From Pseudomonadota bacterium (lineage in GTDB: Bacteria; Desulfobacterota; Binatia; Binatales; Binataceae), in the NCBI GenBank assembly GCA_021324755.1, contig JAJPIL010000014.1, forward strand, positions 186,001 to 250,000: a stretch of 64,000 bases of DNA, in the 5' to 3' direction. Under the pieces are notes generated by a model. It saw nothing but the letters and a program-made list of their open reading frames with translations, had not been told where the DNA came from and did no database searches. Made by a program: the position numbers and the translations under genes. This document shows positions 1 to 64,000 of this stretch, piece after piece. How positions within the stretch are numbered: the stretch's first letter is position 1; each line of letters opens with the position of its first letter.

Positions 1-55
1 CTAAACTAAACAACGGATAATTGCACTTGATCAGCATCGCTCCATCAACGATCAA
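1..55 (-). CDS. Possible 5' end of a further operon gene, cut by the window edge
   Basis: On the minus strand an open frame begins at a TTG at 55 (or an ATG at 37) and runs off the left edge without a stop, giving only 18 codons. A purine-rich stretch (rc of 56-64) precedes the TTG and could be a ribosome binding site. It would lie 25 bp after the acyl-CoA dehydrogenase stop, as expected for the next operon gene. The fragment is too short to assign a function, and an open frame of 18 codons can be chance. Confidence 0.2.
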   Translation of the reverse strand, partial: MIVDGAMLIKCNYPLFSL

Positions 56-80
56 TTCTCTTCCGGCGCAACGCCCTAAA

Positions 81-1241
81 TTAAAGCTCTCTCAAGTAGC
101 CCTCCTTTAAAAGCGATTTTGCGATGATCATGCGTTGCACCTCGCTAGTGCCCTCGCCGATTTCGGTTAACTTTGCATCCCGCATGTAACGCTCCACGTT
201 GTATTCGGCGATGTAGCCGTAGCCGCCATGAATCTGGACAGCACGCTCGGTGGCCCAGACTGCTGTTTCCGACGCAAAAAGCTTGGCCATCGAGGCTTCG
301 CGTCCGTAAGGCATTCCAGCGTCTTTGAGTCGGGCGGCTCTAATAGTCAAGAGCCACGACGCGTCAATCCGCGTAGCCATGTCGGCGATCATCCACTGGA
401 TAGCCTGGAACTCGCCGATCGGTCGGCCGAATTGTTTGCGCTCGCGAGCGTAGCTCACAGCGGCTTCGAATGCGGCGCGAGCCAGACCGATCGAGAAGGC
501 CGCGATTCCGATCCTGCCCGCCTCGAGCACCTTTACGGCTTGGCGATAACCCTCGCCGCTTGGACCGATTCGGTTAGAGGCGGGCACGGTTACGTTGTCG
601 AAAATAACTTCCGCGGTGTCGGAGGCACGCAGGCCGAGCTTTTCGATTTTGCGCCCGTTGCTAAGGCCCTTGGTTCCGCGCTCGACGATAAAAGCCGAGA
701 TACCGTTTTTGCCGCGGCTTGGGTCCTCGACCGCCGTAACCACGTAAACGTCGGCAACCGAGCCGTTGGTTATGAACATCTTGGTGCCGTTGATTACGTA
801 GTCGGAGCCTTTTAGCGTTGCGCGGGTGCGCATTGCGGCAGCGTCGGAGCCGGAGCCTGGCTCAGTTAAGCACCAAGCGCCGACCTTTTTGCCAGCGATA
901 AGTGAGGGTAGATAGAGGCGTTTTTGTTCTTCCGCGGCGAAGCCGTTGATGTGCCCGCTTGCCAGGGAGACGTGGGCTGCGCACGAAAGCGCGACCGAGC
1001 CGTCGTATCGCGCTAAACCTTCCATCACGATCACCTGGGATAGCGTGTCAGCTCCCGCTCCGCCGAAGCGTTCCGGGAAAGATACGCCAAGGAAACCCAG
1101 CTCTCCCAATTTTTCGAAGATCTCGCGCGGAAACTTTTCTTCGCGCTCCCACTTGGCGGCAAACGGTCTTATCTCGCGCTCGGCGAAAGACGCCAGGGTG
1201 TCGCGAATTCGCCGGTGCTCCTCGCTGAGTTCCATTTCCAT
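81..1241 (-). CDS. Acyl-CoA dehydrogenase (short/branched-chain type), 386 aa
   Basis: FAD-dependent dehydrogenase that would form the alpha-beta double bond in an acyl-CoA and pass electrons to electron-transfer flavoprotein. The full family length is present: N-terminal helical domain, the FAD/substrate motif LTEPGSGSDA near residue 123, the signature ERKQFGRPIGEFQAIQ, and the C-terminal VQIHGGYGY segment. The expected catalytic base is Glu363 in EGTSEVQR. The ATG at 1241 has GGAGAGAG about six bases upstream; a second ATG two codons in is possible. It is the last complete gene of a minus-strand run with the B12 mutase subunits and a second acyl-CoA dehydrogenase, which points to isobutyryl-, butyryl- or 2-methylacyl-CoA substrates. 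The exact chain length cannot be read from sequence. Confidence 0.93.
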   Translation of the reverse strand: MEMELSEEHRRIRDTLASFAEREIRPFAAKWEREEKFPREIFEKLGELGFLGVSFPERFGGAGADTLSQVIVMEGLARYDGSVALSCAAHVSLASGHINGFAAEEQKRLYLPSLIAGKKVGAWCLTEPGSGSDAAAMRTRATLKGSDYVINGTKMFITNGSVADVYVVTAVEDPSRGKNGISAFIVERGTKGLSNGRKIEKLGLRASDTAEVIFDNVTVPASNRIGPSGEGYRQAVKVLEAGRIGIAAFSIGLARAAFEAAVSYARERKQFGRPIGEFQAIQWMIADMATRIDASWLLTIRAARLKDAGMPYGREASMAKLFASETAVWATERAVQIHGGYGYIAEYNVERYMRDAKLTEIGEGTSEVQRMIIAKSLLKEGYLREL

Positions 1242-1271
1242 CGCTCTCTCCGTTCTAAAATCGGGCGCAAT

Positions 1272-1679
1272 CTATTCTCGAGGTCTGATATTCTCTTTGA
1301 CCCACGCGATGATATCCTGGGTCGAGGCGCCTGGGGTAAAGATCTCTTTGACTCCCATTTCTTTGAGTTTTTGGGCGTCGTCGGGTGGAATAATGCCGCC
1401 GCCGAAGACGGCGATGTCCTCGGCATTATTCTCTTTGAGCAGCCGAAGCACTTCGGGGAACAGCGTCATGTGAGCGCCGGAAAGAATGCTCAGGCCGATC
1501 CCGTCGACGTCTTCCTGGATTGCCGCGCTGACGACCATTTCGGGCGTTTGATGAAGTCCGGTGTAAATTACTTCGAAGCCTGCATCGCGCAAGGCTCGCG
1601 CAATGATTTTGGCTCCGCGGTCATGGCCGTCTAGGCCTGCCTTCGCAATCAATAACCGAATTCTTCTCTCTTCGGTCAT
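1272..1679 (-). CDS. icmB: B12-binding small subunit of acyl-CoA mutase, 135 aa
   Basis: Stand-alone cobalamin-binding domain of a two-subunit acyl-CoA mutase. The base-off/His-on motif DxHxxG is visible as D17-x-H19-x-x-G22; His19 should be the lower ligand of cobalt. The later SILSGAH and [10 protein letters not shown] segments line the dimethylbenzimidazole pocket in this family. I chose the ATG at 1679; an upstream in-frame TTG at 1697 would add six residues without a better ribosome site. It lies 54 bp after the large-subunit stop, so the two are almost certainly co-transcribed. Archaeal methylmalonyl-CoA mutase and isobutyryl-CoA mutase share this architecture. The symbol follows the specificity inferred from the large subunit; mcmA2 would be the conservative name. 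Confidence 0.88.
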
Positions 1680-1733
1680 CGTCTTTGTTAGCCCCAAGCT
1701 TGAGTTTTAAGCGTTTGTTTGTTGTGGCGGCCG

Positions 1734-3371
1734 TCAGAGCCAGGCCGGGTCGGTATATACGCCGAACTCCTCGCGATACACGTCGCATATTTCGCCCAGC
1801 GTGGCCTCGCGTCGCACTGCTTCACAGATGGGGCCCATCAGGTTTTCACCCGAGCGACAGGCCTCGGCCACGCGTTTTAAGGCTTCCCTTACGGCGCTTT
1901 GGTTTCGCTCGCGTTTGATTTTGCGCACACGCTGGACCTGGAGCTCTTCCACCGCCGGATCGATCTTTAGCGTGGGAATGGGGATTTCTTCCGGTATGAC
2001 GTATTTATTGACGCCGACTACGGTTTTGACTCCCTCCTCGAGTTGGCGCTGATAGCGGAAGGCTGACTCGGCTATTTCCTGTTGGGGAAAGCCCAGCTCG
2101 ATTGCGCGAATCATTCCGCCCATCTCGTCGATCCGCTTGATGTATTCCATGGCTTCGTGTTCGATCCTGTCAGTAAGCGCTTCGATCGCGTAGCTGCCGC
2201 CCAACGGGTCGATGGTATTCACGACGCCGCTTTCTTCGGCGATGATTTGCTGGGTGCGCAGCGCCACCATCGCCGCCATGTCGGTCGGCAACGCCAACGT
2301 TTCGTCCATCGCATTGGTGTGCAGCGACTGTACGCCGCCGAGCACGCCGGCAAGGGCTTGGATCGCGACGCGGGCGATGTTGTTCAGAGGTTGCTGGGCG
2401 GTAAGCGCAACGCCCGCAGTTTGAGCGTGCGTGCGCAGCATCATCGAACGCGGGTTTTTTGCGCCGAAGCGTTCTTTCATTATTCGCGCCCACATCCGAC
2501 GCGCGGCGCGAAGCTTGGCGATTTCCTCCAGAAAGTCGTTGTGAAGGTCGAAGAAAAAGGACAGGCGCGGAGCGAACTCGTCGACGTCAAGCCCACGTTC
2601 GATCGCGTGTTCGACATAGCAGATCCCATCGGCAAGCGTAAATGCCAGTTCCTGGACCGCCGTGGCTCCGGCTTCGCGTATGTGGTAGCCGGAAATCGAT
2701 ATCGGATGGAAGCGGGGTACGTGGCGCGTGCAGAACTCTATCATGTCGGTGACGATTCGCACTGAAGGCTTCGGCGGGCATATCCATTCCTTCTGCGCGA
2801 TGAACTCTTTGAGCATATCGTTCTGGATCGTGCCGCTTATCCGCTGCCATGAAGCTCCCTGCCGCTCAGCCACCACCAAGTACATCGCCAGTATTACTGA
2901 GGCCGAGCAGTTGACGGTCATCGAGGTAGTAATCTGCTCGAGCTGGATTTGGTCGAACAGGCGGGCCATGTCGTGGATCGAACTTACCGAGACGCCCTCG
3001 CGCCCGACTTCGCCCCTGGCCCGTTCGTGGTCGGCGTCATACCCCATCAGTGTGGGCATGTCGAAGGCGGTCGAAAGTCCGGTCTGTCCTTGGCGCAAAA
3101 GAAACCGGAAGCGAGCGTTAGTGTCCTCGGGTGTGCCGAAGCCGGCAAATTGCCGCATCGTCCAAAGCTTACCCCGATACATCGAGGGGTAAACTCCGCG
3201 CGTGAACGGATACTCTCCAGGATTACCCAACGCCGTGGCGTAATCGGACTTGACGTCTTCCGGAGTGTACAAGGGCTCAAGTTCCATGTCCGAAAGCGTG
3301 CTGAATCGCACCGGCCTTTCGGCAGATTTGCGATACGACGTATCAAGCCATTCTTGTTTGTTGCTGCTCAC
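1734..3371 (-). CDS. icmA: B12-dependent acyl-CoA mutase large subunit, isobutyryl-CoA mutase-like, 545 aa
   Basis: Catalytic TIM-barrel subunit of an adenosylcobalamin acyl-CoA mutase, without the B12 domain, which is encoded by the next gene. The segments [20 protein letters not shown] and SISGYH (His230) are clear. Propionibacterium methylmalonyl-CoA mutase has Tyr89 and Arg207 gripping the substrate carboxylate. Here the aligned residues are Phe75 (MRQFAGFG) and Gln193 (FIAQKEW). Spacing (118 residues, then 37 to the His) matches exactly. Phe/Gln is the pair I know from isobutyryl-CoA mutase (Phe80/Gln198), which interconverts isobutyryl- and n-butyryl-CoA. The start is GTG at 3371 with a GGGGGTGG site upstream. 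No MeaB/ArgK-type chaperone gene is in view. Database labels would probably read methylmalonyl-CoA mutase. Confidence 0.88.
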
Positions 3372-3417
3372 GAGCCACCCCCAATCAAAGAATTCGTCGT
3401 AGTCTCAGTTGAGCGCT

Positions 3418-4563
3418 TTAGCGCAAGCCTAGAATGTTGTTGGCGATCACCAAGCGCTGAATCTCTGACGTACCTTCGTATAGCTCTGTAATTTTGGCGT
3501 CGCGAAAGTAGCGCTCGACTTTGAATTCCCGCGTATAGCCATAACCCCCGTGAATCTGGACGGCCTGCGTTGCCGCGCGCATCGCGGCTTCCGACGCGAA
3601 CAGCTTGGCCATAGCCGATTCTTTCGTGCACCGCTGTCCATTGTCTTTGAGCCGCGCTGCTCGCAAAGTGAGCAAACGCGCCGCGTCGATTTCGACCGCC
3701 ATGTCGGCAAGCTTCCACTGGATCGCTTGATACTTTGCGATCGGCGCGCCGAAGGCTTGCCGCTGCGCGGCATAACTGAGCGAGGCTTCGAGCGCGGCCC
3801 GTGCTATTCCAACCGCTTGGGCCGCGATTCCGATACGTCCCCCGTCAAGCGTTTGCATTGCGATCTTAAAGCCTTGCCCCTCTTCGCCCAAGAGATTTTC
3901 TCGAGGCACCCGCAGGTCGGTAAAGCTTAACTGAGCGCTATGCGCGCCGTGAATCCCCATCTTGTCCTCGACCCTTACGACTTGCCATCCAGGCGTGTTG
4001 GTCTCGACGACGAAGGCGCTGATTCCGCGATGGCCTTGTGAAGCGTCAGTGCTTGCGAACACGATCGCGACCGAGGCTTGCGGGCCGTTGGTGATGAAGT
4101 TCTTGGTGCCGTTGATCGTATAGTAGTCGCCTGCTCTCACGGCGCGGCTTTTAATTCCCGCCGCGTCGGAGCCGGCCTGGGGCTCGGTGAGCGCGAAGCA
4201 TCCGAGCCATTCTCCGCGTGCCATACGCGGCAGAAAGTACTGCTTTTGGCGCTCGTTGCCCACGCCCAGGATTGGCCATTCTGCGAGCGACGAATGCGCC
4301 GACAAGATCACCGCCGTGGCGGCGCATTCAACTGCTATCTCCTCGATTGCAAGCGCGTAGCTTACATGGTCCGCGCCGGCTCCGCCAAAGCGCTCGGGCA
4401 CGAAAATACCTAACAAGCCTAACCGACCAAGCTCGGCCACGATTTCGGCGGGAAAACGATGCGTGCGATCGGTCTCGACCCCAGCGGCGCTGAGTTTTTC
4501 CCGTGCAAACCGGCGTGCCAGCGCTTGCACTGCGCGCTGCGACTCGCTCAACTCAATTTCCAT
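3418..4563 (-). CDS. Acyl-CoA dehydrogenase, 381 aa
   Basis: Second flavoprotein acyl-CoA dehydrogenase of the operon, paralogous to the one at 81-1241 but clearly diverged. It has the same landmarks: LTEPQAGSDA (about residue 124), RQAFGAPIAKYQAIQWK, VQIHGGYGY, and the catalytic Glu363 in YEGTSEIQR. The YEGTSEIQRL ending is typical of short- and branched-chain enzymes. It starts at ATG 4563 and ends 46 bp before the mutase large subunit, so it is the first gene of the operon. With the mutase reading as isobutyryl-CoA type, one dehydrogenase could act on n-butyryl-CoA and the other on a branched substrate; this division is inference. Confidence 0.93.
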   Translation of the reverse strand: MEIELSESQRAVQALARRFAREKLSAAGVETDRTHRFPAEIVAELGRLGLLGIFVPERFGGAGADHVSYALAIEEIAVECAATAVILSAHSSLAEWPILGVGNERQKQYFLPRMARGEWLGCFALTEPQAGSDAAGIKSRAVRAGDYYTINGTKNFITNGPQASVAIVFASTDASQGHRGISAFVVETNTPGWQVVRVEDKMGIHGAHSAQLSFTDLRVPRENLLGEEGQGFKIAMQTLDGGRIGIAAQAVGIARAALEASLSYAAQRQAFGAPIAKYQAIQWKLADMAVEIDAARLLTLRAARLKDNGQRCTKESAMAKLFASEAAMRAATQAVQIHGGYGYTREFKVERYFRDAKITELYEGTSEIQRLVIANNILGLR

Positions 4564-4664
4564 TGCTTCCGACGACCCCCTGCCTCCAGAGCCAACACTT
4601 GGCCCCCAATTTTTGTTAGCGACGCGCTGCCGTTCCGGCCTGCTGTGCGCGATTGGCTTTAGGA

Positions 4665-4676
4665 TAGCGATCGCTA
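4665..4676. repeat. 12-bp perfect palindrome TAGCGATCGCTA
   Basis: Perfect palindrome about 100 bp upstream of the acyl-CoA dehydrogenase start at 4563. It could be an operator or a chance GCGATCGC motif. Only its position in the presumed promoter region makes it worth noting. Confidence 0.25.
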
Positions 4677-4725
4677 CTGGTGTAAATATTATTGTGGATA
4701 ACTAGTCCTGGTCCAGAATACCTGC

Positions 4726-4746
4726 AAAACTTAAGTCTTGAGTTTT
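4726..4746. promoter_or_regulatory. 21-bp imperfect palindrome, candidate operator
   Basis: Two 10-base arms, AAAACTTAAG and CTTGAGTTTT, flank a single T and pair at 9 of 10 positions. It lies about 165 bp upstream of the first acyl-CoA dehydrogenase start. Size and symmetry suit a dimeric repressor such as the TetR-type acyl-CoA regulators, but the regulator is not in the window. The right arm CTTGAGTTTT recurs at 1699-1708 between the two mutase subunit genes. A role as a terminator is less likely because the arms are G+C-poor. Confidence 0.35.
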
Positions 4747-5183
4747 AGCTACGGCTTAACCTAGCCAGGATCGTTTGGCAACCGCTATCGGCCTTTAGCC
4801 AATTCACCTTCAATCTCTTAGCGCCTCGGTAAGGCTCCTAAATTTATCTCTAATAACGAAAAAATTGCGTACTTCGACCTAGCGAAAAACTAAGTTTTGA
4901 CGAACGTGCCGCCTACCTAATCTTGCTTGAAAGGCTTTTAAAACAGGCGATAGCGGATGACGCTCGTCAAAACCTTAAGTGCGGGCTTCGAGCTCTAGAG
5001 TCGATACCGGAGAGGTCTGCAAGAGAAACTTAGTAGGTAGTTTCCTCCCGAACTTGCGGCCGCATCTATTGGAAAAACGAAGCGGTGCTCGATTTGAGAT
5101 GTAGGGCAGAGTGCGGACGATATTTTGTACTAACGGTTATAAAAGGCGCGCTAAGTTTTGCGCCTGATCTCGTTTGGTCCCAG

Positions 5184-5963
5184 CTAACAGCCGCGCCAGA
5201 CCGGCTTTCGCTTTTCCAGAAAAGCCTTGGTACCCTCGACTCGATCTGCGCTTCCGAATGCGACGGCAAAGGCTTGCTGCTCGAAGCTCAGGCCTGCGTC
5301 CTCGTCCATCGTCATCGAGGCTCGCAAGGCTGCTTTGGCTTGGCGCAGCGCGACGGGCGGCTTGTTAGCGAGCTGTTCGGCAAGCTCTTTTGCAGTTTCC
5401 ATCAGCGCTTGCGGCGCCACCACCCGATTCACCAGGCCCCATTCGAGTGCTTTGCGTGCGTCGATCATCTCGCCGAGCATGATCGCTTCAGTGGCGCGGG
5501 TAAGTCCGATCCGATGGGCTAGACGCTGCGTGCCGCCGAAGCCCGGAATTACGCCGAGATTTATCTCGGGCTGTCCGAACCGCGCGTTTTCCGCGGCAAC
5601 GATAAAGTCGCAGGCAAGTGCAAGCTCGAGGCCGCCACCGAGCGCGAAGCCGTTGACTGCAGCGATTACAGGAACGGGCGCCTCCTCGATCGCTCGCATC
5701 ACCCGATGGCCAAGCTTGACGAACTCGAGTCCCTCAACCGTCGATAGCTCGGAAAGTGTACCGATGTCGGCGCCTGCCACGAACGCCCGCTCGCCCGCGC
5801 CGGTAATTATCAGCGCACGCGCCGCGCTGTCGCGCCGTAGTTCAGAGAACGCGTGGGCTAGCTCTTGCAGAACTTCATGATTGAGAGCGTTTAAAGCTTG
5901 GGGCCGATTTACGGTTATTGTCCAGATACGAGCTCGCTCTACCAGTAAAGACTTAAACTCCAT
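5184..5963 (-). CDS. Enoyl-CoA hydratase/isomerase (crotonase family), 259 aa
   Basis: Crotonase-fold enzyme, most likely hydrating 2-enoyl-CoA in beta-oxidation. The oxyanion-hole segments AFVAGADI and NGFALGGGLELALACD are intact. Both glutamates of true hydratases are present: one in FGQPEINLGVIPGFGGTQRL, the other in RATEAIMLGE. That favours hydratase over the isomerase or hydrolase branches. The ATG at 5963 is preceded by GGGAGAAAAG. It lies upstream of the acyl-CoA dehydrogenase/mutase operon on the same strand, separated by 620 bp, and 50 bp downstream of glpX. It would act on the product of the nearby dehydrogenases. Confidence 0.9.
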   Translation of the reverse strand: MEFKSLLVERARIWTITVNRPQALNALNHEVLQELAHAFSELRRDSAARALIITGAGERAFVAGADIGTLSELSTVEGLEFVKLGHRVMRAIEEAPVPVIAAVNGFALGGGLELALACDFIVAAENARFGQPEINLGVIPGFGGTQRLAHRIGLTRATEAIMLGEMIDARKALEWGLVNRVVAPQALMETAKELAEQLANKPPVALRQAKAALRASMTMDEDAGLSFEQQAFAVAFGSADRVEGTKAFLEKRKPVWRGC

Positions 5964-6013
5964 CTTTTCTCCCGCGCAGCCGAACCTCTAAAACGCTCAG
6001 ACAGACTGTTTGT

Positions 6014-6967
6014 TCAGTACTCGGGTTTGAAATCGAAGCGATGAATCGCGTGGATGAAGCGCACGGTGCGGGTCTTGGAGCGCATGACCACGCTGTTAGT
6101 CGTCGCGCCGCCCGAGAAGAAGCGTACTCCTTTGAGGTAGTCGCCGCTGGTGACGCCGGTGGCGGCGAACATCACGTTATCGCCTGCTAACTCCTCGAGC
6201 GTATAGCGATGGTTTATGTCGAGGATTCCTGCCTGCAGGCATTTCTCCATCTCTTCGTCATTTCGTGGTCTAAAGCGCCCTTGAAACTCGCCGCCCGCGG
6301 CGCGCGCGGCCACAGCCGCAAGAATTCCCTGATGGGCCCCGCCGATGCCCATCAAGATGTCGATCTCCGAGTCGGGATGGGTGGTGGCCAAAGCTGCGGA
6401 GAGGTCGCCAGCGGATAAAAGCTTGATTCCCGCGCCGGCTTTGCGCACCTCCGCGATCAGTTTGTCGTGTCGCGGACGGTCAAGGATCGCCACACGCAAG
6501 TCCTCGACGTAAACTTTCTTCGCCTCGGCCAAGGCTTTGAGATTTTCGGTAGGCGAACGGTCAAGGTCAACTACGCCGCGTCCGATTGGTCCGCACGCTA
6601 TTTTTTCCATGTACGTGTTCGGACATCGCAGCATCGAGCCTCGCTCGGCCAGCGCCACGCACGACAAGGCGTTAGGGCCTCCGGTGGCGCAGATAACTGG
6701 GCCCTCGAGACTATCCACGGCGACGTCGACCTCCGGTCCGGCCCCACTTCCCACGATCTGGCCGACGTAGAGAATATCGGTCTCGCCTTCTTCGCCTTCG
6801 CCGACGACTATTTTGCCGTCGATAGCGATCGAGTTGAGCGCTTTGCGCATGGCCTCGCACGCAACGCGGTCGGCCAAACGCTCGTCGCCTTTGCCAATGA
6901 AGCGCGCAGCCGCAAGCGCGGCCGCTTCAGTAGCTCGTACAGCCTCAAGCGCGAGATTCCGGTCCAA
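6014..6967 (-). CDS. glpX: Fructose-1,6-bisphosphatase class II, 317 aa
   Basis: Metal-dependent phosphatase of gluconeogenesis that converts fructose-1,6-bisphosphate to fructose-6-phosphate. The GlpX landmarks are present: IDGKIVVGEGEE, DVAVDSLEGP (metal-binding Asp/Glu), YMEKIACGP, and a C-terminal GATTNSVVMRS. Length matches the family (about 320-335). The apparent start is TTG at 6967, with GGGAG and GGCGGAG upstream; no ATG lies before the conserved N-terminal helix. Its neighbours are a phosphoglycerate-mutase-like gene upstream (48 bp gap) and the enoyl-CoA hydratase downstream. A central carbon role is likely; a dual sedoheptulose bisphosphatase activity cannot be excluded. Confidence 0.93.
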   Translation of the reverse strand: MDRNLALEAVRATEAAALAAARFIGKGDERLADRVACEAMRKALNSIAIDGKIVVGEGEEGETDILYVGQIVGSGAGPEVDVAVDSLEGPVICATGGPNALSCVALAERGSMLRCPNTYMEKIACGPIGRGVVDLDRSPTENLKALAEAKKVYVEDLRVAILDRPRHDKLIAEVRKAGAGIKLLSAGDLSAALATTHPDSEIDILMGIGGAHQGILAAVAARAAGGEFQGRFRPRNDEEMEKCLQAGILDINHRYTLEELAGDNVMFAATGVTSGDYLKGVRFFSGGATTNSVVMRSKTRTVRFIHAIHRFDFKPEY

Positions 6968-7014
6968 TCTCCGCCTGCTCTCCCGTTGAAGAATTTTCGG
7001 TGAGACTTGCCAGG

Positions 7015-8226
7015 CTAGACGCCGCTAAAGAGCTCGTCGATCAGCGTGTGCCCTTCCGTTACTATCAAGCCAGTTTGTGACGCCTCTTTTTCGGTATATC
7101 GACGCCCCGGCTGGATTGTCCCACCAAGTTTCAGCGAGTCGATCATAGCAAACGGCACCGGTTCATTCGAGTGGGTTTTGAGCTTGCAGGGCGTCGCATG
7201 ATCCGGCATCAGGAGCAGTCTGAAGTTCCCCATTTTTTGCAGCCCGCGCAACAAGGGTCCGACGATCAGCTCGTCGATTCGCTCGATGGCCTCGGTCTTG
7301 AGGTCAGGTCGGCCCATGTGCCCCGCTTCGTCTGGCGCCTCGATATGGACGAGCAAAAAGTCATGGCGCGTAAGCGCTTCGACAGCGTAGCGGCCCTTGG
7401 CGGCATAGTCGGTATCCAGATAGCCGGTGGCGCCAGGAACCTTTATCAGTTCAAGTCCAGCGAGTCGGCCAAGCCCGTTCACCAGGTCGACCGCGGAAAT
7501 CACCGCTCCGCTGATACCGAAGCGGGCTTTGAGCGTCGGCAGCGACGGCGCGCGCCCTTGTCCCCAGAACCAGATCGAAGTCGCCTGCGGCTTGCCCTGT
7601 AGAGTGCGCTTGCGATTGATAGGATGTTCGCGCAACATTTCTTGCGCACGCGCCATCAACTCCCGCAGCGTTTGCGCGCCCTCGCCCGAAGGGAGATAAG
7701 GCTCGATCGGTTTGCCTGTGATGTCATGGGGCGGAGTGAGACGAGTGCTGGATGGTCCGCCGTGCCAGACCATCAGATGGCGGTAGCTTACGCCGTTGTA
7801 AAAATCGAAGCCGTTGCCGCCAAGTCGCGCGCCTATGTCGCGGACTATCATCGCTGCTTCCTCGCTCTCGATGTGTCCGGCGGTGAAGTCCTCCATGACC
7901 AAATTACCGCTGGCGTCCGGCCTAATCGTCACCAGGTTCATCCTGAACACGACATCGCTCGGCGAAAGCTCGATCCCCTGGCTTGCGGCTTCGATTGGGG
8001 CACGCCCGGTATGGTACTTTCGCGGGTCGTACCCCAGCATGCTCATGGTTCCGACGTCGCTTCCGGCCGCCATCCCCTCGGGAATAGTCCGAACGAGCCC
8101 GAGTCGTCCGTTGGCCGCGACGAAATCCATATTGGGTTTTCGCGCAGCTTCAAGCGGGGTCTTGCCTTCGAGCTCCGGGCATGGCCAATCGGCCATGCCG
8201 TCGCCATGGACTATAACGTACTTCAT
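7015..8226 (-). CDS. apgM: ApgM-type phosphoglycerate mutase family protein; candidate homoserine kinase, 403 aa
   Basis: Alkaline-phosphatase-superfamily protein of the archaeal-type, cofactor-independent phosphoglycerate mutase family. The metal site reads HGDGMADWP at the N-terminus, APDEAGHMG in the middle and MPDHATPC near the C-terminus. The nucleophile region is [16 protein letters not shown]. Its ATG overlaps the stop of threonine synthase (ATGA, 8223-8226), so it is translationally coupled inside a hom-thrC operon. No GHMP-type homoserine kinase is present in the window. Proteins of this family have been proposed as analogues of homoserine kinase, and this context supports that reading. 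Phosphoglycerate mutase in glycolysis remains the alternative. Family assignment is firm; the substrate is inference. Confidence 0.88.
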
Positions 8227-9326
8227 TCTTCGAGCTCCAACACTCGCATTATGCGCTCCACTTCTGGTTCGACCACGATCGAGTTGGTTAAGTTCTTAAG
8301 CGCCGTATCGGGGTCCTTAAGGCCGTGACCTGTCAGTGTGCACACGACGACAGAGTGCGGTGGGATACCATGCTGCTCGCTGTACTTCAGAGCGCCGGCG
8401 AGCGAGGCTGCCGAGGCGGGCTCGACAAATATGCCGTGGGCTGCCGCAAGCCGGTAAGCTTTCAGAATCTCGTCATCGGTTACCATGTCGATTACGCCGT
8501 GCGACTCTTCCCGCACCTGGAGCGCTTGTTGCCAACTTGCCGGATTGCCGATACGAATCGCGGTTGCGATCGTGCGAGGGTTGTCGATCGGTTGGCCGCG
8601 CACGATCGGTGCCGCGTCGGCAGCCTGGTAGCCCATCATCTTCGGCAGGCTGTCGATGAGGCCGTGCTGAAAATACTCCTTGTATCCCAGCCAGTACGCA
8701 GTAATATTCCCAGCATTACCGACCGGCAAAAAGTGATAATCGGGCGCCCGTCCGAGCTGGTCGCAGATTTCAAAGGCAGCCGTTTTCTGGCCCGCGATTC
8801 GGTCGGGATTGATGCTGTTGACAAGCCTGATTTTCACCGGTTCGCGCTCGACCAGGTCGCGGACCATCTTAAGGCAAATATCGAAGTTCCCGATTACCTC
8901 GATCACGCGCGCGCCATGCATCACGCTTTGCGACAATTTTCCTATCGCCACTGCGCCCTTGGGCACGAGCACGAAAGCCTTAAGCCCCGCCCGCGCCGCA
9001 TAGGCGGCGGCTGAGGCAGCTGTGTTGCCGGTCGACGCACAAATGACCGCACGTGCCCCTTGATGTAGCGCGTTGGTGAGCGCAACGGTCATTCCGCGAT
9101 CTTTGAAAGAAGCCGTTGGGTTGGCGCCTTCGCACTTGAAAAACAGCTTTACATCCTTGCCGAGTCGGCGGGCCAGTTCGGGACTGTCGAGCAAGGGCGT
9201 GTTGCCTTCGCACAACGTCACCACCTTCGCCTGCGCGCAAACAGGAAGAAAGCGCCGATAGTGCTCGATAAGCCCGGGCCAGCGAGTCAATCGCGGCGCG
9301 CTCAAGTTTGCCCGCCCGTCGCCCAT
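8223..9326 (-). CDS. thrC: Threonine synthase, 367 aa
   Basis: PLP enzyme that converts O-phospho-homoserine to threonine. The PLP lysine lies in [10 protein letters not shown], the phosphate-binding loop in [17 protein letters not shown], and a late [17 protein letters not shown] segment is characteristic. The length (367 aa) fits the shorter class of bacterial threonine synthases. It begins 3 bp after the homoserine dehydrogenase stop and overlaps apgM by four bases, so the three genes form one operon. The product is Thr, the precursor for the 2-oxobutyrate route to isoleucine, for which cimA later in the window offers an alternative. Confidence 0.95.
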
Positions 9327-9329
9327 TGC

Positions 9330-10712
9330 TCAAAGGTTCTCCTCGATTCGAATAAAAACCGGCGGTGCCTTCACCACGCTCAAGCGCTGTATTTCACGCA
9401 ACGCCATCCTAAGATTCTTCTCACGCGCTTCGTGGGTTCTCATTATAACCGGAACCGCGCCGACAGTCGCCCGCTCGCGCTGAATAACCGATGCGATCGA
9501 GATGCGATGGCGGCCGAGGATGGAAGCGATTTTGCCCAGAACGCCCGGCTGGTCCGCCGCCATAAAACGCAGGTAGTATTGGCAGACGATCTCTTCGATG
9601 GGTTTGACAGGCGCGGCGCGCAAAGTTTGCACCGGGTATCCGAGCGGACTTGCGACCAGGCGCGTGGCCGTAAGACGTCTTCGTGCTATCTCCAGTATAT
9701 CGGCCACTACTGCGCTCGCCGTCGGCATCTGACCAGCTCCCAAGCCGAAGTACATGCTCGAGCCGAGCGCTTCGCTCTGGATGTAGATGGCATTGAAGGC
9801 TCCTTTGACGCTCGACAGTAGATGGCTTACGGGGGTCATCGTGGGATGGACTCGCGCCTCGATCGCGCCGTTGTCCTCTTTGGCGATGGCTAGCAGTTTT
9901 ACCGCAAAGCCCAGTTCGCGCGCGCAGGCGATATCTTGCGGCTCGAGTGCCGTGATACCCTGAGTATAAACCTGCTTGGGCTTGAGCAGCACACCGAAAG
10001 CCAGCGTTACCAGGATACAGAGTTTGTGCGCGGCGTCATGTCCCTCGACGTCGAGCGTCGGATCGGCTTCGGCCAGGCCCTGGCGCTGCGCTTGCTTGAG
10101 CACTTCCGAAAATTCCTTACCCTCTTCGCTCATCCGGGTCAGAATATAGTTGCACGTACCGTTGACGATTCCGTAGACGGCTCTTTGACGGTCACCGGCC
10201 AGTGCTTCGCGCAACGTGCGGATAATCGGCACGCCGCCGCCCACGCTCGCCTCAAAGCCGACGGCCAGCTGATGCTCGGCCGCGGCGCGAAAAATGCGCT
10301 CGCCATCTTCGGCCAGCAAGGCCTTGTTAGCCGTTACGACGTCTTTCCCACTGGCCAACGCCTTGAGGATCGCGGTGCGAGCAGGCTCACGACCGCCGAG
10401 CAACTCGACCACAATATCGATATCGTCGCGCGCGACCAGCTCGAGCGGATCGCGAATGATTATCGAACTGGTCAACCCCAGCTCGGGCTGAGGCTTGAGA
10501 CTTCTGTCAGCAACCGCAACAAGTTTAAGCGGTGCCCCTAGTTTGCGGGCGAGCAAGTCGGCGTTTTTGCGTAAAAGCTTGACTACACCCGTGCCGACTG
10601 TGCCGCATCCCAGAAGTCCGATCCTTACCGGGCGCGAAAAGCTCTCGAAGGCAAGCGCCTTAGCCTCGCCAGTGATTTGCTTGGTCGCGGATTTGTACAG
10701 CAACGCTTTCAC
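9330..10712 (-). CDS. hom: Homoserine dehydrogenase with ACT domain, 460 aa
   Basis: NAD(P)-dependent reduction of aspartate semialdehyde to homoserine. The Rossmann motif GLLGCGTVGTGVVKLL starts around residue 33, the catalytic region includes GIVNGTCNYILTRM and GLAEADPTLDVEG, and an ACT regulatory domain (FMAADQPGVLGKIASILG) occupies the last 90 residues. The ACT domain suggests feedback control by threonine. The GTG start at 10712 gives about 28 residues before the Rossmann strand, longer than usual, with no better internal start visible. It is the first gene of the hom-thrC-apgM operon and lies 92 bp after the aminotransferase gene. Confidence 0.95.
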   Translation of the reverse strand: MKALLYKSATKQITGEAKALAFESFSRPVRIGLLGCGTVGTGVVKLLRKNADLLARKLGAPLKLVAVADRSLKPQPELGLTSSIIIRDPLELVARDDIDIVVELLGGREPARTAILKALASGKDVVTANKALLAEDGERIFRAAAEHQLAVGFEASVGGGVPIIRTLREALAGDRQRAVYGIVNGTCNYILTRMSEEGKEFSEVLKQAQRQGLAEADPTLDVEGHDAAHKLCILVTLAFGVLLKPKQVYTQGITALEPQDIACARELGFAVKLLAIAKEDNGAIEARVHPTMTPVSHLLSSVKGAFNAIYIQSEALGSSMYFGLGAGQMPTASAVVADILEIARRRLTATRLVASPLGYPVQTLRAAPVKPIEEIVCQYYLRFMAADQPGVLGKIASILGRHRISIASVIQRERATVGAVPVIMRTHEAREKNLRMALREIQRLSVVKAPPVFIRIEENL

Positions 10713-10804
10713 CGAAGCCAGCTAAAATAGGGTTTAGTGGGAGTTTCGGTCTTAGCCGAAATTTAAGCTATAAGTCCAGACCAGCGAACTGCGCTGCTGT
10801 TGGG

Positions 10805-12019
10805 TCAGCTCTGAGCGGCGGCCAAACGGCTTAAACCGTTGGCTTGTGCCCGCCGCAGCATCTGCCTGATCCCACGCACGGCCTGGCGGATACGATGCTC
10901 GTTCTCGATCAGCGAAAAGCGCACGAAGCCCTCGCCATCGGTGCCGAAGCCGACGCCAGGTGACACGGCGACCTTGGCCTCGCGCAGCAACAATTTGGAG
11001 AACTCGAGCGACCCGAGTTCGCGAAACGGTTCGGGTATTTGTGCCCAAACGAACATCGTGGCACGCGGCTTTGACGTAAACCAGCCACATCGGTTAAGTC
11101 CGTCGACCAGCACGTCACGTCGACGCCGGTAGGTCTCGCATATTTCGCTCACGCATTCTTGCGGGCCGTTTAACGCGTGAATCGCAGCTACTTGCACCGG
11201 CGTGAAGATCCCGTAGTCAAAGTACGACTTGAGGCGCGCCAGCGCCGCGATCATCGCGCGGTTTCCTACTGCGAAGCCCACGCGCCAACCCGGCATGTTG
11301 TAGCGCTTCGACAGCGTGAAAAACTCCACACCGACCTCTTTTGCACCTTTTGCTTGCAGAAAGGACGGCGCCTTGTACCCGTCGAAACAAAGGTCGGCGT
11401 AGGCTAGGTCATGTGCCACTAGGATTTCGTGCGCTCGCGCGAAGTCTGCTACCCGCTGCATGAAATCAAGGTCGACTACAGCCGTGGTGGGATTGTGGGG
11501 AAAGCTTATAACCAAAAACTTCGGCCGTGGCCAAGAGCGCAGCGTCGCCTCCGTCAGCGCGGCGAAGAAGTCTTCGCCATTATGAAGCGGCACGTTGCGC
11601 ACGTGAGCGCCCGCAATAATACAGGCGTACTGATGAATCGGATAGGTCGGGGTCGGAGCCAACACGACGTCGCCCGGCCCGAGAATCGCAAGCGCTAGAT
11701 GGGCCAACCCTTCCTTGGAGCCGATCGTCACGATCGCCTCGGTATCAGGATCGAGCTCTACGCCATAGCGTCGCCGATACCAGTCGACGATCGCAAGCCT
11801 AAGCTTGTAGATTCCGCGCGAGACCGAGTAGCGATGGTTGGCGCCTTTCGCCGCCGCCTCGATTAACTTTTTGACGATGTGCGCCGGCGTAGGCCGGTCC
11901 GGGTTTCCCATGCCGAAGTCGATAATGTCTTCGCCAGCCCGTCTGGCCTGTCGACAAAGCTCGCCTATTTCGTTGAACACGTACGGCGGAAGCTGCTTAA
12001 TCCGCGGAAACTCTATCAT
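10805..12019 (-). CDS. Alanine-type aminotransferase (class I/II, AlaC-like), 404 aa
   Basis: PLP aminotransferase of fold type I. Visible landmarks are [42 protein letters not shown], the PLP lysine in [15 protein letters not shown], and the substrate-carboxylate Arg in [18 protein letters not shown]. This subgroup (AlaC/YfdZ) makes alanine from glutamate and pyruvate. The same gene precedes homoserine dehydrogenase in several deltaproteobacteria, as far as I know. I chose ATG 12019, which has GGAAGG seven bases upstream; an upstream TTG (12037) has none. Acting as an aspartate or branched-chain aminotransferase is possible. Confidence 0.9.
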
Positions 12020-12491
12020 TGGGTCGCCTTCCCACAATCAAAAAAGTTGTAATGCACCAGGCTGTGGAGCTTTTCCTCTACGGCTAGTGGTCGCATTATT
12101 GCAGCATTACTTGCAGGTTCAAGACAAACAGAATACGAAACGACATCAGTGTAGCGCAATTTGTGCCATTAGGGCGAGATTTGAACGTGGGCGGACTCGC
12201 TTTTGGACACAACAGCGCCGCCACGATAGCGCACCACAGAGGAGACGTACTTTGAGCGTTTACGTTAAATATCTCTGATCCGGTAGCCTCGGATGCAAGC
12301 ATTGATCTGAATCTCTTGGGTCGTGTGCAACAAATCGTCGCTCAGATAAGCATAGGTTCACGGTCAGTGGCCAGCTGGGTCGCTCGAACAAACCTGGTAG
12401 TCAGGTAAGGTAGAGCAGTAAACGTCATAATGACTAAGCAAAAAGGCGATATAACAGGCGAGTTTGAACATTCCTAGCTTGTTGCAAACCT
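12020..12491. other. Divergent intergenic region, aminotransferase to suhB
   Basis: About 470 bp between two genes read outward, so it should hold both promoters. I see no convincing small gene, tRNA or strong terminator. The sequence near the suhB start (from about 12400) is A+T-rich, consistent with a promoter, but no clear -35/-10 pair can be picked by eye. Confidence 0.5.
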
Positions 12492-13319
12492 ATGAACCGA
12501 ACAAAAAGTAGCGAGCAGCGCCTTAAGACGGCGCTCAGGGCAGCTAAAGCAGCCGGGCGAATCCATCTGGAACGTTTCGGCCGCGTCGGCAAGATCGGGC
12601 TCAAATCTACGCCAATCGATCTGGTAAGCGAGGCTGACCTCGAGTCCGAAGCAGCTATATTGAAGATTATCAAGCGCCACTTTCCTGAGGACTCGATCTT
12701 GGCCGAGGAAAGTGCCGCCAGCGGCGCTGCTCTATCATCCGAATCTTTATGGATCATCGATCCGCTCGACGGCACCACCAACTTCGCTCATTCCTACCCG
12801 CATTTCAGCGTTTCGATCGCATACCAGGAGCGCGGGCGTCTGCTGATAGGCGTAATTTACGATGCGCTCAAGAAGGAGATGTTCATCGCCCAGCGTGGTC
12901 GGGGTGCCTTTCTCAATGGCCAACGGATAAGAGTAAGCACTGCGCGTTCCCTTAGCGACGCTCTTTTGGGGACAGGTTTTGCGTACGACCGGCGCGAGCG
13001 GGCGGACTTCTACCTTGCGTTCTGGAAGGCGTTTATGATGCGCACGCAAGGTACCCGGCGAAGCGGCGCTGCCTCGCTGGACCTAGCCTATGTGGCGTGC
13101 GGCCGGCTCGACGCGTTTTGGGAGTTCGGCCTCAAAGCCTGGGATGTGGCCGCGGGTGCGCTTTTGATTCAGGAAGCTGGAGGGCGCGTGAGCAACGTCG
13201 ATGGGAGCCCGCTTGTGCTCGATGCCGGCAATATCGTCGGTTCCAACGGCCGTTTGCACCGTGCGATGGTCAGCGTGCTAAAGGAGACGAAATCGATGTT
13301 TGACGAAAAGCATCCTTAA
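12492..13319 (+). CDS. suhB: Inositol-1-monophosphatase family protein, 275 aa
   Basis: Mg-dependent, Li-sensitive phosphatase family. The two signatures are clear: WIIDPLDGTTNF (metal-binding Asp pair, about residues 86-97) and WDVAAGALLIQEAGG (about residues 217-231). AEES, carrying the first metal-binding Glu, precedes them. The substrate could be inositol-1-phosphate, or the protein may serve in ribosome assembly or transcription like E. coli SuhB; sequence does not decide. It is one of few plus-strand genes, is monocistronic, and is followed 74 bp later by a tRNA-Arg gene. Confidence 0.92.
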   Translation: MNRTKSSEQRLKTALRAAKAAGRIHLERFGRVGKIGLKSTPIDLVSEADLESEAAILKIIKRHFPEDSILAEESAASGAALSSESLWIIDPLDGTTNFAHSYPHFSVSIAYQERGRLLIGVIYDALKKEMFIAQRGRGAFLNGQRIRVSTARSLSDALLGTGFAYDRRERADFYLAFWKAFMMRTQGTRRSGAASLDLAYVACGRLDAFWEFGLKAWDVAAGALLIQEAGGRVSNVDGSPLVLDAGNIVGSNGRLHRAMVSVLKETKSMFDEKHP

Positions 13320-13393
13320 CTCGCTACGGCAAGCTGGATGCCCTTGTCTGCGCGGTGCAGCTAATGTATCGCTTAAAAAGGGTCAGACGAAAC

Positions 13394-13465
13394 GCCCCGG
13401 TGGTGAAACGGATATCACGGAGGCCTCCGGAGCCTCAAGTCCGGGTTCGATTCCCGGCCGGGGCA
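13394..13465 (+). tRNA. tRNA-Arg (anticodon CCG)
   Basis: A complete cloverleaf can be folded by hand. The acceptor stem is GCCCCGG/CCGGGGC, the D arm GTGA/TCAC, and the anticodon stem GAGGC/GCCTC. The anticodon loop CTCCGGA puts the anticodon CCG at 13427-13429. The variable loop is AAGT, and the T arm is CCGGG-TTCGATT-CCCGG. All stems pair without mismatch. The discriminator is A (13465). The 3' CCA is not encoded, so it must be added after transcription. It reads CGG arginine codons. Confidence 0.97.
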
Positions 13466-13710
13466 CTTGCAAACCTCATCTCAATTAGGTCGCTTTCGGA
13501 AAACGCACGGCTTTCCTTTCAACACCCGGTTCTGCTCCCCAAAAGAAACCTGCAAGTGTCACGAGAGATCGCACCTTTTAGCCCGTCGCCCAAGCAACGG
13601 CAAAACGTTTTTGGGCTGAATCGATCCCTATCGCGATGCTTGTCGGTGCGTACATTGAGGATGACGCCTGTCGGAGGTGCCGAGAGCTTCCTCTCTGGTG
13701 TTACGCCAGA
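13466..13710. other. 245-bp gap downstream of tRNA-Arg
   Basis: No gene is recognised. I looked for a repeat of the tRNA 3' end that would mark an integrated element and found none, nor any integrase gene nearby. Confidence 0.5.
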
Positions 13711-14823
13711 TTAACCCGACGACCTATGAGCAGCTATGGGTGTTGCCGCTTGCCCCGAGGCCACAGACCTCGATAACGCCACCGCTCGCGCCGTATTCGC
13801 CACGAACATCACCACGGCGACCACGTTTAAAAGCCCGCCCCATCGGTAGGCCAAATACGATCCCCAAAGATCGCCCCCTATGCGTTGCGCTAAAGAGGCG
13901 TGCAGCAAAGCGACGTGAGCGTAAAATGCGCGCCGGTAAGGCAATGGGCGTTGAAGCACTGACGGAAATATAATCGGGGCGTGCGCAAATATCATCGACA
14001 AAACAAAGCCTACAAATACGGCATGCAGTATGATGTCGTAATGGAATGTGGTCAGGTTATCGCCGAACCAAAGCCACGCTGCGCCGCCTAGTCCGAGCCA
14101 AAAATACCCCGTCAGTAGATTGACCGCGATAAAACGCGTAAGCCCTTTCTGCTTGACGGTTCTGCGCGCCAAGTCATAGCGCGTAAGCCACAGCGCCAGG
14201 GCCACCATTCCAAAACCAGCAAGTCTGAGCCCTAGCGCAGGGAGCTTGTGCGCAACAAAAAGACCGACAATGAACGGGGCGACGCTCAACGTGAACGAAA
14301 GTCGGTTTCGGTCAGCCATTCCAGTAAGCCGACTCAATTCGAGCCGCTCTCCTACGATTGTCAGGACCAGAAATGCCGTCCACCAGAAGAACACGCCGGT
14401 CATCGGTGCGCCCGCAAGCCACAAAAAGTTACCGATAAACCAGGCAACTGCTCCAAACGCCATCGTGACCGTAAACAATGCGGTCTGTCGGCGAAGAATT
14501 GCCGCGAAGTCCCCGATTAAACAGAGGCTGGCGAAATTGATGAGAGCCGCTCCGATAGGCTCCGAACGCCCACTGATCAGGGCCAACGCACCTGTTGCGC
14601 TTAGGACCGGAGCCGCGTAGCCAAAGGTCGTCCCCAAGGCTACCGCGCGTTCGAGGCTAATCAGCGTGCCAAGAAAACCGCAGACCATAAGCGGCCCGTG
14701 GATGATGTAGAGATTGTCCTCGATTGGCGGCACGCTCCATCCCAAGCGCAAAAGCCCCGCCCATAGTCCCGCCAGTAGAGCGAAAATCGACAGCGCTAAA
14801 AGCGGCAGTCGCCTGTAGTTCAC
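13711..14823 (-). CDS. Polytopic membrane protein, NnrS-like, about 370 aa
   Basis: Very hydrophobic protein with about 10-12 predicted membrane spans. Conserved-looking histidines sit at membrane edges: HGPLM in an early span, HYDIILHAVF and FAHAPIIFP later, then YAHVALLHASLAQ. This resembles the NnrS family, heme- and copper-containing membrane proteins linked to nitric-oxide metabolism, but similarity is judged by eye. The reading frame extends upstream to 15006, but its first 60 residues are hydrophilic and low-complexity. I prefer the GTG at 14823, with AGGTAAGG just before it. The gene lies downstream of the ferredoxin and hemerythrin operon on the same strand, which fits a nitrosative-stress role. 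Confidence 0.6.
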   Translation of the reverse strand: MNYRRLPLLALSIFALLAGLWAGLLRLGWSVPPIEDNLYIIHGPLMVCGFLGTLISLERAVALGTTFGYAAPVLSATGALALISGRSEPIGAALINFASLCLIGDFAAILRRQTALFTVTMAFGAVAWFIGNFLWLAGAPMTGVFFWWTAFLVLTIVGERLELSRLTGMADRNRLSFTLSVAPFIVGLFVAHKLPALGLRLAGFGMVALALWLTRYDLARRTVKQKGLTRFIAVNLLTGYFWLGLGGAAWLWFGDNLTTFHYDIILHAVFVGFVLSMIFAHAPIIFPSVLQRPLPYRRAFYAHVALLHASLAQRIGGDLWGSYLAYRWGGLLNVVAVVMFVANTARAVALSRSVASGQAATPIAAHRSSG

Positions 14824-15508
14824 GTCCTTACCTGCTAACTGACCGCTGGCGGTAGCCTGCTTGACAACGGACGCTTTTGTTTCTGCCGATCCGCCAGGGT
14901 TGTTTCGCCGACCCCGTGTTTCGTAATTGCCACATGCGCGCGACTTTAGACGGCCTTGTTTTATGCTCACACGGTCATGTCGGCGAAACTCTGGTTGCTT
15001 GGGCAACGACCGCCGTCATCCTCCCAGCGGAGCAACGCGCAGTAGTCGAGCCATTCCTCGTCCGCCACTATCGGCAAACCAGCCGCTACTTGCTGTCGAC
15101 CCTGGCCGAGAAAAAGTAACGTAGCCTCCTTGTCAGCTATCTGGTTATGAGCTTGTGAGAGTTTTTGTGTACCCACGACCGCTTCCTCGCTTAAGCTTAC
15201 TGTCCGTCAGGTTTCGCCAACAGAAACCAGCGGTGAGCGCGCAAAAGCGGGAAGGTTTAGCACGTAGACGTTCCTAGAAAATTTAGTAAGGCCCGCATTT
15301 TCGCGGTACAAGTCCGCTCGGGTCGCGTAGCTTAAGGCCGCCTTTTTCGGGTCCGGTTTTGGAGGTGTCGACCAGATGGCATAATTTGTGACCCACTACA
15401 AGCTGAAAAAGTCTTTCAAGGCTTGACGGCTTTCTATCAACGTTGCGCGCTTGACCGGGCTTTTTCTGTCATGCGCTCGCGTAACTGTTCGCTTTCGAGT
15501 CTATTCCG
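14824..15508. other. Approx. 685-bp region without an assignable gene
   Basis: Between the membrane protein and the ferredoxin. A 69-codon minus-strand frame (14967-15176) is open but has no recognisable motif and overlaps the possible upstream extension of the membrane protein. I see no terminator or repeat. It may contain the membrane protein's promoter or decayed coding sequence. Confidence 0.4.
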
Positions 15509-15871
15509 TTATTTGGAGTCCGTCTCGAGCCCCCATTTTCGCTTGTTCGCCAAGACCTGTTCGGGCGTAGGAGCAGGCTTCTCTTCGAACCGTTTGACTC
15601 GGAACTGATCCGGAAACTCCACCGTCTTGGCGTTGAGCGCTATGTCGTCCTTGAAGAGTTCAGGCACTTCGGGCTCTTCATAAATCGCCTGCCAGGGACA
15701 CTCGGGCTCACACGCTCCGCAATCTATACATTCATCGGGATTTATGTAGAGCTGATTGGGGAAGTGCTCGCGATCGTCGCCAACGTATTCGTAGATACAG
15801 TCGACGGGACAGACGCTGACGCATCCGGTGTCGAGACAGTCAATGCAGAGCCTTGTTATTACCCACGGCAT
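15509..15871 (-). CDS. fdxA: Seven-iron-type ferredoxin (FdxA-like), 120 aa
   Basis: Small electron carrier with two Fe-S clusters. Cysteines fall at C9, C12, C17, C21 and C25, followed by the second motif DECIDCGACEPECPWQAI. This is the layout of 3Fe-4S/4Fe-4S ferredoxins such as FdxA of mycobacteria and pseudomonads. The C-terminal 50 residues form the usual extension without cysteines. The ATG at 15871 has TTAGGAG before it. It lies 182 bp downstream of the DUF4213/DUF364 gene and may belong to that transcript or have its own promoter. Its partner is unknown; FdxA proteins are often induced by low oxygen or NO. Confidence 0.92.
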   Translation of the reverse strand: MPWVITRLCIDCLDTGCVSVCPVDCIYEYVGDDREHFPNQLYINPDECIDCGACEPECPWQAIYEEPEVPELFKDDIALNAKTVEFPDQFRVKRFEEKPAPTPEQVLANKRKWGLETDSK

Positions 15872-16053
15872 CCAAATCTCCTAAGCGTTCAGCCCGCTTT
15901 ATGGCGGATCGTGTCGGCTCGCCCCAGTAAATCGCAATTGTCCTTGAATGCGCGCTTGCGAATCTCCGAAGCTGGTTTGTCGGGACCCGCGATGGATGGG
16001 GAACGTCGCTATTTCCCCTCTGTTATCTCATCGCGGCGCGAGTTGGCCAAGAA

Positions 16054-16887
16054 CTAGGCAGCGGCTCTGGAGGGCCAAACCGACGAGTCGATAAGGCAGA
16101 CCTTCCGAGCGGCCCGCTCGAAAAGGTAACCCGAACCGCCCTGGCCTACGATCGTCAGTAGCTCGCGCGCGTTCAGAGCGCGAATACCGCCTAGAACCGC
16201 GATGCCGCTTCTAAAAAATGGGAGCGGCCACAGCGGCGTTGTGGGTCCCGCCATGACGCAGATGCGCGCCGACCTTGAAGCTTGAAGTAGTTCATCGATT
16301 CCACCTTCGACCAAGGCCGAACCAGAGAAGATAACGACGGTCGCCTTACGGAGCGCTTCGATCGCGAACTGCGGATGAATCCAAAGCGAGCGCTCGTCGG
16401 GCTTCAGGGCCTCGCGATGCTTGTCGATTACATTAAGACTAATTACCCGCCCTTTGAGCCGTTTTATGAAAGGGACGAACGCCCCGACCATCGCAACGCG
16501 GTCTTCGGGCGTTATCGCAGCCGCCTCCAGCGCGTCAAGCTCCTGTTGTACCGTCCCATCCGGCAGGCCATAGCAGTCGACAGCCGCAGCGGAAAGCGCG
16601 TTGAGCGTTGCGACTCCCAGCGCTCGCCTTAGCGCGCTCGGCGAAAAGGCGTATTTAGCCAAATCCCAAGCCTTGATCCCGATAAGCTGTCCCGCCGGTG
16701 GCGCTCCAGCAGCGGTCTTTGGGCAGCATACGGTATCGCTCAAGTCTCGAGGGGTGAACGCCACGCCTACATTGCCGGTTGAAATTTCAACCGCGGTGTA
16801 GAAAACGCCCAAACGCGCATCGCTTACGAGCGGCTCGGCGCCATAATTTCGCCGTAGGTCCGAAAACCATTTCTCGATGAGTTCCAT
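16054..16887 (-). CDS. DUF4213/DUF364 family protein, 277 aa
   Basis: An N-terminal DUF4213-like part (about residues 5-95) precedes a DUF364 part (about 130-265), the pair described in Pfam as a putative heavy-metal chelation family; assignment is by eye. Seen in sequence are a Cys-Cys pair in TVCCPKTAAG (about residue 54), a nucleotide-fold-like MVGAFVPFIKRL, FSGSALVEGG and VMAGPTTPLWP. No membrane segment is present, so it should be cytosolic. The ATG at 16887 follows GGAGG. It is the third gene of a likely operon with the hemerythrin-DUF2249 and MIP18-type genes (20 bp gap). The context suggests metal handling linked to Fe-S repair, but no function is established here. Confidence 0.75.
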   Translation of the reverse strand: MELIEKWFSDLRRNYGAEPLVSDARLGVFYTAVEISTGNVGVAFTPRDLSDTVCCPKTAAGAPPAGQLIGIKAWDLAKYAFSPSALRRALGVATLNALSAAAVDCYGLPDGTVQQELDALEAAAITPEDRVAMVGAFVPFIKRLKGRVISLNVIDKHREALKPDERSLWIHPQFAIEALRKATVVIFSGSALVEGGIDELLQASRSARICVMAGPTTPLWPLPFFRSGIAVLGGIRALNARELLTIVGQGGSGYLFERAARKVCLIDSSVWPSRAAA

Positions 16888-16907
16888 CTAAGCCTCCGCT
16901 CTCCTGA

Positions 16908-17210
16908 TTACTGCCAGCCGAGTTGTCGTCTGCCTTCCTCGGAGATCATCCATGGCGCCCAAGGCGGATCCCAGACCAGTTGTACGTCGACTTTTTTCAC
17001 TTCCTTACACTGATTTAGAATCGCTTGGCGCACCTCTTCGGTCAAATATGAATGCATCGGGCAGGCCGGTGTCGTCATCGTCATCGCAATGCGCACGCGC
17101 TCGGCTTCGACCTCCACGCCGTAGACAAGCCCCAGATCGACGATGTTCACCCCGACCTCGGGATCGTTGACCGTCCGTAGAGCTCGCAGAATGTCATCTT
17201 CGCTGACCAC
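16908..17210 (-). CDS. MIP18/PaaD-type metal-sulfur cluster assembly factor (DUF59), 100 aa
   Basis: Small SufT/PaaD-family protein with the landmarks DPEVGVNIVDLGLVYGV (residues 16-32), TTPACPM carrying the reactive cysteine, and DPPWAPWMIS near the end. Family members help insert or repair Fe-S clusters. The start is GTG 17210 with GAGGAGG upstream. It lies 40 bp after the hemerythrin-DUF2249 gene and 20 bp before the DUF4213/DUF364 gene, so co-transcription is very likely. In denitrifiers, genes of this type sit beside DUF2249 and hemerythrin genes, which fits Fe-S maintenance under NO stress. Confidence 0.9.
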   Translation of the reverse strand: MVSEDDILRALRTVNDPEVGVNIVDLGLVYGVEVEAERVRIAMTMTTPACPMHSYLTEEVRQAILNQCKEVKKVDVQLVWDPPWAPWMISEEGRRQLGWQ

Positions 17211-17250
17211 TTCGACCTCCTCTCTCAGCTAATCGGATGTAGCGCGGCTA

Positions 17251-17976
17251 TCAGCTTTTGCGCCCGATTCGAACTCGCCACACCTCGGGTCCTTGCTCGA
17301 GGTAATCCCACGAGAACTGACCTGTGTGTTCGGCCTCGAACTGGTAGTACAAAGGCCGGGGGTCGTGGTCGTTGACCAGAATAAAGGCCTCGCCAGGCTT
17401 AAGGCTCATGAACGTATCGAAAATCAAGGTGTGTCTTTCTCTGGGTACGATCTCGCGAACGTCGAGTAATCGTTCTTGGGACATCTTTTCCTTCCTCCTT
17501 CTTTGGTATGACTCGTGAATCGACCGAAGTACGGCGTTTTGTCGTTCCTTGTCGACGTATTTTTCGATTAGCGGCAGATAAATCCGTTCCTCCTTGGCCA
17601 AGTGAAGCTCTACGACCGCGTCGAGCCGCAGCGCTAGCTCCCGTAGCCGAGGCAGGAGTTGCGAGCGCTCCGGTTCGGATGCGACTTCGAGCTGTCGCGT
17701 TAACTCTTCGATGCGCGCTACGTAGTCCTTGATGAACTCATGGTCGACAGACATCGTCGCTGTCGGCCTTCCATGTTGTCGCAAGAGGTCGTCCACCAAC
17801 GGGTACAGCTGACGCTCCTCTCCGTCAGCGTGGGGGAGCAAATCGCCTTTCAAAAAGTTGACGAAGGCGTCCCGTTCTGTTTGCGGTTCCTTTCCGCCGA
17901 CTCCGCGCGCATGTGCGTGCAGGGTCTTGGCCAAACTCAAGTGATGTTGGCGAATAGCGTCAGCTAGGCTGCCCAT
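17251..17976 (-). CDS. Hemerythrin-like HHE domain fused to DUF2249, 241 aa
   Basis: The first 160 residues form an HHE four-helix bundle with the expected metal ligands: QHHLSLAKTLHAH, LLPHADGEERQLYP, SVDHEF and ELHLAKEERIYLP. After a short linker the last 70 residues match DUF2249 (LDVREIVPRERHTLIFDTF ... YYQFEAEHTGQFSWDYL). HHE proteins bind a di-iron centre and sense or handle O2 or NO. The DUF2249 domain is common near denitrification genes. The ATG at 17976 has AAAGGAG upstream, and a promoter with an NsrR-like operator follows. First gene of the HHE/MIP18/DUF364 operon. Ligand identity is inferred by pattern. Confidence 0.9.
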   Translation of the reverse strand: MGSLADAIRQHHLSLAKTLHAHARGVGGKEPQTERDAFVNFLKGDLLPHADGEERQLYPLVDDLLRQHGRPTATMSVDHEFIKDYVARIEELTRQLEVASEPERSQLLPRLRELALRLDAVVELHLAKEERIYLPLIEKYVDKERQNAVLRSIHESYQRRRKEKMSQERLLDVREIVPRERHTLIFDTFMSLKPGEAFILVNDHDPRPLYYQFEAEHTGQFSWDYLEQGPEVWRVRIGRKS

Positions 17977-18023
17977 CTCTCCTGCTCCTTTACAAGACTA
18001 CCTTCGGTTCCGTCGACCATTAC

Positions 18024-18040
18024 ATGTATTACATATACAT
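18024..18040. promoter_or_regulatory. NsrR-type operator palindrome
   Basis: The 17-bp sequence ATGTAT-TACAT-ATACAT is a perfect 6+6 inverted repeat with a 5-bp spacer. It matches the ATGYAT-N5-ATRCAT core of binding sites known for the nitric-oxide-sensing repressor NsrR. It lies 48 bp upstream of the hemerythrin-DUF2249 start and overlaps the predicted -10 element, the position expected for repression. No nsrR gene is in the window. Chance occurrence of a 12-position match at a fitting promoter is unlikely. Confidence 0.7.
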
Positions 18041-18059
18041 CTTTCGAGACCTCGGTCAA
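18032..18059 (-). promoter_or_regulatory. Predicted sigma-70-type promoter of the hemerythrin operon
   Basis: On the minus strand TTGACC (18059-18054) matches the -35 consensus at five of six positions. After 16 bases comes TATATG (18037-18032) as a -10 (four of six). The -10 lies inside the NsrR-like palindrome. Transcription would start near 18025, leaving a leader of about 50 bases. Confidence 0.5.
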
Positions 18060-18920
18060 GAAACCGTCAGCAGAATTTGTCGCTATTTTGAGAGCGAGTA
18101 CGAATCACTGAGCTGGTGCCAGTTAGCTCCTGATTTCCGAGCTAACCTTGCAGCAGCTCTGGTAGCTTTAACGCACGTGGAAGGGCAGTGCGTTGTGGGT
18201 GAGCTCAAGGCACAGCCCGTTGAGCACGTCCGACACGCACGCGCACTGGGCGCAAGCGAACGAACGCACGATCTACAGCGCCCTGATTGCCTGGGTGGAG
18301 CCGCAAATACGAGATGGTGAAGCGGGCGAGCTTCGCTTTATTTTGCACAAAGGTGTCGGTTCGGCTTTGTTGAGCGAAGGCAAGAGGTATCGAAGCTGAT
18401 TTGGTGACGACACGAACTGGCCGGCGACATATGCTCAGATGAGCATCACGGCTGTCTCAACGCACGAAAAGGCGAGCGCGAACTTTGGGGGATACGAAGT
18501 GCGACTAAATCCTAACGGTTGGCTCAAAACAAAAGGAGCAGTGGCTTTGAGCTCAAGCCAGATGTGCGCACGTTGATAACTTGCGGATCGCAGTCAAGGT
18601 AAGCCAGGTGGCAAAGGAGAATCGACCGTTGGACTGACGAGGTGCGCGGATGTCCGCATGTAAGTCTCTTGCACTACGTCATCCCACCTTTTTCTCTTCT
18701 TCTCGTCGCCTTAGATCGATCGCGCCACTCGATAAAGTCGCTGATTATGCCTTTTGACGGTCAGCTCGAAGAGGTCGATTTCTCCGGCGCGAAATCGTCG
18801 TGCGCTCGAGCCGTGCCTTACGGATGTAGCCGCGTCAGCGCTCGACTTTTGTCGTCCAGACCGGCATTGTCTGTCGGCGCAGAAAGATGAAGATGCTCGC
18901 TCCGGTGGATTATCTGCGTG
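18060..18920. other. Approx. 860-bp region without an assignable gene
   Basis: This is the longest gap of the window. A plus-strand frame ending at 18399 contains ANERT followed by LIAWV, faintly like DUF202 membrane proteins, but no membrane spans follow. I therefore do not call a gene. Nothing resembling a transposase, tRNA or tandem repeat was found. Decayed coding sequence is a reasonable guess. Confidence 0.45.
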
Positions 18921-19757
18921 TTATCGCCGCATCAGGGCGTTAGCTTCCTCATAGCTTGCCGCTTCGGCGAAGCTTGTATAGGTTCCCGAGGTAAGTAGCT
19001 CTTTTGCGATTCGTTGGAACAGCGACAGCGCCGCCAAAGCCGCCGCGGGGCCGATCGTAACTCGAGCAACGCCCAGAGCCTGCAGCTCTCGAATCGGCGG
19101 CGTAGTCGGCGTAGCCAAGATATTCACTGGCCCCCGAATCTGGGGGATTAGCGCAGCGATCGTCGCTCGGTCCAAGAAGCCCATCACGTAAAGACAATCG
19201 GCTCCCGCGTCTCGGTACGCGTTCGCGCGGCGCACGGCGTGCTCCAAGCGCGTTTCAGGCTCGCCGATCGCTCGCAAAAAGACGTCGGTCCGCGCGTTGA
19301 TAACCAGATCGACGCCTGTTGACCTGGCAGCTTCTTTAGCCGCCTTGATACGCTCGATCATTTCGTCGATCTCGTACAGGTTGCCGCTGCCGTCGTGTTT
19401 TGAGTCTTCCAGATTGATTCCCACGGCACCGGCAGCGATCACCGCCCTGACTGTGTCGGCAACGCCCGCAGCGTCTCGGGCATAACCTGACTCCATGTCG
19501 GCGCTTACCGGAACATCGACGCAATTAGCGATCCGGCGGACCGCTCCTAGCATTTCATCGCGCGGTATCACTTCGCCGTCCGGATACCCGAGCGAAAAAG
19601 CGATCCCAGCGCTCGGAGTGGCGATCGCTTTGAAACCGGCCGCCTCGAAGGCCCGCGCGCTTAGGGCGTCGTAGGCGTTGGGCAAAACGAGAATCGAAGG
19701 CCCCAGGTGCATCTCGCGAAACGTCTGCGCCTTGCGCTGCTGCTTGACAATATCCAT
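18921..19757 (-). CDS. Isocitrate lyase / PEP mutase superfamily protein, 278 aa
   Basis: TIM-barrel enzyme of the family containing PEP mutase, carboxyvinyl-carboxyphosphonate mutase, 2-methylisocitrate lyase and oxaloacetate hydrolases. Seen are VLPNAYDALSARAFEAAGF, TPSAGIAFSLGYPDGE, the metal-binding ADMESGYA, INLEDSKHDG and INARTDVFL. The KKCGH motif of isocitrate and methylisocitrate lyases is missing; the aligned loop reads EDSKHDGSGNLY. C-C lyase activity of that type is therefore unlikely. The ATG at 19757 has AAAGGAG nine bases upstream; a start 24 bases earlier is possible. It lies 285 bp downstream of the amidase on the same strand, but whether it shares a pathway with it is unknown. 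Confidence 0.82.
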   Translation of the reverse strand: MDIVKQQRKAQTFREMHLGPSILVLPNAYDALSARAFEAAGFKAIATPSAGIAFSLGYPDGEVIPRDEMLGAVRRIANCVDVPVSADMESGYARDAAGVADTVRAVIAAGAVGINLEDSKHDGSGNLYEIDEMIERIKAAKEAARSTGVDLVINARTDVFLRAIGEPETRLEHAVRRANAYRDAGADCLYVMGFLDRATIAALIPQIRGPVNILATPTTPPIRELQALGVARVTIGPAAALAALSLFQRIAKELLTSGTYTSFAEAASYEEANALMRR

Positions 19758-20041
19758 CGCGCTACTCCTTTCGGGAGGCAACCTTCGAGAGCCGCAGCCG
19801 AGAACGTGAGTTCGAGCCTCCCGAGTTTAAGTCTTCCACCGAGGCAGGTGCAGGACGGGCGGGATATGTTTAACTTCTAACCTCGGCCGGCTTTTGAATC
19901 GATGAGCCAGCCCCGAAGCCCGCCCGCAAACCGACACGCGAGCACCTCTCGGGCAAGGGCGATTTTACCGACGACGAGTCGTGCTCGGATGGCGCGCTCG
20001 GTCGAGAAGAGAAATTGCCGTTGGCGCCTGTGTGCCTAACG

Positions 20042-21589
20042 CTACGCCTTACGGGCGCCGATTGGCGGAGCCGGAGGTGTAAAGACGTTGCGAGCAAATG
20101 CGTCCGCCAGGCGCAACAGAAGGTCATCCTCGCCGTGCCTGCCGATCAACATCATTCCGACCGGAAGTCCCTCGGACATCGCGCACGGCACGTTGATCGC
20201 TGGATGGCCCGTTACGTCGAAGGGCGCTGTGTTGGGGATCATCTCCAGCGCTCTCGTGACGTACTCGGCTAAAGGCGCGTTTGCGTCGGGAATTGGTGTT
20301 GCCTTCATGGGGAGCGTGGGCATCACGAGCGCGTCGCACTGCTGTAGCGCCTGATCGTAGGCTGCACGCAAAACGCGCGCTAGATTCTGCGCTTTAGCGT
20401 AATAGCGTCCGTGGTAGTAATCCTGCATATATTGGCCGATCAATACGGTAAGCTTAGTCGTCTCGGAGAGATCTTGGGCGCGGGTCAGGCGTCCTCGCGC
20501 GTAGGCGTCTAGCAGGCTTGTCGTGTAATGTCCCTTCCAGTTGGTGCCCATCGAGTTCCCGGCTACCATCAACATGGTAGCGCCCTCCAGAGCGATTCCG
20601 TTCCAGATATGGATACCGTGCGAATGCCATGGGACGCTGACTTCTGTCACCTGGCAACCTAGGCGTTCGAAAGCGCGCGCGGCTTGACGTACGGCCTCGT
20701 CCACGTCCTGCTGTGATCGCCCGGGCAGGCTGAAGCCTTCTCTCACGACACCTAGCTTAAGGCCACGCACCTCCCCGGTTAGCATCTTGGAATAAGCTTT
20801 GCCACTTGGTCCGCCCGCCTGGCGCGGGTCGAGCCCATCAGGTCCGGCGATAACTTCGAGCAAGAGCGCGACGTCTGCGCAGGTGCGCGCCATCGGTCCC
20901 GCGTGATCCAGCGTCATCTCGATCGGAAAGACCCCTGTGTACGGGACTAACCCGTAGGTCGGTTTCAGTCCGTAGATCCCGCACCAGCAACTGGGGATAC
21001 GGATCGAGCCACCCTGGTCGCCTCCGATGGCCATATCGACCTCGCCGATTGCCACTAACACTGCGCTTCCGCTCGACGAGCCTCCGGCGGAGCGCTCTGG
21101 GTTGTATGGATTACGCACGGGTCCGGTGTCGCTGGTAAAGCTGCTTCCCGAAAAGCACAAGCTTTCGCACACCGCCTTACCTAAAATGGTTCCTCCGGCA
21201 TCGAGGATGCGGGTGACTATGGTGGCATCGGCCTCGGGCACGTAGCCTTCCAGCACGGCCGTGCCGTTCATCATGGGGACTCCAGCAACGCACACATTGT
21301 CTTTGATCGCAACCGTTTTGCCCTTCAAAGGCCCTTCAGAAGCTCCGGTAATCTCAGTTCGCCAGTACCATGCCCCAAGCGGGTTCTCTTCTGGCTTGGG
21401 CCTCCATCCGCTCGACCTCGGATACTTCACAGTGGCGTGTGGTTCGGGCAGCGCGTCCAGTTGTGAGTACGAAGCCAACACCGGTCCCATCAGCTCGCGA
21501 AACTCGCTCAGGCGCGCGTCGGATAACTGCATCCCATAACGCTCTGCAATACGCTTTAGTTGATCTAAAGTTGGAACTTTGACCGACAT
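20042..21589 (-). CDS. Amidase (amidase signature family, nitrile-pathway type), 515 aa
   Basis: Hydrolyses amides to carboxylic acid and ammonia. The Ser-cisSer-Lys triad is complete: Lys96 in VAIKDN, Ser171 in SAGGSSSGS and Ser195 in GGDQGGSIRIP, with Asp191 and Cys203 nearby. These numbers coincide with those I recall for Rhodococcus nitrile-pathway amidases (Asp191/Ser195). The length of about 515 also matches that subfamily rather than GatA. The ATG at 21589 follows GAGGG. It is placed 70 bp after the hemerythrin and downstream of nitrile hydratase beta-alpha-activator on the same strand. It should act on the amide made by that hydratase. The Rhodococcus-like features may indicate horizontal transfer; that is inference. 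Confidence 0.93.
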   Translation of the reverse strand: MSVKVPTLDQLKRIAERYGMQLSDARLSEFRELMGPVLASYSQLDALPEPHATVKYPRSSGWRPKPEENPLGAWYWRTEITGASEGPLKGKTVAIKDNVCVAGVPMMNGTAVLEGYVPEADATIVTRILDAGGTILGKAVCESLCFSGSSFTSDTGPVRNPYNPERSAGGSSSGSAVLVAIGEVDMAIGGDQGGSIRIPSCWCGIYGLKPTYGLVPYTGVFPIEMTLDHAGPMARTCADVALLLEVIAGPDGLDPRQAGGPSGKAYSKMLTGEVRGLKLGVVREGFSLPGRSQQDVDEAVRQAARAFERLGCQVTEVSVPWHSHGIHIWNGIALEGATMLMVAGNSMGTNWKGHYTTSLLDAYARGRLTRAQDLSETTKLTVLIGQYMQDYYHGRYYAKAQNLARVLRAAYDQALQQCDALVMPTLPMKATPIPDANAPLAEYVTRALEMIPNTAPFDVTGHPAINVPCAMSEGLPVGMMLIGRHGEDDLLLRLADAFARNVFTPPAPPIGARKA

Positions 21590-21659
21590 AACACGACCCT
21601 CGCTCTAGGGTAGATTGTTCGTCGCTACCGCCACGCTATTCGTAGCGTGTAGAACGATG

Positions 21660-22151
21660 CTAAATTGTGGGTGGGCGCGTAGCGCAACGAGCGCTACATA
21701 CCCAATCCTGCGGCGCCGTTGCAACCGAGCAGCTCCTTAGCAACTCGGCGCTAGCAGCCGGCCCGAGCAAGTCCAAAAGATCCGGATATATTCCCATGTC
21801 CTCTTCTGCGCTGTGTATCGCAAGCAATCGCGCTAGCGCCTGCGTCGATTTTTTAAGTGACCCGATATCTTGCTGTCGATGAGCCTCCGACCATAGCTTT
21901 TCCGCCGCGTCCCAGATAAAACCGTGCCCTTCGAGCAATAGCGCCACAACCTCTTTGAACTTATGCTCCGCCCTTGGGAACACCAACTTTTCTTCCACGT
22001 ACATATGTCGGCGAAGCTCGGCGCGTGCGCTCTCAAGCAGAGGTAGCTCGACTAGGCCTTCGTCGAGCTTTTCTTCGAATTCGATAAGCCAGCCTTCGAT
22101 CCTGCGATGTGCATGCTGGAGGAAAAGTTCGATCGTTTCCGTGTCAAGCAT
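21660..22151 (-). CDS. Stand-alone hemerythrin-like HHE protein, 163 aa
   Basis: Single HHE four-helix bundle. Likely di-iron ligands are seen in HAHRRIEGW, HMYVEEKLVFP, EGHGFIWD and AIHSAEEDMGIYP, the order expected for the family. The last 25 residues include two cysteines and look disordered. It shares the fold but little else with the HHE domain at 17251-17976. It is located 38 bp after the nitrile hydratase activator and 70 bp before the amidase, on the same strand, so it is part of that operon by position. Hemerythrins are not standard partners of nitrile hydratase. Oxygen or NO handling near a cysteine-oxidised metal enzyme is a guess. Confidence 0.85.
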   Translation of the reverse strand: MLDTETIELFLQHAHRRIEGWLIEFEEKLDEGLVELPLLESARAELRRHMYVEEKLVFPRAEHKFKEVVALLLEGHGFIWDAAEKLWSEAHRQQDIGSLKKSTQALARLLAIHSAEEDMGIYPDLLDLLGPAASAELLRSCSVATAPQDWVCSARCATRPPTI

Positions 22152-22189
22152 GAAAGACGTTCCCGAGCTTGCATCATGTTTATCGCTGC

Positions 22190-22534
22190 TTAGTCTGACT
22201 GGTTCTCACGCCGGCCAACCTTGAGCTCGCTATCTTTTAGGACTCCTCGCTCAAGCAAGAGCCTCTCGAGGCTGTCTAGCCAGAACGCGTAAAAGCGGAA
22301 TTTGTCTTCCTGACCTCGATTGGCGCGTTCCCACGCCGAAATCGCAGCGACGACTCGCCAACGTAGCTCATCGAAGCTTATAACCCCTTTCTCGCAGAGC
22401 GCGATCGCCATGCCGAACACCTCTCGTTCCCACGGCGCTTCGAACACGAGTTCTCCGCTCTTTCGAGGTAGCATCGCGGCAATCCTCGCCCGCACCGTCA
22501 GCTCAGACGGCGCATTTCCAACTTCCTCGTTCAC
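22190..22534 (-). CDS. Nitrile hydratase accessory/activator protein, 114 aa
   Basis: Small beta-subunit-like protein of the nitrile hydratase activator family, which delivers cobalt by subunit swapping in Co-type enzymes. Seen are FEAPWEREVFGMAIALCEKG and FDELRWRVVAAISAWE, resembling the N-terminal half of the beta subunit, then FYAFWLDSLERLLLERG. I chose GTG 22534 because a strong AAAGGAGG lies about ten bases upstream; the frame continues 15 codons further up. It starts 85 bp after the alpha subunit stop. The order beta-alpha-activator is the usual one for cobalt nitrile hydratases. Confidence 0.9.
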   Translation of the reverse strand: MNEEVGNAPSELTVRARIAAMLPRKSGELVFEAPWEREVFGMAIALCEKGVISFDELRWRVVAAISAWERANRGQEDKFRFYAFWLDSLERLLLERGVLKDSELKVGRRENQSD

Positions 22535-22619
22535 AAGTAAACCACCTCCTTTGCTCGCGCCTCTCGGCCACAGCCCCATCGGCCCGAAACCGACGAGCAG
22601 GGGCCAGTAAGCAGCTTAG

Positions 22620-23267
22620 CTAGCTCAGCGAGGACGGAGGAAGAGGATCGCCCACCCCGATCATGGAGTCGCGCGTCACCAGTTTGGCGAGATCTTCTTC
22701 CGTAAGCTTCTCGGTGCCCGAAGGCCTTTGCGGGAGCACGAAATACCTGATCTCCGCGCTGCTGTCCCAGACGTGAACCTCGACGTCATCGGGAATACTC
22801 AGTCCAAAGTCCTCGCGCAACGTCTGCCGTGGGTTGGCGACGAGGCGCGAACGATACTGGGGATATTTGTACCAGTTCGGCGGAAGGCCAAGCACCGGCC
22901 ATGGATAGCAGGAGCACAGAGTGCAGCATACGACATGGCGAACCTTGGGAGTGTTCTCAAGACAAACCATGTGCTCGCCTTGCATCCCACCGATCCCCAG
23001 CTCGGCACAGGCTTTAGTGGCGTCGGCCAAAAGCCTCTTCTTAAACTCAGGATCAACCCACGCCCGTGCAACGACTCGCGCCCCAAGTAACGGCCCAATA
23101 TCTTTCTCGTAGATGCTGACTACGCGCTCTATCATGTCGGAACTTAAAAAGCCCTTTTCGATCAAGAGCGCTTGAAGTGCCTTGGTGCGTGCGGTCAGTT
23201 CTTCCTCGCTGAGAGGGTATTGTTGAGGAATGGGAAGAGGGCTTCCCTTGTAACGCGCCTCGCTCAT
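22620..23267 (-). CDS. nthA: Nitrile hydratase alpha subunit, cobalt type, 215 aa
   Basis: Catalytic subunit that hydrates nitriles to amides. The metal-binding claw is intact: Cys115-Thr-Leu-Cys118-Ser119-Cys120, followed by [14 protein letters not shown]. Thr at the second position is the mark of Co(III) enzymes (Fe(III) enzymes have Ser). Two of the cysteines should be oxidised to sulfenic and sulfinic acid. An extra Cys114 directly precedes the motif. Length is normal for the family. It starts 34 bp after the beta subunit stop, and both subunits form a heterodimer or heterotetramer in the cytosol. No cobalt transporter gene is seen in the locus. Confidence 0.96.
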
Positions 23268-23301
23268 TTCAATAGTTCTCCCACGCGTTAGAGACTGTTT
23301 A

Positions 23302-23982
23302 CTACGCCGGCTCGAGATAGCTTTCCCAAAGATCGACGTAAATCGTTTCGTTTGGTTCGGCGCTATCCCAACCCCATAATTCCCACGCCGGAAAAGCTAC
23401 GCTGTAGACTGGCTGGGGATTTTCTCCTTTGCCGAGCGCGTTGGTGTCCGGTGTTACGAAAGTACCGTGAACTTTGTGAATCACGCCTCGCTTGCCTCGC
23501 ACGTAACGCGCAAGCCGAGTATGGCCGGTCGGATTGATATTCTTAGCGCGCACGGGCTGGCCGACGGCAAATCGCGGGCTGACCACCGAAGGACGCGTAC
23601 AGGGAGCCCCTCTTTTGATTAGCGCCGCCATCCGGTCAGCGAGCTTGGGGTCTTTGCGCTCGGGCAATTGCGCCTGGGGATCCTCTCGATAGCGGCGTGC
23701 GCGCGCATCGAGTTCTTCTTTGCTGATAATACCTTTTTCTACGAGGCCCTTCTCGATCGTGAAGAGCCAATGTTCGTAGTACCGAGACGATAGGTAGTAG
23801 GCGGGATGCATCTGCTCGATGCCGAAGCGGAATTCGTCCACATTGATTAGCCCGTTGCCCAGTGTGGCGAAAAGAAGGGCAAAAACGCCTTTCTCCCATT
23901 CGCTATGGAAGACCGGTTCGTTCTCCTCGCGCTGAACGCGCCCTAATCCGTGAAAGCCGCCGAGATCGTGCGCACCATTCAT
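23302..23982 (-). CDS. nthB: Nitrile hydratase beta subunit, 226 aa
   Basis: Begins with the family hallmark [12 protein letters not shown] and continues through the helical N-terminal half ([32 protein letters not shown]). The C-terminal SH3-like barrel follows ([26 protein letters not shown] ... [13 protein letters not shown]). It is the structural partner of the alpha subunit. It is the first gene of the locus, with a G-rich stretch before the ATG at 23982. Downstream on the minus strand lie alpha, activator, hemerythrin and amidase. The beta-before-alpha order agrees with the cobalt-type motif in the alpha subunit. Confidence 0.96.
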
Positions 23983-24550
23983 CGGACCCCCCCTTTTACT
24001 TCATGAGCACTCACTGTTGCCGAGCTTGCGTCAAGAGACTTGCCCAGTCACTCGGCGCGCAAGCTCCAAGACGGCGGTTAAAAGAGGTGGGAAGCTTTCT
24101 CATCAATAACGCGCTTGAACCTCGCGGTCAAGCGCGCCTTCGACGGAGACAAATTTATTGGCCTTAATCGAATATAGGCGTTGCGGCTTTGACGCGACGG
24201 TAAGATAAGTTCTCGATTTGCGTACAATCGGATAGCGGATACGCCTGCCGCATGTGGCGTAGAGGGGTTGTTCGACTCAAAGCCGTTTGTCTCACAGGGA
24301 TTGCCTTCCCCAGATCGAGCGTTGCGGGTTGAGCACGAAAGCTTTCCGTTGGCAGTCGCGCGAGCGATAGACGCAAGGAGCGTTAGCACACGCTTTCAGC
24401 AACGCTTATCTTTACGCCGTACGTGCGATTTGAAGCGAAAGCCAAATCGGTCTGCCGAACGCTGGCAGACTTACGCGCCGACAGCTTTTAATCGCTTCAG
24501 ACCGCAGCCGGACTTAGCGCCGGAAGTTAAGACGACGCTCGGTAGCGGTT
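23983..24550. other. 568-bp gene-free region upstream of the nitrile hydratase locus
   Basis: It should carry the promoter of the nitrile hydratase operon (minus strand) and the end of the enoyl-CoA hydratase transcript. A+T-rich sequence near 24150-24180 is a plausible promoter, but no clean -35/-10 pair or operator palindrome could be assigned. No transposon ends or regulator gene were found. Confidence 0.45.
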
Positions 24551-25309
24551 TTAGGCACCTTTCCAGCGTGGGGGACGTTTCTCGGCAAAAGCCCGGGCTC
24601 CTTCGCGTGCGTCTTCGGTATTTTGTAGCTCTTTGTATAATGCGCGCTCGAGCTTTAGTGCCTCTGGAAGGGGCATATCCAAGCCACGTAGCACGGCTTC
24701 CTTGATTTTTTGAACTGCAAGTGGGGCACTTTTGCAAATTTCGAGCGCGATCTCTTCGCACTTGCTCATTAGCTGGCTCATTGGCACCACGTAATCTACC
24801 AAGCCCAGCCTCAGAGCTTCGTGCGCGTCGATGCGGTTGCCCGTATAGAGCATCTCGAGCGCTCTGCCGAGCGGAATCAGACGCGGCAGGCGCTGGGTAC
24901 CGCCGCTTCCTGGAAGCCATCCGAGCCGAACCTCGCCGAGTCCGAATTGAGCGTGCTCCGCCGCTACGCGGATGTCGCAAGCAAGCGCCTGCTCGAGGCC
25001 GCCGCCGTTACAATGGCCGTTTATGGCCGCGATGATAGGCTTGTATAACTCCAGCATCACCGGAAAAGGCGAGTCAGGCGGATCCTGCCCCGCACGCTCC
25101 ACGTAATTACTCTTTACGTCGCTTCCGGCGCAGAACGCGCGCTCGCCCGCTCCGGTAAGAATCGCTACCCGAAGCTGTTTGTCATCCCTGAATTCGCGCC
25201 ACGCCTGCGCCAGAAGAGCGTAGGTCTCGAAATCACAGGCGTTGAGTCGCTCGGGTCGGTTGATTGTTACGTACGCAATTGGACCCTTTTTCTCGAACAA
25301 GACTTTCAT
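24551..25309 (-). CDS. Enoyl-CoA hydratase (crotonase family), 252 aa
   Basis: Second crotonase paralogue in the window. Oxyanion-hole segments [11 protein letters not shown] and [16 protein letters not shown] are present. Both hydratase glutamates are kept, one in [20 protein letters not shown] and one in RALEMLYTG. The KRPPRWKG ending resembles the other paralogue. I use ATG 25309; an in-frame TTG nine bases upstream is possible. It is isolated from the acyl-CoA operon at the left end, lying between the nitrile hydratase region and gltX with about 200 bp on the gltX side. Whether it serves beta-oxidation or another CoA pathway cannot be told. Confidence 0.9.
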
Positions 25310-25511
25310 CGCTAGCAACCCAAAAACTTTTTTCTTGAGCTCGCTGGTTCACAACCTTAAGCCTAGGACTTTTGAGCGGCAAAACACAATTTTCTCGACA
25401 GACGCTCAGGACAAAATGCGCTCGGATGTCGGCCGGTGGCCTCGAGTGCGTCAAGAGCAACGCGGAGCGATTCTACAAAAAGCTATTTGTTTCGCCTACT
25501 CAGCAAAAACC

Positions 25512-27074
25512 TTATTTAGCGCGCTCCGACGTCTCTTGAAGCTGCTGCCTGATCCATGTCGAGGCGTTAAGCAGCCGCGCTACCGAGCGTTTTATCCCCA
25601 GCACCGCAATTACTTCGAAGATGCCAGGACTGACGGTTCCTCCAGTGAGAGCAACGCGCACGGGTTGGGCAAGCTGTCCGAGCTTGAGATTGAAGCGCGC
25701 AAGGACTCGTTCGAAAACCTCACGCACGCGATCGGCGCGCGCCTTGAGTAAAGCGGCCGCACGAGTGTTCTCCCATTCGGACGACTGGTCCCGGGCGCCA
25801 GCGTCAGCCGACGCGACGACAGCAGGCGTGGTTTCGAACTCGGGCTCCAAAGTTTCTAACTCCCGGGCGAGCGTTTCGATCGGTTCAAGGATCTGGGGAG
25901 TGAGGAACTTGCTGGCTGCTTTGGGGTCAAGTTCGATATCCTCGCTTAGGTAGAAATGCGCAAAGTCGACCATCTCTACCAGTGTTTTGGCTCGCTCCCG
26001 CAAGGTCACAACGACCATCTCGAGCCACACCTCGTCGTCGGGCACGCGATACCCGCGCCTTTCGATAAAGGGCCGCAGCTCGCGCGCAAGCTTAGCCACT
26101 GGTCGCTCCTTCAGATAATGGAAGTTGAGCCACAGAAGTTTTTCGGGATTGAAGATACCGGGCGATTTGCCGCAGTGACTGAAGTCGAATTTTTCGATCA
26201 GCTCTTGTTTTGAGAAAATCTCTTGGTCTCCGTAAGACCATCCCAGGCGCGCCAGATAATTCAACAGCGCTTCTGGGAAGTAGCCCGCGTCGCGATAGGC
26301 GAAGACCGAGGTTGCGCCGTGGCGTTTGGAAAGAGGCTTGCCGTCGTGGCCGAGAACGAGCGGCAGATGGGCAAATAGCGGCGGTTTGGCACCGAGCGCC
26401 TCGAAGATCTTGATTTGCCGCGGTGTGTTAGGCATATGGTCGTCGCCGCGCACCACGTGGGTGATGCGAAAGTCTATATCGTCGACCACGCTTGCGAAAT
26501 TGTAAGTCGGAATTCCGTCGGAGCGAAAGATAATAAGATCGTCGAGCTCTGAATTCTGGAAGACGGCTCGCCCTTTGACCAAGTCGTCGACTACGGTTTC
26601 GCCTTGCTGGGGAGTGCGAAAGCGGATCGCGTAGCGTCTTTCACCGCCGCGCTCGGGCAGCGGAAGTTCCGGGTCGAACGGTAGATTCCGACATTTGCCG
26701 TCGTAGACCGGTTTGCGTTTTTCGCGTTCGGCCTGCTTGCGTTTGGCCTCGAGCTCCTCGGGCGTGCAGTAACATGGATATGCTTTGCCCTCGCGCAAGA
26801 GCTGGCGCAAAACCTCGCGGTAGCGGTCGATCCGGTTGGACTGGAAGTAGCGAGGATCTGGTGGCCCTTCGTCCCAGTCGAGTCCTAACCATCTGAGGCT
26901 TGCCAAGATCTCTTCGAGCGATTCCTTGCTGGAGCGCTCGGGATCGGTATCGTCGATACGTAGGATAAACGTACCGTGATGATGGCGGGCGAAGAGGTAG
27001 GCGAACAGTCCCGAGCGCACATTACCGATGTGCAGCGAGCCCGTTGGGCTTGGCGCATAACGCGTGCGTACCAT
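25512..27074 (-). CDS. gltX: Glutamyl-tRNA synthetase, 520 aa
   Basis: Class I aminoacyl-tRNA synthetase that charges tRNA-Glu. The HIGH-type motif reads HIGN in YAPSPTGSLHIGNVRSGL and the KMSKS-type motif reads KPLSKRHG. A CxC...-type zinc region is suggested by YPCYCTPEEL. The length is slightly above the usual 470-490. The start is ATG 27074, which shares one base with the guaA stop (TGATG); two more ATGs lie just upstream. Since gatCAB is present further right, this enzyme may also misacylate tRNA-Gln, or a second GluRS may exist elsewhere; the sequence alone does not settle this. Confidence 0.95.
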   Translation of the reverse strand: MVRTRYAPSPTGSLHIGNVRSGLFAYLFARHHHGTFILRIDDTDPERSSKESLEEILASLRWLGLDWDEGPPDPRYFQSNRIDRYREVLRQLLREGKAYPCYCTPEELEAKRKQAEREKRKPVYDGKCRNLPFDPELPLPERGGERRYAIRFRTPQQGETVVDDLVKGRAVFQNSELDDLIIFRSDGIPTYNFASVVDDIDFRITHVVRGDDHMPNTPRQIKIFEALGAKPPLFAHLPLVLGHDGKPLSKRHGATSVFAYRDAGYFPEALLNYLARLGWSYGDQEIFSKQELIEKFDFSHCGKSPGIFNPEKLLWLNFHYLKERPVAKLARELRPFIERRGYRVPDDEVWLEMVVVTLRERAKTLVEMVDFAHFYLSEDIELDPKAASKFLTPQILEPIETLARELETLEPEFETTPAVVASADAGARDQSSEWENTRAAALLKARADRVREVFERVLARFNLKLGQLAQPVRVALTGGTVSPGIFEVIAVLGIKRSVARLLNASTWIRQQLQETSERAK

Positions 27075-28606
27075 CATTCCCATTCGATCGTCGCCGGTGG
27101 CTTCGACGTTATATCGTACACCACTCGGTTGATTCCTTTCACTTCGTTGGTGATTCTGGTCGACAGGCGAGCCAGTAGGTCTGCGTCGAGGCGAGCCCAG
27201 TCGGCCGTCATTCCGTCGACCGACTGCACGGCGCGAATCGCGATCGTGCTTTCGTAGCTTCGTTCATCCCCCATCACACCCACCGACTTGAGCGGCAGCA
27301 GTACGGCGAAGGCCTGCCACAAGCCCGGTATCAGCCCTGCGCGTCGCACTTCCTCCATCACGATCCGGTCAGCCGCGCGCAGCATCTCGACGCGCTCCTT
27401 CGTCACTTCTCCCACTATCCGGACCGCAAGCCCCGGTCCCGGAAAAGGCTCGGCTTCGACGATATCCTCAGGAAGACCAAGTATCCGGCCGACCTGGCGT
27501 ACCTCGTCCTTGAAGAGCTCTCGCAGCGGCTCGATAAGCTCGAGCCGCATCCGCTCGGGCAGGCCTCCGACGTTGTGATGGCTTTTGATGGTGGCCGAAG
27601 GACCCCTTAGCGAAACTGACTCGATGACGTCGGGATAGAGCGTGCCCTGACCCAGGAAGCGAACCCGCTCGTAACGGGCCGCCTCGCGCTCGAACACTTC
27701 GACAAAGGTATGGCCAACGATGCGTCTTTTTCGCTCCGGGTCGGTCACTCCTTTGAGACGTTCGAGAAAAAGCTCGCTCGCATCGATAATCGAAAGTTGC
27801 GGCACGATTCGTTTGCGAAAGCTTCGCTCGATCCGCTCGACGTCGCCCGCGCGCAGAAGCCCGGTGTCGACAAAGACGCATCTTAGGCGCTCTCCCACGG
27901 CCCGTGCGATCAGGGCCGCGGCCACTGCCGAGTCAACTCCGCCGGAAAGCCCCATCAGGACTTCGTCGTCGGGTCCTACCTTGGAGCGGATCTCCTCGGT
28001 CTTCAGCTCGACGAAGTCGGCAAGCTTCCAGTCGCCTTGCTCGCCGCAGACGTTGTACGCAAAGTTGCGAAGGATCTGCGCGCCCGCAACCGTGTGCGAG
28101 ACTTCGGGATGGAACTGAACGCCCCACAAGCGGCCGTCAACGCTGCGTATCGCCGCGTACGGCGAGTTGGCCGTATGGGCAATCGGTCGCAAAAGCGCTG
28201 GAATCGACTCCAGCCGGTCGCCGTGGCTCATCCAGACCGAAAGTTCGCGCGCGTTCAATCCCTCGAAAAGCCCTCCGGGCTCGTCGATCGCAAGCGTAGC
28301 CGGCCCGTACTCGCGCGCCGTGGCACGCGCGCTACGACCACCCAGATGGTGCGCGATGATGTACATCCCATAGCATATGCCCAGAACAGGACATCCCAAG
28401 TGAAGCACTTCGTCGGGAATATCGGGCGCCTCGTCTTGATACGCGCTTGCCGGGCCACCGGAAAGAATTATGCCCTTGGGTGCAAGCTCCCGTATCCGCT
28501 CAAGGCTCAAATTATAGGGATGTATCTCGCAGTACACCGCGTTTTCGCGCAAACGGCGCGCGATTAGCTGGGTATATTGGCTCCCAAAATCGAGAATTAG
28601 GATCAC
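27074..28606 (-). CDS. guaA: GMP synthase (glutamine-hydrolysing), 510 aa
   Basis: Converts XMP to GMP with ATP and glutamine. The class I glutamine amidotransferase domain occupies residues 1-190, with the nucleophile in GCPVLGICYGMY and HPEVSHT as the His/Glu pair. The ATP pyrophosphatase domain carries the P-loop LSGGVDSAVAAALI (about 222-236). The C-terminal dimerisation part ends KPPATIEWE, the family's standard terminus. The start is GTG 28606 (VILDFGSQYTQ). It is translationally coupled to gltX downstream. Confidence 0.97.
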   Translation of the reverse strand: MILILDFGSQYTQLIARRLRENAVYCEIHPYNLSLERIRELAPKGIILSGGPASAYQDEAPDIPDEVLHLGCPVLGICYGMYIIAHHLGGRSARATAREYGPATLAIDEPGGLFEGLNARELSVWMSHGDRLESIPALLRPIAHTANSPYAAIRSVDGRLWGVQFHPEVSHTVAGAQILRNFAYNVCGEQGDWKLADFVELKTEEIRSKVGPDDEVLMGLSGGVDSAVAAALIARAVGERLRCVFVDTGLLRAGDVERIERSFRKRIVPQLSIIDASELFLERLKGVTDPERKRRIVGHTFVEVFEREAARYERVRFLGQGTLYPDVIESVSLRGPSATIKSHHNVGGLPERMRLELIEPLRELFKDEVRQVGRILGLPEDIVEAEPFPGPGLAVRIVGEVTKERVEMLRAADRIVMEEVRRAGLIPGLWQAFAVLLPLKSVGVMGDERSYESTIAIRAVQSVDGMTADWARLDADLLARLSTRITNEVKGINRVVYDITSKPPATIEWE

Positions 28607-28723
28607 GATGCGACCACTATACCCGACCGTCTTCGATAGGACTAACGGAGGCTAAACCTCGGACGTCATGTTCGGCTCAGCGACCGGCCCCTGACCCTGG
28701 TCCGGCGCGCTTTATCAGTGGGT

Positions 28724-30142
28724 TTAGCCAACTGTCTCTGCATGCTCGACATCGTTCGCCTTGGTCGCGCGACGGCCCGAGGGGGCTTTGCGTAGCTCGA
28801 TTTTGAGCGGGGTTCCGACCAAGCCCAGAGCCTGACGGAAGCGCGACTCGAGAAACCGAAGGTAGTGCGTTGGAATGTCGCGTTCGATGTTCGTAAAGAA
28901 GACTAATCGAGGAGGTGCGCTGGCGGTTTGAGTCACGTACATAAGCTTTAGCTTTTTGCCGGAGACCGTGGGCGGCTCGAACTCGGCAACAAGCGAGGCC
29001 AGAATCCGGTTAAGGTGGGAGGTTTTGAAGCTCGCGCGAAAGTCTTCGCCTACCTCTAGCGCTCGCTCCAGGATTTGTCCCACTCCGTCGCCGGTGAGCG
29101 CCGAGCAGAAAACTGCCGGCGCGTAATCCAGGAACGGGTAGCGTTCCTCGATGTCGCGCTTAAAGGCCGAAGCGACCTGCCCGCGGGCCGACGCCAGATC
29201 CCACTTGTTGACGATCAACACCAAAGCCCGTTCGTGCTTGTCGACTAGCCGAGCCAGCCGCGCATCCTGATCGGTGATACCTTCGGTCGCGTCGATCACG
29301 AGCCCCAGCACTTCGGCGCGCCGCATCGTGGCCAACGCGCGCGCCACAGTGCGGTTTTCAAGTTCGCCCTCGACGCGGCTGCGCCGCCTAACGCCACCCG
29401 TATCGATCAGCAGAAGGCGCCGTCCGGCGAATTCCAGCTCGACGTCAACCGGGTCGCGAGTGGTGCCTGCTGTGGCGTCCACCGTGGAGCGCTCGAACCC
29501 GACAAGTCGGTTGAGCAACGACGATTTGCCGACGTTGGGGCGTCCGATAAGCGCAAAGCGGAGGTCGCTAGCAGCTACTTGGGTATCAGAAGCAGGCGGC
29601 AACGAGGCTGCGACGTTTTCGAGCAACTCACCGACCCCATGACCGTGCGCTGCGGAGATAGCGAATAGCCTTTCCACGCCTAGCGCGTGAAACTCGCTTG
29701 CTAGAAGGTTCATACCAGGCCGGTCAAGCTTGTTGACCGCAACAAATAGCGGACGCCCTAGCAGGCGAAGCTGCTCCCATCCGTGCAGATCGAGTGGGTT
29801 AAGTCCCTCTCTGCCATCGACGACAAAAATAATTGCGTTTGCAAGACGCGCAGCAGAAAGCGTTCGCTCGGCGAGCTTGTTGCCCAAGGAGTCGTCGCTC
29901 AACGGGTCGAGGCCTCCGCTGTCGACGATCACGAATTCTCGGTCCGCCACGCTTACGCGAGCGAGGTTAAGGTCGCGCGTCGCCCCGGGAATCGGGCTGA
30001 CGATCGATCGCTGGGCACCCACGATTCGGTTAAAAAGGCTCGACTTTCCGACATTAGGCCGCCCGCAAATCAAGACCAACGGCAGCCCATGGAGCGCCTC
30101 CTTAAGACGTTCCAAGCTGTTAGAGTCCTGCCTTGAAGCCAT
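28724..30142 (-). CDS. der: Ribosome-assembly GTPase Der (EngA), 472 aa
   Basis: Tandem-G-domain GTPase needed for 50S subunit maturation. Both P-loops are present, GRPNVGKSSLFNRIVG at about residue 24 and GRPNVGKSSLLNRLVG about 180 residues later. Each has its own DxxG (DSGGLDPLS and DTGGVRRRS) and NKxD (NKLDRPG and NKWDLAS). A KH-like domain follows (RNILASLVAEF region, YVTQTASAPPRLVFF). ATG 30142 or the GTG one codon earlier can start it. It lies about 270 bp after era on the same strand. Confidence 0.97.
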   Translation of the reverse strand: MASRQDSNSLERLKEALHGLPLVLICGRPNVGKSSLFNRIVGAQRSIVSPIPGATRDLNLARVSVADREFVIVDSGGLDPLSDDSLGNKLAERTLSAARLANAIIFVVDGREGLNPLDLHGWEQLRLLGRPLFVAVNKLDRPGMNLLASEFHALGVERLFAISAAHGHGVGELLENVAASLPPASDTQVAASDLRFALIGRPNVGKSSLLNRLVGFERSTVDATAGTTRDPVDVELEFAGRRLLLIDTGGVRRRSRVEGELENRTVARALATMRRAEVLGLVIDATEGITDQDARLARLVDKHERALVLIVNKWDLASARGQVASAFKRDIEERYPFLDYAPAVFCSALTGDGVGQILERALEVGEDFRASFKTSHLNRILASLVAEFEPPTVSGKKLKLMYVTQTASAPPRLVFFTNIERDIPTHYLRFLESRFRQALGLVGTPLKIELRKAPSGRRATKANDVEHAETVG

Positions 30143-30173
30143 CACATGCCAAAAACAAGAATGCTACTGCCTT

Positions 30174-30212
30174 AGCACCTAGCACCTGAAACAGGTGGTC
30201 GGATGACAGGTG
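30174..30212. repeat. Hairpin/tandem element between era and der
   Basis: The tandem heptamer AGCACCT (30174-30180, 30181-30187) runs into a perfect hairpin CACCTG-AAA-CAGGTG (30183-30197). A second CAGGTGCC copy follows at 30207, so alternative stems can form. The element resembles dispersed palindromic repeats that accompany REP-type transposases, but only one copy is in the window. It has no U-tract, so an intrinsic terminator is unlikely. Confidence 0.4.
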
Positions 30213-30418
30213 CCAGAGAGGTAAAGACATTAGGTCTCTTTCTTTTGATTCTACCTTAAAGCGCGCGAGATCTTAACCTGCACGCTTTCCGTGCACCCGT
30301 CGCTCGAGTTTTGTTGTAGCGCTGCAGGTTAGGCGATGCGGCGGCCGCCATGCCAAAGCAGGGGCGGGCACTTTTTCTAGACCTGTACAGCGCCAGTAGG
30401 AAAAGCGCGGCAGAAAGC

Positions 30419-31321
30419 CTAGATCGCAAGTTCGCTTACTTTGCGTGGATCTTTGGTCCAGTTCTTTTCTACTTTGACGAGCAGGCTTAGGAAAACTTTC
30501 CGGTTGAACAGGAGCTCAAGCTCTTCTCGCGCGCTTTGACCGATTTGTTTTAGCCGCTGGCCGCCAGCGCCGATAACGATACCTTTTTGCGACTCTCGTT
30601 CGACGATCACTACAGCGCTGATTCTGAGGAGGTTTTTGTCCTGGTCGAGGGTAAATTCTTCGATTTTAACCGCAGTCGAGAAGGGAACTTCCTCGTGCAG
30701 GGTGAGAAAGAGTTTCTCTCGGATAATTTCCTCGGCCAGCATCCGCTCGGTCTGGTCCGTGTACACGTCGGGAGGCATCAGAGGAGGCCGAAATGGAAGA
30801 AACTGCTTGATCACGTCGAGCAGACGGCTTAAGTTTTCGCCGGTCAGCGCGCTTATTGGCACGAGCTCCGCCTCTGGAATGACTTGAGCGCATTCTTCGA
30901 GCTGGGGCAGAAAGCTTGCGCGTTTTACGCGGTCGATTTTGTTGATGGCGACGATTTTAGGGATCTTGTAGGCGCGCAACTCGTTCAGAAATGTCTTGTC
31001 TTGCGCGCTCAACGAGGGGCCAGCCTCGATCATCCCGACCACGACGTCCGCCTCGGCCATGCAGCGGCGGGCAAGAGCGGTCATGCGCTGGTTGAGAAGA
31101 CCGCGCGGCAGATGAAGGCCGGGCATGTCGACAAAAACGAACTGCGCGTCAGGTTCGTTGCGTACTCCCATTATGCGCCGGCGCGTCGTCTGCGGACGCG
31201 GGCTTACGATCGTTATTTTGCGCCCAACGAGCTGGTTCAGCAGCGTCGACTTGCCGACGTTGGTCGGTCCGCCCAGGGCGACAAGACCACATCGAAACGA
31301 TTCAGGTGCCAGATCGCTCAT
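30419..31321 (-). CDS. era: GTPase Era, 300 aa
   Basis: GTPase that binds 16S rRNA 3' end and helps 30S assembly. The G1 motif is GPTNVGKSTLLNQLVG (about residue 18), G3 is DMPGLHLPRG, G4 is NKIDRV. The C-terminal KH domain contains the GxxG-type GAGGQRLKQIG. The ATG lies within the last codons of rnc (20-bp overlap), so rnc and era are translationally coupled, an arrangement common in bacteria. Length is normal. Confidence 0.97.
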   Translation of the reverse strand: MSDLAPESFRCGLVALGGPTNVGKSTLLNQLVGRKITIVSPRPQTTRRRIMGVRNEPDAQFVFVDMPGLHLPRGLLNQRMTALARRCMAEADVVVGMIEAGPSLSAQDKTFLNELRAYKIPKIVAINKIDRVKRASFLPQLEECAQVIPEAELVPISALTGENLSRLLDVIKQFLPFRPPLMPPDVYTDQTERMLAEEIIREKLFLTLHEEVPFSTAVKIEEFTLDQDKNLLRISAVVIVERESQKGIVIGAGGQRLKQIGQSAREELELLFNRKVFLSLLVKVEKNWTKDPRKVSELAI

Positions 31322-32063
31322 GATGTTGGCCAGCTAACAGTTCGAGCGCGCGACGGGCTGCGGCTTGCTCGCTTTGCTTTTTGCTCGAGCCTTCGCCCAA
31401 GCCGAACTCTCGATTGCCGATTAAGACGCGGCTGGTAAACCGCTTGGCATGCTCGGGCCCCGTCTCGCTCATCAGTTCGTAGACCGGATGGGTTCCAAAG
31501 TAGCGATAGGCGGCCTCCTGAAGCTCGGTTTTGTAGTCACGCTGAGCGCTCGCGCTTTCGGGCTCGGACTCAAAAAGCGTTTCGATTACGCGGCGCGCGG
31601 TTTCAAAACCGCTCTCGAGGTAGATCGCTCCGATTAGGGCCTCGAATGCGCCAGCCAAAATCGAGGGCTTTTGCCGCCCGCCACTGTGCTCTTCGCCTTT
31701 TCCAAGTCGCAGGCCACGGTCGATTCCCAAGGCGCGTGCCTTGTCGGCAAGTGTGGTGGTGTTGACGATCGACGCGCGGAGCTTGGAGAGAGTTCCTTCG
31801 CGCGCTTGCGGAAAGCGCCGCATCAGAAAGTCAGCGATCACAAGGTCGAGCACCGCGTCGCCTAAAAACTCAAGCCTTTCATAATCGGCGCCTGACGAGA
31901 TAGCTGCGCTACGATGAGTCAGGGCTGTGCGAAGCAACTCACGGTCGGCGAACCGATAGCCGAGCGCCGCCTCTATGCCACAAAGTGCCGAACTCGAACC
32001 ATCCGAAGCGCGAGAAGCAGGCGGGCGGGCGGCTAGCCTAAACCAGCGTTCCAGCCAGGCCAT
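31302..32063 (-). CDS. rnc: Ribonuclease III, 253 aa
   Basis: Double-strand-specific endoribonuclease that processes rRNA precursors and mRNAs. The signature ERLEFLGDAVLDLVIADFL contains the metal-binding Glu and Asp. A second acidic pair is found in AFEALIGAIYLESGF. The dsRNA-binding domain covers the last 75 residues (DYKTELQEAAY ... KKQSEQAAARRAL). The frame opens further upstream to 32195, but that part lies inside mtaB and looks like shadow; ATG 32063 gives the family length and a 26-bp overlap with the mtaB end. It is coupled to era downstream. Confidence 0.94.
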   Translation of the reverse strand: MAWLERWFRLAARPPASRASDGSSSALCGIEAALGYRFADRELLRTALTHRSAAISSGADYERLEFLGDAVLDLVIADFLMRRFPQAREGTLSKLRASIVNTTTLADKARALGIDRGLRLGKGEEHSGGRQKPSILAGAFEALIGAIYLESGFETARRVIETLFESEPESASAQRDYKTELQEAAYRYFGTHPVYELMSETGPEHAKRFTSRVLIGNREFGLGEGSSKKQSEQAAARRALELLAGQHHERSGT

Positions 32064-33339
32064 CGCCGAGTAAACCCGCTGCCCGAACCTCGACCTCTTG
32101 GTTTCTGAGGTAGTCTGGCGCTTTGACCAAGACGCGGATGTAGTTTCGCGTGTACCCTTTGAGCCGTCCGCTTTGCGAGTCGTAAGTCTCTTCAAGGAGC
32201 ACTCTCAAGCGAGCGCCGACAAAGCGGGAAACAAACCGTCGCCGCTTCTGTTCTCCCAGCGCGCGTATAATCTTGGCGCGCCGCTTTATCTCGCCTTGCT
32301 CGACCTTAGCGCTCAGTTTGGCTGCCGTCGTGCCTGATCTTATCGAATAGGGGAAAACATGGAAATAGCCGAGGGGAAGGTCCGACAGAAACTGGACCGT
32401 TTGCTCGAAATCGTCGGTGCTCTCGCCAGGGAAGCCCACGATAATATCGGTACCGATGCACGCCTGCGGCATCTTTTGAACGATCTTCAGAACGAGCTCG
32501 CGATAAAAAGCGCTCAAATAAGGCCGGCGCATGCGCCGAAGGATCGTATCGCTGCCCGATTGCAGCGGCAGATGGAAATGCGGGCAGAAACGGTCGTCGG
32601 CAGCCATCAACTCGATTATCTCATCGCTCAGCTCGTCTGGCTCGAGCGAGCTAATCCGAACACGCGGGATCGCGCTGCGCTCGGCTATCATCTCGAGCAG
32701 CTGGGCTAATGACGCGGGCGGGTCGAGGTCGCGTCCATAGCTGCCAAGTTGGGTGCCGCAGAGAACGACCTCCTTTACGCTTTGCTGGTGGAGCTCGTCG
32801 AGTGCTTCGAGTACCCGACGGGGCGGTGTCGAACGCGAGCGCCCGCGCGAGAAAGGCACGATACAGAACGAGCAAAAGCGATCACATCCTTCTTGCACTT
32901 TAAGAAAAGCGCGCGTCTGACCCACCATCGTCACGCCCGGCGAATCGAGCGCTATGCCCTTCTGCTTGCGCAGGTTCACCACCGTAACCCGCTCCGCTGC
33001 GCTATCCTGTCCCAACGCTGCGCGAATCAACTCTTCTGGCATCCCCAGCCCGATCACTCGGTCGACGGCATCGCTGGCGGCCAGCATCTGCGGCCTTGCC
33101 TGGGCCAGACAACCGGTCACGATCACTTTGGCCGAAGGGTTTAAGCGCCGCGCTCGTCGCGCCAGACGTAGGCTTTCGGCATCGGCGCGGTCGGTAACCG
33201 CGCAGGTATTTACGATGTACACCTCGGCAGGCTCGTCGAACTCGACTCGGCGCATGCCTGAGCTCAGCAAACGGCTTTCGATAACCGCCGAGTCGTACTG
33301 ATTGACTTTGCATCCGAGCGTCGCAATAGCGAAACGCAC
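32038..33339 (-). CDS. mtaB: tRNA t6A37 methylthiotransferase MtaB, 433 aa
   Basis: Radical-SAM methylthiotransferase that adds a methylthio group to t6A37 of ANN-decoding tRNAs. The N-terminal UPF0004 domain has conserved cysteines in TLGCKVNQYDS, VNTCAVTDRA and VTGCLAQ (auxiliary 4Fe-4S). The SAM cluster motif CxxxCxxC reads CDRFCSFC. A TRAM-like C-terminal domain is present. The ATLGCKVN start identifies MtaB rather than MiaB or RimO. The start is GTG 33339. It sits 6 bp after mnmA in a tRNA-modification run with the cysteine desulfurase. Confidence 0.95.
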   Translation of the reverse strand: MRFAIATLGCKVNQYDSAVIESRLLSSGMRRVEFDEPAEVYIVNTCAVTDRADAESLRLARRARRLNPSAKVIVTGCLAQARPQMLAASDAVDRVIGLGMPEELIRAALGQDSAAERVTVVNLRKQKGIALDSPGVTMVGQTRAFLKVQEGCDRFCSFCIVPFSRGRSRSTPPRRVLEALDELHQQSVKEVVLCGTQLGSYGRDLDPPASLAQLLEMIAERSAIPRVRISSLEPDELSDEIIELMAADDRFCPHFHLPLQSGSDTILRRMRRPYLSAFYRELVLKIVQKMPQACIGTDIIVGFPGESTDDFEQTVQFLSDLPLGYFHVFPYSIRSGTTAAKLSAKVEQGEIKRRAKIIRALGEQKRRRFVSRFVGARLRVLLEETYDSQSGRLKGYTRNYIRVLVKAPDYLRNQEVEVRAAGLLGDGLAGTLV

Positions 33340-33345
33340 GATCGT

Positions 33346-34443
33346 CTACTCCCTGAGCGGGGTCTCGATTATTCCACCGCCCACGACCTCATCGTTCTGA
33401 TAAAAGACACACGCCTGCCCTGGGGTGACTGCGGTGCAAGCTTCGAAAAAACGCACGATTGCGCGCTCGCGACCAAGCAGTTCGACGGTTGCTGAGAGGG
33501 CGGGGTGACGGTAGCGAATTTTAACCTTGAAGGTTCGTGGCGACGGCCAGGGGTCGAAAGCGCCCGTGAGGCTCACGTTGCAGGCCGTAAATCCCCGGTC
33601 CGCAAGCTGTTCGCGCCGCGCGACTACGACGTCGCCGCTCTCGGGCCTGATTTCGCGCACGTAGACAGGCTCGCCCGCCGCGACACCTAGGCCGCGCCGC
33701 TGACCCACGGTGAAACGATGGATCCCGCTGTGGGTACCGAGAACAGTACCGCTCGAGTCGACGATGCGCCCGGGCTTTATCTCGTGCGGAGCGGCGCGTC
33801 GGGCGACGAATTCGTCGTACGTCGTGCCGACAACAAAGCAGATCTGCTGGCTTTCGGGCTTGTCAGCGTTGACGAGTCCGAGGGCTCTTGCCTTTCGACG
33901 TACCTCATCCTTGGTCCATTCTCCGAGCGGGAAGAGAATTCGGCAAAGCTGCTCTTGCTTTAGCATGAACAAGAAATACGATTGGTCCTTTTGCGCGTCT
34001 CGCGCGCACATCAGATGGTAGCGGCCGGCGTGGTCGCGCACGATACGCGCGTAATGGCCGGTGGCGACGTAGTTTGCCTCGAGCGCTCGGGCCCGGCTTA
34101 GAAGCTCGTCGAACTTAATGAACTGGTTGCAAGCGACGCAGGGATTGGGCGTACGACCAGCAAGGTAGGAACGCACGAAGGGCGTCACCACGTTTGCGTC
34201 GAACTCGGCGCGCATGTCGATCACGTAGAAAGGGAAGTCCATCAGTTCGGCCACTCTGCGCGCATCTTCGAAGTCCTCGTACGAGCAACATCGCTTGTGA
34301 CTCGCCGCGCCATTGCTATGGACGTCGCTCGCCACAAGGCGCATCGCCAGGCCGATCACGTCATATCCGCTTTCGCGTAAAAGTGCGGCGGCCACCGAAC
34401 TGTCGACGCCGCCCGACATTGCCACTACCACGCGCTCGTTCAC
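33346..34443 (-). CDS. mnmA: tRNA 2-thiouridylase MnmA, 365 aa
   Basis: Adds sulfur to C2 of U34 in tRNA-Lys, Glu and Gln. The PP-loop is AMSGGVDSSVAAALL, followed by the catalytic Cys in NPCVACNQFIKF and the second Cys in SQQICFVVG. The C-terminal beta-barrel contains FTVGQRRGLG. The frame is open 11 codons further upstream, but GTG 34443 gives the standard start VVVAMSGGVDSS and a GTGA overlap with the desulfurase stop. This links the sulfur donor directly to the thiolase. Confidence 0.96.
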   Translation of the reverse strand: MNERVVVAMSGGVDSSVAAALLRESGYDVIGLAMRLVASDVHSNGAASHKRCCSYEDFEDARRVAELMDFPFYVIDMRAEFDANVVTPFVRSYLAGRTPNPCVACNQFIKFDELLSRARALEANYVATGHYARIVRDHAGRYHLMCARDAQKDQSYFLFMLKQEQLCRILFPLGEWTKDEVRRKARALGLVNADKPESQQICFVVGTTYDEFVARRAAPHEIKPGRIVDSSGTVLGTHSGIHRFTVGQRRGLGVAAGEPVYVREIRPESGDVVVARREQLADRGFTACNVSLTGAFDPWPSPRTFKVKIRYRHPALSATVELLGRERAIVRFFEACTAVTPGQACVFYQNDEVVGGGIIETPLRE

Positions 34444-35603
34444 TGCCAAGCTCCGCTGTGACTTGTATCGACGCAAGCAAGTCGACGCCAGACGTGGACG
34501 ATGATACGGGCGGCCTGGTCAACCTGCTCGACAGTGAGCTGCGGCCCCAAGCTCAAGCGCAGGGAGCTTAGCGCCTCGCTTTCGCTGCGCCCCATGGCCA
34601 GCAAGACGTGGGAGGGCTCGATCGAGCCAGCGGCGCAGGCCGAACCCATCGATACACGTACTCCCTCCAGGTCGAGCGCAAGCAGCATCGTCTCGCCGCG
34701 CACGCCGGGAAAGACGCAGTTGAGCGTGTTGGGAATGCGCCCGAAAAGGGGACCGTTGAGCTTAATTCCCGGCACGGAATTCCAAAGGCGTGAGCGCAGC
34801 CGCTCAGCGAGAAAGGTCACGTAGTTTATCTCGTTAGTCAGATTTTTGGCCAGCACTTCTGCCGCCACGCCCATGCTCAAGGCTCCGGGCAAGTTCTGCG
34901 TTCCAGGTCGTATGCCGCGTTCCTGCGGCCCGCCGAACATCAGCGGACAAAGCCGCCGCTCGTCGCGCACATAAAGCGCGCCGATTCCAGCCAAAGCCCC
35001 TATCTTGTGACCGCTTAGCGTCATTAGGTCGCACTCCAAACGCTTGACGCTGAGCCTCATCCTGCCCAGAGCCTGCGCCGCGTCAATGTGCATCAGAGCG
35101 CCGACCTCACGCGCGGCCGCCGCAAGCGGCGCCAAGTCCTGTATTACGCCCGTTTCAGAATTTGCCAAAGCCATGGTTACGAGCGCCGTGTTTTCGTCGA
35201 GCGCCGCGATCGCCTGTTCGATATCGATTCGGCCGTCGTGATCAGGCGCAAGCCATTTCACGTTAAATCCTTCGCGCTCGGCTGCTTTTAGTGGGTTGAT
35301 AATCGAGGAGTGCTCGATAAGCGAGCTTATCACCTTGCGGCGGCCCGCCTGCGCGCGCAACGCGCCGAATATCGCAAGGTTATTTGCTTCGGTACCGCCA
35401 CTGGTAAAGACGACGTTTTTTGCTGCGGCCTCGATAAGTGCGCCCACCTGCCCGCGAGCCTGCTCCAGGATGCGCCTTGCGCGCTGGCCCGAACGATGGA
35501 CCGAAGACGGATTCGCCCCTTCCCCGGAAAGAAAGTTCATTAGCGCCTCGCGCACCTCGGGGCGAAGCGGCGCTCCCGCGTTATAGTCGAGGTAAATTTC
35601 CAT
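34440..35603 (-). CDS. nifS: Cysteine desulfurase (NifS/IscS family), 387 aa
   Basis: PLP enzyme that removes sulfur from cysteine as a protein persulfide. Seen are the N-terminal YLDYNAGAP, the PLP lysine in TLSGHKIGALAGIGALY and the persulfide cysteine in MGSACAAGSIEPSH. The short active-site loop suggests class I (NifS/IscS). No iscU, iscA or iscR follows. It instead overlaps mnmA by four bases, so its main customer may be tRNA thiolation. Supply to Fe-S assembly is also possible. iscS is an equally good name. Confidence 0.93.
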   Translation of the reverse strand: MEIYLDYNAGAPLRPEVREALMNFLSGEGANPSSVHRSGQRARRILEQARGQVGALIEAAAKNVVFTSGGTEANNLAIFGALRAQAGRRKVISSLIEHSSIINPLKAAEREGFNVKWLAPDHDGRIDIEQAIAALDENTALVTMALANSETGVIQDLAPLAAAAREVGALMHIDAAQALGRMRLSVKRLECDLMTLSGHKIGALAGIGALYVRDERRLCPLMFGGPQERGIRPGTQNLPGALSMGVAAEVLAKNLTNEINYVTFLAERLRSRLWNSVPGIKLNGPLFGRIPNTLNCVFPGVRGETMLLALDLEGVRVSMGSACAAGSIEPSHVLLAMGRSESEALSSLRLSLGPQLTVEQVDQAARIIVHVWRRLACVDTSHSGAWQ

Positions 35604-35833
35604 CGCCTTAAGCTTCTATGACAAATTGCAACCAGAACTCCGATAACCGCGTCAACCCAGCAACTGACGCCCGGTCGCCACAAGCTTGGGCCGAGCGCTT
35701 GACAAGTCGCTCGGTTCGACTTCCTGTGCCGATAGCTCTTCTGATGCTTACCGCTAGTGAATCGAACTTGGTCAGTCTCAGCGGCTTTGGCTCGGGGATA
35801 AACTTGGCAAGTCAGAGAGGAGCTGGCGCGTTA

Positions 35834-36550
35834 TCAATGCTTTATTCTTGCCGAATCATCGGTGGGAAATGCCTGAGCGAGAAGTTTTTCTTCTAGGCAG
35901 TTTTGCCGCTCTTCGATCTCCGCTAGCTGGCGCGAGATTTCGTCCACTTTGGCCGACAAAGCGTTCAACGCGCGCGCCACAGGGTCCGGAAGATGGGCGT
36001 GGTCGAGCTGACTTGCCGCGCGTCTGTAGGCCTCGCCCTCGACGATTTTGCCCGGAATTCCGACGATCGTCGAATATGGCGGCGCCGAGGATACAACTAC
36101 CGCACCCGCGCCGATCCGGCTGCCGCGACCGATCGTAACAGGGCCAATTACAGTGGCGCCCGCGCTTATCATCACGTTGTCTTCGATCGTGGGATGGCGC
36201 TTGCCCTTGGTAAGGCTCGTCCCGCCGAGCGTGACGCCTTGGTAGATCAGCACGTCGTCACCGATTTCGGTCGTCTCTCCGATCACCACCCCCATCCCAT
36301 GGTCAATAAACAGCCGGCGCCCTATTTTGGCTCCTGGATGGATTTCCACGCCTGTAAGGAAACGAGCAAACTCGCTCAGCAGCCGCGCCAGCAGCTTCAA
36401 GTTATGTTCCCACAGCCAGTGGGCGATGCGGTAAAACCAGACCGCATGCACTCCTGGGTAAGCCAGGAAGATTTCGAGCTTGCTGCGCGCGGCTGGGTCG
36501 CGCTCGTAAGCTGCTTGAAGATCTTCGCGAATGCGGCTCAGTAAACCCAT
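35834..36550 (-). CDS. cysE: Serine O-acetyltransferase, 238 aa
   Basis: First step of cysteine synthesis: serine plus acetyl-CoA to O-acetylserine. An N-terminal helical part ([33 protein letters not shown]) precedes the left-handed beta-helix with hexapeptide repeats. It includes [24 protein letters not shown] with the catalytic His, and [20 protein letters not shown]. The C-terminal 60 residues form a charged helix, possibly coiled coil, of the type found in the shorter EpsC-like enzymes. It lies upstream of the desulfurase on the same strand (230-bp gap), placing cysteine supply beside cysteine use. Confidence 0.95.
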
Positions 36551-36676
36551 CGATCACCGGCGTTTGTCAGGTCGGTCACCGTTTACCTAAGCTTATCATA
36601 ATTCGGCGAGGCACGCCGACTACCTGTTTGCCCAAGCGTGTGTCTCCACGCGCAGGTGGTCTGTGCTATGCGCAGA

Positions 36677-38323
36677 CTAAGCCTGGGCTTCTTCCGCGGT
36701 CGAGACGTCCTTTCTTGAAATCGAGGCGTCAGGACGTACGTTGTCCTTATATAGCTTGTACTCGATCGAGTCGATTAACGCCTGCCAGCTGGCTTCGAGC
36801 ACGTTATGGGATACTCCAACCGTGGTCCAGCGTCGCTGGCCGTCGGTCGATTCGATAAGTACTCTTACCCGCGCGGCGGTTCCGACGCCGTTATCCAGCA
36901 CGCGCACCTTGTAATCCGTAAGATGCATCGACTCAAGGCTCGGATAGTAAGGCATCAAGGCCTTGCGCAAAGCCAAATCCAAGGCGTTAACCGGCCCATT
37001 GCCGACGGCGGACGTGCGAGAACGCCGGCCCTCCGGACCTTCGATCACGACGACGGCTTCGCTGAACGGCGCTTGCTCCTCGTGCCATTTGTCGTCGAAG
37101 ACCCGGAAGCTCACGAAGTGGAAGTAAGGTTGCGCCAGTATGCCCATCGCCCGAACCATCATAAGCTCAAATGAGGCCTCAGCGCCCTCGAACACGTAGC
37201 CTTGCGCTTCGAGTTTTTTAAGCTGCTCTAAGAGAAGCGCCGTTTTGGCTTCGTCCTGCTCTAGATCGATGCCGAATTCGCGAGCTTTATAGACGATGTT
37301 GGCTCGACCGGAGAGGTCGGACAACAGGACGCGGCGGTGATTGCCGACCGCCTGCGGGTCAATGTGCTCGTAAGTGCGCGTGTTGCGCTGCACGGCCGAG
37401 ACGTGAATTCCAGCCTTGTGGGCGAAGGCGCTGCGGCCGACGAACGGTTGGCGCGCAAGCGGTGTTAAATTCGCCACCTCGTAAACCGTCATCGAAACGT
37501 CTCGCAAGCGCTTAAGCCTTTCGGCTCCTACGCAATGGAAACCCAGCTTGAGCTCCAAGTTTGCGATAATCGACACGAGATTGGCGTTGCCGCACCGTTC
37601 GCCGATCCCGTTGATCGTCCCCTGCACATGGCGGACGCCGGCGGCGACGGCCGCTAAACTGTTGGCCACCGCCGTTTCGCAGTCGTTATGGCAATGGATG
37701 CCCAAAGCGCACTTGACCGCCTCTCGCGCGGCCTTGACGCCCGCCTCGATCTCATGAGGGAGCCTGCCGCCATTGGTATCGCACAGGCAGATCACGTCAG
37801 CGCCGGCCTGTTCGGCGGCTTTGATACAGCGCAATGTGAAGTCTCGGTTGTTGGCAAGACCGTCGAAAAAGTGCTCGGCATCGAAGATCACTTCGTCCAC
37901 GTGGCGCTTTAGAAAACTTATCGTGTCGGCGATCACGTCGAGATTTGCCTGCTCGCTGATTCTCAGCGCCTCGAGCACATGCAGATCCCAGGTTTTGCCG
38001 ACTACCGTAGCCACGGGCGTTTCGGCTCTTAGCAGCAACTCGAGGTTGCGATCCTCGCTTGCCTTTAGGTTGGCGCGCCGAGTCGACCCGAAGGCAGCGA
38101 TTTTAGCGTGGCGCAGGCTACATTTTTTTATTTCTTCGAAAAACGCAGCATCGCGCTCGTTCGAGCCTGGCCATCCGCCCTCGATGTAATCGATTCCCAG
38201 CTCGTCCAGCAGCTGGGCGATTCGGACTTTGTCGGCAACCGTTAGCGAGACCTCTTCAGATTGACATCCGTCGCGTAGCGTTGTGTCGTACGTGTAAACT
38301 TTTTCTCTGTCCTCGGTTGCCAT
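36677..38323 (-). CDS. cimA: (R)-citramalate synthase, 548 aa
   Basis: Condenses pyruvate and acetyl-CoA to citramalate, giving 2-oxobutyrate for isoleucine without threonine deaminase. The N-terminal LeuA-like TIM barrel has [17 protein letters not shown] and [18 protein letters not shown]. The C-terminal regulatory domain (about residues 400-530) contains [19 protein letters not shown] and ends in a lysine- and serine-rich tail. Length (about 550) and the [16 protein letters not shown] stretch fit CimA rather than isopropylmalate synthase. ATG 38323 overlaps the lysC stop (TGATG); the GTG one codon earlier is also possible. Confidence 0.93.
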
Positions 38324-39567
38324 CACGCATCCCCTTTTTGCGCAGTCTTTGGCGAGCCGGTGCCGAAAAATTCCTCATGGAGGACTCGCACCGCAAGTTC
38401 CCCATACTTTACGTTCACCACGGCGGAAATTTTGATTTCCGAAGTCGCTATCATTTCTATGTTGATACCCTCTTTAGCTAGAGCCTCGAACATCCGCGCT
38501 GCCACGCCGGCGTGCGTTCGCATGCCACAGCCGACTACCGACACCTTGGCGACCTGCTCTTCGAACCTTACGCCGCTTGCCCCGATCTGAACGGCAACCT
38601 CGTTGACGATCGCTAGTGCGCGTGGCAGGTCGGAGCGAGCCACAGTAAAGGTCAAATCGGTGCGCCCGTCGGCACTGGCGTTCTGAATAATCATGTCCAC
38701 GACAATTCCAGCGGCCGCGATCGGTCCGAAGATCTTAGCGGCCAGTCCGGGGCGATCCTCAACGCCGGTAAGCGTTATCTTGCTCTGGTTGCGGTCGAGC
38801 GTGACCCCCGAGACGAGCACGCTCTCCATTGCTTCGTTTTCTTCCACGACCATCGTTCCAGGAGTATCAGAAAAGCTCGATAAAACCATCAGCGGCACCT
38901 TATAGCGTTTTGCGAGCTCCACGGAGCGGGCCTGGAGCACCTTTGCCCCCGAGCCTGCCAATTCGAGCATTTCATCGTACGTGATACGGCTTAGCTTGCG
39001 CGCGTTAGGGCAAATCGTAGGATCGGCCGTGAAGACACCCTCGACGTCCGTATAGATTTCGCAACGATCGGCGCGCAAGGCCGCGGCAAGAGCGACGGCG
39101 GTCAGGTCGGAGGCTCCTCGGCCCAGCGTGGTGATATTGCCGTGCGAATCAATTCCCTGATAGCCCGCCGCAACTACGATATTACCCTCGTCAAGAGCCT
39201 GCAAGACGCGTCGTACGTCAATCGAGCGAATCTTGGCGCGGCCGTGGTTGGAGTCGGTTCTGAGGCGCAATTGGTGAGCCAAAAATGATACGGCCGGCAG
39301 ACCCATCGCCTGAAGCCTTATAGCAAGCAAGGCGGCAGAGACCTGTTCGCCGGTCGATACCAACACGTCCGTCTCCCTTGGACTCGGGTTGGTGCCCAGT
39401 TGCGAGGCGAGGCTAAAAAGCCTATCGGTCTCGCCCGCCATCGCCGACACCACCACTACTACCCGGTCGCCGCCGAGCACGGTTTTTCGCACGCGCTCGG
39501 CCACGGCCTTGATCCTTTCGATTGAGCCGACCGAAGTTCCACCGTACTTTTGTACGATCAGTGCCAC
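38323..39567 (-). CDS. lysC: Aspartate kinase, 414 aa
   Basis: Phosphorylates aspartate at the entry to lysine, threonine and methionine synthesis. The N-terminal motif [15 protein letters not shown], the [16 protein letters not shown] segment and two C-terminal ACT domains ([12 protein letters not shown] and [20 protein letters not shown]) are present. The ACT domains imply feedback by Lys and/or Thr. The frame is open upstream to 39609, but GTG 39567 ([10 protein letters not shown]) has GAGG before it and gives the standard N-terminus. It is coupled to cimA, placing two entry enzymes of aspartate- and pyruvate-family amino acids together. Confidence 0.95.
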
Positions 39568-39644
39568 CTTTGCCTCACTTGCGTCCGGAGCCTTCGGAGC
39601 AAAGTTCACGCGTGATAACGGTTATTGGTCGTAGGACGCTTCTC

Positions 39645-40145
39645 TCAACTCGACGCTTCACCTTGTTCCGACCGAGCGACGAGAAAGCAGCGTTCCAAGT
39701 CATGCAGAATTCTTACGTAGGTGTCGCCGCGCGCATTGAGCTCGATGCGTCTTACGCTTCCGCCCTCGAATCCGATCTTGACCTCGAGGCAATTAAGTTC
39801 GTCGGCTTCGCGCAGTCGCTCGAACCATTCCACCGCCGAAACGCCAGAGGAGAAGAGATAGTCGCGTAAACCCAGCTCCTCCAGTCCGATTTCGTCAAGG
39901 CGATAAAGGTCTATATGGTACAATGGCAGGCGGCCGAAATGCTCCTGGATGATAATGAATGTCGGGCTTAGGATGTCTTGTTCTGGCAAGCTAAGCCCTT
40001 TGGCTAAGCCTTTTACGAAGCACGTCTTGCCGGCTCCGAGGTCGCCGGTAAGCGCGATTATCTCACCGCCCTTTAGCAGAGAACCGAGCCGCCGTCCCAA
40101 ATTTTTAGTGTCGCGAGGGGCGCGGCTATAAACGATAAGCTTCAT
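39645..40145 (-). CDS. tsaE: tRNA t6A synthesis ATPase TsaE, 166 aa
   Basis: ATPase partner of TsaB/TsaD for the t6A37 modification of ANN-decoding tRNAs. The P-loop is LTGDLGAGKTCFVKGLA (about residue 33), followed by SPTFIIIQEH and YHIDLYRLD, both typical of this family. The ATG at 40145 gives the standard N-terminus; an open TTG extension lies upstream. It is positioned after the nnr gene with a 68-bp gap, the arrangement seen in many bacteria. Its product is the substrate of MtaB encoded further left. Confidence 0.95.
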   Translation of the reverse strand: MKLIVYSRAPRDTKNLGRRLGSLLKGGEIIALTGDLGAGKTCFVKGLAKGLSLPEQDILSPTFIIIQEHFGRLPLYHIDLYRLDEIGLEELGLRDYLFSSGVSAVEWFERLREADELNCLEVKIGFEGGSVRRIELNARGDTYVRILHDLERCFLVARSEQGEASS

Positions 40146-40213
40146 TGTTTGACTTCTAAAAATACCGTTTTTGGGTTTCCCGACTTTAAGACACCTGTTA
40201 ATTTTAACAAGTT

Positions 40214-41776
40214 TTAACAAGCTTGTGCCGCCACTGCGGCAAGCGCGCGCGGCAACTCTTCGATAACGTCTCCGGCCGTAAAGCCTATTGGCGCAAGGTT
40301 TTTAGCCAAGCGGTCGGCAGCGTAGCCATGCACGAACACTCCAAGCGCCATCGCCTCGAGCGGCTTTAGCCTTTGCGCCAAAAGTCCGCCCAGAACGCCA
40401 GACAGCACGTCACCCATGCCGGGCGTGCCCATCCCAGGGTTTCCGGTGGAATTTACGAGCACGGTCCCGTCCGGAGCAGCGATTACCGAGCGCGCCCCTT
40501 TGAGCAGGACAATAGCGCCCGTCTCTTCGCTAAGTCGACGCGCGGCTCCGATCCGGTTGGCATTGATCTGCTCGGTAGAACAAGCAAGTAGACGGCCCAT
40601 CTCGCCAGGATGAGGCGTCAGAAGCACGGGACCCGCGGCTTTTCTTAGTAGACGAGGGCCGAGCGCGGCTAAAACATTCAGTCCGTCAGCGTCGATGACG
40701 AGCGGGCGCGCTGGGCTGCAGAATTCCTCGACCAGCGCTGCGACAAGTTCCTGAGTATCGGAGCTAACTCCGATGCCAGGTCCGACTACAAAAACATTCT
40801 TGCCGGTGCCAACCTCTCGCAATCGTTCGATTGTATGACGGCCATCGAAGTGGCCGTCACGTTCTGGCATCGGCTCGGCCATAAGTTCGGGATAAACGAT
40901 CGTTAATCCCGGCAGAGCTCCTTCCGGGTACGCTACGGTGACCAGTCCCGCCCCGATTCGTAGCGCTCCACGTGCGGCCAAAACCGCGGCGCCCGCCTTG
41001 CCGCGGCTCCCCGCGATGATCAGCGGGTGTCCGAACAAGCCCTTATGGGCGTTCGTCGGTCGTGGCGATATAGCAGGTCTTACGTCGTCCGCCTCGAGGA
41101 AACGGCCTTTAGGCGCGATCTCGTCGAGAGCCTGTGGGGCAAATCCAATATCTACTATTTCGAGCCGGCCACAATAGTCCGCGCCCGGGTAACTGACATG
41201 GCCGAACTTCGCAAGCCCGAAGGTCACCGTCAACGAGGCCCGTACCGCGATGCCCATGATCGCGCCCGTGTCCGCATTAACTCCGGAGGGTATATCGACC
41301 GCTACTACAGGAACTTTTGCCTCGTTAATCAGGCCGATAGCTCGCGCTGCTAATCCTTCTACATTTGCGTTGAGACCGGTTCCGAAAATGGCGTCGATTA
41401 TCAGTGAGGCAGACGTCACTACAGAAGTGAGAGCGGGTTCGTCAGTGGCCTCGATTAGCCTGGCATCAGTCTGGCGCAATTCGTAAAGCGCTCGAGCGGC
41501 GTCGCCTTTGATCTGCTCTGATTTTGCAAGCAGGATGACGTCGACTGTGGCTCCTTGCTGACGCAGCCGTCGCGCAGCAACCATTCCGTCGCCGCCGTTG
41601 TTGCCTCGCCCAGCTATGACTTTGACCGTTCCTGAAAGTGTTTCGGGCCAATTGCGGACACACGCCTGCGCTACAGCTTCGCCAGCGTTGGTCATGAGTT
41701 GGTAGGACGGTACTCCATATTTTTGCTGGCTTAGCCGGTCAAGTTCGCGGCTTTCGAGCACACTTAGCAGTTTCAC
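40214..41776 (-). CDS. nnr: Bifunctional NAD(P)H-hydrate epimerase/dehydratase, 520 aa
   Basis: Repairs damaged NADH and NADPH hydrates. The N-terminal YjeF_N epimerase domain (about 1-215) shows GRGNNGGDGMVAARRL and PSGVNADTGAIMG. The C-terminal ADP-dependent dehydratase domain (about 225-515) shows HKGLFGHPLIIAGSRGKAGAA, LTPHPGEMGRL and GNPGMGTPGMGDVLSG. The start is GTG 41776. Some bacteria place acpS directly upstream of this gene; here there is only a 225-bp gap before pdxJ and no acpS. Confidence 0.95.
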   Translation of the reverse strand: MKLLSVLESRELDRLSQQKYGVPSYQLMTNAGEAVAQACVRNWPETLSGTVKVIAGRGNNGGDGMVAARRLRQQGATVDVILLAKSEQIKGDAARALYELRQTDARLIEATDEPALTSVVTSASLIIDAIFGTGLNANVEGLAARAIGLINEAKVPVVAVDIPSGVNADTGAIMGIAVRASLTVTFGLAKFGHVSYPGADYCGRLEIVDIGFAPQALDEIAPKGRFLEADDVRPAISPRPTNAHKGLFGHPLIIAGSRGKAGAAVLAARGALRIGAGLVTVAYPEGALPGLTIVYPELMAEPMPERDGHFDGRHTIERLREVGTGKNVFVVGPGIGVSSDTQELVAALVEEFCSPARPLVIDADGLNVLAALGPRLLRKAAGPVLLTPHPGEMGRLLACSTEQINANRIGAARRLSEETGAIVLLKGARSVIAAPDGTVLVNSTGNPGMGTPGMGDVLSGVLGGLLAQRLKPLEAMALGVFVHGYAADRLAKNLAPIGFTAGDVIEELPRALAAVAAQAC

Positions 41777-42001
41777 GGAGGTCCCACGGAAAGCATAAGT
41801 TCAAAGCGCAACCGTCGACGTCTAAAAAGCCTAGCACAGCTTCGGAGCGCGTGCATGGGATGAGAATTGCGCTTGGGCAGGGTGTCGCCGCTTATGGGGC
41901 GCCTTTGACGCTCAGGTAGATTGTGCCTGACGTTTGATAGGACACCAGCCAACCGGACAGGTAAAGTTCTACGAAAGCGTTAAAAGAGATACGCAGTTTT
42001 A

Positions 42002-42820
42002 TTAATTTGTGCTTGCGGCTAGCTTGCCGAGCCGTTTTGTTCGGCCCTGCGATTTGGCTTTCTCGATGAGCGTTTTCATTTCGCGCACAGCCCGCGCCAT
42101 TCCGACCATCACAGCCCGGGCCACGATCGCGTGGCCGATATGAAGCCAATTGAGTCCCGGGAGCGCAGCCACGGGCATGACATTTCGGTAATTGAGACCG
42201 TGTCCGGCGTTTGGCCGAAGTCCAAGCGAGCGGGCTAGCTTGGCTGCCTGATTTAGCTTTTCAAGCTCGGCGCGAGTTGGCTCGCTAAGCTCGAGCTTCG
42301 CTCGACCCTTGGACGTTTGGTTTTCAGCGTCGCGGTCGGCCAAATTTGCATAAGTGCCGGTGTGAAGCTCCACGAATTCGACACCGAGTGCGGCAGCGGC
42401 CCTGATTTGTTCCGGCTCCGGGTCGATGAAAAGACTTATCTTGATACCGAGCTTGTGTAGATGCTCGACCATTGATTTTAGCCGCTCATGGACGCTCACC
42501 ACGTCGAGTCCGCCTTCGGTGGTAAGCTCCTCGCGCCGTTCGGGCACAAAACAAACCTCGTTTGGTCGGATTCGAGCTGCGATTTCCACCATCTCATCCA
42601 CTGGCGCAAGTTCCTGGTTTAGATGACCTTTGACGGCTTTGCGTAAACGCACGAGGTCGTCGTCTTGGATATGGCGGCGGTCCTCGCGCAGATGGAAGGT
42701 GATCGCATCCGCCCCACTTTTGAGCGCTGCCAAGGCGGCCTCCACCGGGTCTGGGTAACTCACCCGGCGGGCCTGGCGCAGTGTGGCGACGTGATCGACA
42801 TTAACGCCGAGTTTGACCAT
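42002..42820 (-). CDS. pdxJ: Pyridoxine 5'-phosphate synthase, 272 aa
   Basis: Closes the ring of vitamin B6 from 1-deoxyxylulose 5-phosphate and 3-amino-2-oxopropyl phosphate (DXP-dependent route). The N-terminus [16 protein letters not shown], the internal [14 protein letters not shown] and the late LNYRNVM and [10 protein letters not shown] phosphate-binding segments are present. The C-terminus is about 25 residues longer than usual and lysine-rich. It lies 15 bp after glmM on the same strand. Its product serves the PLP enzymes in the window, such as NifS, ThrC and AlaC. Confidence 0.96.
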
Positions 42821-42835
42821 AGCGGCTTTAACGGA

Positions 42836-44233
42836 TCAGCTGGAATGAGTATCTTGGCCGAGAGCTTTTGCAATCGAGTCGGCCAGCTCGTCGGCAAGTA
42901 TAGCGATTTCGTCGGGATTTTCCCCTTCGAGCATCACGCGAGCGGCCATCTCGGTGCCGGAATAGCGCACGAGCAGTCGGCCGCGATTTCCGAGCTTGGC
43001 CTCGGCCGACATGATTTTGCGCGCAAGTTCAGGCATTTCAGAAAACGCGATTTTCTTCCTTACCGGCACGCTTCGGGTTACCTGAGGGACTCGCTGGATC
43101 ATTCGAAGCTGTTCCAGCGGTTTGCCGCTCTCCACCATATGGGCGACCACTAGCAGCGCGGTCATCAGGCCGTCCCCGGTGGTGGAGTAATCCATGAAGA
43201 TGATGTGTCCGGATTGTTCGCCTCCCAGATTATAGGAGTTTGCCAGCATTTCGCGCACCACGGCGGGATCGCCGACTTCGGTGCGAACCAACTTGATTCC
43301 GACCTCCGCCAGCGAGCGTTCTAAGCCTAGGTTGCTCATCACCGTTGCCACGACGGTGTTGTGCGCCAACGCTCCCGCGAGGGCCAGCTTGCGCCCCATC
43401 AGCGCCAGCACGTCGTCGCCATCGAACAGGCGTCCCTTAGCGTCCACTAGGATCACCCGGTCTGCGTCTCCGTCGAGTGCAACCCCAACGTCCGCACCGC
43501 TTTCGATTACGGTTTTTTGCAACAGTTGGGGATAAAGTGCGCCGCATTGATGGTTGATGTTCTTGCCGTCGGGATTCGTACCGACGCTCACGACCTCTGC
43601 TCCGAGTTCTTCGAACACCTCGGGGCCTACGCGATAAGCGGCTCCGTTTGCGCAGTCGATAGCGACCTTGAGGCCATCGAACGTGATTGTGCGCGGCAGA
43701 CAGGACTTGAGAAAGACCTGATAGCGGCCTAAGGCGTCGTCGATACGGGTGGCTTTGCCAATGCCGTCGACCGGGGCGCGATTAGACGCCAAGCGGCACC
43801 CATCGGCGACCAGTTCTTCGATTTGACGTTCCAGCTCGTCGTCAAGTTTAAAGCCCTGACTAGAAAAAAATTTGATCCCGTTGTCATAGAAGGGATTGTG
43901 AGAGGCAGATATCACAACTCCGGCGTCAGCTCTCATGCTGCGGGTGAGAAAAGCGATCCCTGGCGTCGGCATCGGTCCCACCAGCATTACGTCCACTCCC
44001 ATCGAGCAAATGCCCGAAGCCAGAGCTGTTTCGAGCATATAGCCCGAAAGCCGCGTATCCTTGCCGATCAGGATACGGTGGCGCCGATTTGAACTTTTCT
44101 TTACGACGTAAGCAAGCGCCTGACCTAGTTTAAGCGCTGTTTCGGGTGTAATCGGTTCACTGTTCGCGACGCCCCTTACGCCGTCGGTACCGAAAAGTCT
44201 GCGCACTTTTATGGACGCGTTGTCTGTACTCAC
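42836..44233 (-). CDS. glmM: Phosphoglucosamine mutase, 465 aa
   Basis: Converts glucosamine-6-phosphate to glucosamine-1-phosphate for peptidoglycan and lipopolysaccharide. The N-terminal FGTDGVRG, the phosphoserine loop VISASHNPFYDNG, the metal loop ALDGDADRVILVD and the C-terminal VRYSGTEMAARVMLEG are intact. The start is GTG 44233, overlapping the ybbR stop as GTGA. It is third in the cdaA-ybbR-glmM set, conserved in many bacteria, where c-di-AMP synthase and GlmM are functionally linked. Confidence 0.97.
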   Translation of the reverse strand: MSTDNASIKVRRLFGTDGVRGVANSEPITPETALKLGQALAYVVKKSSNRRHRILIGKDTRLSGYMLETALASGICSMGVDVMLVGPMPTPGIAFLTRSMRADAGVVISASHNPFYDNGIKFFSSQGFKLDDELERQIEELVADGCRLASNRAPVDGIGKATRIDDALGRYQVFLKSCLPRTITFDGLKVAIDCANGAAYRVGPEVFEELGAEVVSVGTNPDGKNINHQCGALYPQLLQKTVIESGADVGVALDGDADRVILVDAKGRLFDGDDVLALMGRKLALAGALAHNTVVATVMSNLGLERSLAEVGIKLVRTEVGDPAVVREMLANSYNLGGEQSGHIIFMDYSTTGDGLMTALLVVAHMVESGKPLEQLRMIQRVPQVTRSVPVRKKIAFSEMPELARKIMSAEAKLGNRGRLLVRYSGTEMAARVMLEGENPDEIAILADELADSIAKALGQDTHSS

Positions 44234-45180
44234 CGTGCCCCTAGCTCCCTGAGCCTTGCGTGATACATGCGAAGATGAACACTGTCCGGCTTTTCCTCTA
44301 GCAGTTCAAATCCTTCCGGCAGATCGATGATTACCGGCAGTTCATAGCTTCCGGGTCCCATGTCGTCGTGTATTTCGACATAGGCTGCCTGCGCCAGGTC
44401 GAGCGACGTTAGGTGGCGGGCAGGGCCCCGCACTTTGACGTCGACCTTGCGCGGGTAAAGCGTGAAGCGGTAACGCGCGCCTCTTACGTGAATGGGCAAA
44501 TTGCGAAATTCTCGCTCGGCAACGATCTCATGGACCGTGACCGTGGCTAGCACCTCTTCGGTGGAAACTTTAAGCAGTCCACCGGGATTAACCAAGCGCA
44601 CTGTTCGTGTGACGTCCTTGGTCGCGTTTTCTACACTAAACGGTTCGGTCTGGATGCTCTTGAGTTTATCGAGGTCACGCTTCGGACCAGTGACCGTGAC
44701 CGAGGGCGGCGACAGGGCGATCGAGCCAATTCCGTAGTCTTTAGCGACCTGTCCCTGAATCATAAGCTGGACGGGCAAGGTGCGCGTGACCACGTGATCG
44801 ATATCGAGCACGATTTCCGAGGGCGAGATACGCGTAATCGTGACCTGGCGAGGAAGCGGGAACTGGGCTGGGGTTATGTCAAAATGGGCCAGGCCCGTAC
44901 CGACTCCTCGCAAGTCCAGTTGCAACGCCAATCGCTCCGGGTTCAATAGCGAGAGCAAGGTGCGAGGGCCATTTATCTGAAGCTCCACGGTGTCGGGATG
45001 AAAGTTGACGATCATCAAGCCGGCCGACAGCCCGACGTACCGCACCGGTACCTTCATCGTGATTTCAGCTTGCGGATTACCTACGTTTACGAAAAGCCAC
45101 AGGACGACGGCCAACAGCAGCGAGATGGCCCGCACGCCGAGGTTGCGCGTCAGCGCGGAGCGTAAATTACTTACCCGCAT
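44230..45180 (-). CDS. ybbR: YbbR-domain membrane protein (CdaR-like), 316 aa
   Basis: One N-terminal membrane anchor (ISLLLAVVLWLFVNVGNP, about residues 19-36) is followed by repeated YbbR beta-domains outside the membrane. Repeat units begin around VPVRYVGL, LPVQLMIQG and LPIHVRGA. In firmicutes the homologue CdaR binds and regulates the c-di-AMP synthase CdaA. It overlaps cdaA by 14 bp and glmM by four bases, so all three proteins should be made together. The regulatory role here is inferred from context. Confidence 0.9.
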   Translation of the reverse strand: MRVSNLRSALTRNLGVRAISLLLAVVLWLFVNVGNPQAEITMKVPVRYVGLSAGLMIVNFHPDTVELQINGPRTLLSLLNPERLALQLDLRGVGTGLAHFDITPAQFPLPRQVTITRISPSEIVLDIDHVVTRTLPVQLMIQGQVAKDYGIGSIALSPPSVTVTGPKRDLDKLKSIQTEPFSVENATKDVTRTVRLVNPGGLLKVSTEEVLATVTVHEIVAEREFRNLPIHVRGARYRFTLYPRKVDVKVRGPARHLTSLDLAQAAYVEIHDDMGPGSYELPVIIDLPEGFELLEEKPDSVHLRMYHARLRELGAR

Positions 45181-45976
45181 CGCGCTCCGGCCTTCTGAAC
45201 CATGAATGCCGGCCGGGAGTGGAAAAGCCCGGCAGCTCTCCTAGCATGGCACGCAGGTCCGCTGGCTCCAAGGGTGAGGTGAGCCGCCCACTGCGCGCAA
45301 CGGAAATTCGCCCCGTCTCTTCCGAGACCACGATTACAAAGGCGTCGGTTTGTTCGCTCAGTCCGAGGGCCGCCCGGTGACGAGTGCCCAGAGAGTGGCT
45401 TACGTCGGGATTCGTCGACAACGGAAGAACACACGCCGCGGCCAGTATCTCGTCTCCTCTAATGATCGCGGCGCCGTCGTGCAGGGGTGAGCCGGGCATA
45501 AAAATTGTTTCGAGCAACTCGGCCGTCAAACGGCCATTGATAGGTCGGCCTTTCTGTGCATACTCGGTCAGCCGTATCTCCTGTTCGACAGCCATCAGAC
45601 CGCCTATTCTGCGCGCTGACAGCCAAGCTGCCGCCTGGGTCAAAGCCTCGGTCGCTCCTGAGGAATAGATTCGCAACCCAAACAAGCCCGCGGCTCCGAC
45701 TTGCGTGAGAGCTAGTCGAATATCATCCTGAAAAAGGACGACTAAAATAACGATTAAAGAGCCAAAAAAATTACTTAAAAGCCAATTTAAGGTAAAAAGC
45801 CCTAGCGCCTGAGAAGCAACGTAGGCTACCGCGAGCACGCCGAATCCAAAGACCATTTGCATCGCTCGGGTACCGCGAATCAGTAAAGCGATCCGATAGA
45901 TGAGGTAGGCGACAATCAGGATGTCTACTACGTCCTGCCACCTCAGTTGAAATATCAAGCCGATATTTCGGTTCAT
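45167..45976 (-). CDS. cdaA: Diadenylate cyclase CdaA, 269 aa
   Basis: Makes cyclic di-AMP from two ATP. Three membrane segments lie in residues 15-85, followed by the DAC domain. It holds both catalytic motifs, DGA (Asp167-Gly-Ala) in SPLHDGAAIIRG and RHR (Arg199-His-Arg) in LGTRHRAALG. The ATG at 45976 overlaps the folP stop as ATGA. Order folP-cdaA-ybbR-glmM follows on the minus strand. Its presence beside lpxA-bearing, Gram-negative features fits deltaproteobacterial relatives. No c-di-AMP phosphodiesterase is in the window. Confidence 0.96.
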   Translation of the reverse strand: MNRNIGLIFQLRWQDVVDILIVAYLIYRIALLIRGTRAMQMVFGFGVLAVAYVASQALGLFTLNWLLSNFFGSLIVILVVLFQDDIRLALTQVGAAGLFGLRIYSSGATEALTQAAAWLSARRIGGLMAVEQEIRLTEYAQKGRPINGRLTAELLETIFMPGSPLHDGAAIIRGDEILAAACVLPLSTNPDVSHSLGTRHRAALGLSEQTDAFVIVVSEETGRISVARSGRLTSPLEPADLRAMLGELPGFSTPGRHSWFRRPERDAGK

Positions 45977-46908
45977 CGTATTCTGCGTGTAGCTGCTTTG
46001 GCCAAGGCCGCAGCCATCTTAATCGTTGCAACCGTTGGTGCTACGTCGTGCACGCGGACAATTGAGGCACCGTTGAAAATCGCTATTGCCGCTGCCGCTG
46101 CGCTTCCCATTAGAAGCTGCTCTGGGCTTGCTCCACTGAGCGTTCTTACGAAGCTTTTACGCGATACGCCTACCAGCACCGGATAGCCGAGTTCGACGAT
46201 GCTCGGCAGAGCGACTAACAACTTAAGATTATGGCCGAGTGTTTTCGCAAAACCGATGCCAGGGTCTAATATGATACGCGAACGCTTGACTCCTGCCTCG
46301 AGAGCACGCTCTGATGCGTGCGCCAAAGCGTTTTTTACCTCGCCGATCAAGTCCCGATATCGCGCCATTCGCGCCATTGTAGCCGGCGTCCCCCGCATAT
46401 GCATTATCACCAGACCCGCATCAAAGCGTGCCACAGTTCGTGCCATCGCCGGGTCGAAGCTCAAGCCACTCACGTCGTTGATAATCGAAGCGCCCTCGGC
46501 CAGAACCGCCTCGGCCACTGAGGCTTTGCGCGTGTCTACGGAGATTGGACATCCAAGCTTTGGCTGAAGCGCCCGGATCACCGGCAATATACGCCGCAAT
46601 TCCTCGTCGGCCGGCACCTCCGCCGCGCCCGGACGTGTGGATTCGCCACCGATATCGATAATGCTCGCCCCTTCGGCCTCCATTTTTATCGCATGGTCTA
46701 CGGCTTTTGACGGATCTAGGTACCTTCCGCCGTCAGAAAATGAATCAGGTGTCACGTTTAGGATGCCCATCACGGCTGGGAGTCGAATCACGGTACGGCC
46801 TTTAAGATAAAGCAGGCGAGGCTGTTGCCGCCGCGGGCCATGCGGACTGCTCGGCGTAGCTTCCAGGGAAAGCAAAGTGGGCTTTTTGTGGACGGTCGTA
46901 GCAGCCAT
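45973..46908 (-). CDS. folP: Dihydropteroate synthase, 311 aa
   Basis: Condenses p-aminobenzoate with the pterin pyrophosphate in folate synthesis. Landmarks include MGILNVTPDSFSDGG, IDIGGESTRPGA, INDVSGLSFDPAMA, IILDPGIGFAKTLGHN and the late IVRVHDVAPT. The start ATG 46908 has AGGGA before it. The frame continues upstream to 47073, but that part is cysteine-rich and unlike the family. A 40-residue N-terminal extension rich in Pro and Arg remains even with this start. It is followed directly by cdaA. Confidence 0.95.
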   Translation of the reverse strand: MAATTVHKKPTLLSLEATPSSPHGPRRQQPRLLYLKGRTVIRLPAVMGILNVTPDSFSDGGRYLDPSKAVDHAIKMEAEGASIIDIGGESTRPGAAEVPADEELRRILPVIRALQPKLGCPISVDTRKASVAEAVLAEGASIINDVSGLSFDPAMARTVARFDAGLVIMHMRGTPATMARMARYRDLIGEVKNALAHASERALEAGVKRSRIILDPGIGFAKTLGHNLKLLVALPSIVELGYPVLVGVSRKSFVRTLSGASPEQLLMGSAAAAAIAIFNGASIVRVHDVAPTVATIKMAAALAKAATRRIR

Positions 46909-47413
46909 ATTCCCTAAACCTTCGAGCGAGCGCGAACAGGTGCTTTTTTCGTCAAACGATCGTTCGCAGCATCTACAAAGCGCTAACCCCCAGCAATCGG
47001 AGTCGTCTCCTGAACTATTCAGGTTCACAAAAGGGACTTTATTGTAGAGACGTCGCTGACGGGTTTTCTCCAATATCTAAACGCGCCCTAGCGCAATATT
47101 AGACGCCAGAAGTGCGTCCGAGAAATACGCCAACCACGAACTTGATCGCGTGATGTTAGAAAGCACCTAACAGCTGGAACGCTGTTTTATACCAGAAGAT
47201 GCTAGCCTACGCCGGTTCGCCAGATAATCAGAAGCTGCTCCTTGCAGTAGTGGCTATTCGGGCAAAACTTCGCAGCAGAAACTGATAAAAGGAACCCTTT
47301 CCAAGCAGGGCGTAGAGCCGCGACGTCGCGCTGCGCGCGCCGAAACCAAAGCGGTTGCCCGTCGGATCGTGCGCACCGCGCCGATTACCGATGGATAGAC
47401 AAACCAGAAACGC
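46909..47413. other. 505-bp gap between ftsH and folP
   Basis: No gene is recognised on either strand. On the minus strand it should hold the end of the ftsH transcript and a promoter for folP-cdaA-ybbR-glmM. No hairpin with a U-tract stands out and no small RNA is recognised. Confidence 0.45.
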
Positions 47414-49366
47414 TTAAGCGAGGGCAGGCTTTGGCGGAAGCACCATTACATCGGGTTCTTCTTCGGGTTCCGGCTTTTGCTTTTGGTCTTTAGCTGGGTT
47501 TACGCCCGAAGGTGCGGTTTCTTCTCGGACGCTTGTCGCGGTCTGCCCGACGCCGGTCGAAACCGAGCCAGCGCCTTGGCGCACCCGCTTTACGATAGCC
47601 TCGACTTCGCTACCGTTAAGTACTTCTTTTTCTAGCAGTTCCTGGGCCACTGCATGGAGCGCTTCGATATTTTCGGTCAGCAAGTTGCGGGCTCGCTGAT
47701 AGGCCTCGGAGATGATCCGGCGTACCTCGCGGTCGATTTCGATAGCTGTTTGTTCGGAGTAATCCTTATGGAGCGCGATATCGCGACCGAGAAAGATTTG
47801 CTCTTCTTTGCGGCCAAAGGCGATCGGTCCGAGGTTTTCGCTCATGCCCCATTCGCAGACCATCTTGCGCGCAAGTTCCGTGGCTTTTTCGATATCGTCG
47901 CCTGCGCCTGTGGTAATGTGGCCGAAGACGATCTCCTCGGCAGCCCGTCCTCCGAACATCATCGTAAGCCGCGTCATTAAGTAGTCGCGAGCATACGTAT
48001 ACCGGTCGTCAAGCGGCAGCTGTTGCGTCACACCCAAGGCCATTCCGCGCGGAATAATGGTCACCTTGTGCACCGGATCGGCCCCCGGCGACAAAATAGC
48101 CACCAATGCATGACCAGCTTCATGGTAGGCGGTGTTACGTCGCTCCTCTAACGACATCACGAGTGAACGCCGTTCGACGCCCATCAGCACCTTGTCCTTG
48201 GCGAGCTCGAACTCCGCCATGCTAACTCTGTCTTTGTTACGCCGAGCCGCCAAGAGGGCTGCTTCGTTGACCAAGTTCTCTAAGTCTGCGCCGGCAAAGC
48301 CTGGTGTCGCCCGGGCAAGCTGCTCGATTGACACGTCTTCGCTTACCGGCACTCTGCGCATGTGCACACGCAGGATAGCTTCTCGGCCTTTAACGTCGGG
48401 TCGTGGCACTACTACCCTGCGGTCGAAGCGGCCGGGCCGCAGCAGGGCTGGATCGAGCACGTCGGGACGGTTGGTGGCCGCAACCAGAATCACCCCTTCG
48501 TTAGCCTCAAAACCGTCCATCTCGACCAGCAGCTGGTTGAGCGTCTGCTCGCGCTCGTCATGCCCACCGCCCAAGCCTGCTCCTCGATGGCGCCCGACGG
48601 CGTCGATTTCGTCGATAAAGATGATGCACGGTGCGTGCTTCTTGCCTTGGACGAATAGGTCCCGCACGCGCGAAGCGCCCACGCCGACGAACATTTCGAC
48701 GAAGTCCGAACCTGAGATCGAGAAAAACGGAACACCAGCTTCGCCCGCTATCGCTCGGGCCAAAAGAGTCTTTCCGGTTCCGGGCGGGCCAACTAGTAGA
48801 ACGCCTTTAGGTATTCGACCTCCAAGGCGCGTGAATCGCTTCGGGTCGCGAAGGAACTGAATAATCTCCTGAAGCTCTTCTTTTGCCTCGTCGATGCCGG
48901 CGACGTCGGCGAAAGTCACTTTCTTGGTGTTCTCGTTAAGCAGTTTGGCGCGACTTTTTCCGAACGACATCGCTTTGCCGCCGCCAATCTGCATCTGGCG
49001 CATGAAAAAGATCCACACGCCGACGAGCAACAGCATCGGAAACCACTGCACCAGGGCAACCATCCACCACGGGTCGCCTTCTTCGGGCTTGGCGGCGATC
49101 TTGACGCCCTTGCGCCGCAAAAGGCTAATCAAATCGGGGTCTTGTGGGGCGTACGTCCGAAAGCGTTCGCCGCTGTCAGTTCGGCCGTGGATTAAATTAC
49201 CCTGGATCGTTACTTCGGCGACTTGCCCTTTTTCGACCTGATTGGTGAAATCCGAAAAAATTATTTCCGGCTCGTGCGGGCGTTGCTTGCTGAATACGTT
49301 AAACAGCAGCAAGAACATCATCCCGAGCACAAGCCAGAGGGCGATTGTACGCGAAAACTGATTCAT
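47414..49366 (-). CDS. ftsH: ATP-dependent zinc metalloprotease FtsH, 650 aa
   Basis: Membrane-bound AAA+ protease for quality control. Two N-terminal membrane segments (about residues 7-23 and 105-125) flank a periplasmic domain. The AAA module has Walker A GPPGTGKT, Walker [12 protein letters not shown] and the pore segment [17 protein letters not shown]. The zinc site is HEAGH, with the third ligand further on in the peptidase domain. The C-terminus is a Pro/Glu/Lys-rich tail. It lies 43 bp after tilS, the classic tilS-ftsH order. It also controls LpxC in E. coli, so it may connect to lipid A synthesis. Confidence 0.97.
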
Positions 49367-49409
49367 TTGCTCCTGTCCTAGTTCTAAACGCTAGCACGGG
49401 GGTTTGGAG

Positions 49410-50795
49410 TCAGGCAATCGACGGAAAGAAACGCACTTTGAGCAGATTCTTTGTGTGTTCACCTACAATTGCGAGATTTGCCCTTCCCAGACCCGGCACC
49501 CAAACAATATCTTGCCCCATAACGACTACCGGATAAATGGGTCGCCGCCAGCGCGCTACATGATGCTCTTGAAATAGTTCTTTCACTTTGCGCCGACCAC
49601 CGCTACCCAAAATCGTGATCCGATCGCCCGGGCGAAAATTTCTCACTGTTAGCCCGGCTTCTTTGACCGCGTCGGCGTCGAACCAAGCCTCATCGAGCGT
49701 TTTTGGCTTTCCAGCACCGGGAAATTCCGTCAGAACACTTTCGAAGCTCACACCGAGAGATTTGATTTCGGTCAACCCAGGCACGTTGAGTTGCACTTCG
49801 TAGCAAGCCGCGTTGGCAACAAGTGGCGTTCGCCGCTCGACTGAGACCTTGTCGTATTCTCGCCGCAGAACGAAGCCGCCTGGCAGGTCAATACTTGCGT
49901 TGGGCTTGTTTCCGAGGCACAGGGCCAAGCTCAACCTGATGTGGTCGCGCGTAAGTCGGCGCCTTGTGCCGGTCTGGCGCTCTATGTAGTTGCGCAAAAG
50001 GGCGCTTTGTAAAGCCTGCGGTAGCGCGTCGAAAGCCACAATGCTTAAGGCGCCGTCGCTAAGCGCTCTTCGCTCAAGCTCTTGGACGCATAGCTGGTCG
50101 ATGAGCTCGTCGACTTCCTGCATCTCCTGGGCGAGTTCGCTTAGCCTCTCCGACAATCCGGCCGCATACTCCTGCTCCAGTAGCGGAAGCAGATGGTGTC
50201 TGATACGGTTGCGCAAATAAGCAAGTGACCTATTGGAGTTGTCCTCTACCCAGTTGGCGCCGATCGATCGCAGGTACGACAGAACGTCTGCTCGCCCGAC
50301 GGCCAGCAACGGGCGGATAAGCTTGCCGGGTCCAACCGGGCTCATGCCTTTGAGTCCCTTTGTACCGGCGCCGCGCAAAAGGCGCATCAAAACCGTTTCT
50401 GCCTGGTCGTCGCGTGTGTGGCCGAGAGCGATTTTGTCGGCGCCGAAATCTCGAGCAGCGAGCTCGAGAAACTCAAGGCGCTCTTCGCGCGCCCGCTCTT
50501 CCAGGTTTGGGGTTTGCGGCGTGAGCTCCGAAGCATAACCCACTTTGAGCGGAACTCCCAGTGTCCGGCAAAGCGCCCGCACAAAAGCCTCGTCGCGTTC
50601 CGACTCATCGCCGCGCAAGCGATGGTTGAAGTGAGCGGCGTAGACGCAGAGTTTATGCTCTGGGGCCAGCGCCAAAAGCACGTGCAGCAACGCTACCGAG
50701 TCTGCCCCACCCGAAAGCCCAACTAAAATTTTTTCGCCGGGGCTAACGTGAGCTTTCCGAAGCGCCTCTGTGACGGCCTTCTCGACTAAATGCAT
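49410..50795 (-). CDS. tilS: tRNA(Ile) lysidine synthetase, 461 aa
   Basis: Converts C34 of tRNA-Ile(CAU) to lysidine so that it reads AUA. The PP-loop motif LVGLSGGADSVALLHVL lies near residue 27, followed by AHFNHRLRGDESERDEAFV and ALGHTRDDQAETVLMRLLRG. The C-terminal TilS domain (VRNFRPGDRITILGSGGRRKVKELF) completes the long form. Start ATG 50795. It is located directly upstream of ftsH on the minus strand. Confidence 0.96.
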   Translation of the reverse strand: MHLVEKAVTEALRKAHVSPGEKILVGLSGGADSVALLHVLLALAPEHKLCVYAAHFNHRLRGDESERDEAFVRALCRTLGVPLKVGYASELTPQTPNLEERAREERLEFLELAARDFGADKIALGHTRDDQAETVLMRLLRGAGTKGLKGMSPVGPGKLIRPLLAVGRADVLSYLRSIGANWVEDNSNRSLAYLRNRIRHHLLPLLEQEYAAGLSERLSELAQEMQEVDELIDQLCVQELERRALSDGALSIVAFDALPQALQSALLRNYIERQTGTRRRLTRDHIRLSLALCLGNKPNASIDLPGGFVLRREYDKVSVERRTPLVANAACYEVQLNVPGLTEIKSLGVSFESVLTEFPGAGKPKTLDEAWFDADAVKEAGLTVRNFRPGDRITILGSGGRRKVKELFQEHHVARWRRPIYPVVVMGQDIVWVPGLGRANLAIVGEHTKNLLKVRFFPSIA

Positions 50796-50934
50796 AAACT
50801 AGCGGTGCAAGGCTAAGGCGGCCTGCCCGAGCCCGGTGACGCTCTCATCATACTTTATGCTTAGCGCCGTCGAGCGGGCTCTTCAAAGCGCCCACAGCTC
50901 GATGAAGCTGATTTCATTGGGCTAACGGTCGAGT

Positions 50935-51237
50935 TCAAGAGGAGAGCCGGTCGAGAAGGTGCAGTATTATGCTGATCCCTGGAAGGTTCACTTCTAGCTC
51001 CTGCGACAAAGTGACAATTAGCCTTATGCGTCTTAGCGTTTGCTCGTCGTAAAGCGCTACGTCTGTATTGTTTCGCTTGACGAACGCGCTCGGCCGGATC
51101 AACTCTTCACTTTCCCACAACTTGAGCTGTTCTTCGTGAACCTTGCACAGGGCACAGACGGCGCTGCGCGAATAGAAGGTCTGAAGTCGCGCGTTGCGTG
51201 GATTTGTTTTGGCGGAAGATTGTGGTTTTCTAGCCAT
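50935..51237 (-). CDS. Small MerR-type helix-turn-helix protein (HspR/CbpM-like), 100 aa
   Basis: One MerR-like winged HTH: YSRSAVCALCKVHEEQLKLWESEELIRPS is the HTH and DVALYDEQTLRRIRLIVTLSQELEVNLPGISIIL follows. It lacks the long effector domain of metal-sensing MerR proteins. It begins 2 bp after the dnaJ stop, so it is in one transcript with dnaJ. HspR repressors of dnaK-dnaJ operons and CbpM modulators of CbpA share this size and position. Which applies cannot be decided; the LEVNLPGISIIL end fits both. Confidence 0.82.
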   Translation of the reverse strand: MARKPQSSAKTNPRNARLQTFYSRSAVCALCKVHEEQLKLWESEELIRPSAFVKRNNTDVALYDEQTLRRIRLIVTLSQELEVNLPGISIILHLLDRLSS

Positions 51238-51239
51238 GG

Positions 51240-52307
51240 TTAGTTCGTCAACAGCTCCGCGCGCGGGTCTACAGGGTGACGCTGGCGATGATGCTCGGCG
51301 AGCTGACGCATCAGCGCACGGCCCTCTTCGGTCAGTCCCGACGGCGCCAGCACCTTGAGCTCGTAGAGGAGGTCGCCCGACGGCTCTTTACCGCGTCCCG
51401 GAATTCCGCGGCCTTTGATTCGCAGCACGGTACCGCTTTGACTGTTGGGCGGAATTTTAAGCGAAATTTTGCCCACCGGCGTCGGGGCGATCACCTCGGC
51501 TCCCAGCACCGCCTCGTAATCCCATACGGGAAGCTGACAGCGCACATCGCGCCCGCTGACGGTGAAAACTTTATCTGGTTTGATTCTCACGGTCAGATAA
51601 AGGTCGCCGTTAAGTTCGGGTGTCACGCCCCGTCCGCCCTGCCCTTTGAGGCGAATGCGGGTGCCGTCTGTGACGCCGGCCGGAATGGAGACCTCGAGCG
51701 TGCGCCGGCTGCTTATCACTCCTGCCCCGCCGCAGCTAGGGCAAGTGCGAGCCTCATGAAGCACCCGCAGCCGACCTCGGCGTTCTTCCTCGACCACCAT
51801 TCCGCTGCCTCCGCACGCCCCACATTCGTCTTGGCTTTCCACGTCAATTCGCCGGGTCGACCCCTGGATGGCTTCTTTTAACGTTATCTCGATTTCCGCG
51901 TGAGTATCCGGGGCGCGCTCGGGTCGTTGGCGGCGCTCGGTGAAGGCCTCAAACGGCGAAAAGTCGAAGCCGCCCGGACCGAAGCCGAAAAAGCTTTCGA
52001 AAAAGTCGCTGAACCCGCGCGCCGAAGCTCGGCCCGCCTGATGCCATGCGTAGCGCCGCCTAAGCTCTTCCTCCGAGACGCCACGCTCGAAGTCAGCGCC
52101 CAGCGCGTCGTACTTTTTGCGTTTTTCGGGATCGCTAAGAACCTGGTATGCTTCGTTGATTTCCTTAAATTTCTTCTCAGCTTCCTTGTCGCCCGGATTT
52201 ACGTCGGGATGGTACTTGCGGGCGAGCTTGCGGTAGGCGGCTTTGATTTCTTCGGTGGTTGCGTTGCGGTCAACGCCTAGGATCTTGTAGTAGTCGCGAA
52301 ATTCCAT
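51240..52307 (-). CDS. dnaJ: DnaJ-family co-chaperone with reduced zinc finger, 355 aa
   Basis: The J-domain (residues 1-68) has HPD at 33-35 and the [13 protein letters not shown] start. A Gly/Phe-rich stretch follows (about 98-125). The central zinc domain has only two CxxCxGxG motifs (Cys162/165 and Cys189/192) instead of the usual four, so one zinc site is expected. The C-terminal substrate-binding barrels are present ([39 protein letters not shown]). It is intermediate between DnaJ and CbpA. It is co-transcribed with the small MerR-type gene and is not next to dnaK or grpE. Confidence 0.93.
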
Positions 52308-52427
52308 TGTCTAGCATCTGGTCTACACGACAATCTAATCTGCGTACCTGAAGACTTATAACCGATGGCTCTAGGCGCGGGCGCTCGCCTCGGGTCGTAG
52401 CTCCCAGAGGTCCGTCGGGCGTAAGTT

Positions 52428-52616
52428 TTATGGCGACGCTGCTGTACTGTTCGTGGGAGGCAGGCTTGTGCCCTTGAGCTCTCGCAATTCAGCTTCCAGT
52501 TGCCCCAGTTGTCTGTCAAGCCGGTTTTGCCGCCGCAGAATCATCAGCAAGTACACAAAGATCGCAACGAAGATAACGCCGTAAGCAGCAAAAAGATATG
52601 GCAGATGATCGTTCAC
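52428..52616 (-). CDS. ccmD: CcmD-like heme exporter component, 62 aa
   Basis: Single membrane span near the N-terminus (LFAAYGVIFVAIFVYLLMIL) followed by a charged, probably helical RRQNRLDRQLGQLEAELREL. Size, the YLFAAYG start and position right after ccmC match CcmD, which releases holo-CcmE from the CcmABC complex. Its ATG overlaps the ccmC stop as ATGA. It ends the ccm cluster on the minus strand, 120 bp before dnaJ. Confidence 0.85.
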   Translation of the reverse strand: MNDHLPYLFAAYGVIFVAIFVYLLMILRRQNRLDRQLGQLEAELRELKGTSLPPTNSTAASP

Positions 52617-53332
52617 CGAGGGACAATTAACCCCTTTTCGGCCTGTAACGCAGTCAAGCTCTGCCGCAAAACTGACAGTCGCGCCGCGGCGCGAAGCGTC
52701 TTAAGACGCAGCCAAAAAAGCGCTCCGTAAATCGCCGCTACCGCAACTGTAGCTACTATTAACGTACGAATCATGCGCGGGTCTTCCAAGCCCCGTCCAC
52801 CGGAACGCTCGACCAAAACCGCCGGATGGATCGTTCGCCACAGCCGCACTGAGATGACGATGAGGGGAATGTCGGCTACGGCCAAGATCGCTATTACTGC
52901 GGCAAGTCGCGCTACCTGAACACTTTGCTGGTCCGCGATTCGCAGAATCAAGTATCCTGCGTAAGTCAGCCAAAGAATAAAAGTGGTTGTCAAGCGCGAG
53001 TCCCACGTCCACCATGTTCCCCAAATCGGCCTGGCCCAAAGCGAACCAGTAACGAGCACGAGCGTGCAGAACAACATTCCGGTTTCCACCGCGGCAAAGG
53101 CTATATCGTCCCACACCTGCTCGCCCAACAAAAGGTAGAAAGCGCTGGCGATCGCGCTCAAGCCGAAACTCAAAAAAGCGACCCAGGCGCAGGGAACGTG
53201 AAAATAAAAAATCCGCTGTACCGCGCCTTGGACAGCCTCGTTCGGCGCGTATGAGAAGACCATCGACAGTGCCGCGACCGTCAGCGCGGCGATACTAAAA
53301 GCGGTCGCCCCAGCTAGCACTTGCTCTCTCAA
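52613..53332 (-). CDS. ccmC: Heme exporter protein CcmC, 239 aa
   Basis: Six-span membrane protein that hands heme to CcmE. The tryptophan-rich motif WGTWWTWDSRLTTTFILWL lies between spans, and conserved histidines sit in FYFHVPCAW and RTIHPAVL. The start is uncertain: I favour TTG 53332, which has GCGAGGTG five bases upstream. The frame opens to 53398, overlapping ccmB, with no better signal. Neighbours are ccmB upstream and ccmD downstream, overlapping by four bases. Confidence 0.93.
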   Translation of the reverse strand: MREQVLAGATAFSIAALTVAALSMVFSYAPNEAVQGAVQRIFYFHVPCAWVAFLSFGLSAIASAFYLLLGEQVWDDIAFAAVETGMLFCTLVLVTGSLWARPIWGTWWTWDSRLTTTFILWLTYAGYLILRIADQQSVQVARLAAVIAILAVADIPLIVISVRLWRTIHPAVLVERSGGRGLEDPRMIRTLIVATVAVAAIYGALFWLRLKTLRAAARLSVLRQSLTALQAEKGLIVPR

Positions 53333-53354
53333 ACCAACACCTCGCCTTTGCGCC

Positions 53355-54023
53355 TCAGCTGACCAGATACTCGTAGAGAAGGCAGCCGCAAGTCCCAAAC
53401 AGAAGGTCCCACGCGAGCAGCACTTTAAGCGGCGGGCCGCACGCCCAAAGCGACGCCCCGTTGAGCAGATCGATGCTTGCGCTTATGCCAGCGATCAAGG
53501 CCGGAACATACAGCGGCGTGCCAAGCAAAGCAAGCATCACATCGCCCAGCTCAAGGCGCATCGTCATCGTGCCGAGCAGCGTTCCAAGCGCAGCAAGCCC
53601 TACCGTTCCCAGCAAAAGAACCGGAATAAGCCGCGCAAGCCGCATGCTGAGCTCGAGGTTGAACAGCAAAATCGAAAGCGCGAGGGTGATCATCGCACCT
53701 GCCGTCATCGAGAGCGCAACCACGCTGGTCTTGGCAGCGTAAACCGTCGCGGGATCGACCGGGCTTAAAATCAAACCCTTGATACAGTCGTTGTCGCCCT
53801 CAGCAGCCAGTGCAAGCCTGCTCGCAGGCAATGCCGAAAAAACCATCGCTACCCAAACAGCAGCCGCAGCAAACGCCCCGTGACGGCTGCCACTGGGACC
53901 GTAAGCGATGAGTAACACCACTAAAATCAGAAGCGAAAGGGTCACCAGCTCCAAAAATAGCCGCCCACTGCGAAGCTCCAAAATCAAATCCTTGCGTACC
54001 AAGGCGCCGAAATTCGCGAGCAT
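53355..54023 (-). CDS. ccmB: Heme exporter protein CcmB, 222 aa
   Basis: Integral membrane permease partner of CcmA with about six spans. The first residues ANFGALVRKDLILELRSG match the CcmB N-terminus, and the later IKGLILSPVDPATVYAAKT is a family hallmark. I chose ATG 54023, which gives 222 residues, the usual size; the open frame starts 21 codons further upstream. It lies between ccmA and ccmC in the normal ABCD order. Confidence 0.93.
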   Translation of the reverse strand: MLANFGALVRKDLILELRSGRLFLELVTLSLLILVVLLIAYGPSGSRHGAFAAAAVWVAMVFSALPASRLALAAEGDNDCIKGLILSPVDPATVYAAKTSVVALSMTAGAMITLALSILLFNLELSMRLARLIPVLLLGTVGLAALGTLLGTMTMRLELGDVMLALLGTPLYVPALIAGISASIDLLNGASLWACGPPLKVLLAWDLLFGTCGCLLYEYLVS

Positions 54024-54162
54024 GGGAATTACCGAACCTTGTTCTCTGTCACGTTCCAAAAAAGAAATCACGTGGTTATGGCCCAAGGCTGCTTCGAACT
54101 AACGTTCAAGGAGGGATGGATGCCAACGTCCAGCTAACGGCGATGTACTCGGCTGTGCAATC

Positions 54163-54861
54163 CTACGTGAGCATCCAGCGCCACGGTCCGCGCCTGCGGT
54201 TCTCCCTCTCCACAGGGTGCAAGCGATACTGGGTCAAGCGGAACACGAGAGGTTCGATCGCGCCAATAAACGGACTTGAACCCTCGTGCGACGTAAGCAC
54301 GAGGGCGGCGCCACGGTCCCGTGCCTCTTTGAGCAGCTCGCACGCCAGATTAACGCCGTCCTCATCTAGGGCGGCGAATGGCTCGTCAAGCAGCACAACT
54401 TCCGGCTCGGCAAGCAGCGCTCTGGCCAGCGCTAGACGTTGCTCCATACCGCGCGACAATTGGTGAACCATAAGCTCCGCTGCCGAACGCAGGCCGACCC
54501 GTTCGATCCAACGAAAGGCCCGTTGCTGGGGTTCAGACACCCCATACAGGCGCGCATACAGTTCGAGGTTTTCTTGCGCGGTCAGCTTCGAGTACAACAT
54601 GCTTTTGTGCAGCATAACGCCGATCCGCCGACGCTCACTCCTTGAGAACTTGCGCGGATCGGTACCGAGCACGCGCACGGTGCCGGAGCGCGGCGTCGTT
54701 AGACCGCAGAGCGTGTGCACGAAGGTCGATTTGCCGGAACCGTTTGCGCCCACGATAAGAGCCACCTGTCCCGGGTAGAGCTTGAACTCGACTCGATAGA
54801 GCACGACTTTAAGCCCGAACAGGACACTTAAGTCGGAGACTTCGACGACTGGATTACCCAT
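54163..54861 (-). CDS. ccmA: Heme exporter ATP-binding protein CcmA, 232 aa
   Basis: ABC ATPase that drives release of heme-loaded CcmE. Walker A is VGANGSGKSTF (about residue 36), the signature is LSRGMEQRLALARALL, and Walker B is VVLLDEPFAALDE. Length is normal. It starts the ccmABCD block. A 204-bp gap separates it from the CcmI-like gene upstream, so it may have its own promoter. Confidence 0.95.
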   Translation of the reverse strand: MGNPVVEVSDLSVLFGLKVVLYRVEFKLYPGQVALIVGANGSGKSTFVHTLCGLTTPRSGTVRVLGTDPRKFSRSERRRIGVMLHKSMLYSKLTAQENLELYARLYGVSEPQQRAFRWIERVGLRSAAELMVHQLSRGMEQRLALARALLAEPEVVLLDEPFAALDEDGVNLACELLKEARDRGAALVLTSHEGSSPFIGAIEPLVFRLTQYRLHPVERENRRRGPWRWMLT

Positions 54862-55065
54862 CCGTAACGCGTGACGACCGTCTTTATGCCTTGCCCAGTA
54901 TAGCTTGCTTATGGACGCTACCCGATTCAGCCGTCGCGCGCGACGCCTTTACCAATGGATCGCTCAAGAGCTCCAGCATCAGGCGTTGCTGCATTCTGAT
55001 CGACAGATTCGGACGACAGGAGCTACCACGTTAACCGGCGATTTTTGACCAAGGCGCTGCAAGTG

Positions 55066-55713
55066 TCATGATGATACACCAGGAGTTAGCTTTGCGCCGC
55101 AGTCAGCGCAAAACCGGGCCCAAATGCTCACTCTTGCCAGGCAGTTTGGGCAAAAACTGCGGCTTAAAGAGGATCTTCTTGCCGGCAAATCCGCTAGCCG
55201 CTCGCTCTCGCTTCTGGGGACATCGTTCGAGTCCTCCTTAGGTTGGGCCAGCTCGGGCGGCAGGACGAAAAAATCAAAGGACGGCCCAGCTTGCTCTGCG
55301 GAGCTAGAATCTGCATCCAGCCCCGAAGACGACGAGAACTTTGTTTCTTGGACGATATCTGCGCTTGCCGAAGCGCGGGATATTGGTCCTTTGCGTTGGA
55401 TGAATTCCGCCTTGCCTGGAGAAGGATTAGCTTGCCAGGATTCCAACGCTTTGAGCGCCGCGAGCGCGCGCGCCTCGAGCCGCTCGCGCACCGCTAAATA
55501 GTCGGATTCGGATAGCTTGCCCATCTCGCGGTCAAACTCGAGTTCGCGCAGCCCGCAAATCGCTGCCCTGCGCTCGTGCTCCCAGCGCTCGCGCTCGGCG
55601 TCAACTCCTTCGCCGGCCCGTCCTTCTTGCTGAGCTTGGCCATAAAGCGGCGCGCTTACAAACAGAGCCAGGCCCAGAATCAACAGTAAAGCGGGCAACG
55701 CGTAGGTCATCAA
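55066..55713 (-). CDS. CcmI-like membrane protein with C-terminal zinc ribbon, 215 aa
   Basis: One membrane span (about residues 4-22) precedes an acidic helical segment EFDREMGKLSESDYLAVRERLEARA like the N-terminal part of CcmI. A Ser-rich, low-complexity middle follows. The end carries Cys188-x2-Cys191 and Cys202-x2-Cys205, a zinc-ribbon pattern. CcmI normally holds apocytochrome c for heme ligation and has TPR repeats instead; here the TPR part is missing. Its ATG overlaps the ccmH stop by four bases, so it belongs to the cytochrome c cluster. The zinc ribbon's job is unknown. Confidence 0.75.
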   Translation of the reverse strand: MMTYALPALLLILGLALFVSAPLYGQAQQEGRAGEGVDAERERWEHERRAAICGLRELEFDREMGKLSESDYLAVRERLEARALAALKALESWQANPSPGKAEFIQRKGPISRASASADIVQETKFSSSSGLDADSSSAEQAGPSFDFFVLPPELAQPKEDSNDVPRSESERLADLPARRSSLSRSFCPNCLARVSIWARFCADCGAKLTPGVSS

Positions 55714-56204
55714 AGCAGTCTTTGCACCTCGCTTTCCAGTTGTTTTCGCAGGCGGACCTCATAATGGTCTGGGGAAACAGTCGTTTGAGGGGCGCTCGGC
55801 GTGCGCCTACTCCAGCGTCTTAAGGCTAAGAGGAGCGCCACTGCTCCTGCGAGCAGCATAATAAAGGGAGTTAGCCATGCCAGCAGATTGAATCCATGCG
55901 GGTCCGGTGCGGAAAGGATCTTCTCGCCGTACTTTTGTCTGAAGAACGCCAGAATGTCACGTTTGCCGAAACCCTTGGCTATCATTTGTTCGATCTGTTC
56001 GCGCACCGGCACGGAAAAGCTGCAATTCGGATGGTTGCAGTTGGCGACCGTAAGCCCGCATCCGCATTGACACGTGAGTCCCTGGGCTACGTCCTCGACG
56101 CTCGTTTTCGGTGGCGAAGCCTGAACGGGCGCGCTGGCGAGGACGGCGGCAAACAAAGCAGCGCAAAGCAAAGCCAGAAGAAACGTATTTTTAATTGCGT
56201 CCAC
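55710..56204 (-). CDS. ccmH: Cytochrome c maturation protein CcmH-like, variant cysteine motif, 164 aa
   Basis: N-terminal signal anchor, a short periplasmic domain and a C-terminal span (about residues 110-130). Ordinary CcmH has LRCxxC for reducing the CxxCH of apocytochrome. Here the corresponding stretch is LTCQCGCG with Cys45, Cys47 and Cys49, followed by Cys56 and Cys61 in NCNHPNCSF. The downstream helix MIAKGFGKRDILAFFRQKYG is normal CcmH. I use GTG 56204, with GGTGA upstream; the frame extends to 56237 overlapping ccmF. Located directly after ccmF. The extra cysteines could bind metal or form a different disulfide relay; this is inference. Confidence 0.85.
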   Translation of the reverse strand: MDAIKNTFLLALLCAALFAAVLASAPVQASPPKTSVEDVAQGLTCQCGCGLTVANCNHPNCSFSVPVREQIEQMIAKGFGKRDILAFFRQKYGEKILSAPDPHGFNLLAWLTPFIMLLAGAVALLLALRRWSRRTPSAPQTTVSPDHYEVRLRKQLESEVQRLL

Positions 56205-56211
56205 GAAAAGT

Positions 56212-58230
56212 TCACCCGCCGAGCGGCTCGACCGCACGCCCAGCGTCTAATGCGTAGGTTCGACGCTCCAGTGCTCGCGCGATCGCTTCTCGCTCCCGCA
56301 CATCGGGCCAGAAGGCGACGACCGTCCCGAGAGCCATCACCAGACCTCCCGCCCACAGCCAGAACACCATCGGCGTCAAGAAGGCTTGAAAGGTCGCCAT
56401 CCCGGTCTTTTCGTCCAGGCCAGCGAAGACGACATACAGGTCGGCAAGCGGCGTCTGGCGCAGCGCAACTTTGGTCGCCGGCTGCTGCTCGCGCTTGTAA
56501 AACAAGCGCGCGGGTTTGAGCAGAGCGATTGTACGTCCGCCTTTGCGCACTTCGACGACGGCGTCAACTTCTTCGACGTGCGTTGTATCTTTGACCGAGA
56601 TGCCGCGGTAGACCAATTCGTAGCCACCCACCGAAAAGCTTTGCCCGTCTTTGACGCTGCGTTTGACCTCGACTTTGAAAAACGAGGACGCAACGATTCC
56701 CACAAAGGCCATCACGACGCCCAGATGGACGATATAGCCGCCGTAGCGACGGTTGTTCTTAGCCACAAGGCTTATCAGCGCTTGGGGAGCCGACTCGCTA
56801 AGCGTGCGCTGGCGGGCCCGCATGCCGCGGCCAAATTCGGCGCCGATTGTGGCCACAACGAAGACCGCAAGTGAAATGGTCGCGAGCACGTACCATTGAC
56901 CTATACCCGCAGCCAGCGCGGCTACGCCTGCGGCGATGCCCAGCGCCGCGGGCGCGCTGAAGCTCTGTGTAAGATTGCGCCAGGTCGCTCGCCGCCAAGC
57001 GATCAGCGGCCCCACCCCCATCAGGAACAGCAAAGCCAGGGCCAGGGGAGCATTTACGCGGTTGAAAAATGGCGGCCCCACCGTAATTTTTACGCCTCGG
57101 ACCGCTTCTGACAGAATCGGGAAAATCGTGCCCCAGAAAACGGCGAAAGCGATCCCCACAAGCACCAAATTGTTGAACAAAAAGGCTGCCTCGCGCGACA
57201 GCATCGATTCGAGCTCAGCCTCGCTGCGCAATTGCGGTAATCGATAGAGCACTAGCGCCGTGTATAACCCTACCACCGCGCACAAAAACGAGACGAAATA
57301 GGGTCCAAGGCCAGACTGAGTAAAGGAATGCACCGAAGAGATCACGCCACTGCGCGTAATAAAGGTACCGAATAGCGTAAGAGCGAAGGCGAGGCCGATG
57401 AGCGCCATGTTCCACACTTTGAGCATGTCCTTGCGCTCTTGAATCATCACCGAATGCAGATACGCGGTCATCGCCAGCCACGGCATGAAGGCGGCGTTCT
57501 CGACCGGATCCCACGCCCAGTAGCCGCCCCACCCCAACACCTCGTAGGCCCATCGCGCTCCGAACATGTTGCCCAAGGTGAGAAAGAACCACGAGAAAAG
57601 CGCCCATCGCCGAGTCCGTCGAATCCAGGCGTCGTCCAAACGGCAAGTGATTAACGCTGCCACTGCAAAGGCAAAGGGGACCGTGGCGCTGACATAGCCG
57701 GTGTACAGCGAGGGCGGATGGATCGCCATCCAGTAGTTCTGCAGCAAAGGATTTAGATCGCGCCCTTCGCTTGGAGGGGGTACAGTGCGCGCAAACGGCG
57801 ACGTGACGAAATTAAGCATCCCAAGGAAGAAGATCGACACCAGGCTAAGACACATGAACACGTAAGGTGTAAGCACCGGGTCGGCCCGCCGGTTTTGCCA
57901 AGCAACGATGGCACCAAACACGGTAAGCAAAAGCGTCCAGAATAGGAGCGAACCTTCCTGCCCGCCCCAAAAGGCGGTCACTTTATAGAAAGTGGGCAAG
58001 GTCGTGCTCGAATGCTGCGCAACGTAGGCGACCGTGAAGTCGTTATGGAGCAGTGCGCTCCACAACACTGCCGCAGCTACTGCTACCATGCCGGCCGTGG
58101 CCCACATCGCGTGAGCAGCGCTTTCGACCAGCGCGGGCAGTTTGCGCCGCGCTCCGATGACGCTTGCACCGGTAGCGTACACTGCAAGCAAAAGCGCCAG
58201 GGCTAAAGCAAAGTTTCCAATAAAAACCAT
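56212..58230 (-). CDS. ccmF: Heme lyase CcmF, 672 aa
   Basis: Large polytopic membrane protein that attaches heme to CxxCH of apocytochromes. The WWD motif LGWGGYWAWDPVENA is present, with histidines in QHSSTT, AIHPPSLYTGY, VHSFTQSG and VHLGVVMAF that should hold the heme. About 14-15 spans are expected and the length is normal. The start is ATG 58230, 4 bp after the ccmE stop. It is followed by ccmH; no ccmG (thioredoxin-like) gene lies between, where it is found in many other clusters. Confidence 0.96.
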   Translation of the reverse strand: MVFIGNFALALALLLAVYATGASVIGARRKLPALVESAAHAMWATAGMVAVAAAVLWSALLHNDFTVAYVAQHSSTTLPTFYKVTAFWGGQEGSLLFWTLLLTVFGAIVAWQNRRADPVLTPYVFMCLSLVSIFFLGMLNFVTSPFARTVPPPSEGRDLNPLLQNYWMAIHPPSLYTGYVSATVPFAFAVAALITCRLDDAWIRRTRRWALFSWFFLTLGNMFGARWAYEVLGWGGYWAWDPVENAAFMPWLAMTAYLHSVMIQERKDMLKVWNMALIGLAFALTLFGTFITRSGVISSVHSFTQSGLGPYFVSFLCAVVGLYTALVLYRLPQLRSEAELESMLSREAAFLFNNLVLVGIAFAVFWGTIFPILSEAVRGVKITVGPPFFNRVNAPLALALLFLMGVGPLIAWRRATWRNLTQSFSAPAALGIAAGVAALAAGIGQWYVLATISLAVFVVATIGAEFGRGMRARQRTLSESAPQALISLVAKNNRRYGGYIVHLGVVMAFVGIVASSFFKVEVKRSVKDGQSFSVGGYELVYRGISVKDTTHVEEVDAVVEVRKGGRTIALLKPARLFYKREQQPATKVALRQTPLADLYVVFAGLDEKTGMATFQAFLTPMVFWLWAGGLVMALGTVVAFWPDVREREAIARALERRTYALDAGRAVEPLGG

Positions 58231-58234
58231 CTCT

Positions 58235-58711
58235 TTACTTCTTGCTTGCTGGAACGTATTTCGACGGACAACTGGTAAGCACCTGACGCGCCATTATCGT
58301 GTGACCCGAAGTCAACTCGCCCTCCACTATAACGTCGCGGTTTTCAGCGAACATGTCGGGCTTGGGTTGTCCGACGCTTACCACCAAAAACTCGGCCGAC
58401 GTATTCTGTCGATCGTCGTTAACCTTTCTTATTCCCGCCAGGCTTTTTGTGTCCGAACCCGTACCGTCCGCTTCTGGAATTGCTACTAGCTTAAAGCTCA
58501 GTTTTAGGCTTGACGGCTCCCAGCTCACGCTGCCCGGCTTCACGCGTCCGGCGACACGGAGCGCCTGACCGGTCAATTGTTGAGCTCTTGCTGCGACTTC
58601 AGGAACCGTAAGGTAGTACTCGGCTGTGTTGCGAATCGCAGTCGTAGTCAGGTAAATGACTGCGGCCGCAACTAGACCGCCTCCAATAAAAAAACGCGGT
58701 TTAAAGCGCAT
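58235..58711 (-). CDS. ccmE: Heme chaperone CcmE, cysteine-type, 158 aa
   Basis: Membrane-anchored (span about residues 7-25) periplasmic OB-fold chaperone that carries heme from CcmABCD to CcmF. In classical CcmE heme binds covalently to His in HxxxY. Here the aligned motif near the C-terminus reads Cys148-Pro-Ser-Lys-Tyr152, that is CxxxY. Such cysteine-type CcmE is known from archaea and some deltaproteobacteria (variant System I), where ccmH is described as absent. Here a ccmH-like gene is present. It precedes ccmF by 4 bp. Confidence 0.92.
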   Translation of the reverse strand: MRFKPRFFIGGGLVAAAVIYLTTTAIRNTAEYYLTVPEVAARAQQLTGQALRVAGRVKPGSVSWEPSSLKLSFKLVAIPEADGTGSDTKSLAGIRKVNDDRQNTSAEFLVVSVGQPKPDMFAENRDVIVEGELTSGHTIMARQVLTSCPSKYVPASKK

Positions 58712-58972
58712 CTGCCTTCTCTAACAATTCTACATTTCGACAGTTGCCGGAGGTAGGCGCGCGGCGCTCTGTGCCTTGCGCTGGTCGATTGCTTTCGCCA
58801 GGCCGGAAAGTGCGACGCGGAGCCGGACAGTGCACAAAGTTCGCTTCTCGCTGCAGAAAAAACGCAACCAGAGGCTGGGCCAGCTCATGACTAAAGCGTG
58901 TCGGTCGCCAGTTTGCTCGCCTCGGTGTGCTTTTCCGGCACAAAGCCTTGTAGCATCACGACGGCTTTTTGC

Positions 58973-59788
58973 TTAAACCTCTTCGTCTATCGGGCGCCTT
59001 CTGGGGCCGAAAGCGACACCTCGTTTGGAGCTTTGGATAAATTCGATCAATTCCTCTACTTCGGGAAGCAAGTTCCCCTGCGCGCGTAGCTCATCAATTG
59101 CAAGCTTAAGATTGCGTCGAGTTGCGAAAAGCACTGCAAACGCACTGCGCAAGGCGCTGATGGTCTCGCTCGAGAAGCCAGCCCGCCTTAGCCCAACCGT
59201 GTTAATCGCGCGCACGGTATGGGTTTCGTCGGCGATGCAGAAGGGTGGGATGTCGCGGCTGGTTCGGCTAAGCCCACGCATCAGCGCAAGCCGTCCTATC
59301 CGCACGTATTGATGGACCACGCAGTTGCCGGAAATAAGCGCGCGGTCGCCTACCTGCGCCCATCCGGCAATCAACGCGCCACCTGCGATAATCGTGTAGT
59401 TACCGATCCTGCAGTCATGACCAACATGGGAGTTTTGCATGAAGAAGTTGCCGTCACCGATAATCGTCGCCTCTCCGCGTGGGCTTGCCCGGTGCACCGT
59501 GACGCCCTCGCGAAAAACGTTATGGGAGCCGATACGCACGCATCGCTCTTCGCCCCGATAGGTTACATCCTGGGGCTCGTCGCCGATAACCACGTTCGGA
59601 TGAAACACGTTGTATTCGCCAATCTCGGTGGTGCCGAAGATTGTAACGTGGTTCAAGAGCTTAGAATGGGCACCGAGGCGCACTCTGCCCGAAAGCACGC
59701 AAAACGGACCTACCTCCACCCCCGGCCCCAATTCCACTTCAGGGCCTACTACGGCTGTAGGATGTACTACTGGCTTGAGTTTTTGCAC
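58973..59788 (-). CDS. lpxA: UDP-GlcNAc acyltransferase LpxA, 271 aa
   Basis: First step of lipid A synthesis, transfer of a hydroxyacyl chain to UDP-GlcNAc. It is a left-handed beta-helix with hexapeptide repeats over residues 8-190 and a helical C-terminal domain. The catalytic His fits His124 in NSHVGHDCRIGN. The HRGT stretch of E. coli LpxA reads HRASPRGEAT. It stands alone, without lpxD, fabZ or lpxB, which in E. coli are clustered. It is 261 bp upstream of ccmE on the same strand. It shows the organism makes lipid A or a relative. Confidence 0.92.
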   Translation of the reverse strand: MQKLKPVVHPTAVVGPEVELGPGVEVGPFCVLSGRVRLGAHSKLLNHVTIFGTTEIGEYNVFHPNVVIGDEPQDVTYRGEERCVRIGSHNVFREGVTVHRASPRGEATIIGDGNFFMQNSHVGHDCRIGNYTIIAGGALIAGWAQVGDRALISGNCVVHQYVRIGRLALMRGLSRTSRDIPPFCIADETHTVRAINTVGLRRAGFSSETISALRSAFAVLFATRRNLKLAIDELRAQGNLLPEVEELIEFIQSSKRGVAFGPRRRPIDEEV

Positions 59789-59885
59789 CGGTGCGCCTCT
59801 CGGTCTTTGCGCAAGTGCGATGTTATCGGGCAGCGTCGGTTGCCTGGAACGTTCTTGGACGCCCTTGAGCCGGACGGCTTGACCT

Positions 59886-60125
59886 TCAACTGCGCGAACC
59901 TTTACCTCTGCTACTGCTTGACCGCCCGCTTCGGTCCAACCTAGCTTTATTTTCTGTCTGATTTGCTTGCGTGCTATCTTCGCTTTGAATTTCGCCCGGC
60001 ACGCGGTAATCTTCTAATGCCCATCGTCCGAGGTCGACCAGTCGGCATCGCTCCGAACAAAAGGGGCGAAAAGGGTTGGCTGGCGAAAGCTCGGCGGGAC
60101 GTTTGCATACCGGACAACGCACCAT
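59886..60125 (-). CDS. yacG: DNA gyrase inhibitor/zinc protein YacG, 79 aa
   Basis: Small zinc-binding protein. Four cysteines fit the family: VRCPVCKRP and PFCSERCRLVDLGRWALEDYRVPG. In E. coli YacG inhibits DNA gyrase; its wider role is unclear. After the zinc part comes a charged, disordered tail. I chose ATG 60125; a TTG nine bases upstream is possible. It is read divergently from gatC, with about 200 bp between, and lies about 100 bp upstream of lpxA. Confidence 0.9.
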   Translation of the reverse strand: MVRCPVCKRPAELSPANPFRPFCSERCRLVDLGRWALEDYRVPGEIQSEDSTQANQTENKARLDRSGRSSSSRGKGSRS

Positions 60126-60325
60126 ACAGGTCAAGACTACCTTTGTCGTCTGCCATGCGCGAGCGTCTCGGCGCTATTTTGGCAACCTTAAGAGAGCGCT
60201 TCAACCGCCCGATGCATCGTGTACTTGGAGCAATTGCCTCATCTGACCTTCGACAGTTTTTCCTAGCTAGCTCCCCTGAGGGCAGTTAGAAGATATCGAA
60301 ATAGCGTGTTAGGATAAAGGCAACG

Positions 60326-60622
60326 ATGAATCGGTCAAAAATAGGGCGAGAGCAGGTTCGACACGTTGCTCGTCTTGCGCGGCTCGAGCTCAGCGCCGAG
60401 GAAGAAGAACGTCTCGAGCACGATTTGAGCGCAATTCTCGACTATGTTGACAAACTCAACGAGCTCGACACGAGTGCCGTCGAACCCACGGCTCAAGTTG
60501 GCGAGTCGGGTACGCCAATGCGTGACGACGAAGTAACCAACGAGCCCGCGCCAGAAGCTGTACTAGCTAACGCGCCAGCGCGCGAAGGCACGTTGTTCAA
60601 GGTGCCAAAGATCATCGAGTAA
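60326..60622 (+). CDS. gatC: Aspartyl/glutamyl-tRNA amidotransferase subunit C, 98 aa
   Basis: Small subunit that stabilises GatA on GatB in the tRNA-dependent amidotransferase. It shows the family segments REQVRHVARLARLELSAEEE and DYVDKLNELDTSAVEP, with the FKVPKIIE end. ATG 60326 follows AAAGG. It is divergent from yacG and first of the gatC-gatA-gatB set on the plus strand; 113 bp separate it from gatA. Confidence 0.96.
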   Translation: MNRSKIGREQVRHVARLARLELSAEEEERLEHDLSAILDYVDKLNELDTSAVEPTAQVGESGTPMRDDEVTNEPAPEAVLANAPAREGTLFKVPKIIE

Positions 60623-60735
60623 GAACTTGGCCGCGCGGGGCAATTTCGTCCGTAAGGACGACGCCGGCGCGGGTGAGAAAGTTGTTGACCTCGATTTAGC
60701 GCGCTGAACGCCCCATTTTTAAGGACTTCTGCTCT
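60623..60735 (+). other. gatC-gatA spacer with short hairpin
   Basis: A 113-bp spacer. It contains a small perfect hairpin CGTCC-GTAA-GGACG (60647-60660) without a U-tract, which could be part of a leader or a processing site. A purine-rich AAGGACTTCTG leads into the gatA start. Confidence 0.3.
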
Positions 60736-62205
60736 ATGGCAAAGGACGAGCTCTACCGGTTAACTATTACCGAAGCGCAGCAGGGACTGCGAAAACGCGA
60801 GTTTTCAGCACTGGAGCTTACGCGGGCCTGCCTTGAGCGAATTTACGCGGTCGAGCCTCAAATAAACGCCTTTCTTACGGTAAGTGAAACCACAGCAGTC
60901 GAACAGGCACAGGAGGCTGACCGGATGCTTAGCAGGCTTGGCAACGATGCCCCAGCGCTGTGTGGCATCCCGCTTGCTCTAAAGGACATCTTCGCCACTC
61001 GCGGAATCCGCACTACTTGTGCTTCGCGAATACTGGAAAACTTCATTCCTCCGTACGACGCTACGGTTGTGGCCAAGCTGCGCGAAGCCGGCGCGGTTTT
61101 CCTTGGCAAGGTCAACATGGACGAATTTGCCATGGGCTCGTCGACCGAGAATTCCGCCTTCGGCATAACCCGCAATCCTTACGATCTCGAGCGAGTGCCC
61201 GGTGGCTCGTCTGGTGGTTCTGCGGCTGCGGTTGCCGCCGATGAGTGTTTGGCCGCTCTCGGCACCGATACTGGGGGCTCTATTCGTCAGCCCGCTGCCC
61301 TTTGCGGCGTGGTGGGGATCAAACCCACGTACAGCCGGGTAAGTCGTTACGGAGTTGTGGCCTTTGCCTCGTCCCTCGATCAGGTCGGTCCGCTGACCAA
61401 GACGGTGCGCGACGCGGCGATCATGATGAGGACGCTTGCGGGCGTCGACCCGCGTGATTCGACCTGTTCGGCTCGGCCGGTTCCCGACTATGAGGCCTGT
61501 TTGACGGGCGACGTGAGAAACGTGCGAATCGGAATGCCAAAAGAGTATTTCGTCGAAGGAATCCAGCCTGCGGTACTCAATGCCGTGCGCGCCGCACTCG
61601 ACTGTTACCGGGCTATGGGTGCTCAGGTGCAGGAAATTTCTTTGCCGCACACTCAATATGCGGTGGCGGTTTACTACCTTATCGCTACCGCCGAGGCAAG
61701 CGCTAATCTCGCGCGCTACGACGGCATCCGCTACGGGCTCAGAGTGGAGGCTTCGGACCTGCTGGAGCTCTACAATCGAACTCGAGCGCAGGGTTTTGGA
61801 GCAGAGGTCAAACGGCGCATCATGCTCGGTACGTTCGCGCTGTCGTCAGGCTACTACGACGCCTATTACCTTAAGGCTCAGAAAGTGCGGACCTTGATTC
61901 GGCAGGACTTCGAGCAAGCTTTTCGCGCTTGTGACGCGATCATCACACCTACTTCACCCACGACTGCTTTCCGCCTAGGCGAGAAGACCCAGAACCCGCT
62001 CGAAATGTACCTTTCGGACATTTTTACGATTTCGGTCAACCTGGCTGGCCTGCCCGCCATCTCGGTGCCTTGCGGTTACGACGAAAACAATCTCCCAATT
62101 GGCCTTCAGGTGATCGGTCCGCCGTTTGGAGAGGAAATTGTTCTTCGCGTAGCGGACGCGCTCGAACGTTCCGGATTCGTCCCGCGCCGTCCCACGGTCG
62201 TGTGA
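60736..62205 (+). CDS. gatA: Aspartyl/glutamyl-tRNA amidotransferase subunit A, 489 aa
   Basis: Amidase-signature subunit that supplies ammonia from glutamine. The triad is visible: Lys in [14 protein letters not shown], cis-Ser in [14 protein letters not shown] and nucleophile Ser in [15 protein letters not shown]. The late [21 protein letters not shown] is typical of GatA and distinguishes it from the nitrile-pathway amidase at 20042-21589. Start ATG 60736 with AAGGA upstream. It lies 12 bp before gatB. Confidence 0.97.
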
Positions 62206-62217
62206 GGAGCTAATGCC

Positions 62218-63657
62218 ATGGCGAGGAGCGATGCGTACGAAGCTGTAATCGGCCTTGAAGTTCATGCGCAACTTTTAACCCGCTCGAAGATTTTTTGCGG
62301 ATGTCCCAACGCTTTCGGCGCTGCACCCAACCATAACGTTTGCCCAGTCTGTATGGGGATGCCGGGCGTGCTCCCGGTGTTCAATCGCCGCGTATTAGAG
62401 CTGGCGATAAGGGTCGCCTTGGCCACCCACTCCCAGATAGCGCCGCGCTCGGTCTTTGCGCGCAAGAACTACTTTTATCCGGATCTGCCAAAAGGCTACC
62501 AGATAAGCCAGTACGAGCAGCCGTTTTGTACCGGGGGCTACATCGAATTGCCCAACGGAGGCTCTAGCCCGCGAAAAATTCGACTTACGCGAATCCATAT
62601 CGAGGAAGATGCGGGTAAAAATATCCACGCTTCGGGCTACAGTCTTGTTGACTTAAACCGCGCTGGTACGCCGCTGCTTGAGATCGTGAGTGAACCAGAC
62701 TTGCGCAGCCCCGAAGAAGCGGTGGCTTATCTCAAGGAGCTGCGCGCCATCTTGCGCTACCTGGAAGTATGCGACGGCAATATGGAGGAAGGAAGTTTTC
62801 GATGCGACGCTAACGTTTCGGTGCGCCGACGCGGCGAGTCGCGGCTAGGTGTCAAGACCGAGATTAAAAATTTGAACTCTTTTAAGTTCGTTGAAAAGGC
62901 CCTGCGGCATGAAATTGAACGACAGATAGAGGTGCTCGAAGCGGGGGGAACGATTACGCAAGAAACCCATCTATTCGACCCCGAACGTGGCATAACCAAG
63001 CCGATGCGGTCCAAGGAGTACGCCCACGACTATCGTTACTTCCCAGAACCGGACCTGCCGCCGCTCGAAGTGCCGCCAAGCCTAATCGAGGCGATCAAGG
63101 CCCAGTCGCCAGAGGTGCCGAGCGCGCGACGAGCCCGCTATGCCCAACAGTACGGACTTTCCTCCTATGAGATCGAGGTGTTGACCCAGGAGCGCGACAT
63201 CGGTGATTACTTCGAGGCGTTGGTCAATCACGGGGTCGACCGCAAAATGGCGGCCAATTGGACTATGACCGAGGTGCTGCGCGCCGTCAACGAAAGCGCT
63301 TTGCCCCTTTCTCGCGCCGTGCCTCCAGCGGCTGAGACCGCCGCGTTGCTCAAGATGGTGGCAGGCAACGAGATTAGCCTCAACGGGGCCAAAACCGCAT
63401 TTGCCGCCATGTGCAAGACCGGTCAAAGCGCCGTCGAGGCGGTAAACGCACTCGGACTTACGCAAGTCTCCGACGAGGCTCAAATAGCTGAGGTGTGCGA
63501 GCAGGTGCTCAGAGCCGAAGCTGACAAGGTTAAAGAGTATCGCGCCGGTCGCCAAAAGCTCTTCGGATTTTTCGTCGGTCAAGTGATGAAGGCGATGAAG
63601 GGCAAGGCTAATCCGAAAATTGTAAACGAAGTGCTCAAGCGCAAACTTGACTCCTGA
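62218..63657 (+). CDS. gatB: Aspartyl/glutamyl-tRNA amidotransferase subunit B, 479 aa
   Basis: tRNA-binding and kinase subunit that transamidates Glu-tRNA-Gln and/or Asp-tRNA-Asn. The N-terminal signature IGLEVHAQLLTRSKIFCGC, the metal-site cysteines in FCGCPNAF and NVCPVCMGMPG, and YEQPFCTGG are present. The C-terminal YqeY-like tail ends in MKGKANPKIVNEVLKRKL. ATG 62218 follows GGAGC. The operon implies an indirect route to Gln-tRNA or Asn-tRNA. Confidence 0.97.
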   Translation: MARSDAYEAVIGLEVHAQLLTRSKIFCGCPNAFGAAPNHNVCPVCMGMPGVLPVFNRRVLELAIRVALATHSQIAPRSVFARKNYFYPDLPKGYQISQYEQPFCTGGYIELPNGGSSPRKIRLTRIHIEEDAGKNIHASGYSLVDLNRAGTPLLEIVSEPDLRSPEEAVAYLKELRAILRYLEVCDGNMEEGSFRCDANVSVRRRGESRLGVKTEIKNLNSFKFVEKALRHEIERQIEVLEAGGTITQETHLFDPERGITKPMRSKEYAHDYRYFPEPDLPPLEVPPSLIEAIKAQSPEVPSARRARYAQQYGLSSYEIEVLTQERDIGDYFEALVNHGVDRKMAANWTMTEVLRAVNESALPLSRAVPPAAETAALLKMVAGNEISLNGAKTAFAAMCKTGQSAVEAVNALGLTQVSDEAQIAEVCEQVLRAEADKVKEYRAGRQKLFGFFVGQVMKAMKGKANPKIVNEVLKRKLDS

Positions 63658-63750
63658 ACCAGCTTAGAGCTTGTATCTCGAGCTCAGCGGCTCGCATCCT
63701 AAGCAAACTTTCATAGGGCGACTCTCCTCGGCCGCAAGTTGCAGGCCGCT

Positions 63751-64000
63751 ATGCGAGTCAAGCTTACGATCGAGTACGATGGGACCAACTACTCGGGCTG
63801 GCAGGTTCAGGACCGGCAAGATTCGGTCCAAGGCCAGCTCGAGCGGGCCCTGGAGCGCCTTTACGGCTACAAAATTCGCCTAAGCGCGGCAGGACGAACC
63901 GACGCTGGGGTTCACGCCTTGGGGCAAGTAGCCGCATTTACTGCTCCGGCGCGGTTTGGGCTGGATGAGCTTAGGCGGGCACTCAACGCGCTTACGCCCC
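63751..64000 (+). CDS. truA: tRNA pseudouridine synthase A, 5' part only
   Basis: ATG 63751 opens a frame that runs off the window after 83 codons. It begins [19 protein letters not shown], and the catalytic Asp lies in [16 protein letters not shown], both hallmarks of TruA, which modifies positions 38-40 of tRNA anticodon stems. It lies 93 bp after gatB on the same strand and may share its transcript. It is incomplete only because the window ends. Confidence 0.95.

Follow-up and report, generated by a model that had tools for sequence, protein, structure and literature searches.

Which signal switches on a three-gene operon headed by a hemerythrin-DUF2249 fusion, and what might its products do for the cell? 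The operon belongs to the genome of an uncultured soil bacterium of Candidatus Binataceae (Binatota) and lies in a 64,000-nucleotide stretch of DNA, the whole of which is called the window here. We have compared it with 41 genomes of the family and 148 genomes of the class. With a probability of about 0.85, we read the three genes as an operon that is repressed by an NsrR-type [4Fe-4S] Rrf2 protein and derepressed by nitric oxide (NO), and judging from its DNA the operon very probably serves in the response to nitric-oxide stress.

The operon and its products

All three genes are encoded on the minus strand. The first (17251..17976) specifies a hemerythrin-DUF2249 fusion of 241 residues (Pfam PF01814, 52.8 bits; PF10006, 108.9 bits), the second (16908..17210, with a GTG start) a MIP18/DUF59-type Fe-S assembly factor of 100 residues (FeS_assembly_P; PF01883, 75.6 bits), and the third (16054..16887) a DUF4213-DUF364 protein of 277 residues (putative heavy-metal chelation; PF04016, 122 bits; PF13938, 66 bits). 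The hemerythrin-DUF2249 and MIP18-type genes are separated by 40 bp, the MIP18-type and DUF4213-DUF364 genes by 20 bp, and a purine-rich ribosome site is present at each of the three starts (AAAGGAGCAGGAG, GAGAGAGGAGG, CAGGAGAGCGGAGG). An earlier sequence-only reading of this DNA had given the same layout, and all of its coordinates and both gaps proved exact.

From an alignment of 30 sequences, it is clear that H49, E53, H79, H125 and E129 of the hemerythrin domain are invariant and that H12 is nearly so; these six residues are the likely di-iron ligands. The NDHDP motif of DUF2249 is conserved in the same manner, with N202, D203, H204 and P206 invariant and D205 near-invariant. The TusA motif is CPxP, and its cysteine is missing from the DUF2249 domain of the operon protein. 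In the predicted structure (pLDDT 93), the helical part aligns with known hemerythrin folds (FBXL5, target TM about 0.72), and the model also matches TusA/SirA-like proteins (probability 0.94-1.0, target TM 0.64-0.69, E above 0.1) over the length of one further domain, a match that was assigned to DUF2249 by size. A TusA-like fold for DUF2249 may thus be taken as a lead only.

Pfam shows only Hemerythrin and DUF2249 in the lead protein, the N-terminal ScdA_N/DUF542 domain being absent, and the RIC model TIGR03652 was missed by far (35.6 of the required 204.7 bits); the lead gene of the operon is not RIC/YtfE. The MIP18-type protein likewise missed both the SufT model (101.2 of 202.6 bits) and the SUF-associated model (99.9 of 143.4 bits), and it also fell below the cut-off of the PaaD model.

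The failure of the RIC model would suit products whose task, under the same NsrR regulation, is to sense NO, oxygen or metals or to detoxify them, without any Fe-S repair. Hemerythrin domains often bind O2, and the DUF2249 proteins DrpA and DrpB have been proposed as nitrate sensors (PMC6282519), which are both in keeping with such a role. We consider it a serious possibility with the odds leaning against it, since YtfE chains were the only solved relatives of the hemerythrin domain detected in a PDB sequence search, and since the MIP18-type factor and ferredoxins accompany hemerythrin-DUF2249 across the family. The nitrosative-stress repair system proposed in the sequence-only reading is a role that we infer from the domains and their regulation.

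An NsrR-like regulator

Three Rrf2 proteins are encoded in the genome. One of them, on contig C29 (G000:C29:120600-121061; PF02082, 126.6 bits), is NsrR-like, in agreement with the earlier supposition that nsrR would be present. Its best PDB match is Streptomyces NsrR (5n07), and it is 42% identical to E. coli NsrR. The [4Fe-4S] ligand residues D8, C91, C99 and C105 are all present in the alignment; three cysteines and Asp8 are the reported ligands of the NsrR cluster (PMC5411485). The recognition helix carries SRNH, in which H40 aligns with H42 of ScNsrR, the residue of the Streptomyces protein that contacts operator DNA (PMC9338935). Among the NCBIfam models, NsrR (NF008240, 130.2 of 182 bits) and RirA (130.8 of 193 bits) are near-tied and were both missed, so the regulator is called 'NsrR-like' here and not a certified equivalog; NF008240 may be too narrow for the phylum Binatota. 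In an Rrf2 tree the regulator is found with E. coli NsrR and not with IscR, with weak support, and given the long branches and mostly open forks this tree is left out as proof.

Plasmid-borne homologs of the regulator, 47-53% identical, adjoin NO genes. Their settings are FdxA with a truncated hemoglobin, hmp, a position near NnrS, and a position with NnrS on one side and a DUF2249-NO reductase pair on the other; FdxA adjoins the homolog in Rhizobium, and DUF2249 adjoins NO reductase in Eleftheria. A search for the operator core around four plasmid proteobacterial homologs gave no convincing operator at the promoters of the regulators or of their neighbours.

The tie between the RirA and NsrR models would be compatible with a regulator of RirA or IscR type that senses iron or Fe-S status, with the operon answering iron limitation or cluster damage in general and NO acting as only one trigger. 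The products of the operon are indeed iron and Fe-S proteins, and DUF364 has, from its structure and context, been linked to metal chelation and cofactor synthesis (PMC2954201). Such a sensor is nevertheless unlikely: the operator motif described below is the NsrR 23-mer, the SRNH helix with H40 is that of NsrR and not the E43/Q44 of IscR, the IscR model reaches only 48.6 bits on the regulator, and its homologs elsewhere adjoin hmp, NO reductase and NnrS.

A conserved predicted operator at the promoter

The site at which an NsrR-type repressor would act is a predicted operator with the core ATGTAT-N5-ATACAT at 18024-18040, which reads ATGTAT-ATGTA-ATACAT on the minus strand (18040-18024). On this strand, the -35 element TTGACC (18059-18054) is followed by 13 bp, the palindrome, 47 nt and the ATG of hemerythrin-DUF2249 at 17976. 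The -35 element (18054..18059) is assigned from its sequence and from the retention of TTGAC in most relatives, and the probable -10 element TATATG (18032..18037, minus strand, 16-bp spacer), which the operator overlaps, from conservation in relatives, where the equivalent position usually reads TATATT. The 'good predicted promoter' of the sequence-only reading holds for its -35 element; its -10 is poor, and it was not listed by a consensus promoter scan. The operon promoter is thus credible through its conservation and not through its own score in the window. A plus-strand open reading frame of 98 codons (18024-18320) begins inside the palindrome; in the clustering it stood alone, and it is unlikely to be a gene.

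The palindrome, which had been described as a perfect match to the NsrR core, was confirmed as such. It is the sole core match in the window even when two mismatches are allowed (0.45 expected), and the 3.07-Mb genome, scanned for perfect and one-mismatch matches, holds no other perfect copy. Under a first-order Markov model, 0.011 perfect cores would be expected in the genome and 7e-7 in a stretch of 200 bp. The reversed control pattern gave no matches genome-wide, and a positive control recovered the core before ytfE in E. coli MG1655.

Conservation in relatives, which the earlier reading had also anticipated, is extensive and includes flanks, unmentioned in that reading, that complete the 23-bp NsrR motif. 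Close hemerythrin-DUF2249 orthologs are found in 13 other genomes of the family, and the palindrome is present with 0-2 mismatches in 14 of the 15 orthologous upstream regions of 200 bp (P at most 0.008 for each of the 14 sites in dinucleotide shuffles). In the fifteenth region (genome G024) the MIP18 gene leads, and a one-mismatch site stands before it, having moved with the rearranged operon. When anchored on the palindrome, 20 sites give AAGATGTAT-N5-ATACATCTT, with AAG in the left flank (A 19/20, A 20/20, G 15/20), CTT in the right flank (C 12/20, T 19/20, T 18/20), and TTGAC starting 19 bp upstream of the palindrome in most of them. The resulting 23-bp family consensus, AAGATGTATATTAAATACATCTT, is the 11-1-11 NsrR motif of E. 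coli, in which the ytfE site is AAGATGCATTTAAAATGCATCTT (PMC5320621), and it also fits the motif gATGyAT-N5-ATrCATc of Rodionov et al. (PMC1274295). In the window, the left flank AAG fits the 23-bp motif and the right flank GTA differs from CTT at two positions.

Allowing at most one mismatch, the 23-bp motif has nine matches in the 148 class genomes (0.06 expected), all of them at the operon or the regulator gene, in seven Binataceae genomes. Most of the nine come from the set that defined the consensus, which makes the scan a test of specificity and not of discovery, and the window's own site, with its two right-flank departures, lies outside the nine. That the palindrome is a chance AT-rich feature of a promoter that is constitutive or under another regulator is extremely improbable and was ruled out by expectation, shuffles and conservation, since, although the match in the window overlaps a naturally AT-rich -10, only 0.01 perfect matches are expected per genome, the site is kept in nearly all orthologs together with flanks outside the -10, and the 23-mer occurs nowhere else in the class.

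A second hemerythrin gene of the same genome (G000:C12, L002 1501-2062, plus strand) is preceded by a site with one mismatch, 41 bp from the ATG and with TTGACC in place, and genome G008 has a perfect site before a ferredoxin-hemerythrin pair of the same kind as that on C12. The C12 gene is divergent from a [2Fe-2S] ferredoxin gene, and downstream of it are DUF488 and carboxymuconolactone decarboxylase-family genes. A one-mismatch site on contig C26 lies inside a LuxE-like open reading frame and was taken as chance. Five core matches elsewhere in the family, away from the operon (in G040, G039, G025, G004 and G019), were dropped as targets, since chance alone should give about 3 in the 41 genomes.

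Linkage of regulator and operon

Among the 41 family genomes, the regulator (E below 1e-44) is found in 16 and hemerythrin-DUF2249 in 14, and all 14 are within the 16 (hypergeometric tail 3e-9, a value that takes no account of kinship among the genomes and so overstates the co-occurrence). Within genera g12 and g14, however, where a member lacks either regulator or operon it lacks the other as well. Operon and regulator gene are neighbours in 11 of the 14 operon genomes, usually divergent and with the palindrome in between; in G015 and G002 the neighbouring copy of the regulator gene is short or has diverged, and in several genomes a DUF2249-hemerythrin gene stands ahead of the regulator gene. 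The system is scattered in the window's genome, with the operon in the window, the regulator on C29 and the second hemerythrin gene on C12; the C29 gene has no site of its own, and the operon is not adjacent to it. In G032 the operon is absent and an NsrR-like gene is preceded by the site aagATGGATTATAAATACATgtt (L095 1380). A site before the regulator gene, as in G032, suggests autoregulation and other targets.

Taken together, NsrR control of the operon, as first proposed for this locus, is supported by the site, the regulator gene, their co-occurrence and their usual adjacency. The predicted operator with its conservation and its full NsrR motif, and the putative repressor gene with its ligand residues, can like this linkage be read from the genomes directly, and they support the regulatory prediction about as strongly as sequence can.

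Genes around the operon and possible sources of NO

An FdxA-type ferredoxin of 120 residues (15509..15871, minus strand; NCBIfam NF058577, 54.9 bits, and NF045490, 80.4 bits, both below cut-off) is encoded 182 bp past the DUF364 gene in the window and directly after DUF364 in some relatives; its place on the same transcript as the operon is uncertain. Further on is the gene of a 12-helix membrane protein (13711..15006, minus strand), the true start of which is probably inside this open reading frame. This protein gave no match in Pfam, NCBIfam or PDB sequence searches. A haem-copper-oxidase-subunit-I fold is predicted for it, the model (pLDDT 86) resembling subunit I of cbb3 oxidase (TM 0.63, E 1e-3), and H103, H328 and H342 are invariant. 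Both genes recur beside the operon in relatives, and that of the membrane protein repeatedly adjoins hemerythrin-DUF2249 in many phyla.

Elsewhere in the window, a nitrile-hydratase-like cluster (22190-23982, minus strand) was recognised by eye. Its alpha-like subunit (22620-23267) has a CTLCSC motif as in cobalt-type enzymes, and related small genes lie on both sides of it. After the cluster come another hemerythrin-domain gene (21660-22151, minus strand; PF01814) and an amidase-like gene (20042-21589, minus strand). In G017, the related pair directly adjoins the NsrR-like gene (L057 10804-12131).

A globin domain search of the genome found none, hence no Hmp was found. A NirK-like protein reached 148 of the required 296 bits, far below the NirK cut-off, and no named NO reductase and no clear denitrification, NO-producing or NO-reducing enzyme was found in the genome. 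The searches gave four haem-copper oxidase matches. Their neighbours mark two of these as clear cytochrome oxidases, a third is a remote oxidase subunit and the fourth an unnamed 465-residue protein. The genome is 95% complete, and the absence of NO enzymes is therefore no proof. External NO from neighbouring denitrifiers would be the simplest source. DUF2249 had been said to occur usually near denitrification genes; the literature bears this out, linking the domain to nitrate respiration and denitrification (PMC6282519, PMC11218638), whereas the window's genome shows no clear enzyme of that pathway.

Proposed mechanism

For the mechanism, we infer the cluster chemistry, NO as the signal, repression and every enzymatic role by analogy, with characterised NsrR and RIC as the models for chemistry, signal and repair. 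The operon would comprise the three genes, possibly with the ferredoxin gene behind them, and its repressor would be the protein encoded at G000:C29:120600-121061. A dimer of the holo-repressor on the 23-bp operator, over the -10, would block transcription. NO would nitrosylate or destroy the [4Fe-4S] cluster, whereupon the repressor would leave and the operon be transcribed. The hemerythrin-DUF2249 protein may then bind, reduce or remove NO, or return iron to damaged Fe-S clusters, the MIP18-type factor and ferredoxins may help to rebuild these clusters, and the DUF364 protein may handle a metal or a metal-binding cofactor.

For DUF2249 and DUF364, two domains of unknown function, this reading offers a probable signal, NO via NsrR, and a defined pair of operator and regulator with which to test them. 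By sequence, it also brings an uncultured phylum, and a hemerythrin that is not RIC, under NsrR control, in a genome where no flavohemoglobin was found. More tentatively, hemerythrin-DUF2249, the MIP18-type factor, DUF364, the ferredoxin and the haem-copper-like membrane protein might form a second, RIC-independent route of NO repair that is spread across several phyla and NsrR-controlled in Binataceae. Should the products prove to repair Fe-S clusters, similar sets in Chloroflexota, Actinomycetes and other groups would represent a widespread alternative to RIC.

Comparison with known systems

The closest parallel is the NsrR-ytfE (RIC) system of E. coli, in which, as is predicted for the Binatota operon, a 23-bp NsrR operator stands before the gene of a di-iron hemerythrin-type protein. 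In contrast to YtfE, the Binatota protein is without the N-terminal ScdA/DUF542 domain and has a C-terminal DUF2249 domain, and the operon adds the MIP18-type and DUF364 genes, in a genome where no hmp was found. The NsrR-type regulators that proteobacteria encode beside hmp, NO reductase, NnrS, FdxA and DUF2249 are Rrf2 proteins homologous to that of Binatota and 44-56% identical to it; the predicted Binatota target, however, is a hemerythrin-DUF2249 fusion, with no NO reductase or flavohemoglobin identified.

In Thermoflexus, Ktedonobacterales, Tectomicrobia, Armatimonadota and Actinomycetes, subsets of the hemerythrin, DUF2249, MIP18 and DUF364 genes cluster likewise, and such clusters often include a haem-copper-like membrane protein, as in Binataceae. 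At these gene sets, the ATGTAT-N5-ATACAT site appeared in Binataceae alone, and not at the clusters of the other phyla examined. A more distant Rrf2 gene lies beside or just before hemerythrin-DUF2249 in Thermomicrobia and in Thermoflexus japonica (L120, L121, L122, L109); in Thermomicrobia, the space between the Rrf2 gene and the hemerythrin gene gave no convincing palindrome. The position of the Rrf2 gene suggests that regulators of this family act on the gene set outside Binatota as well, through a different operator.
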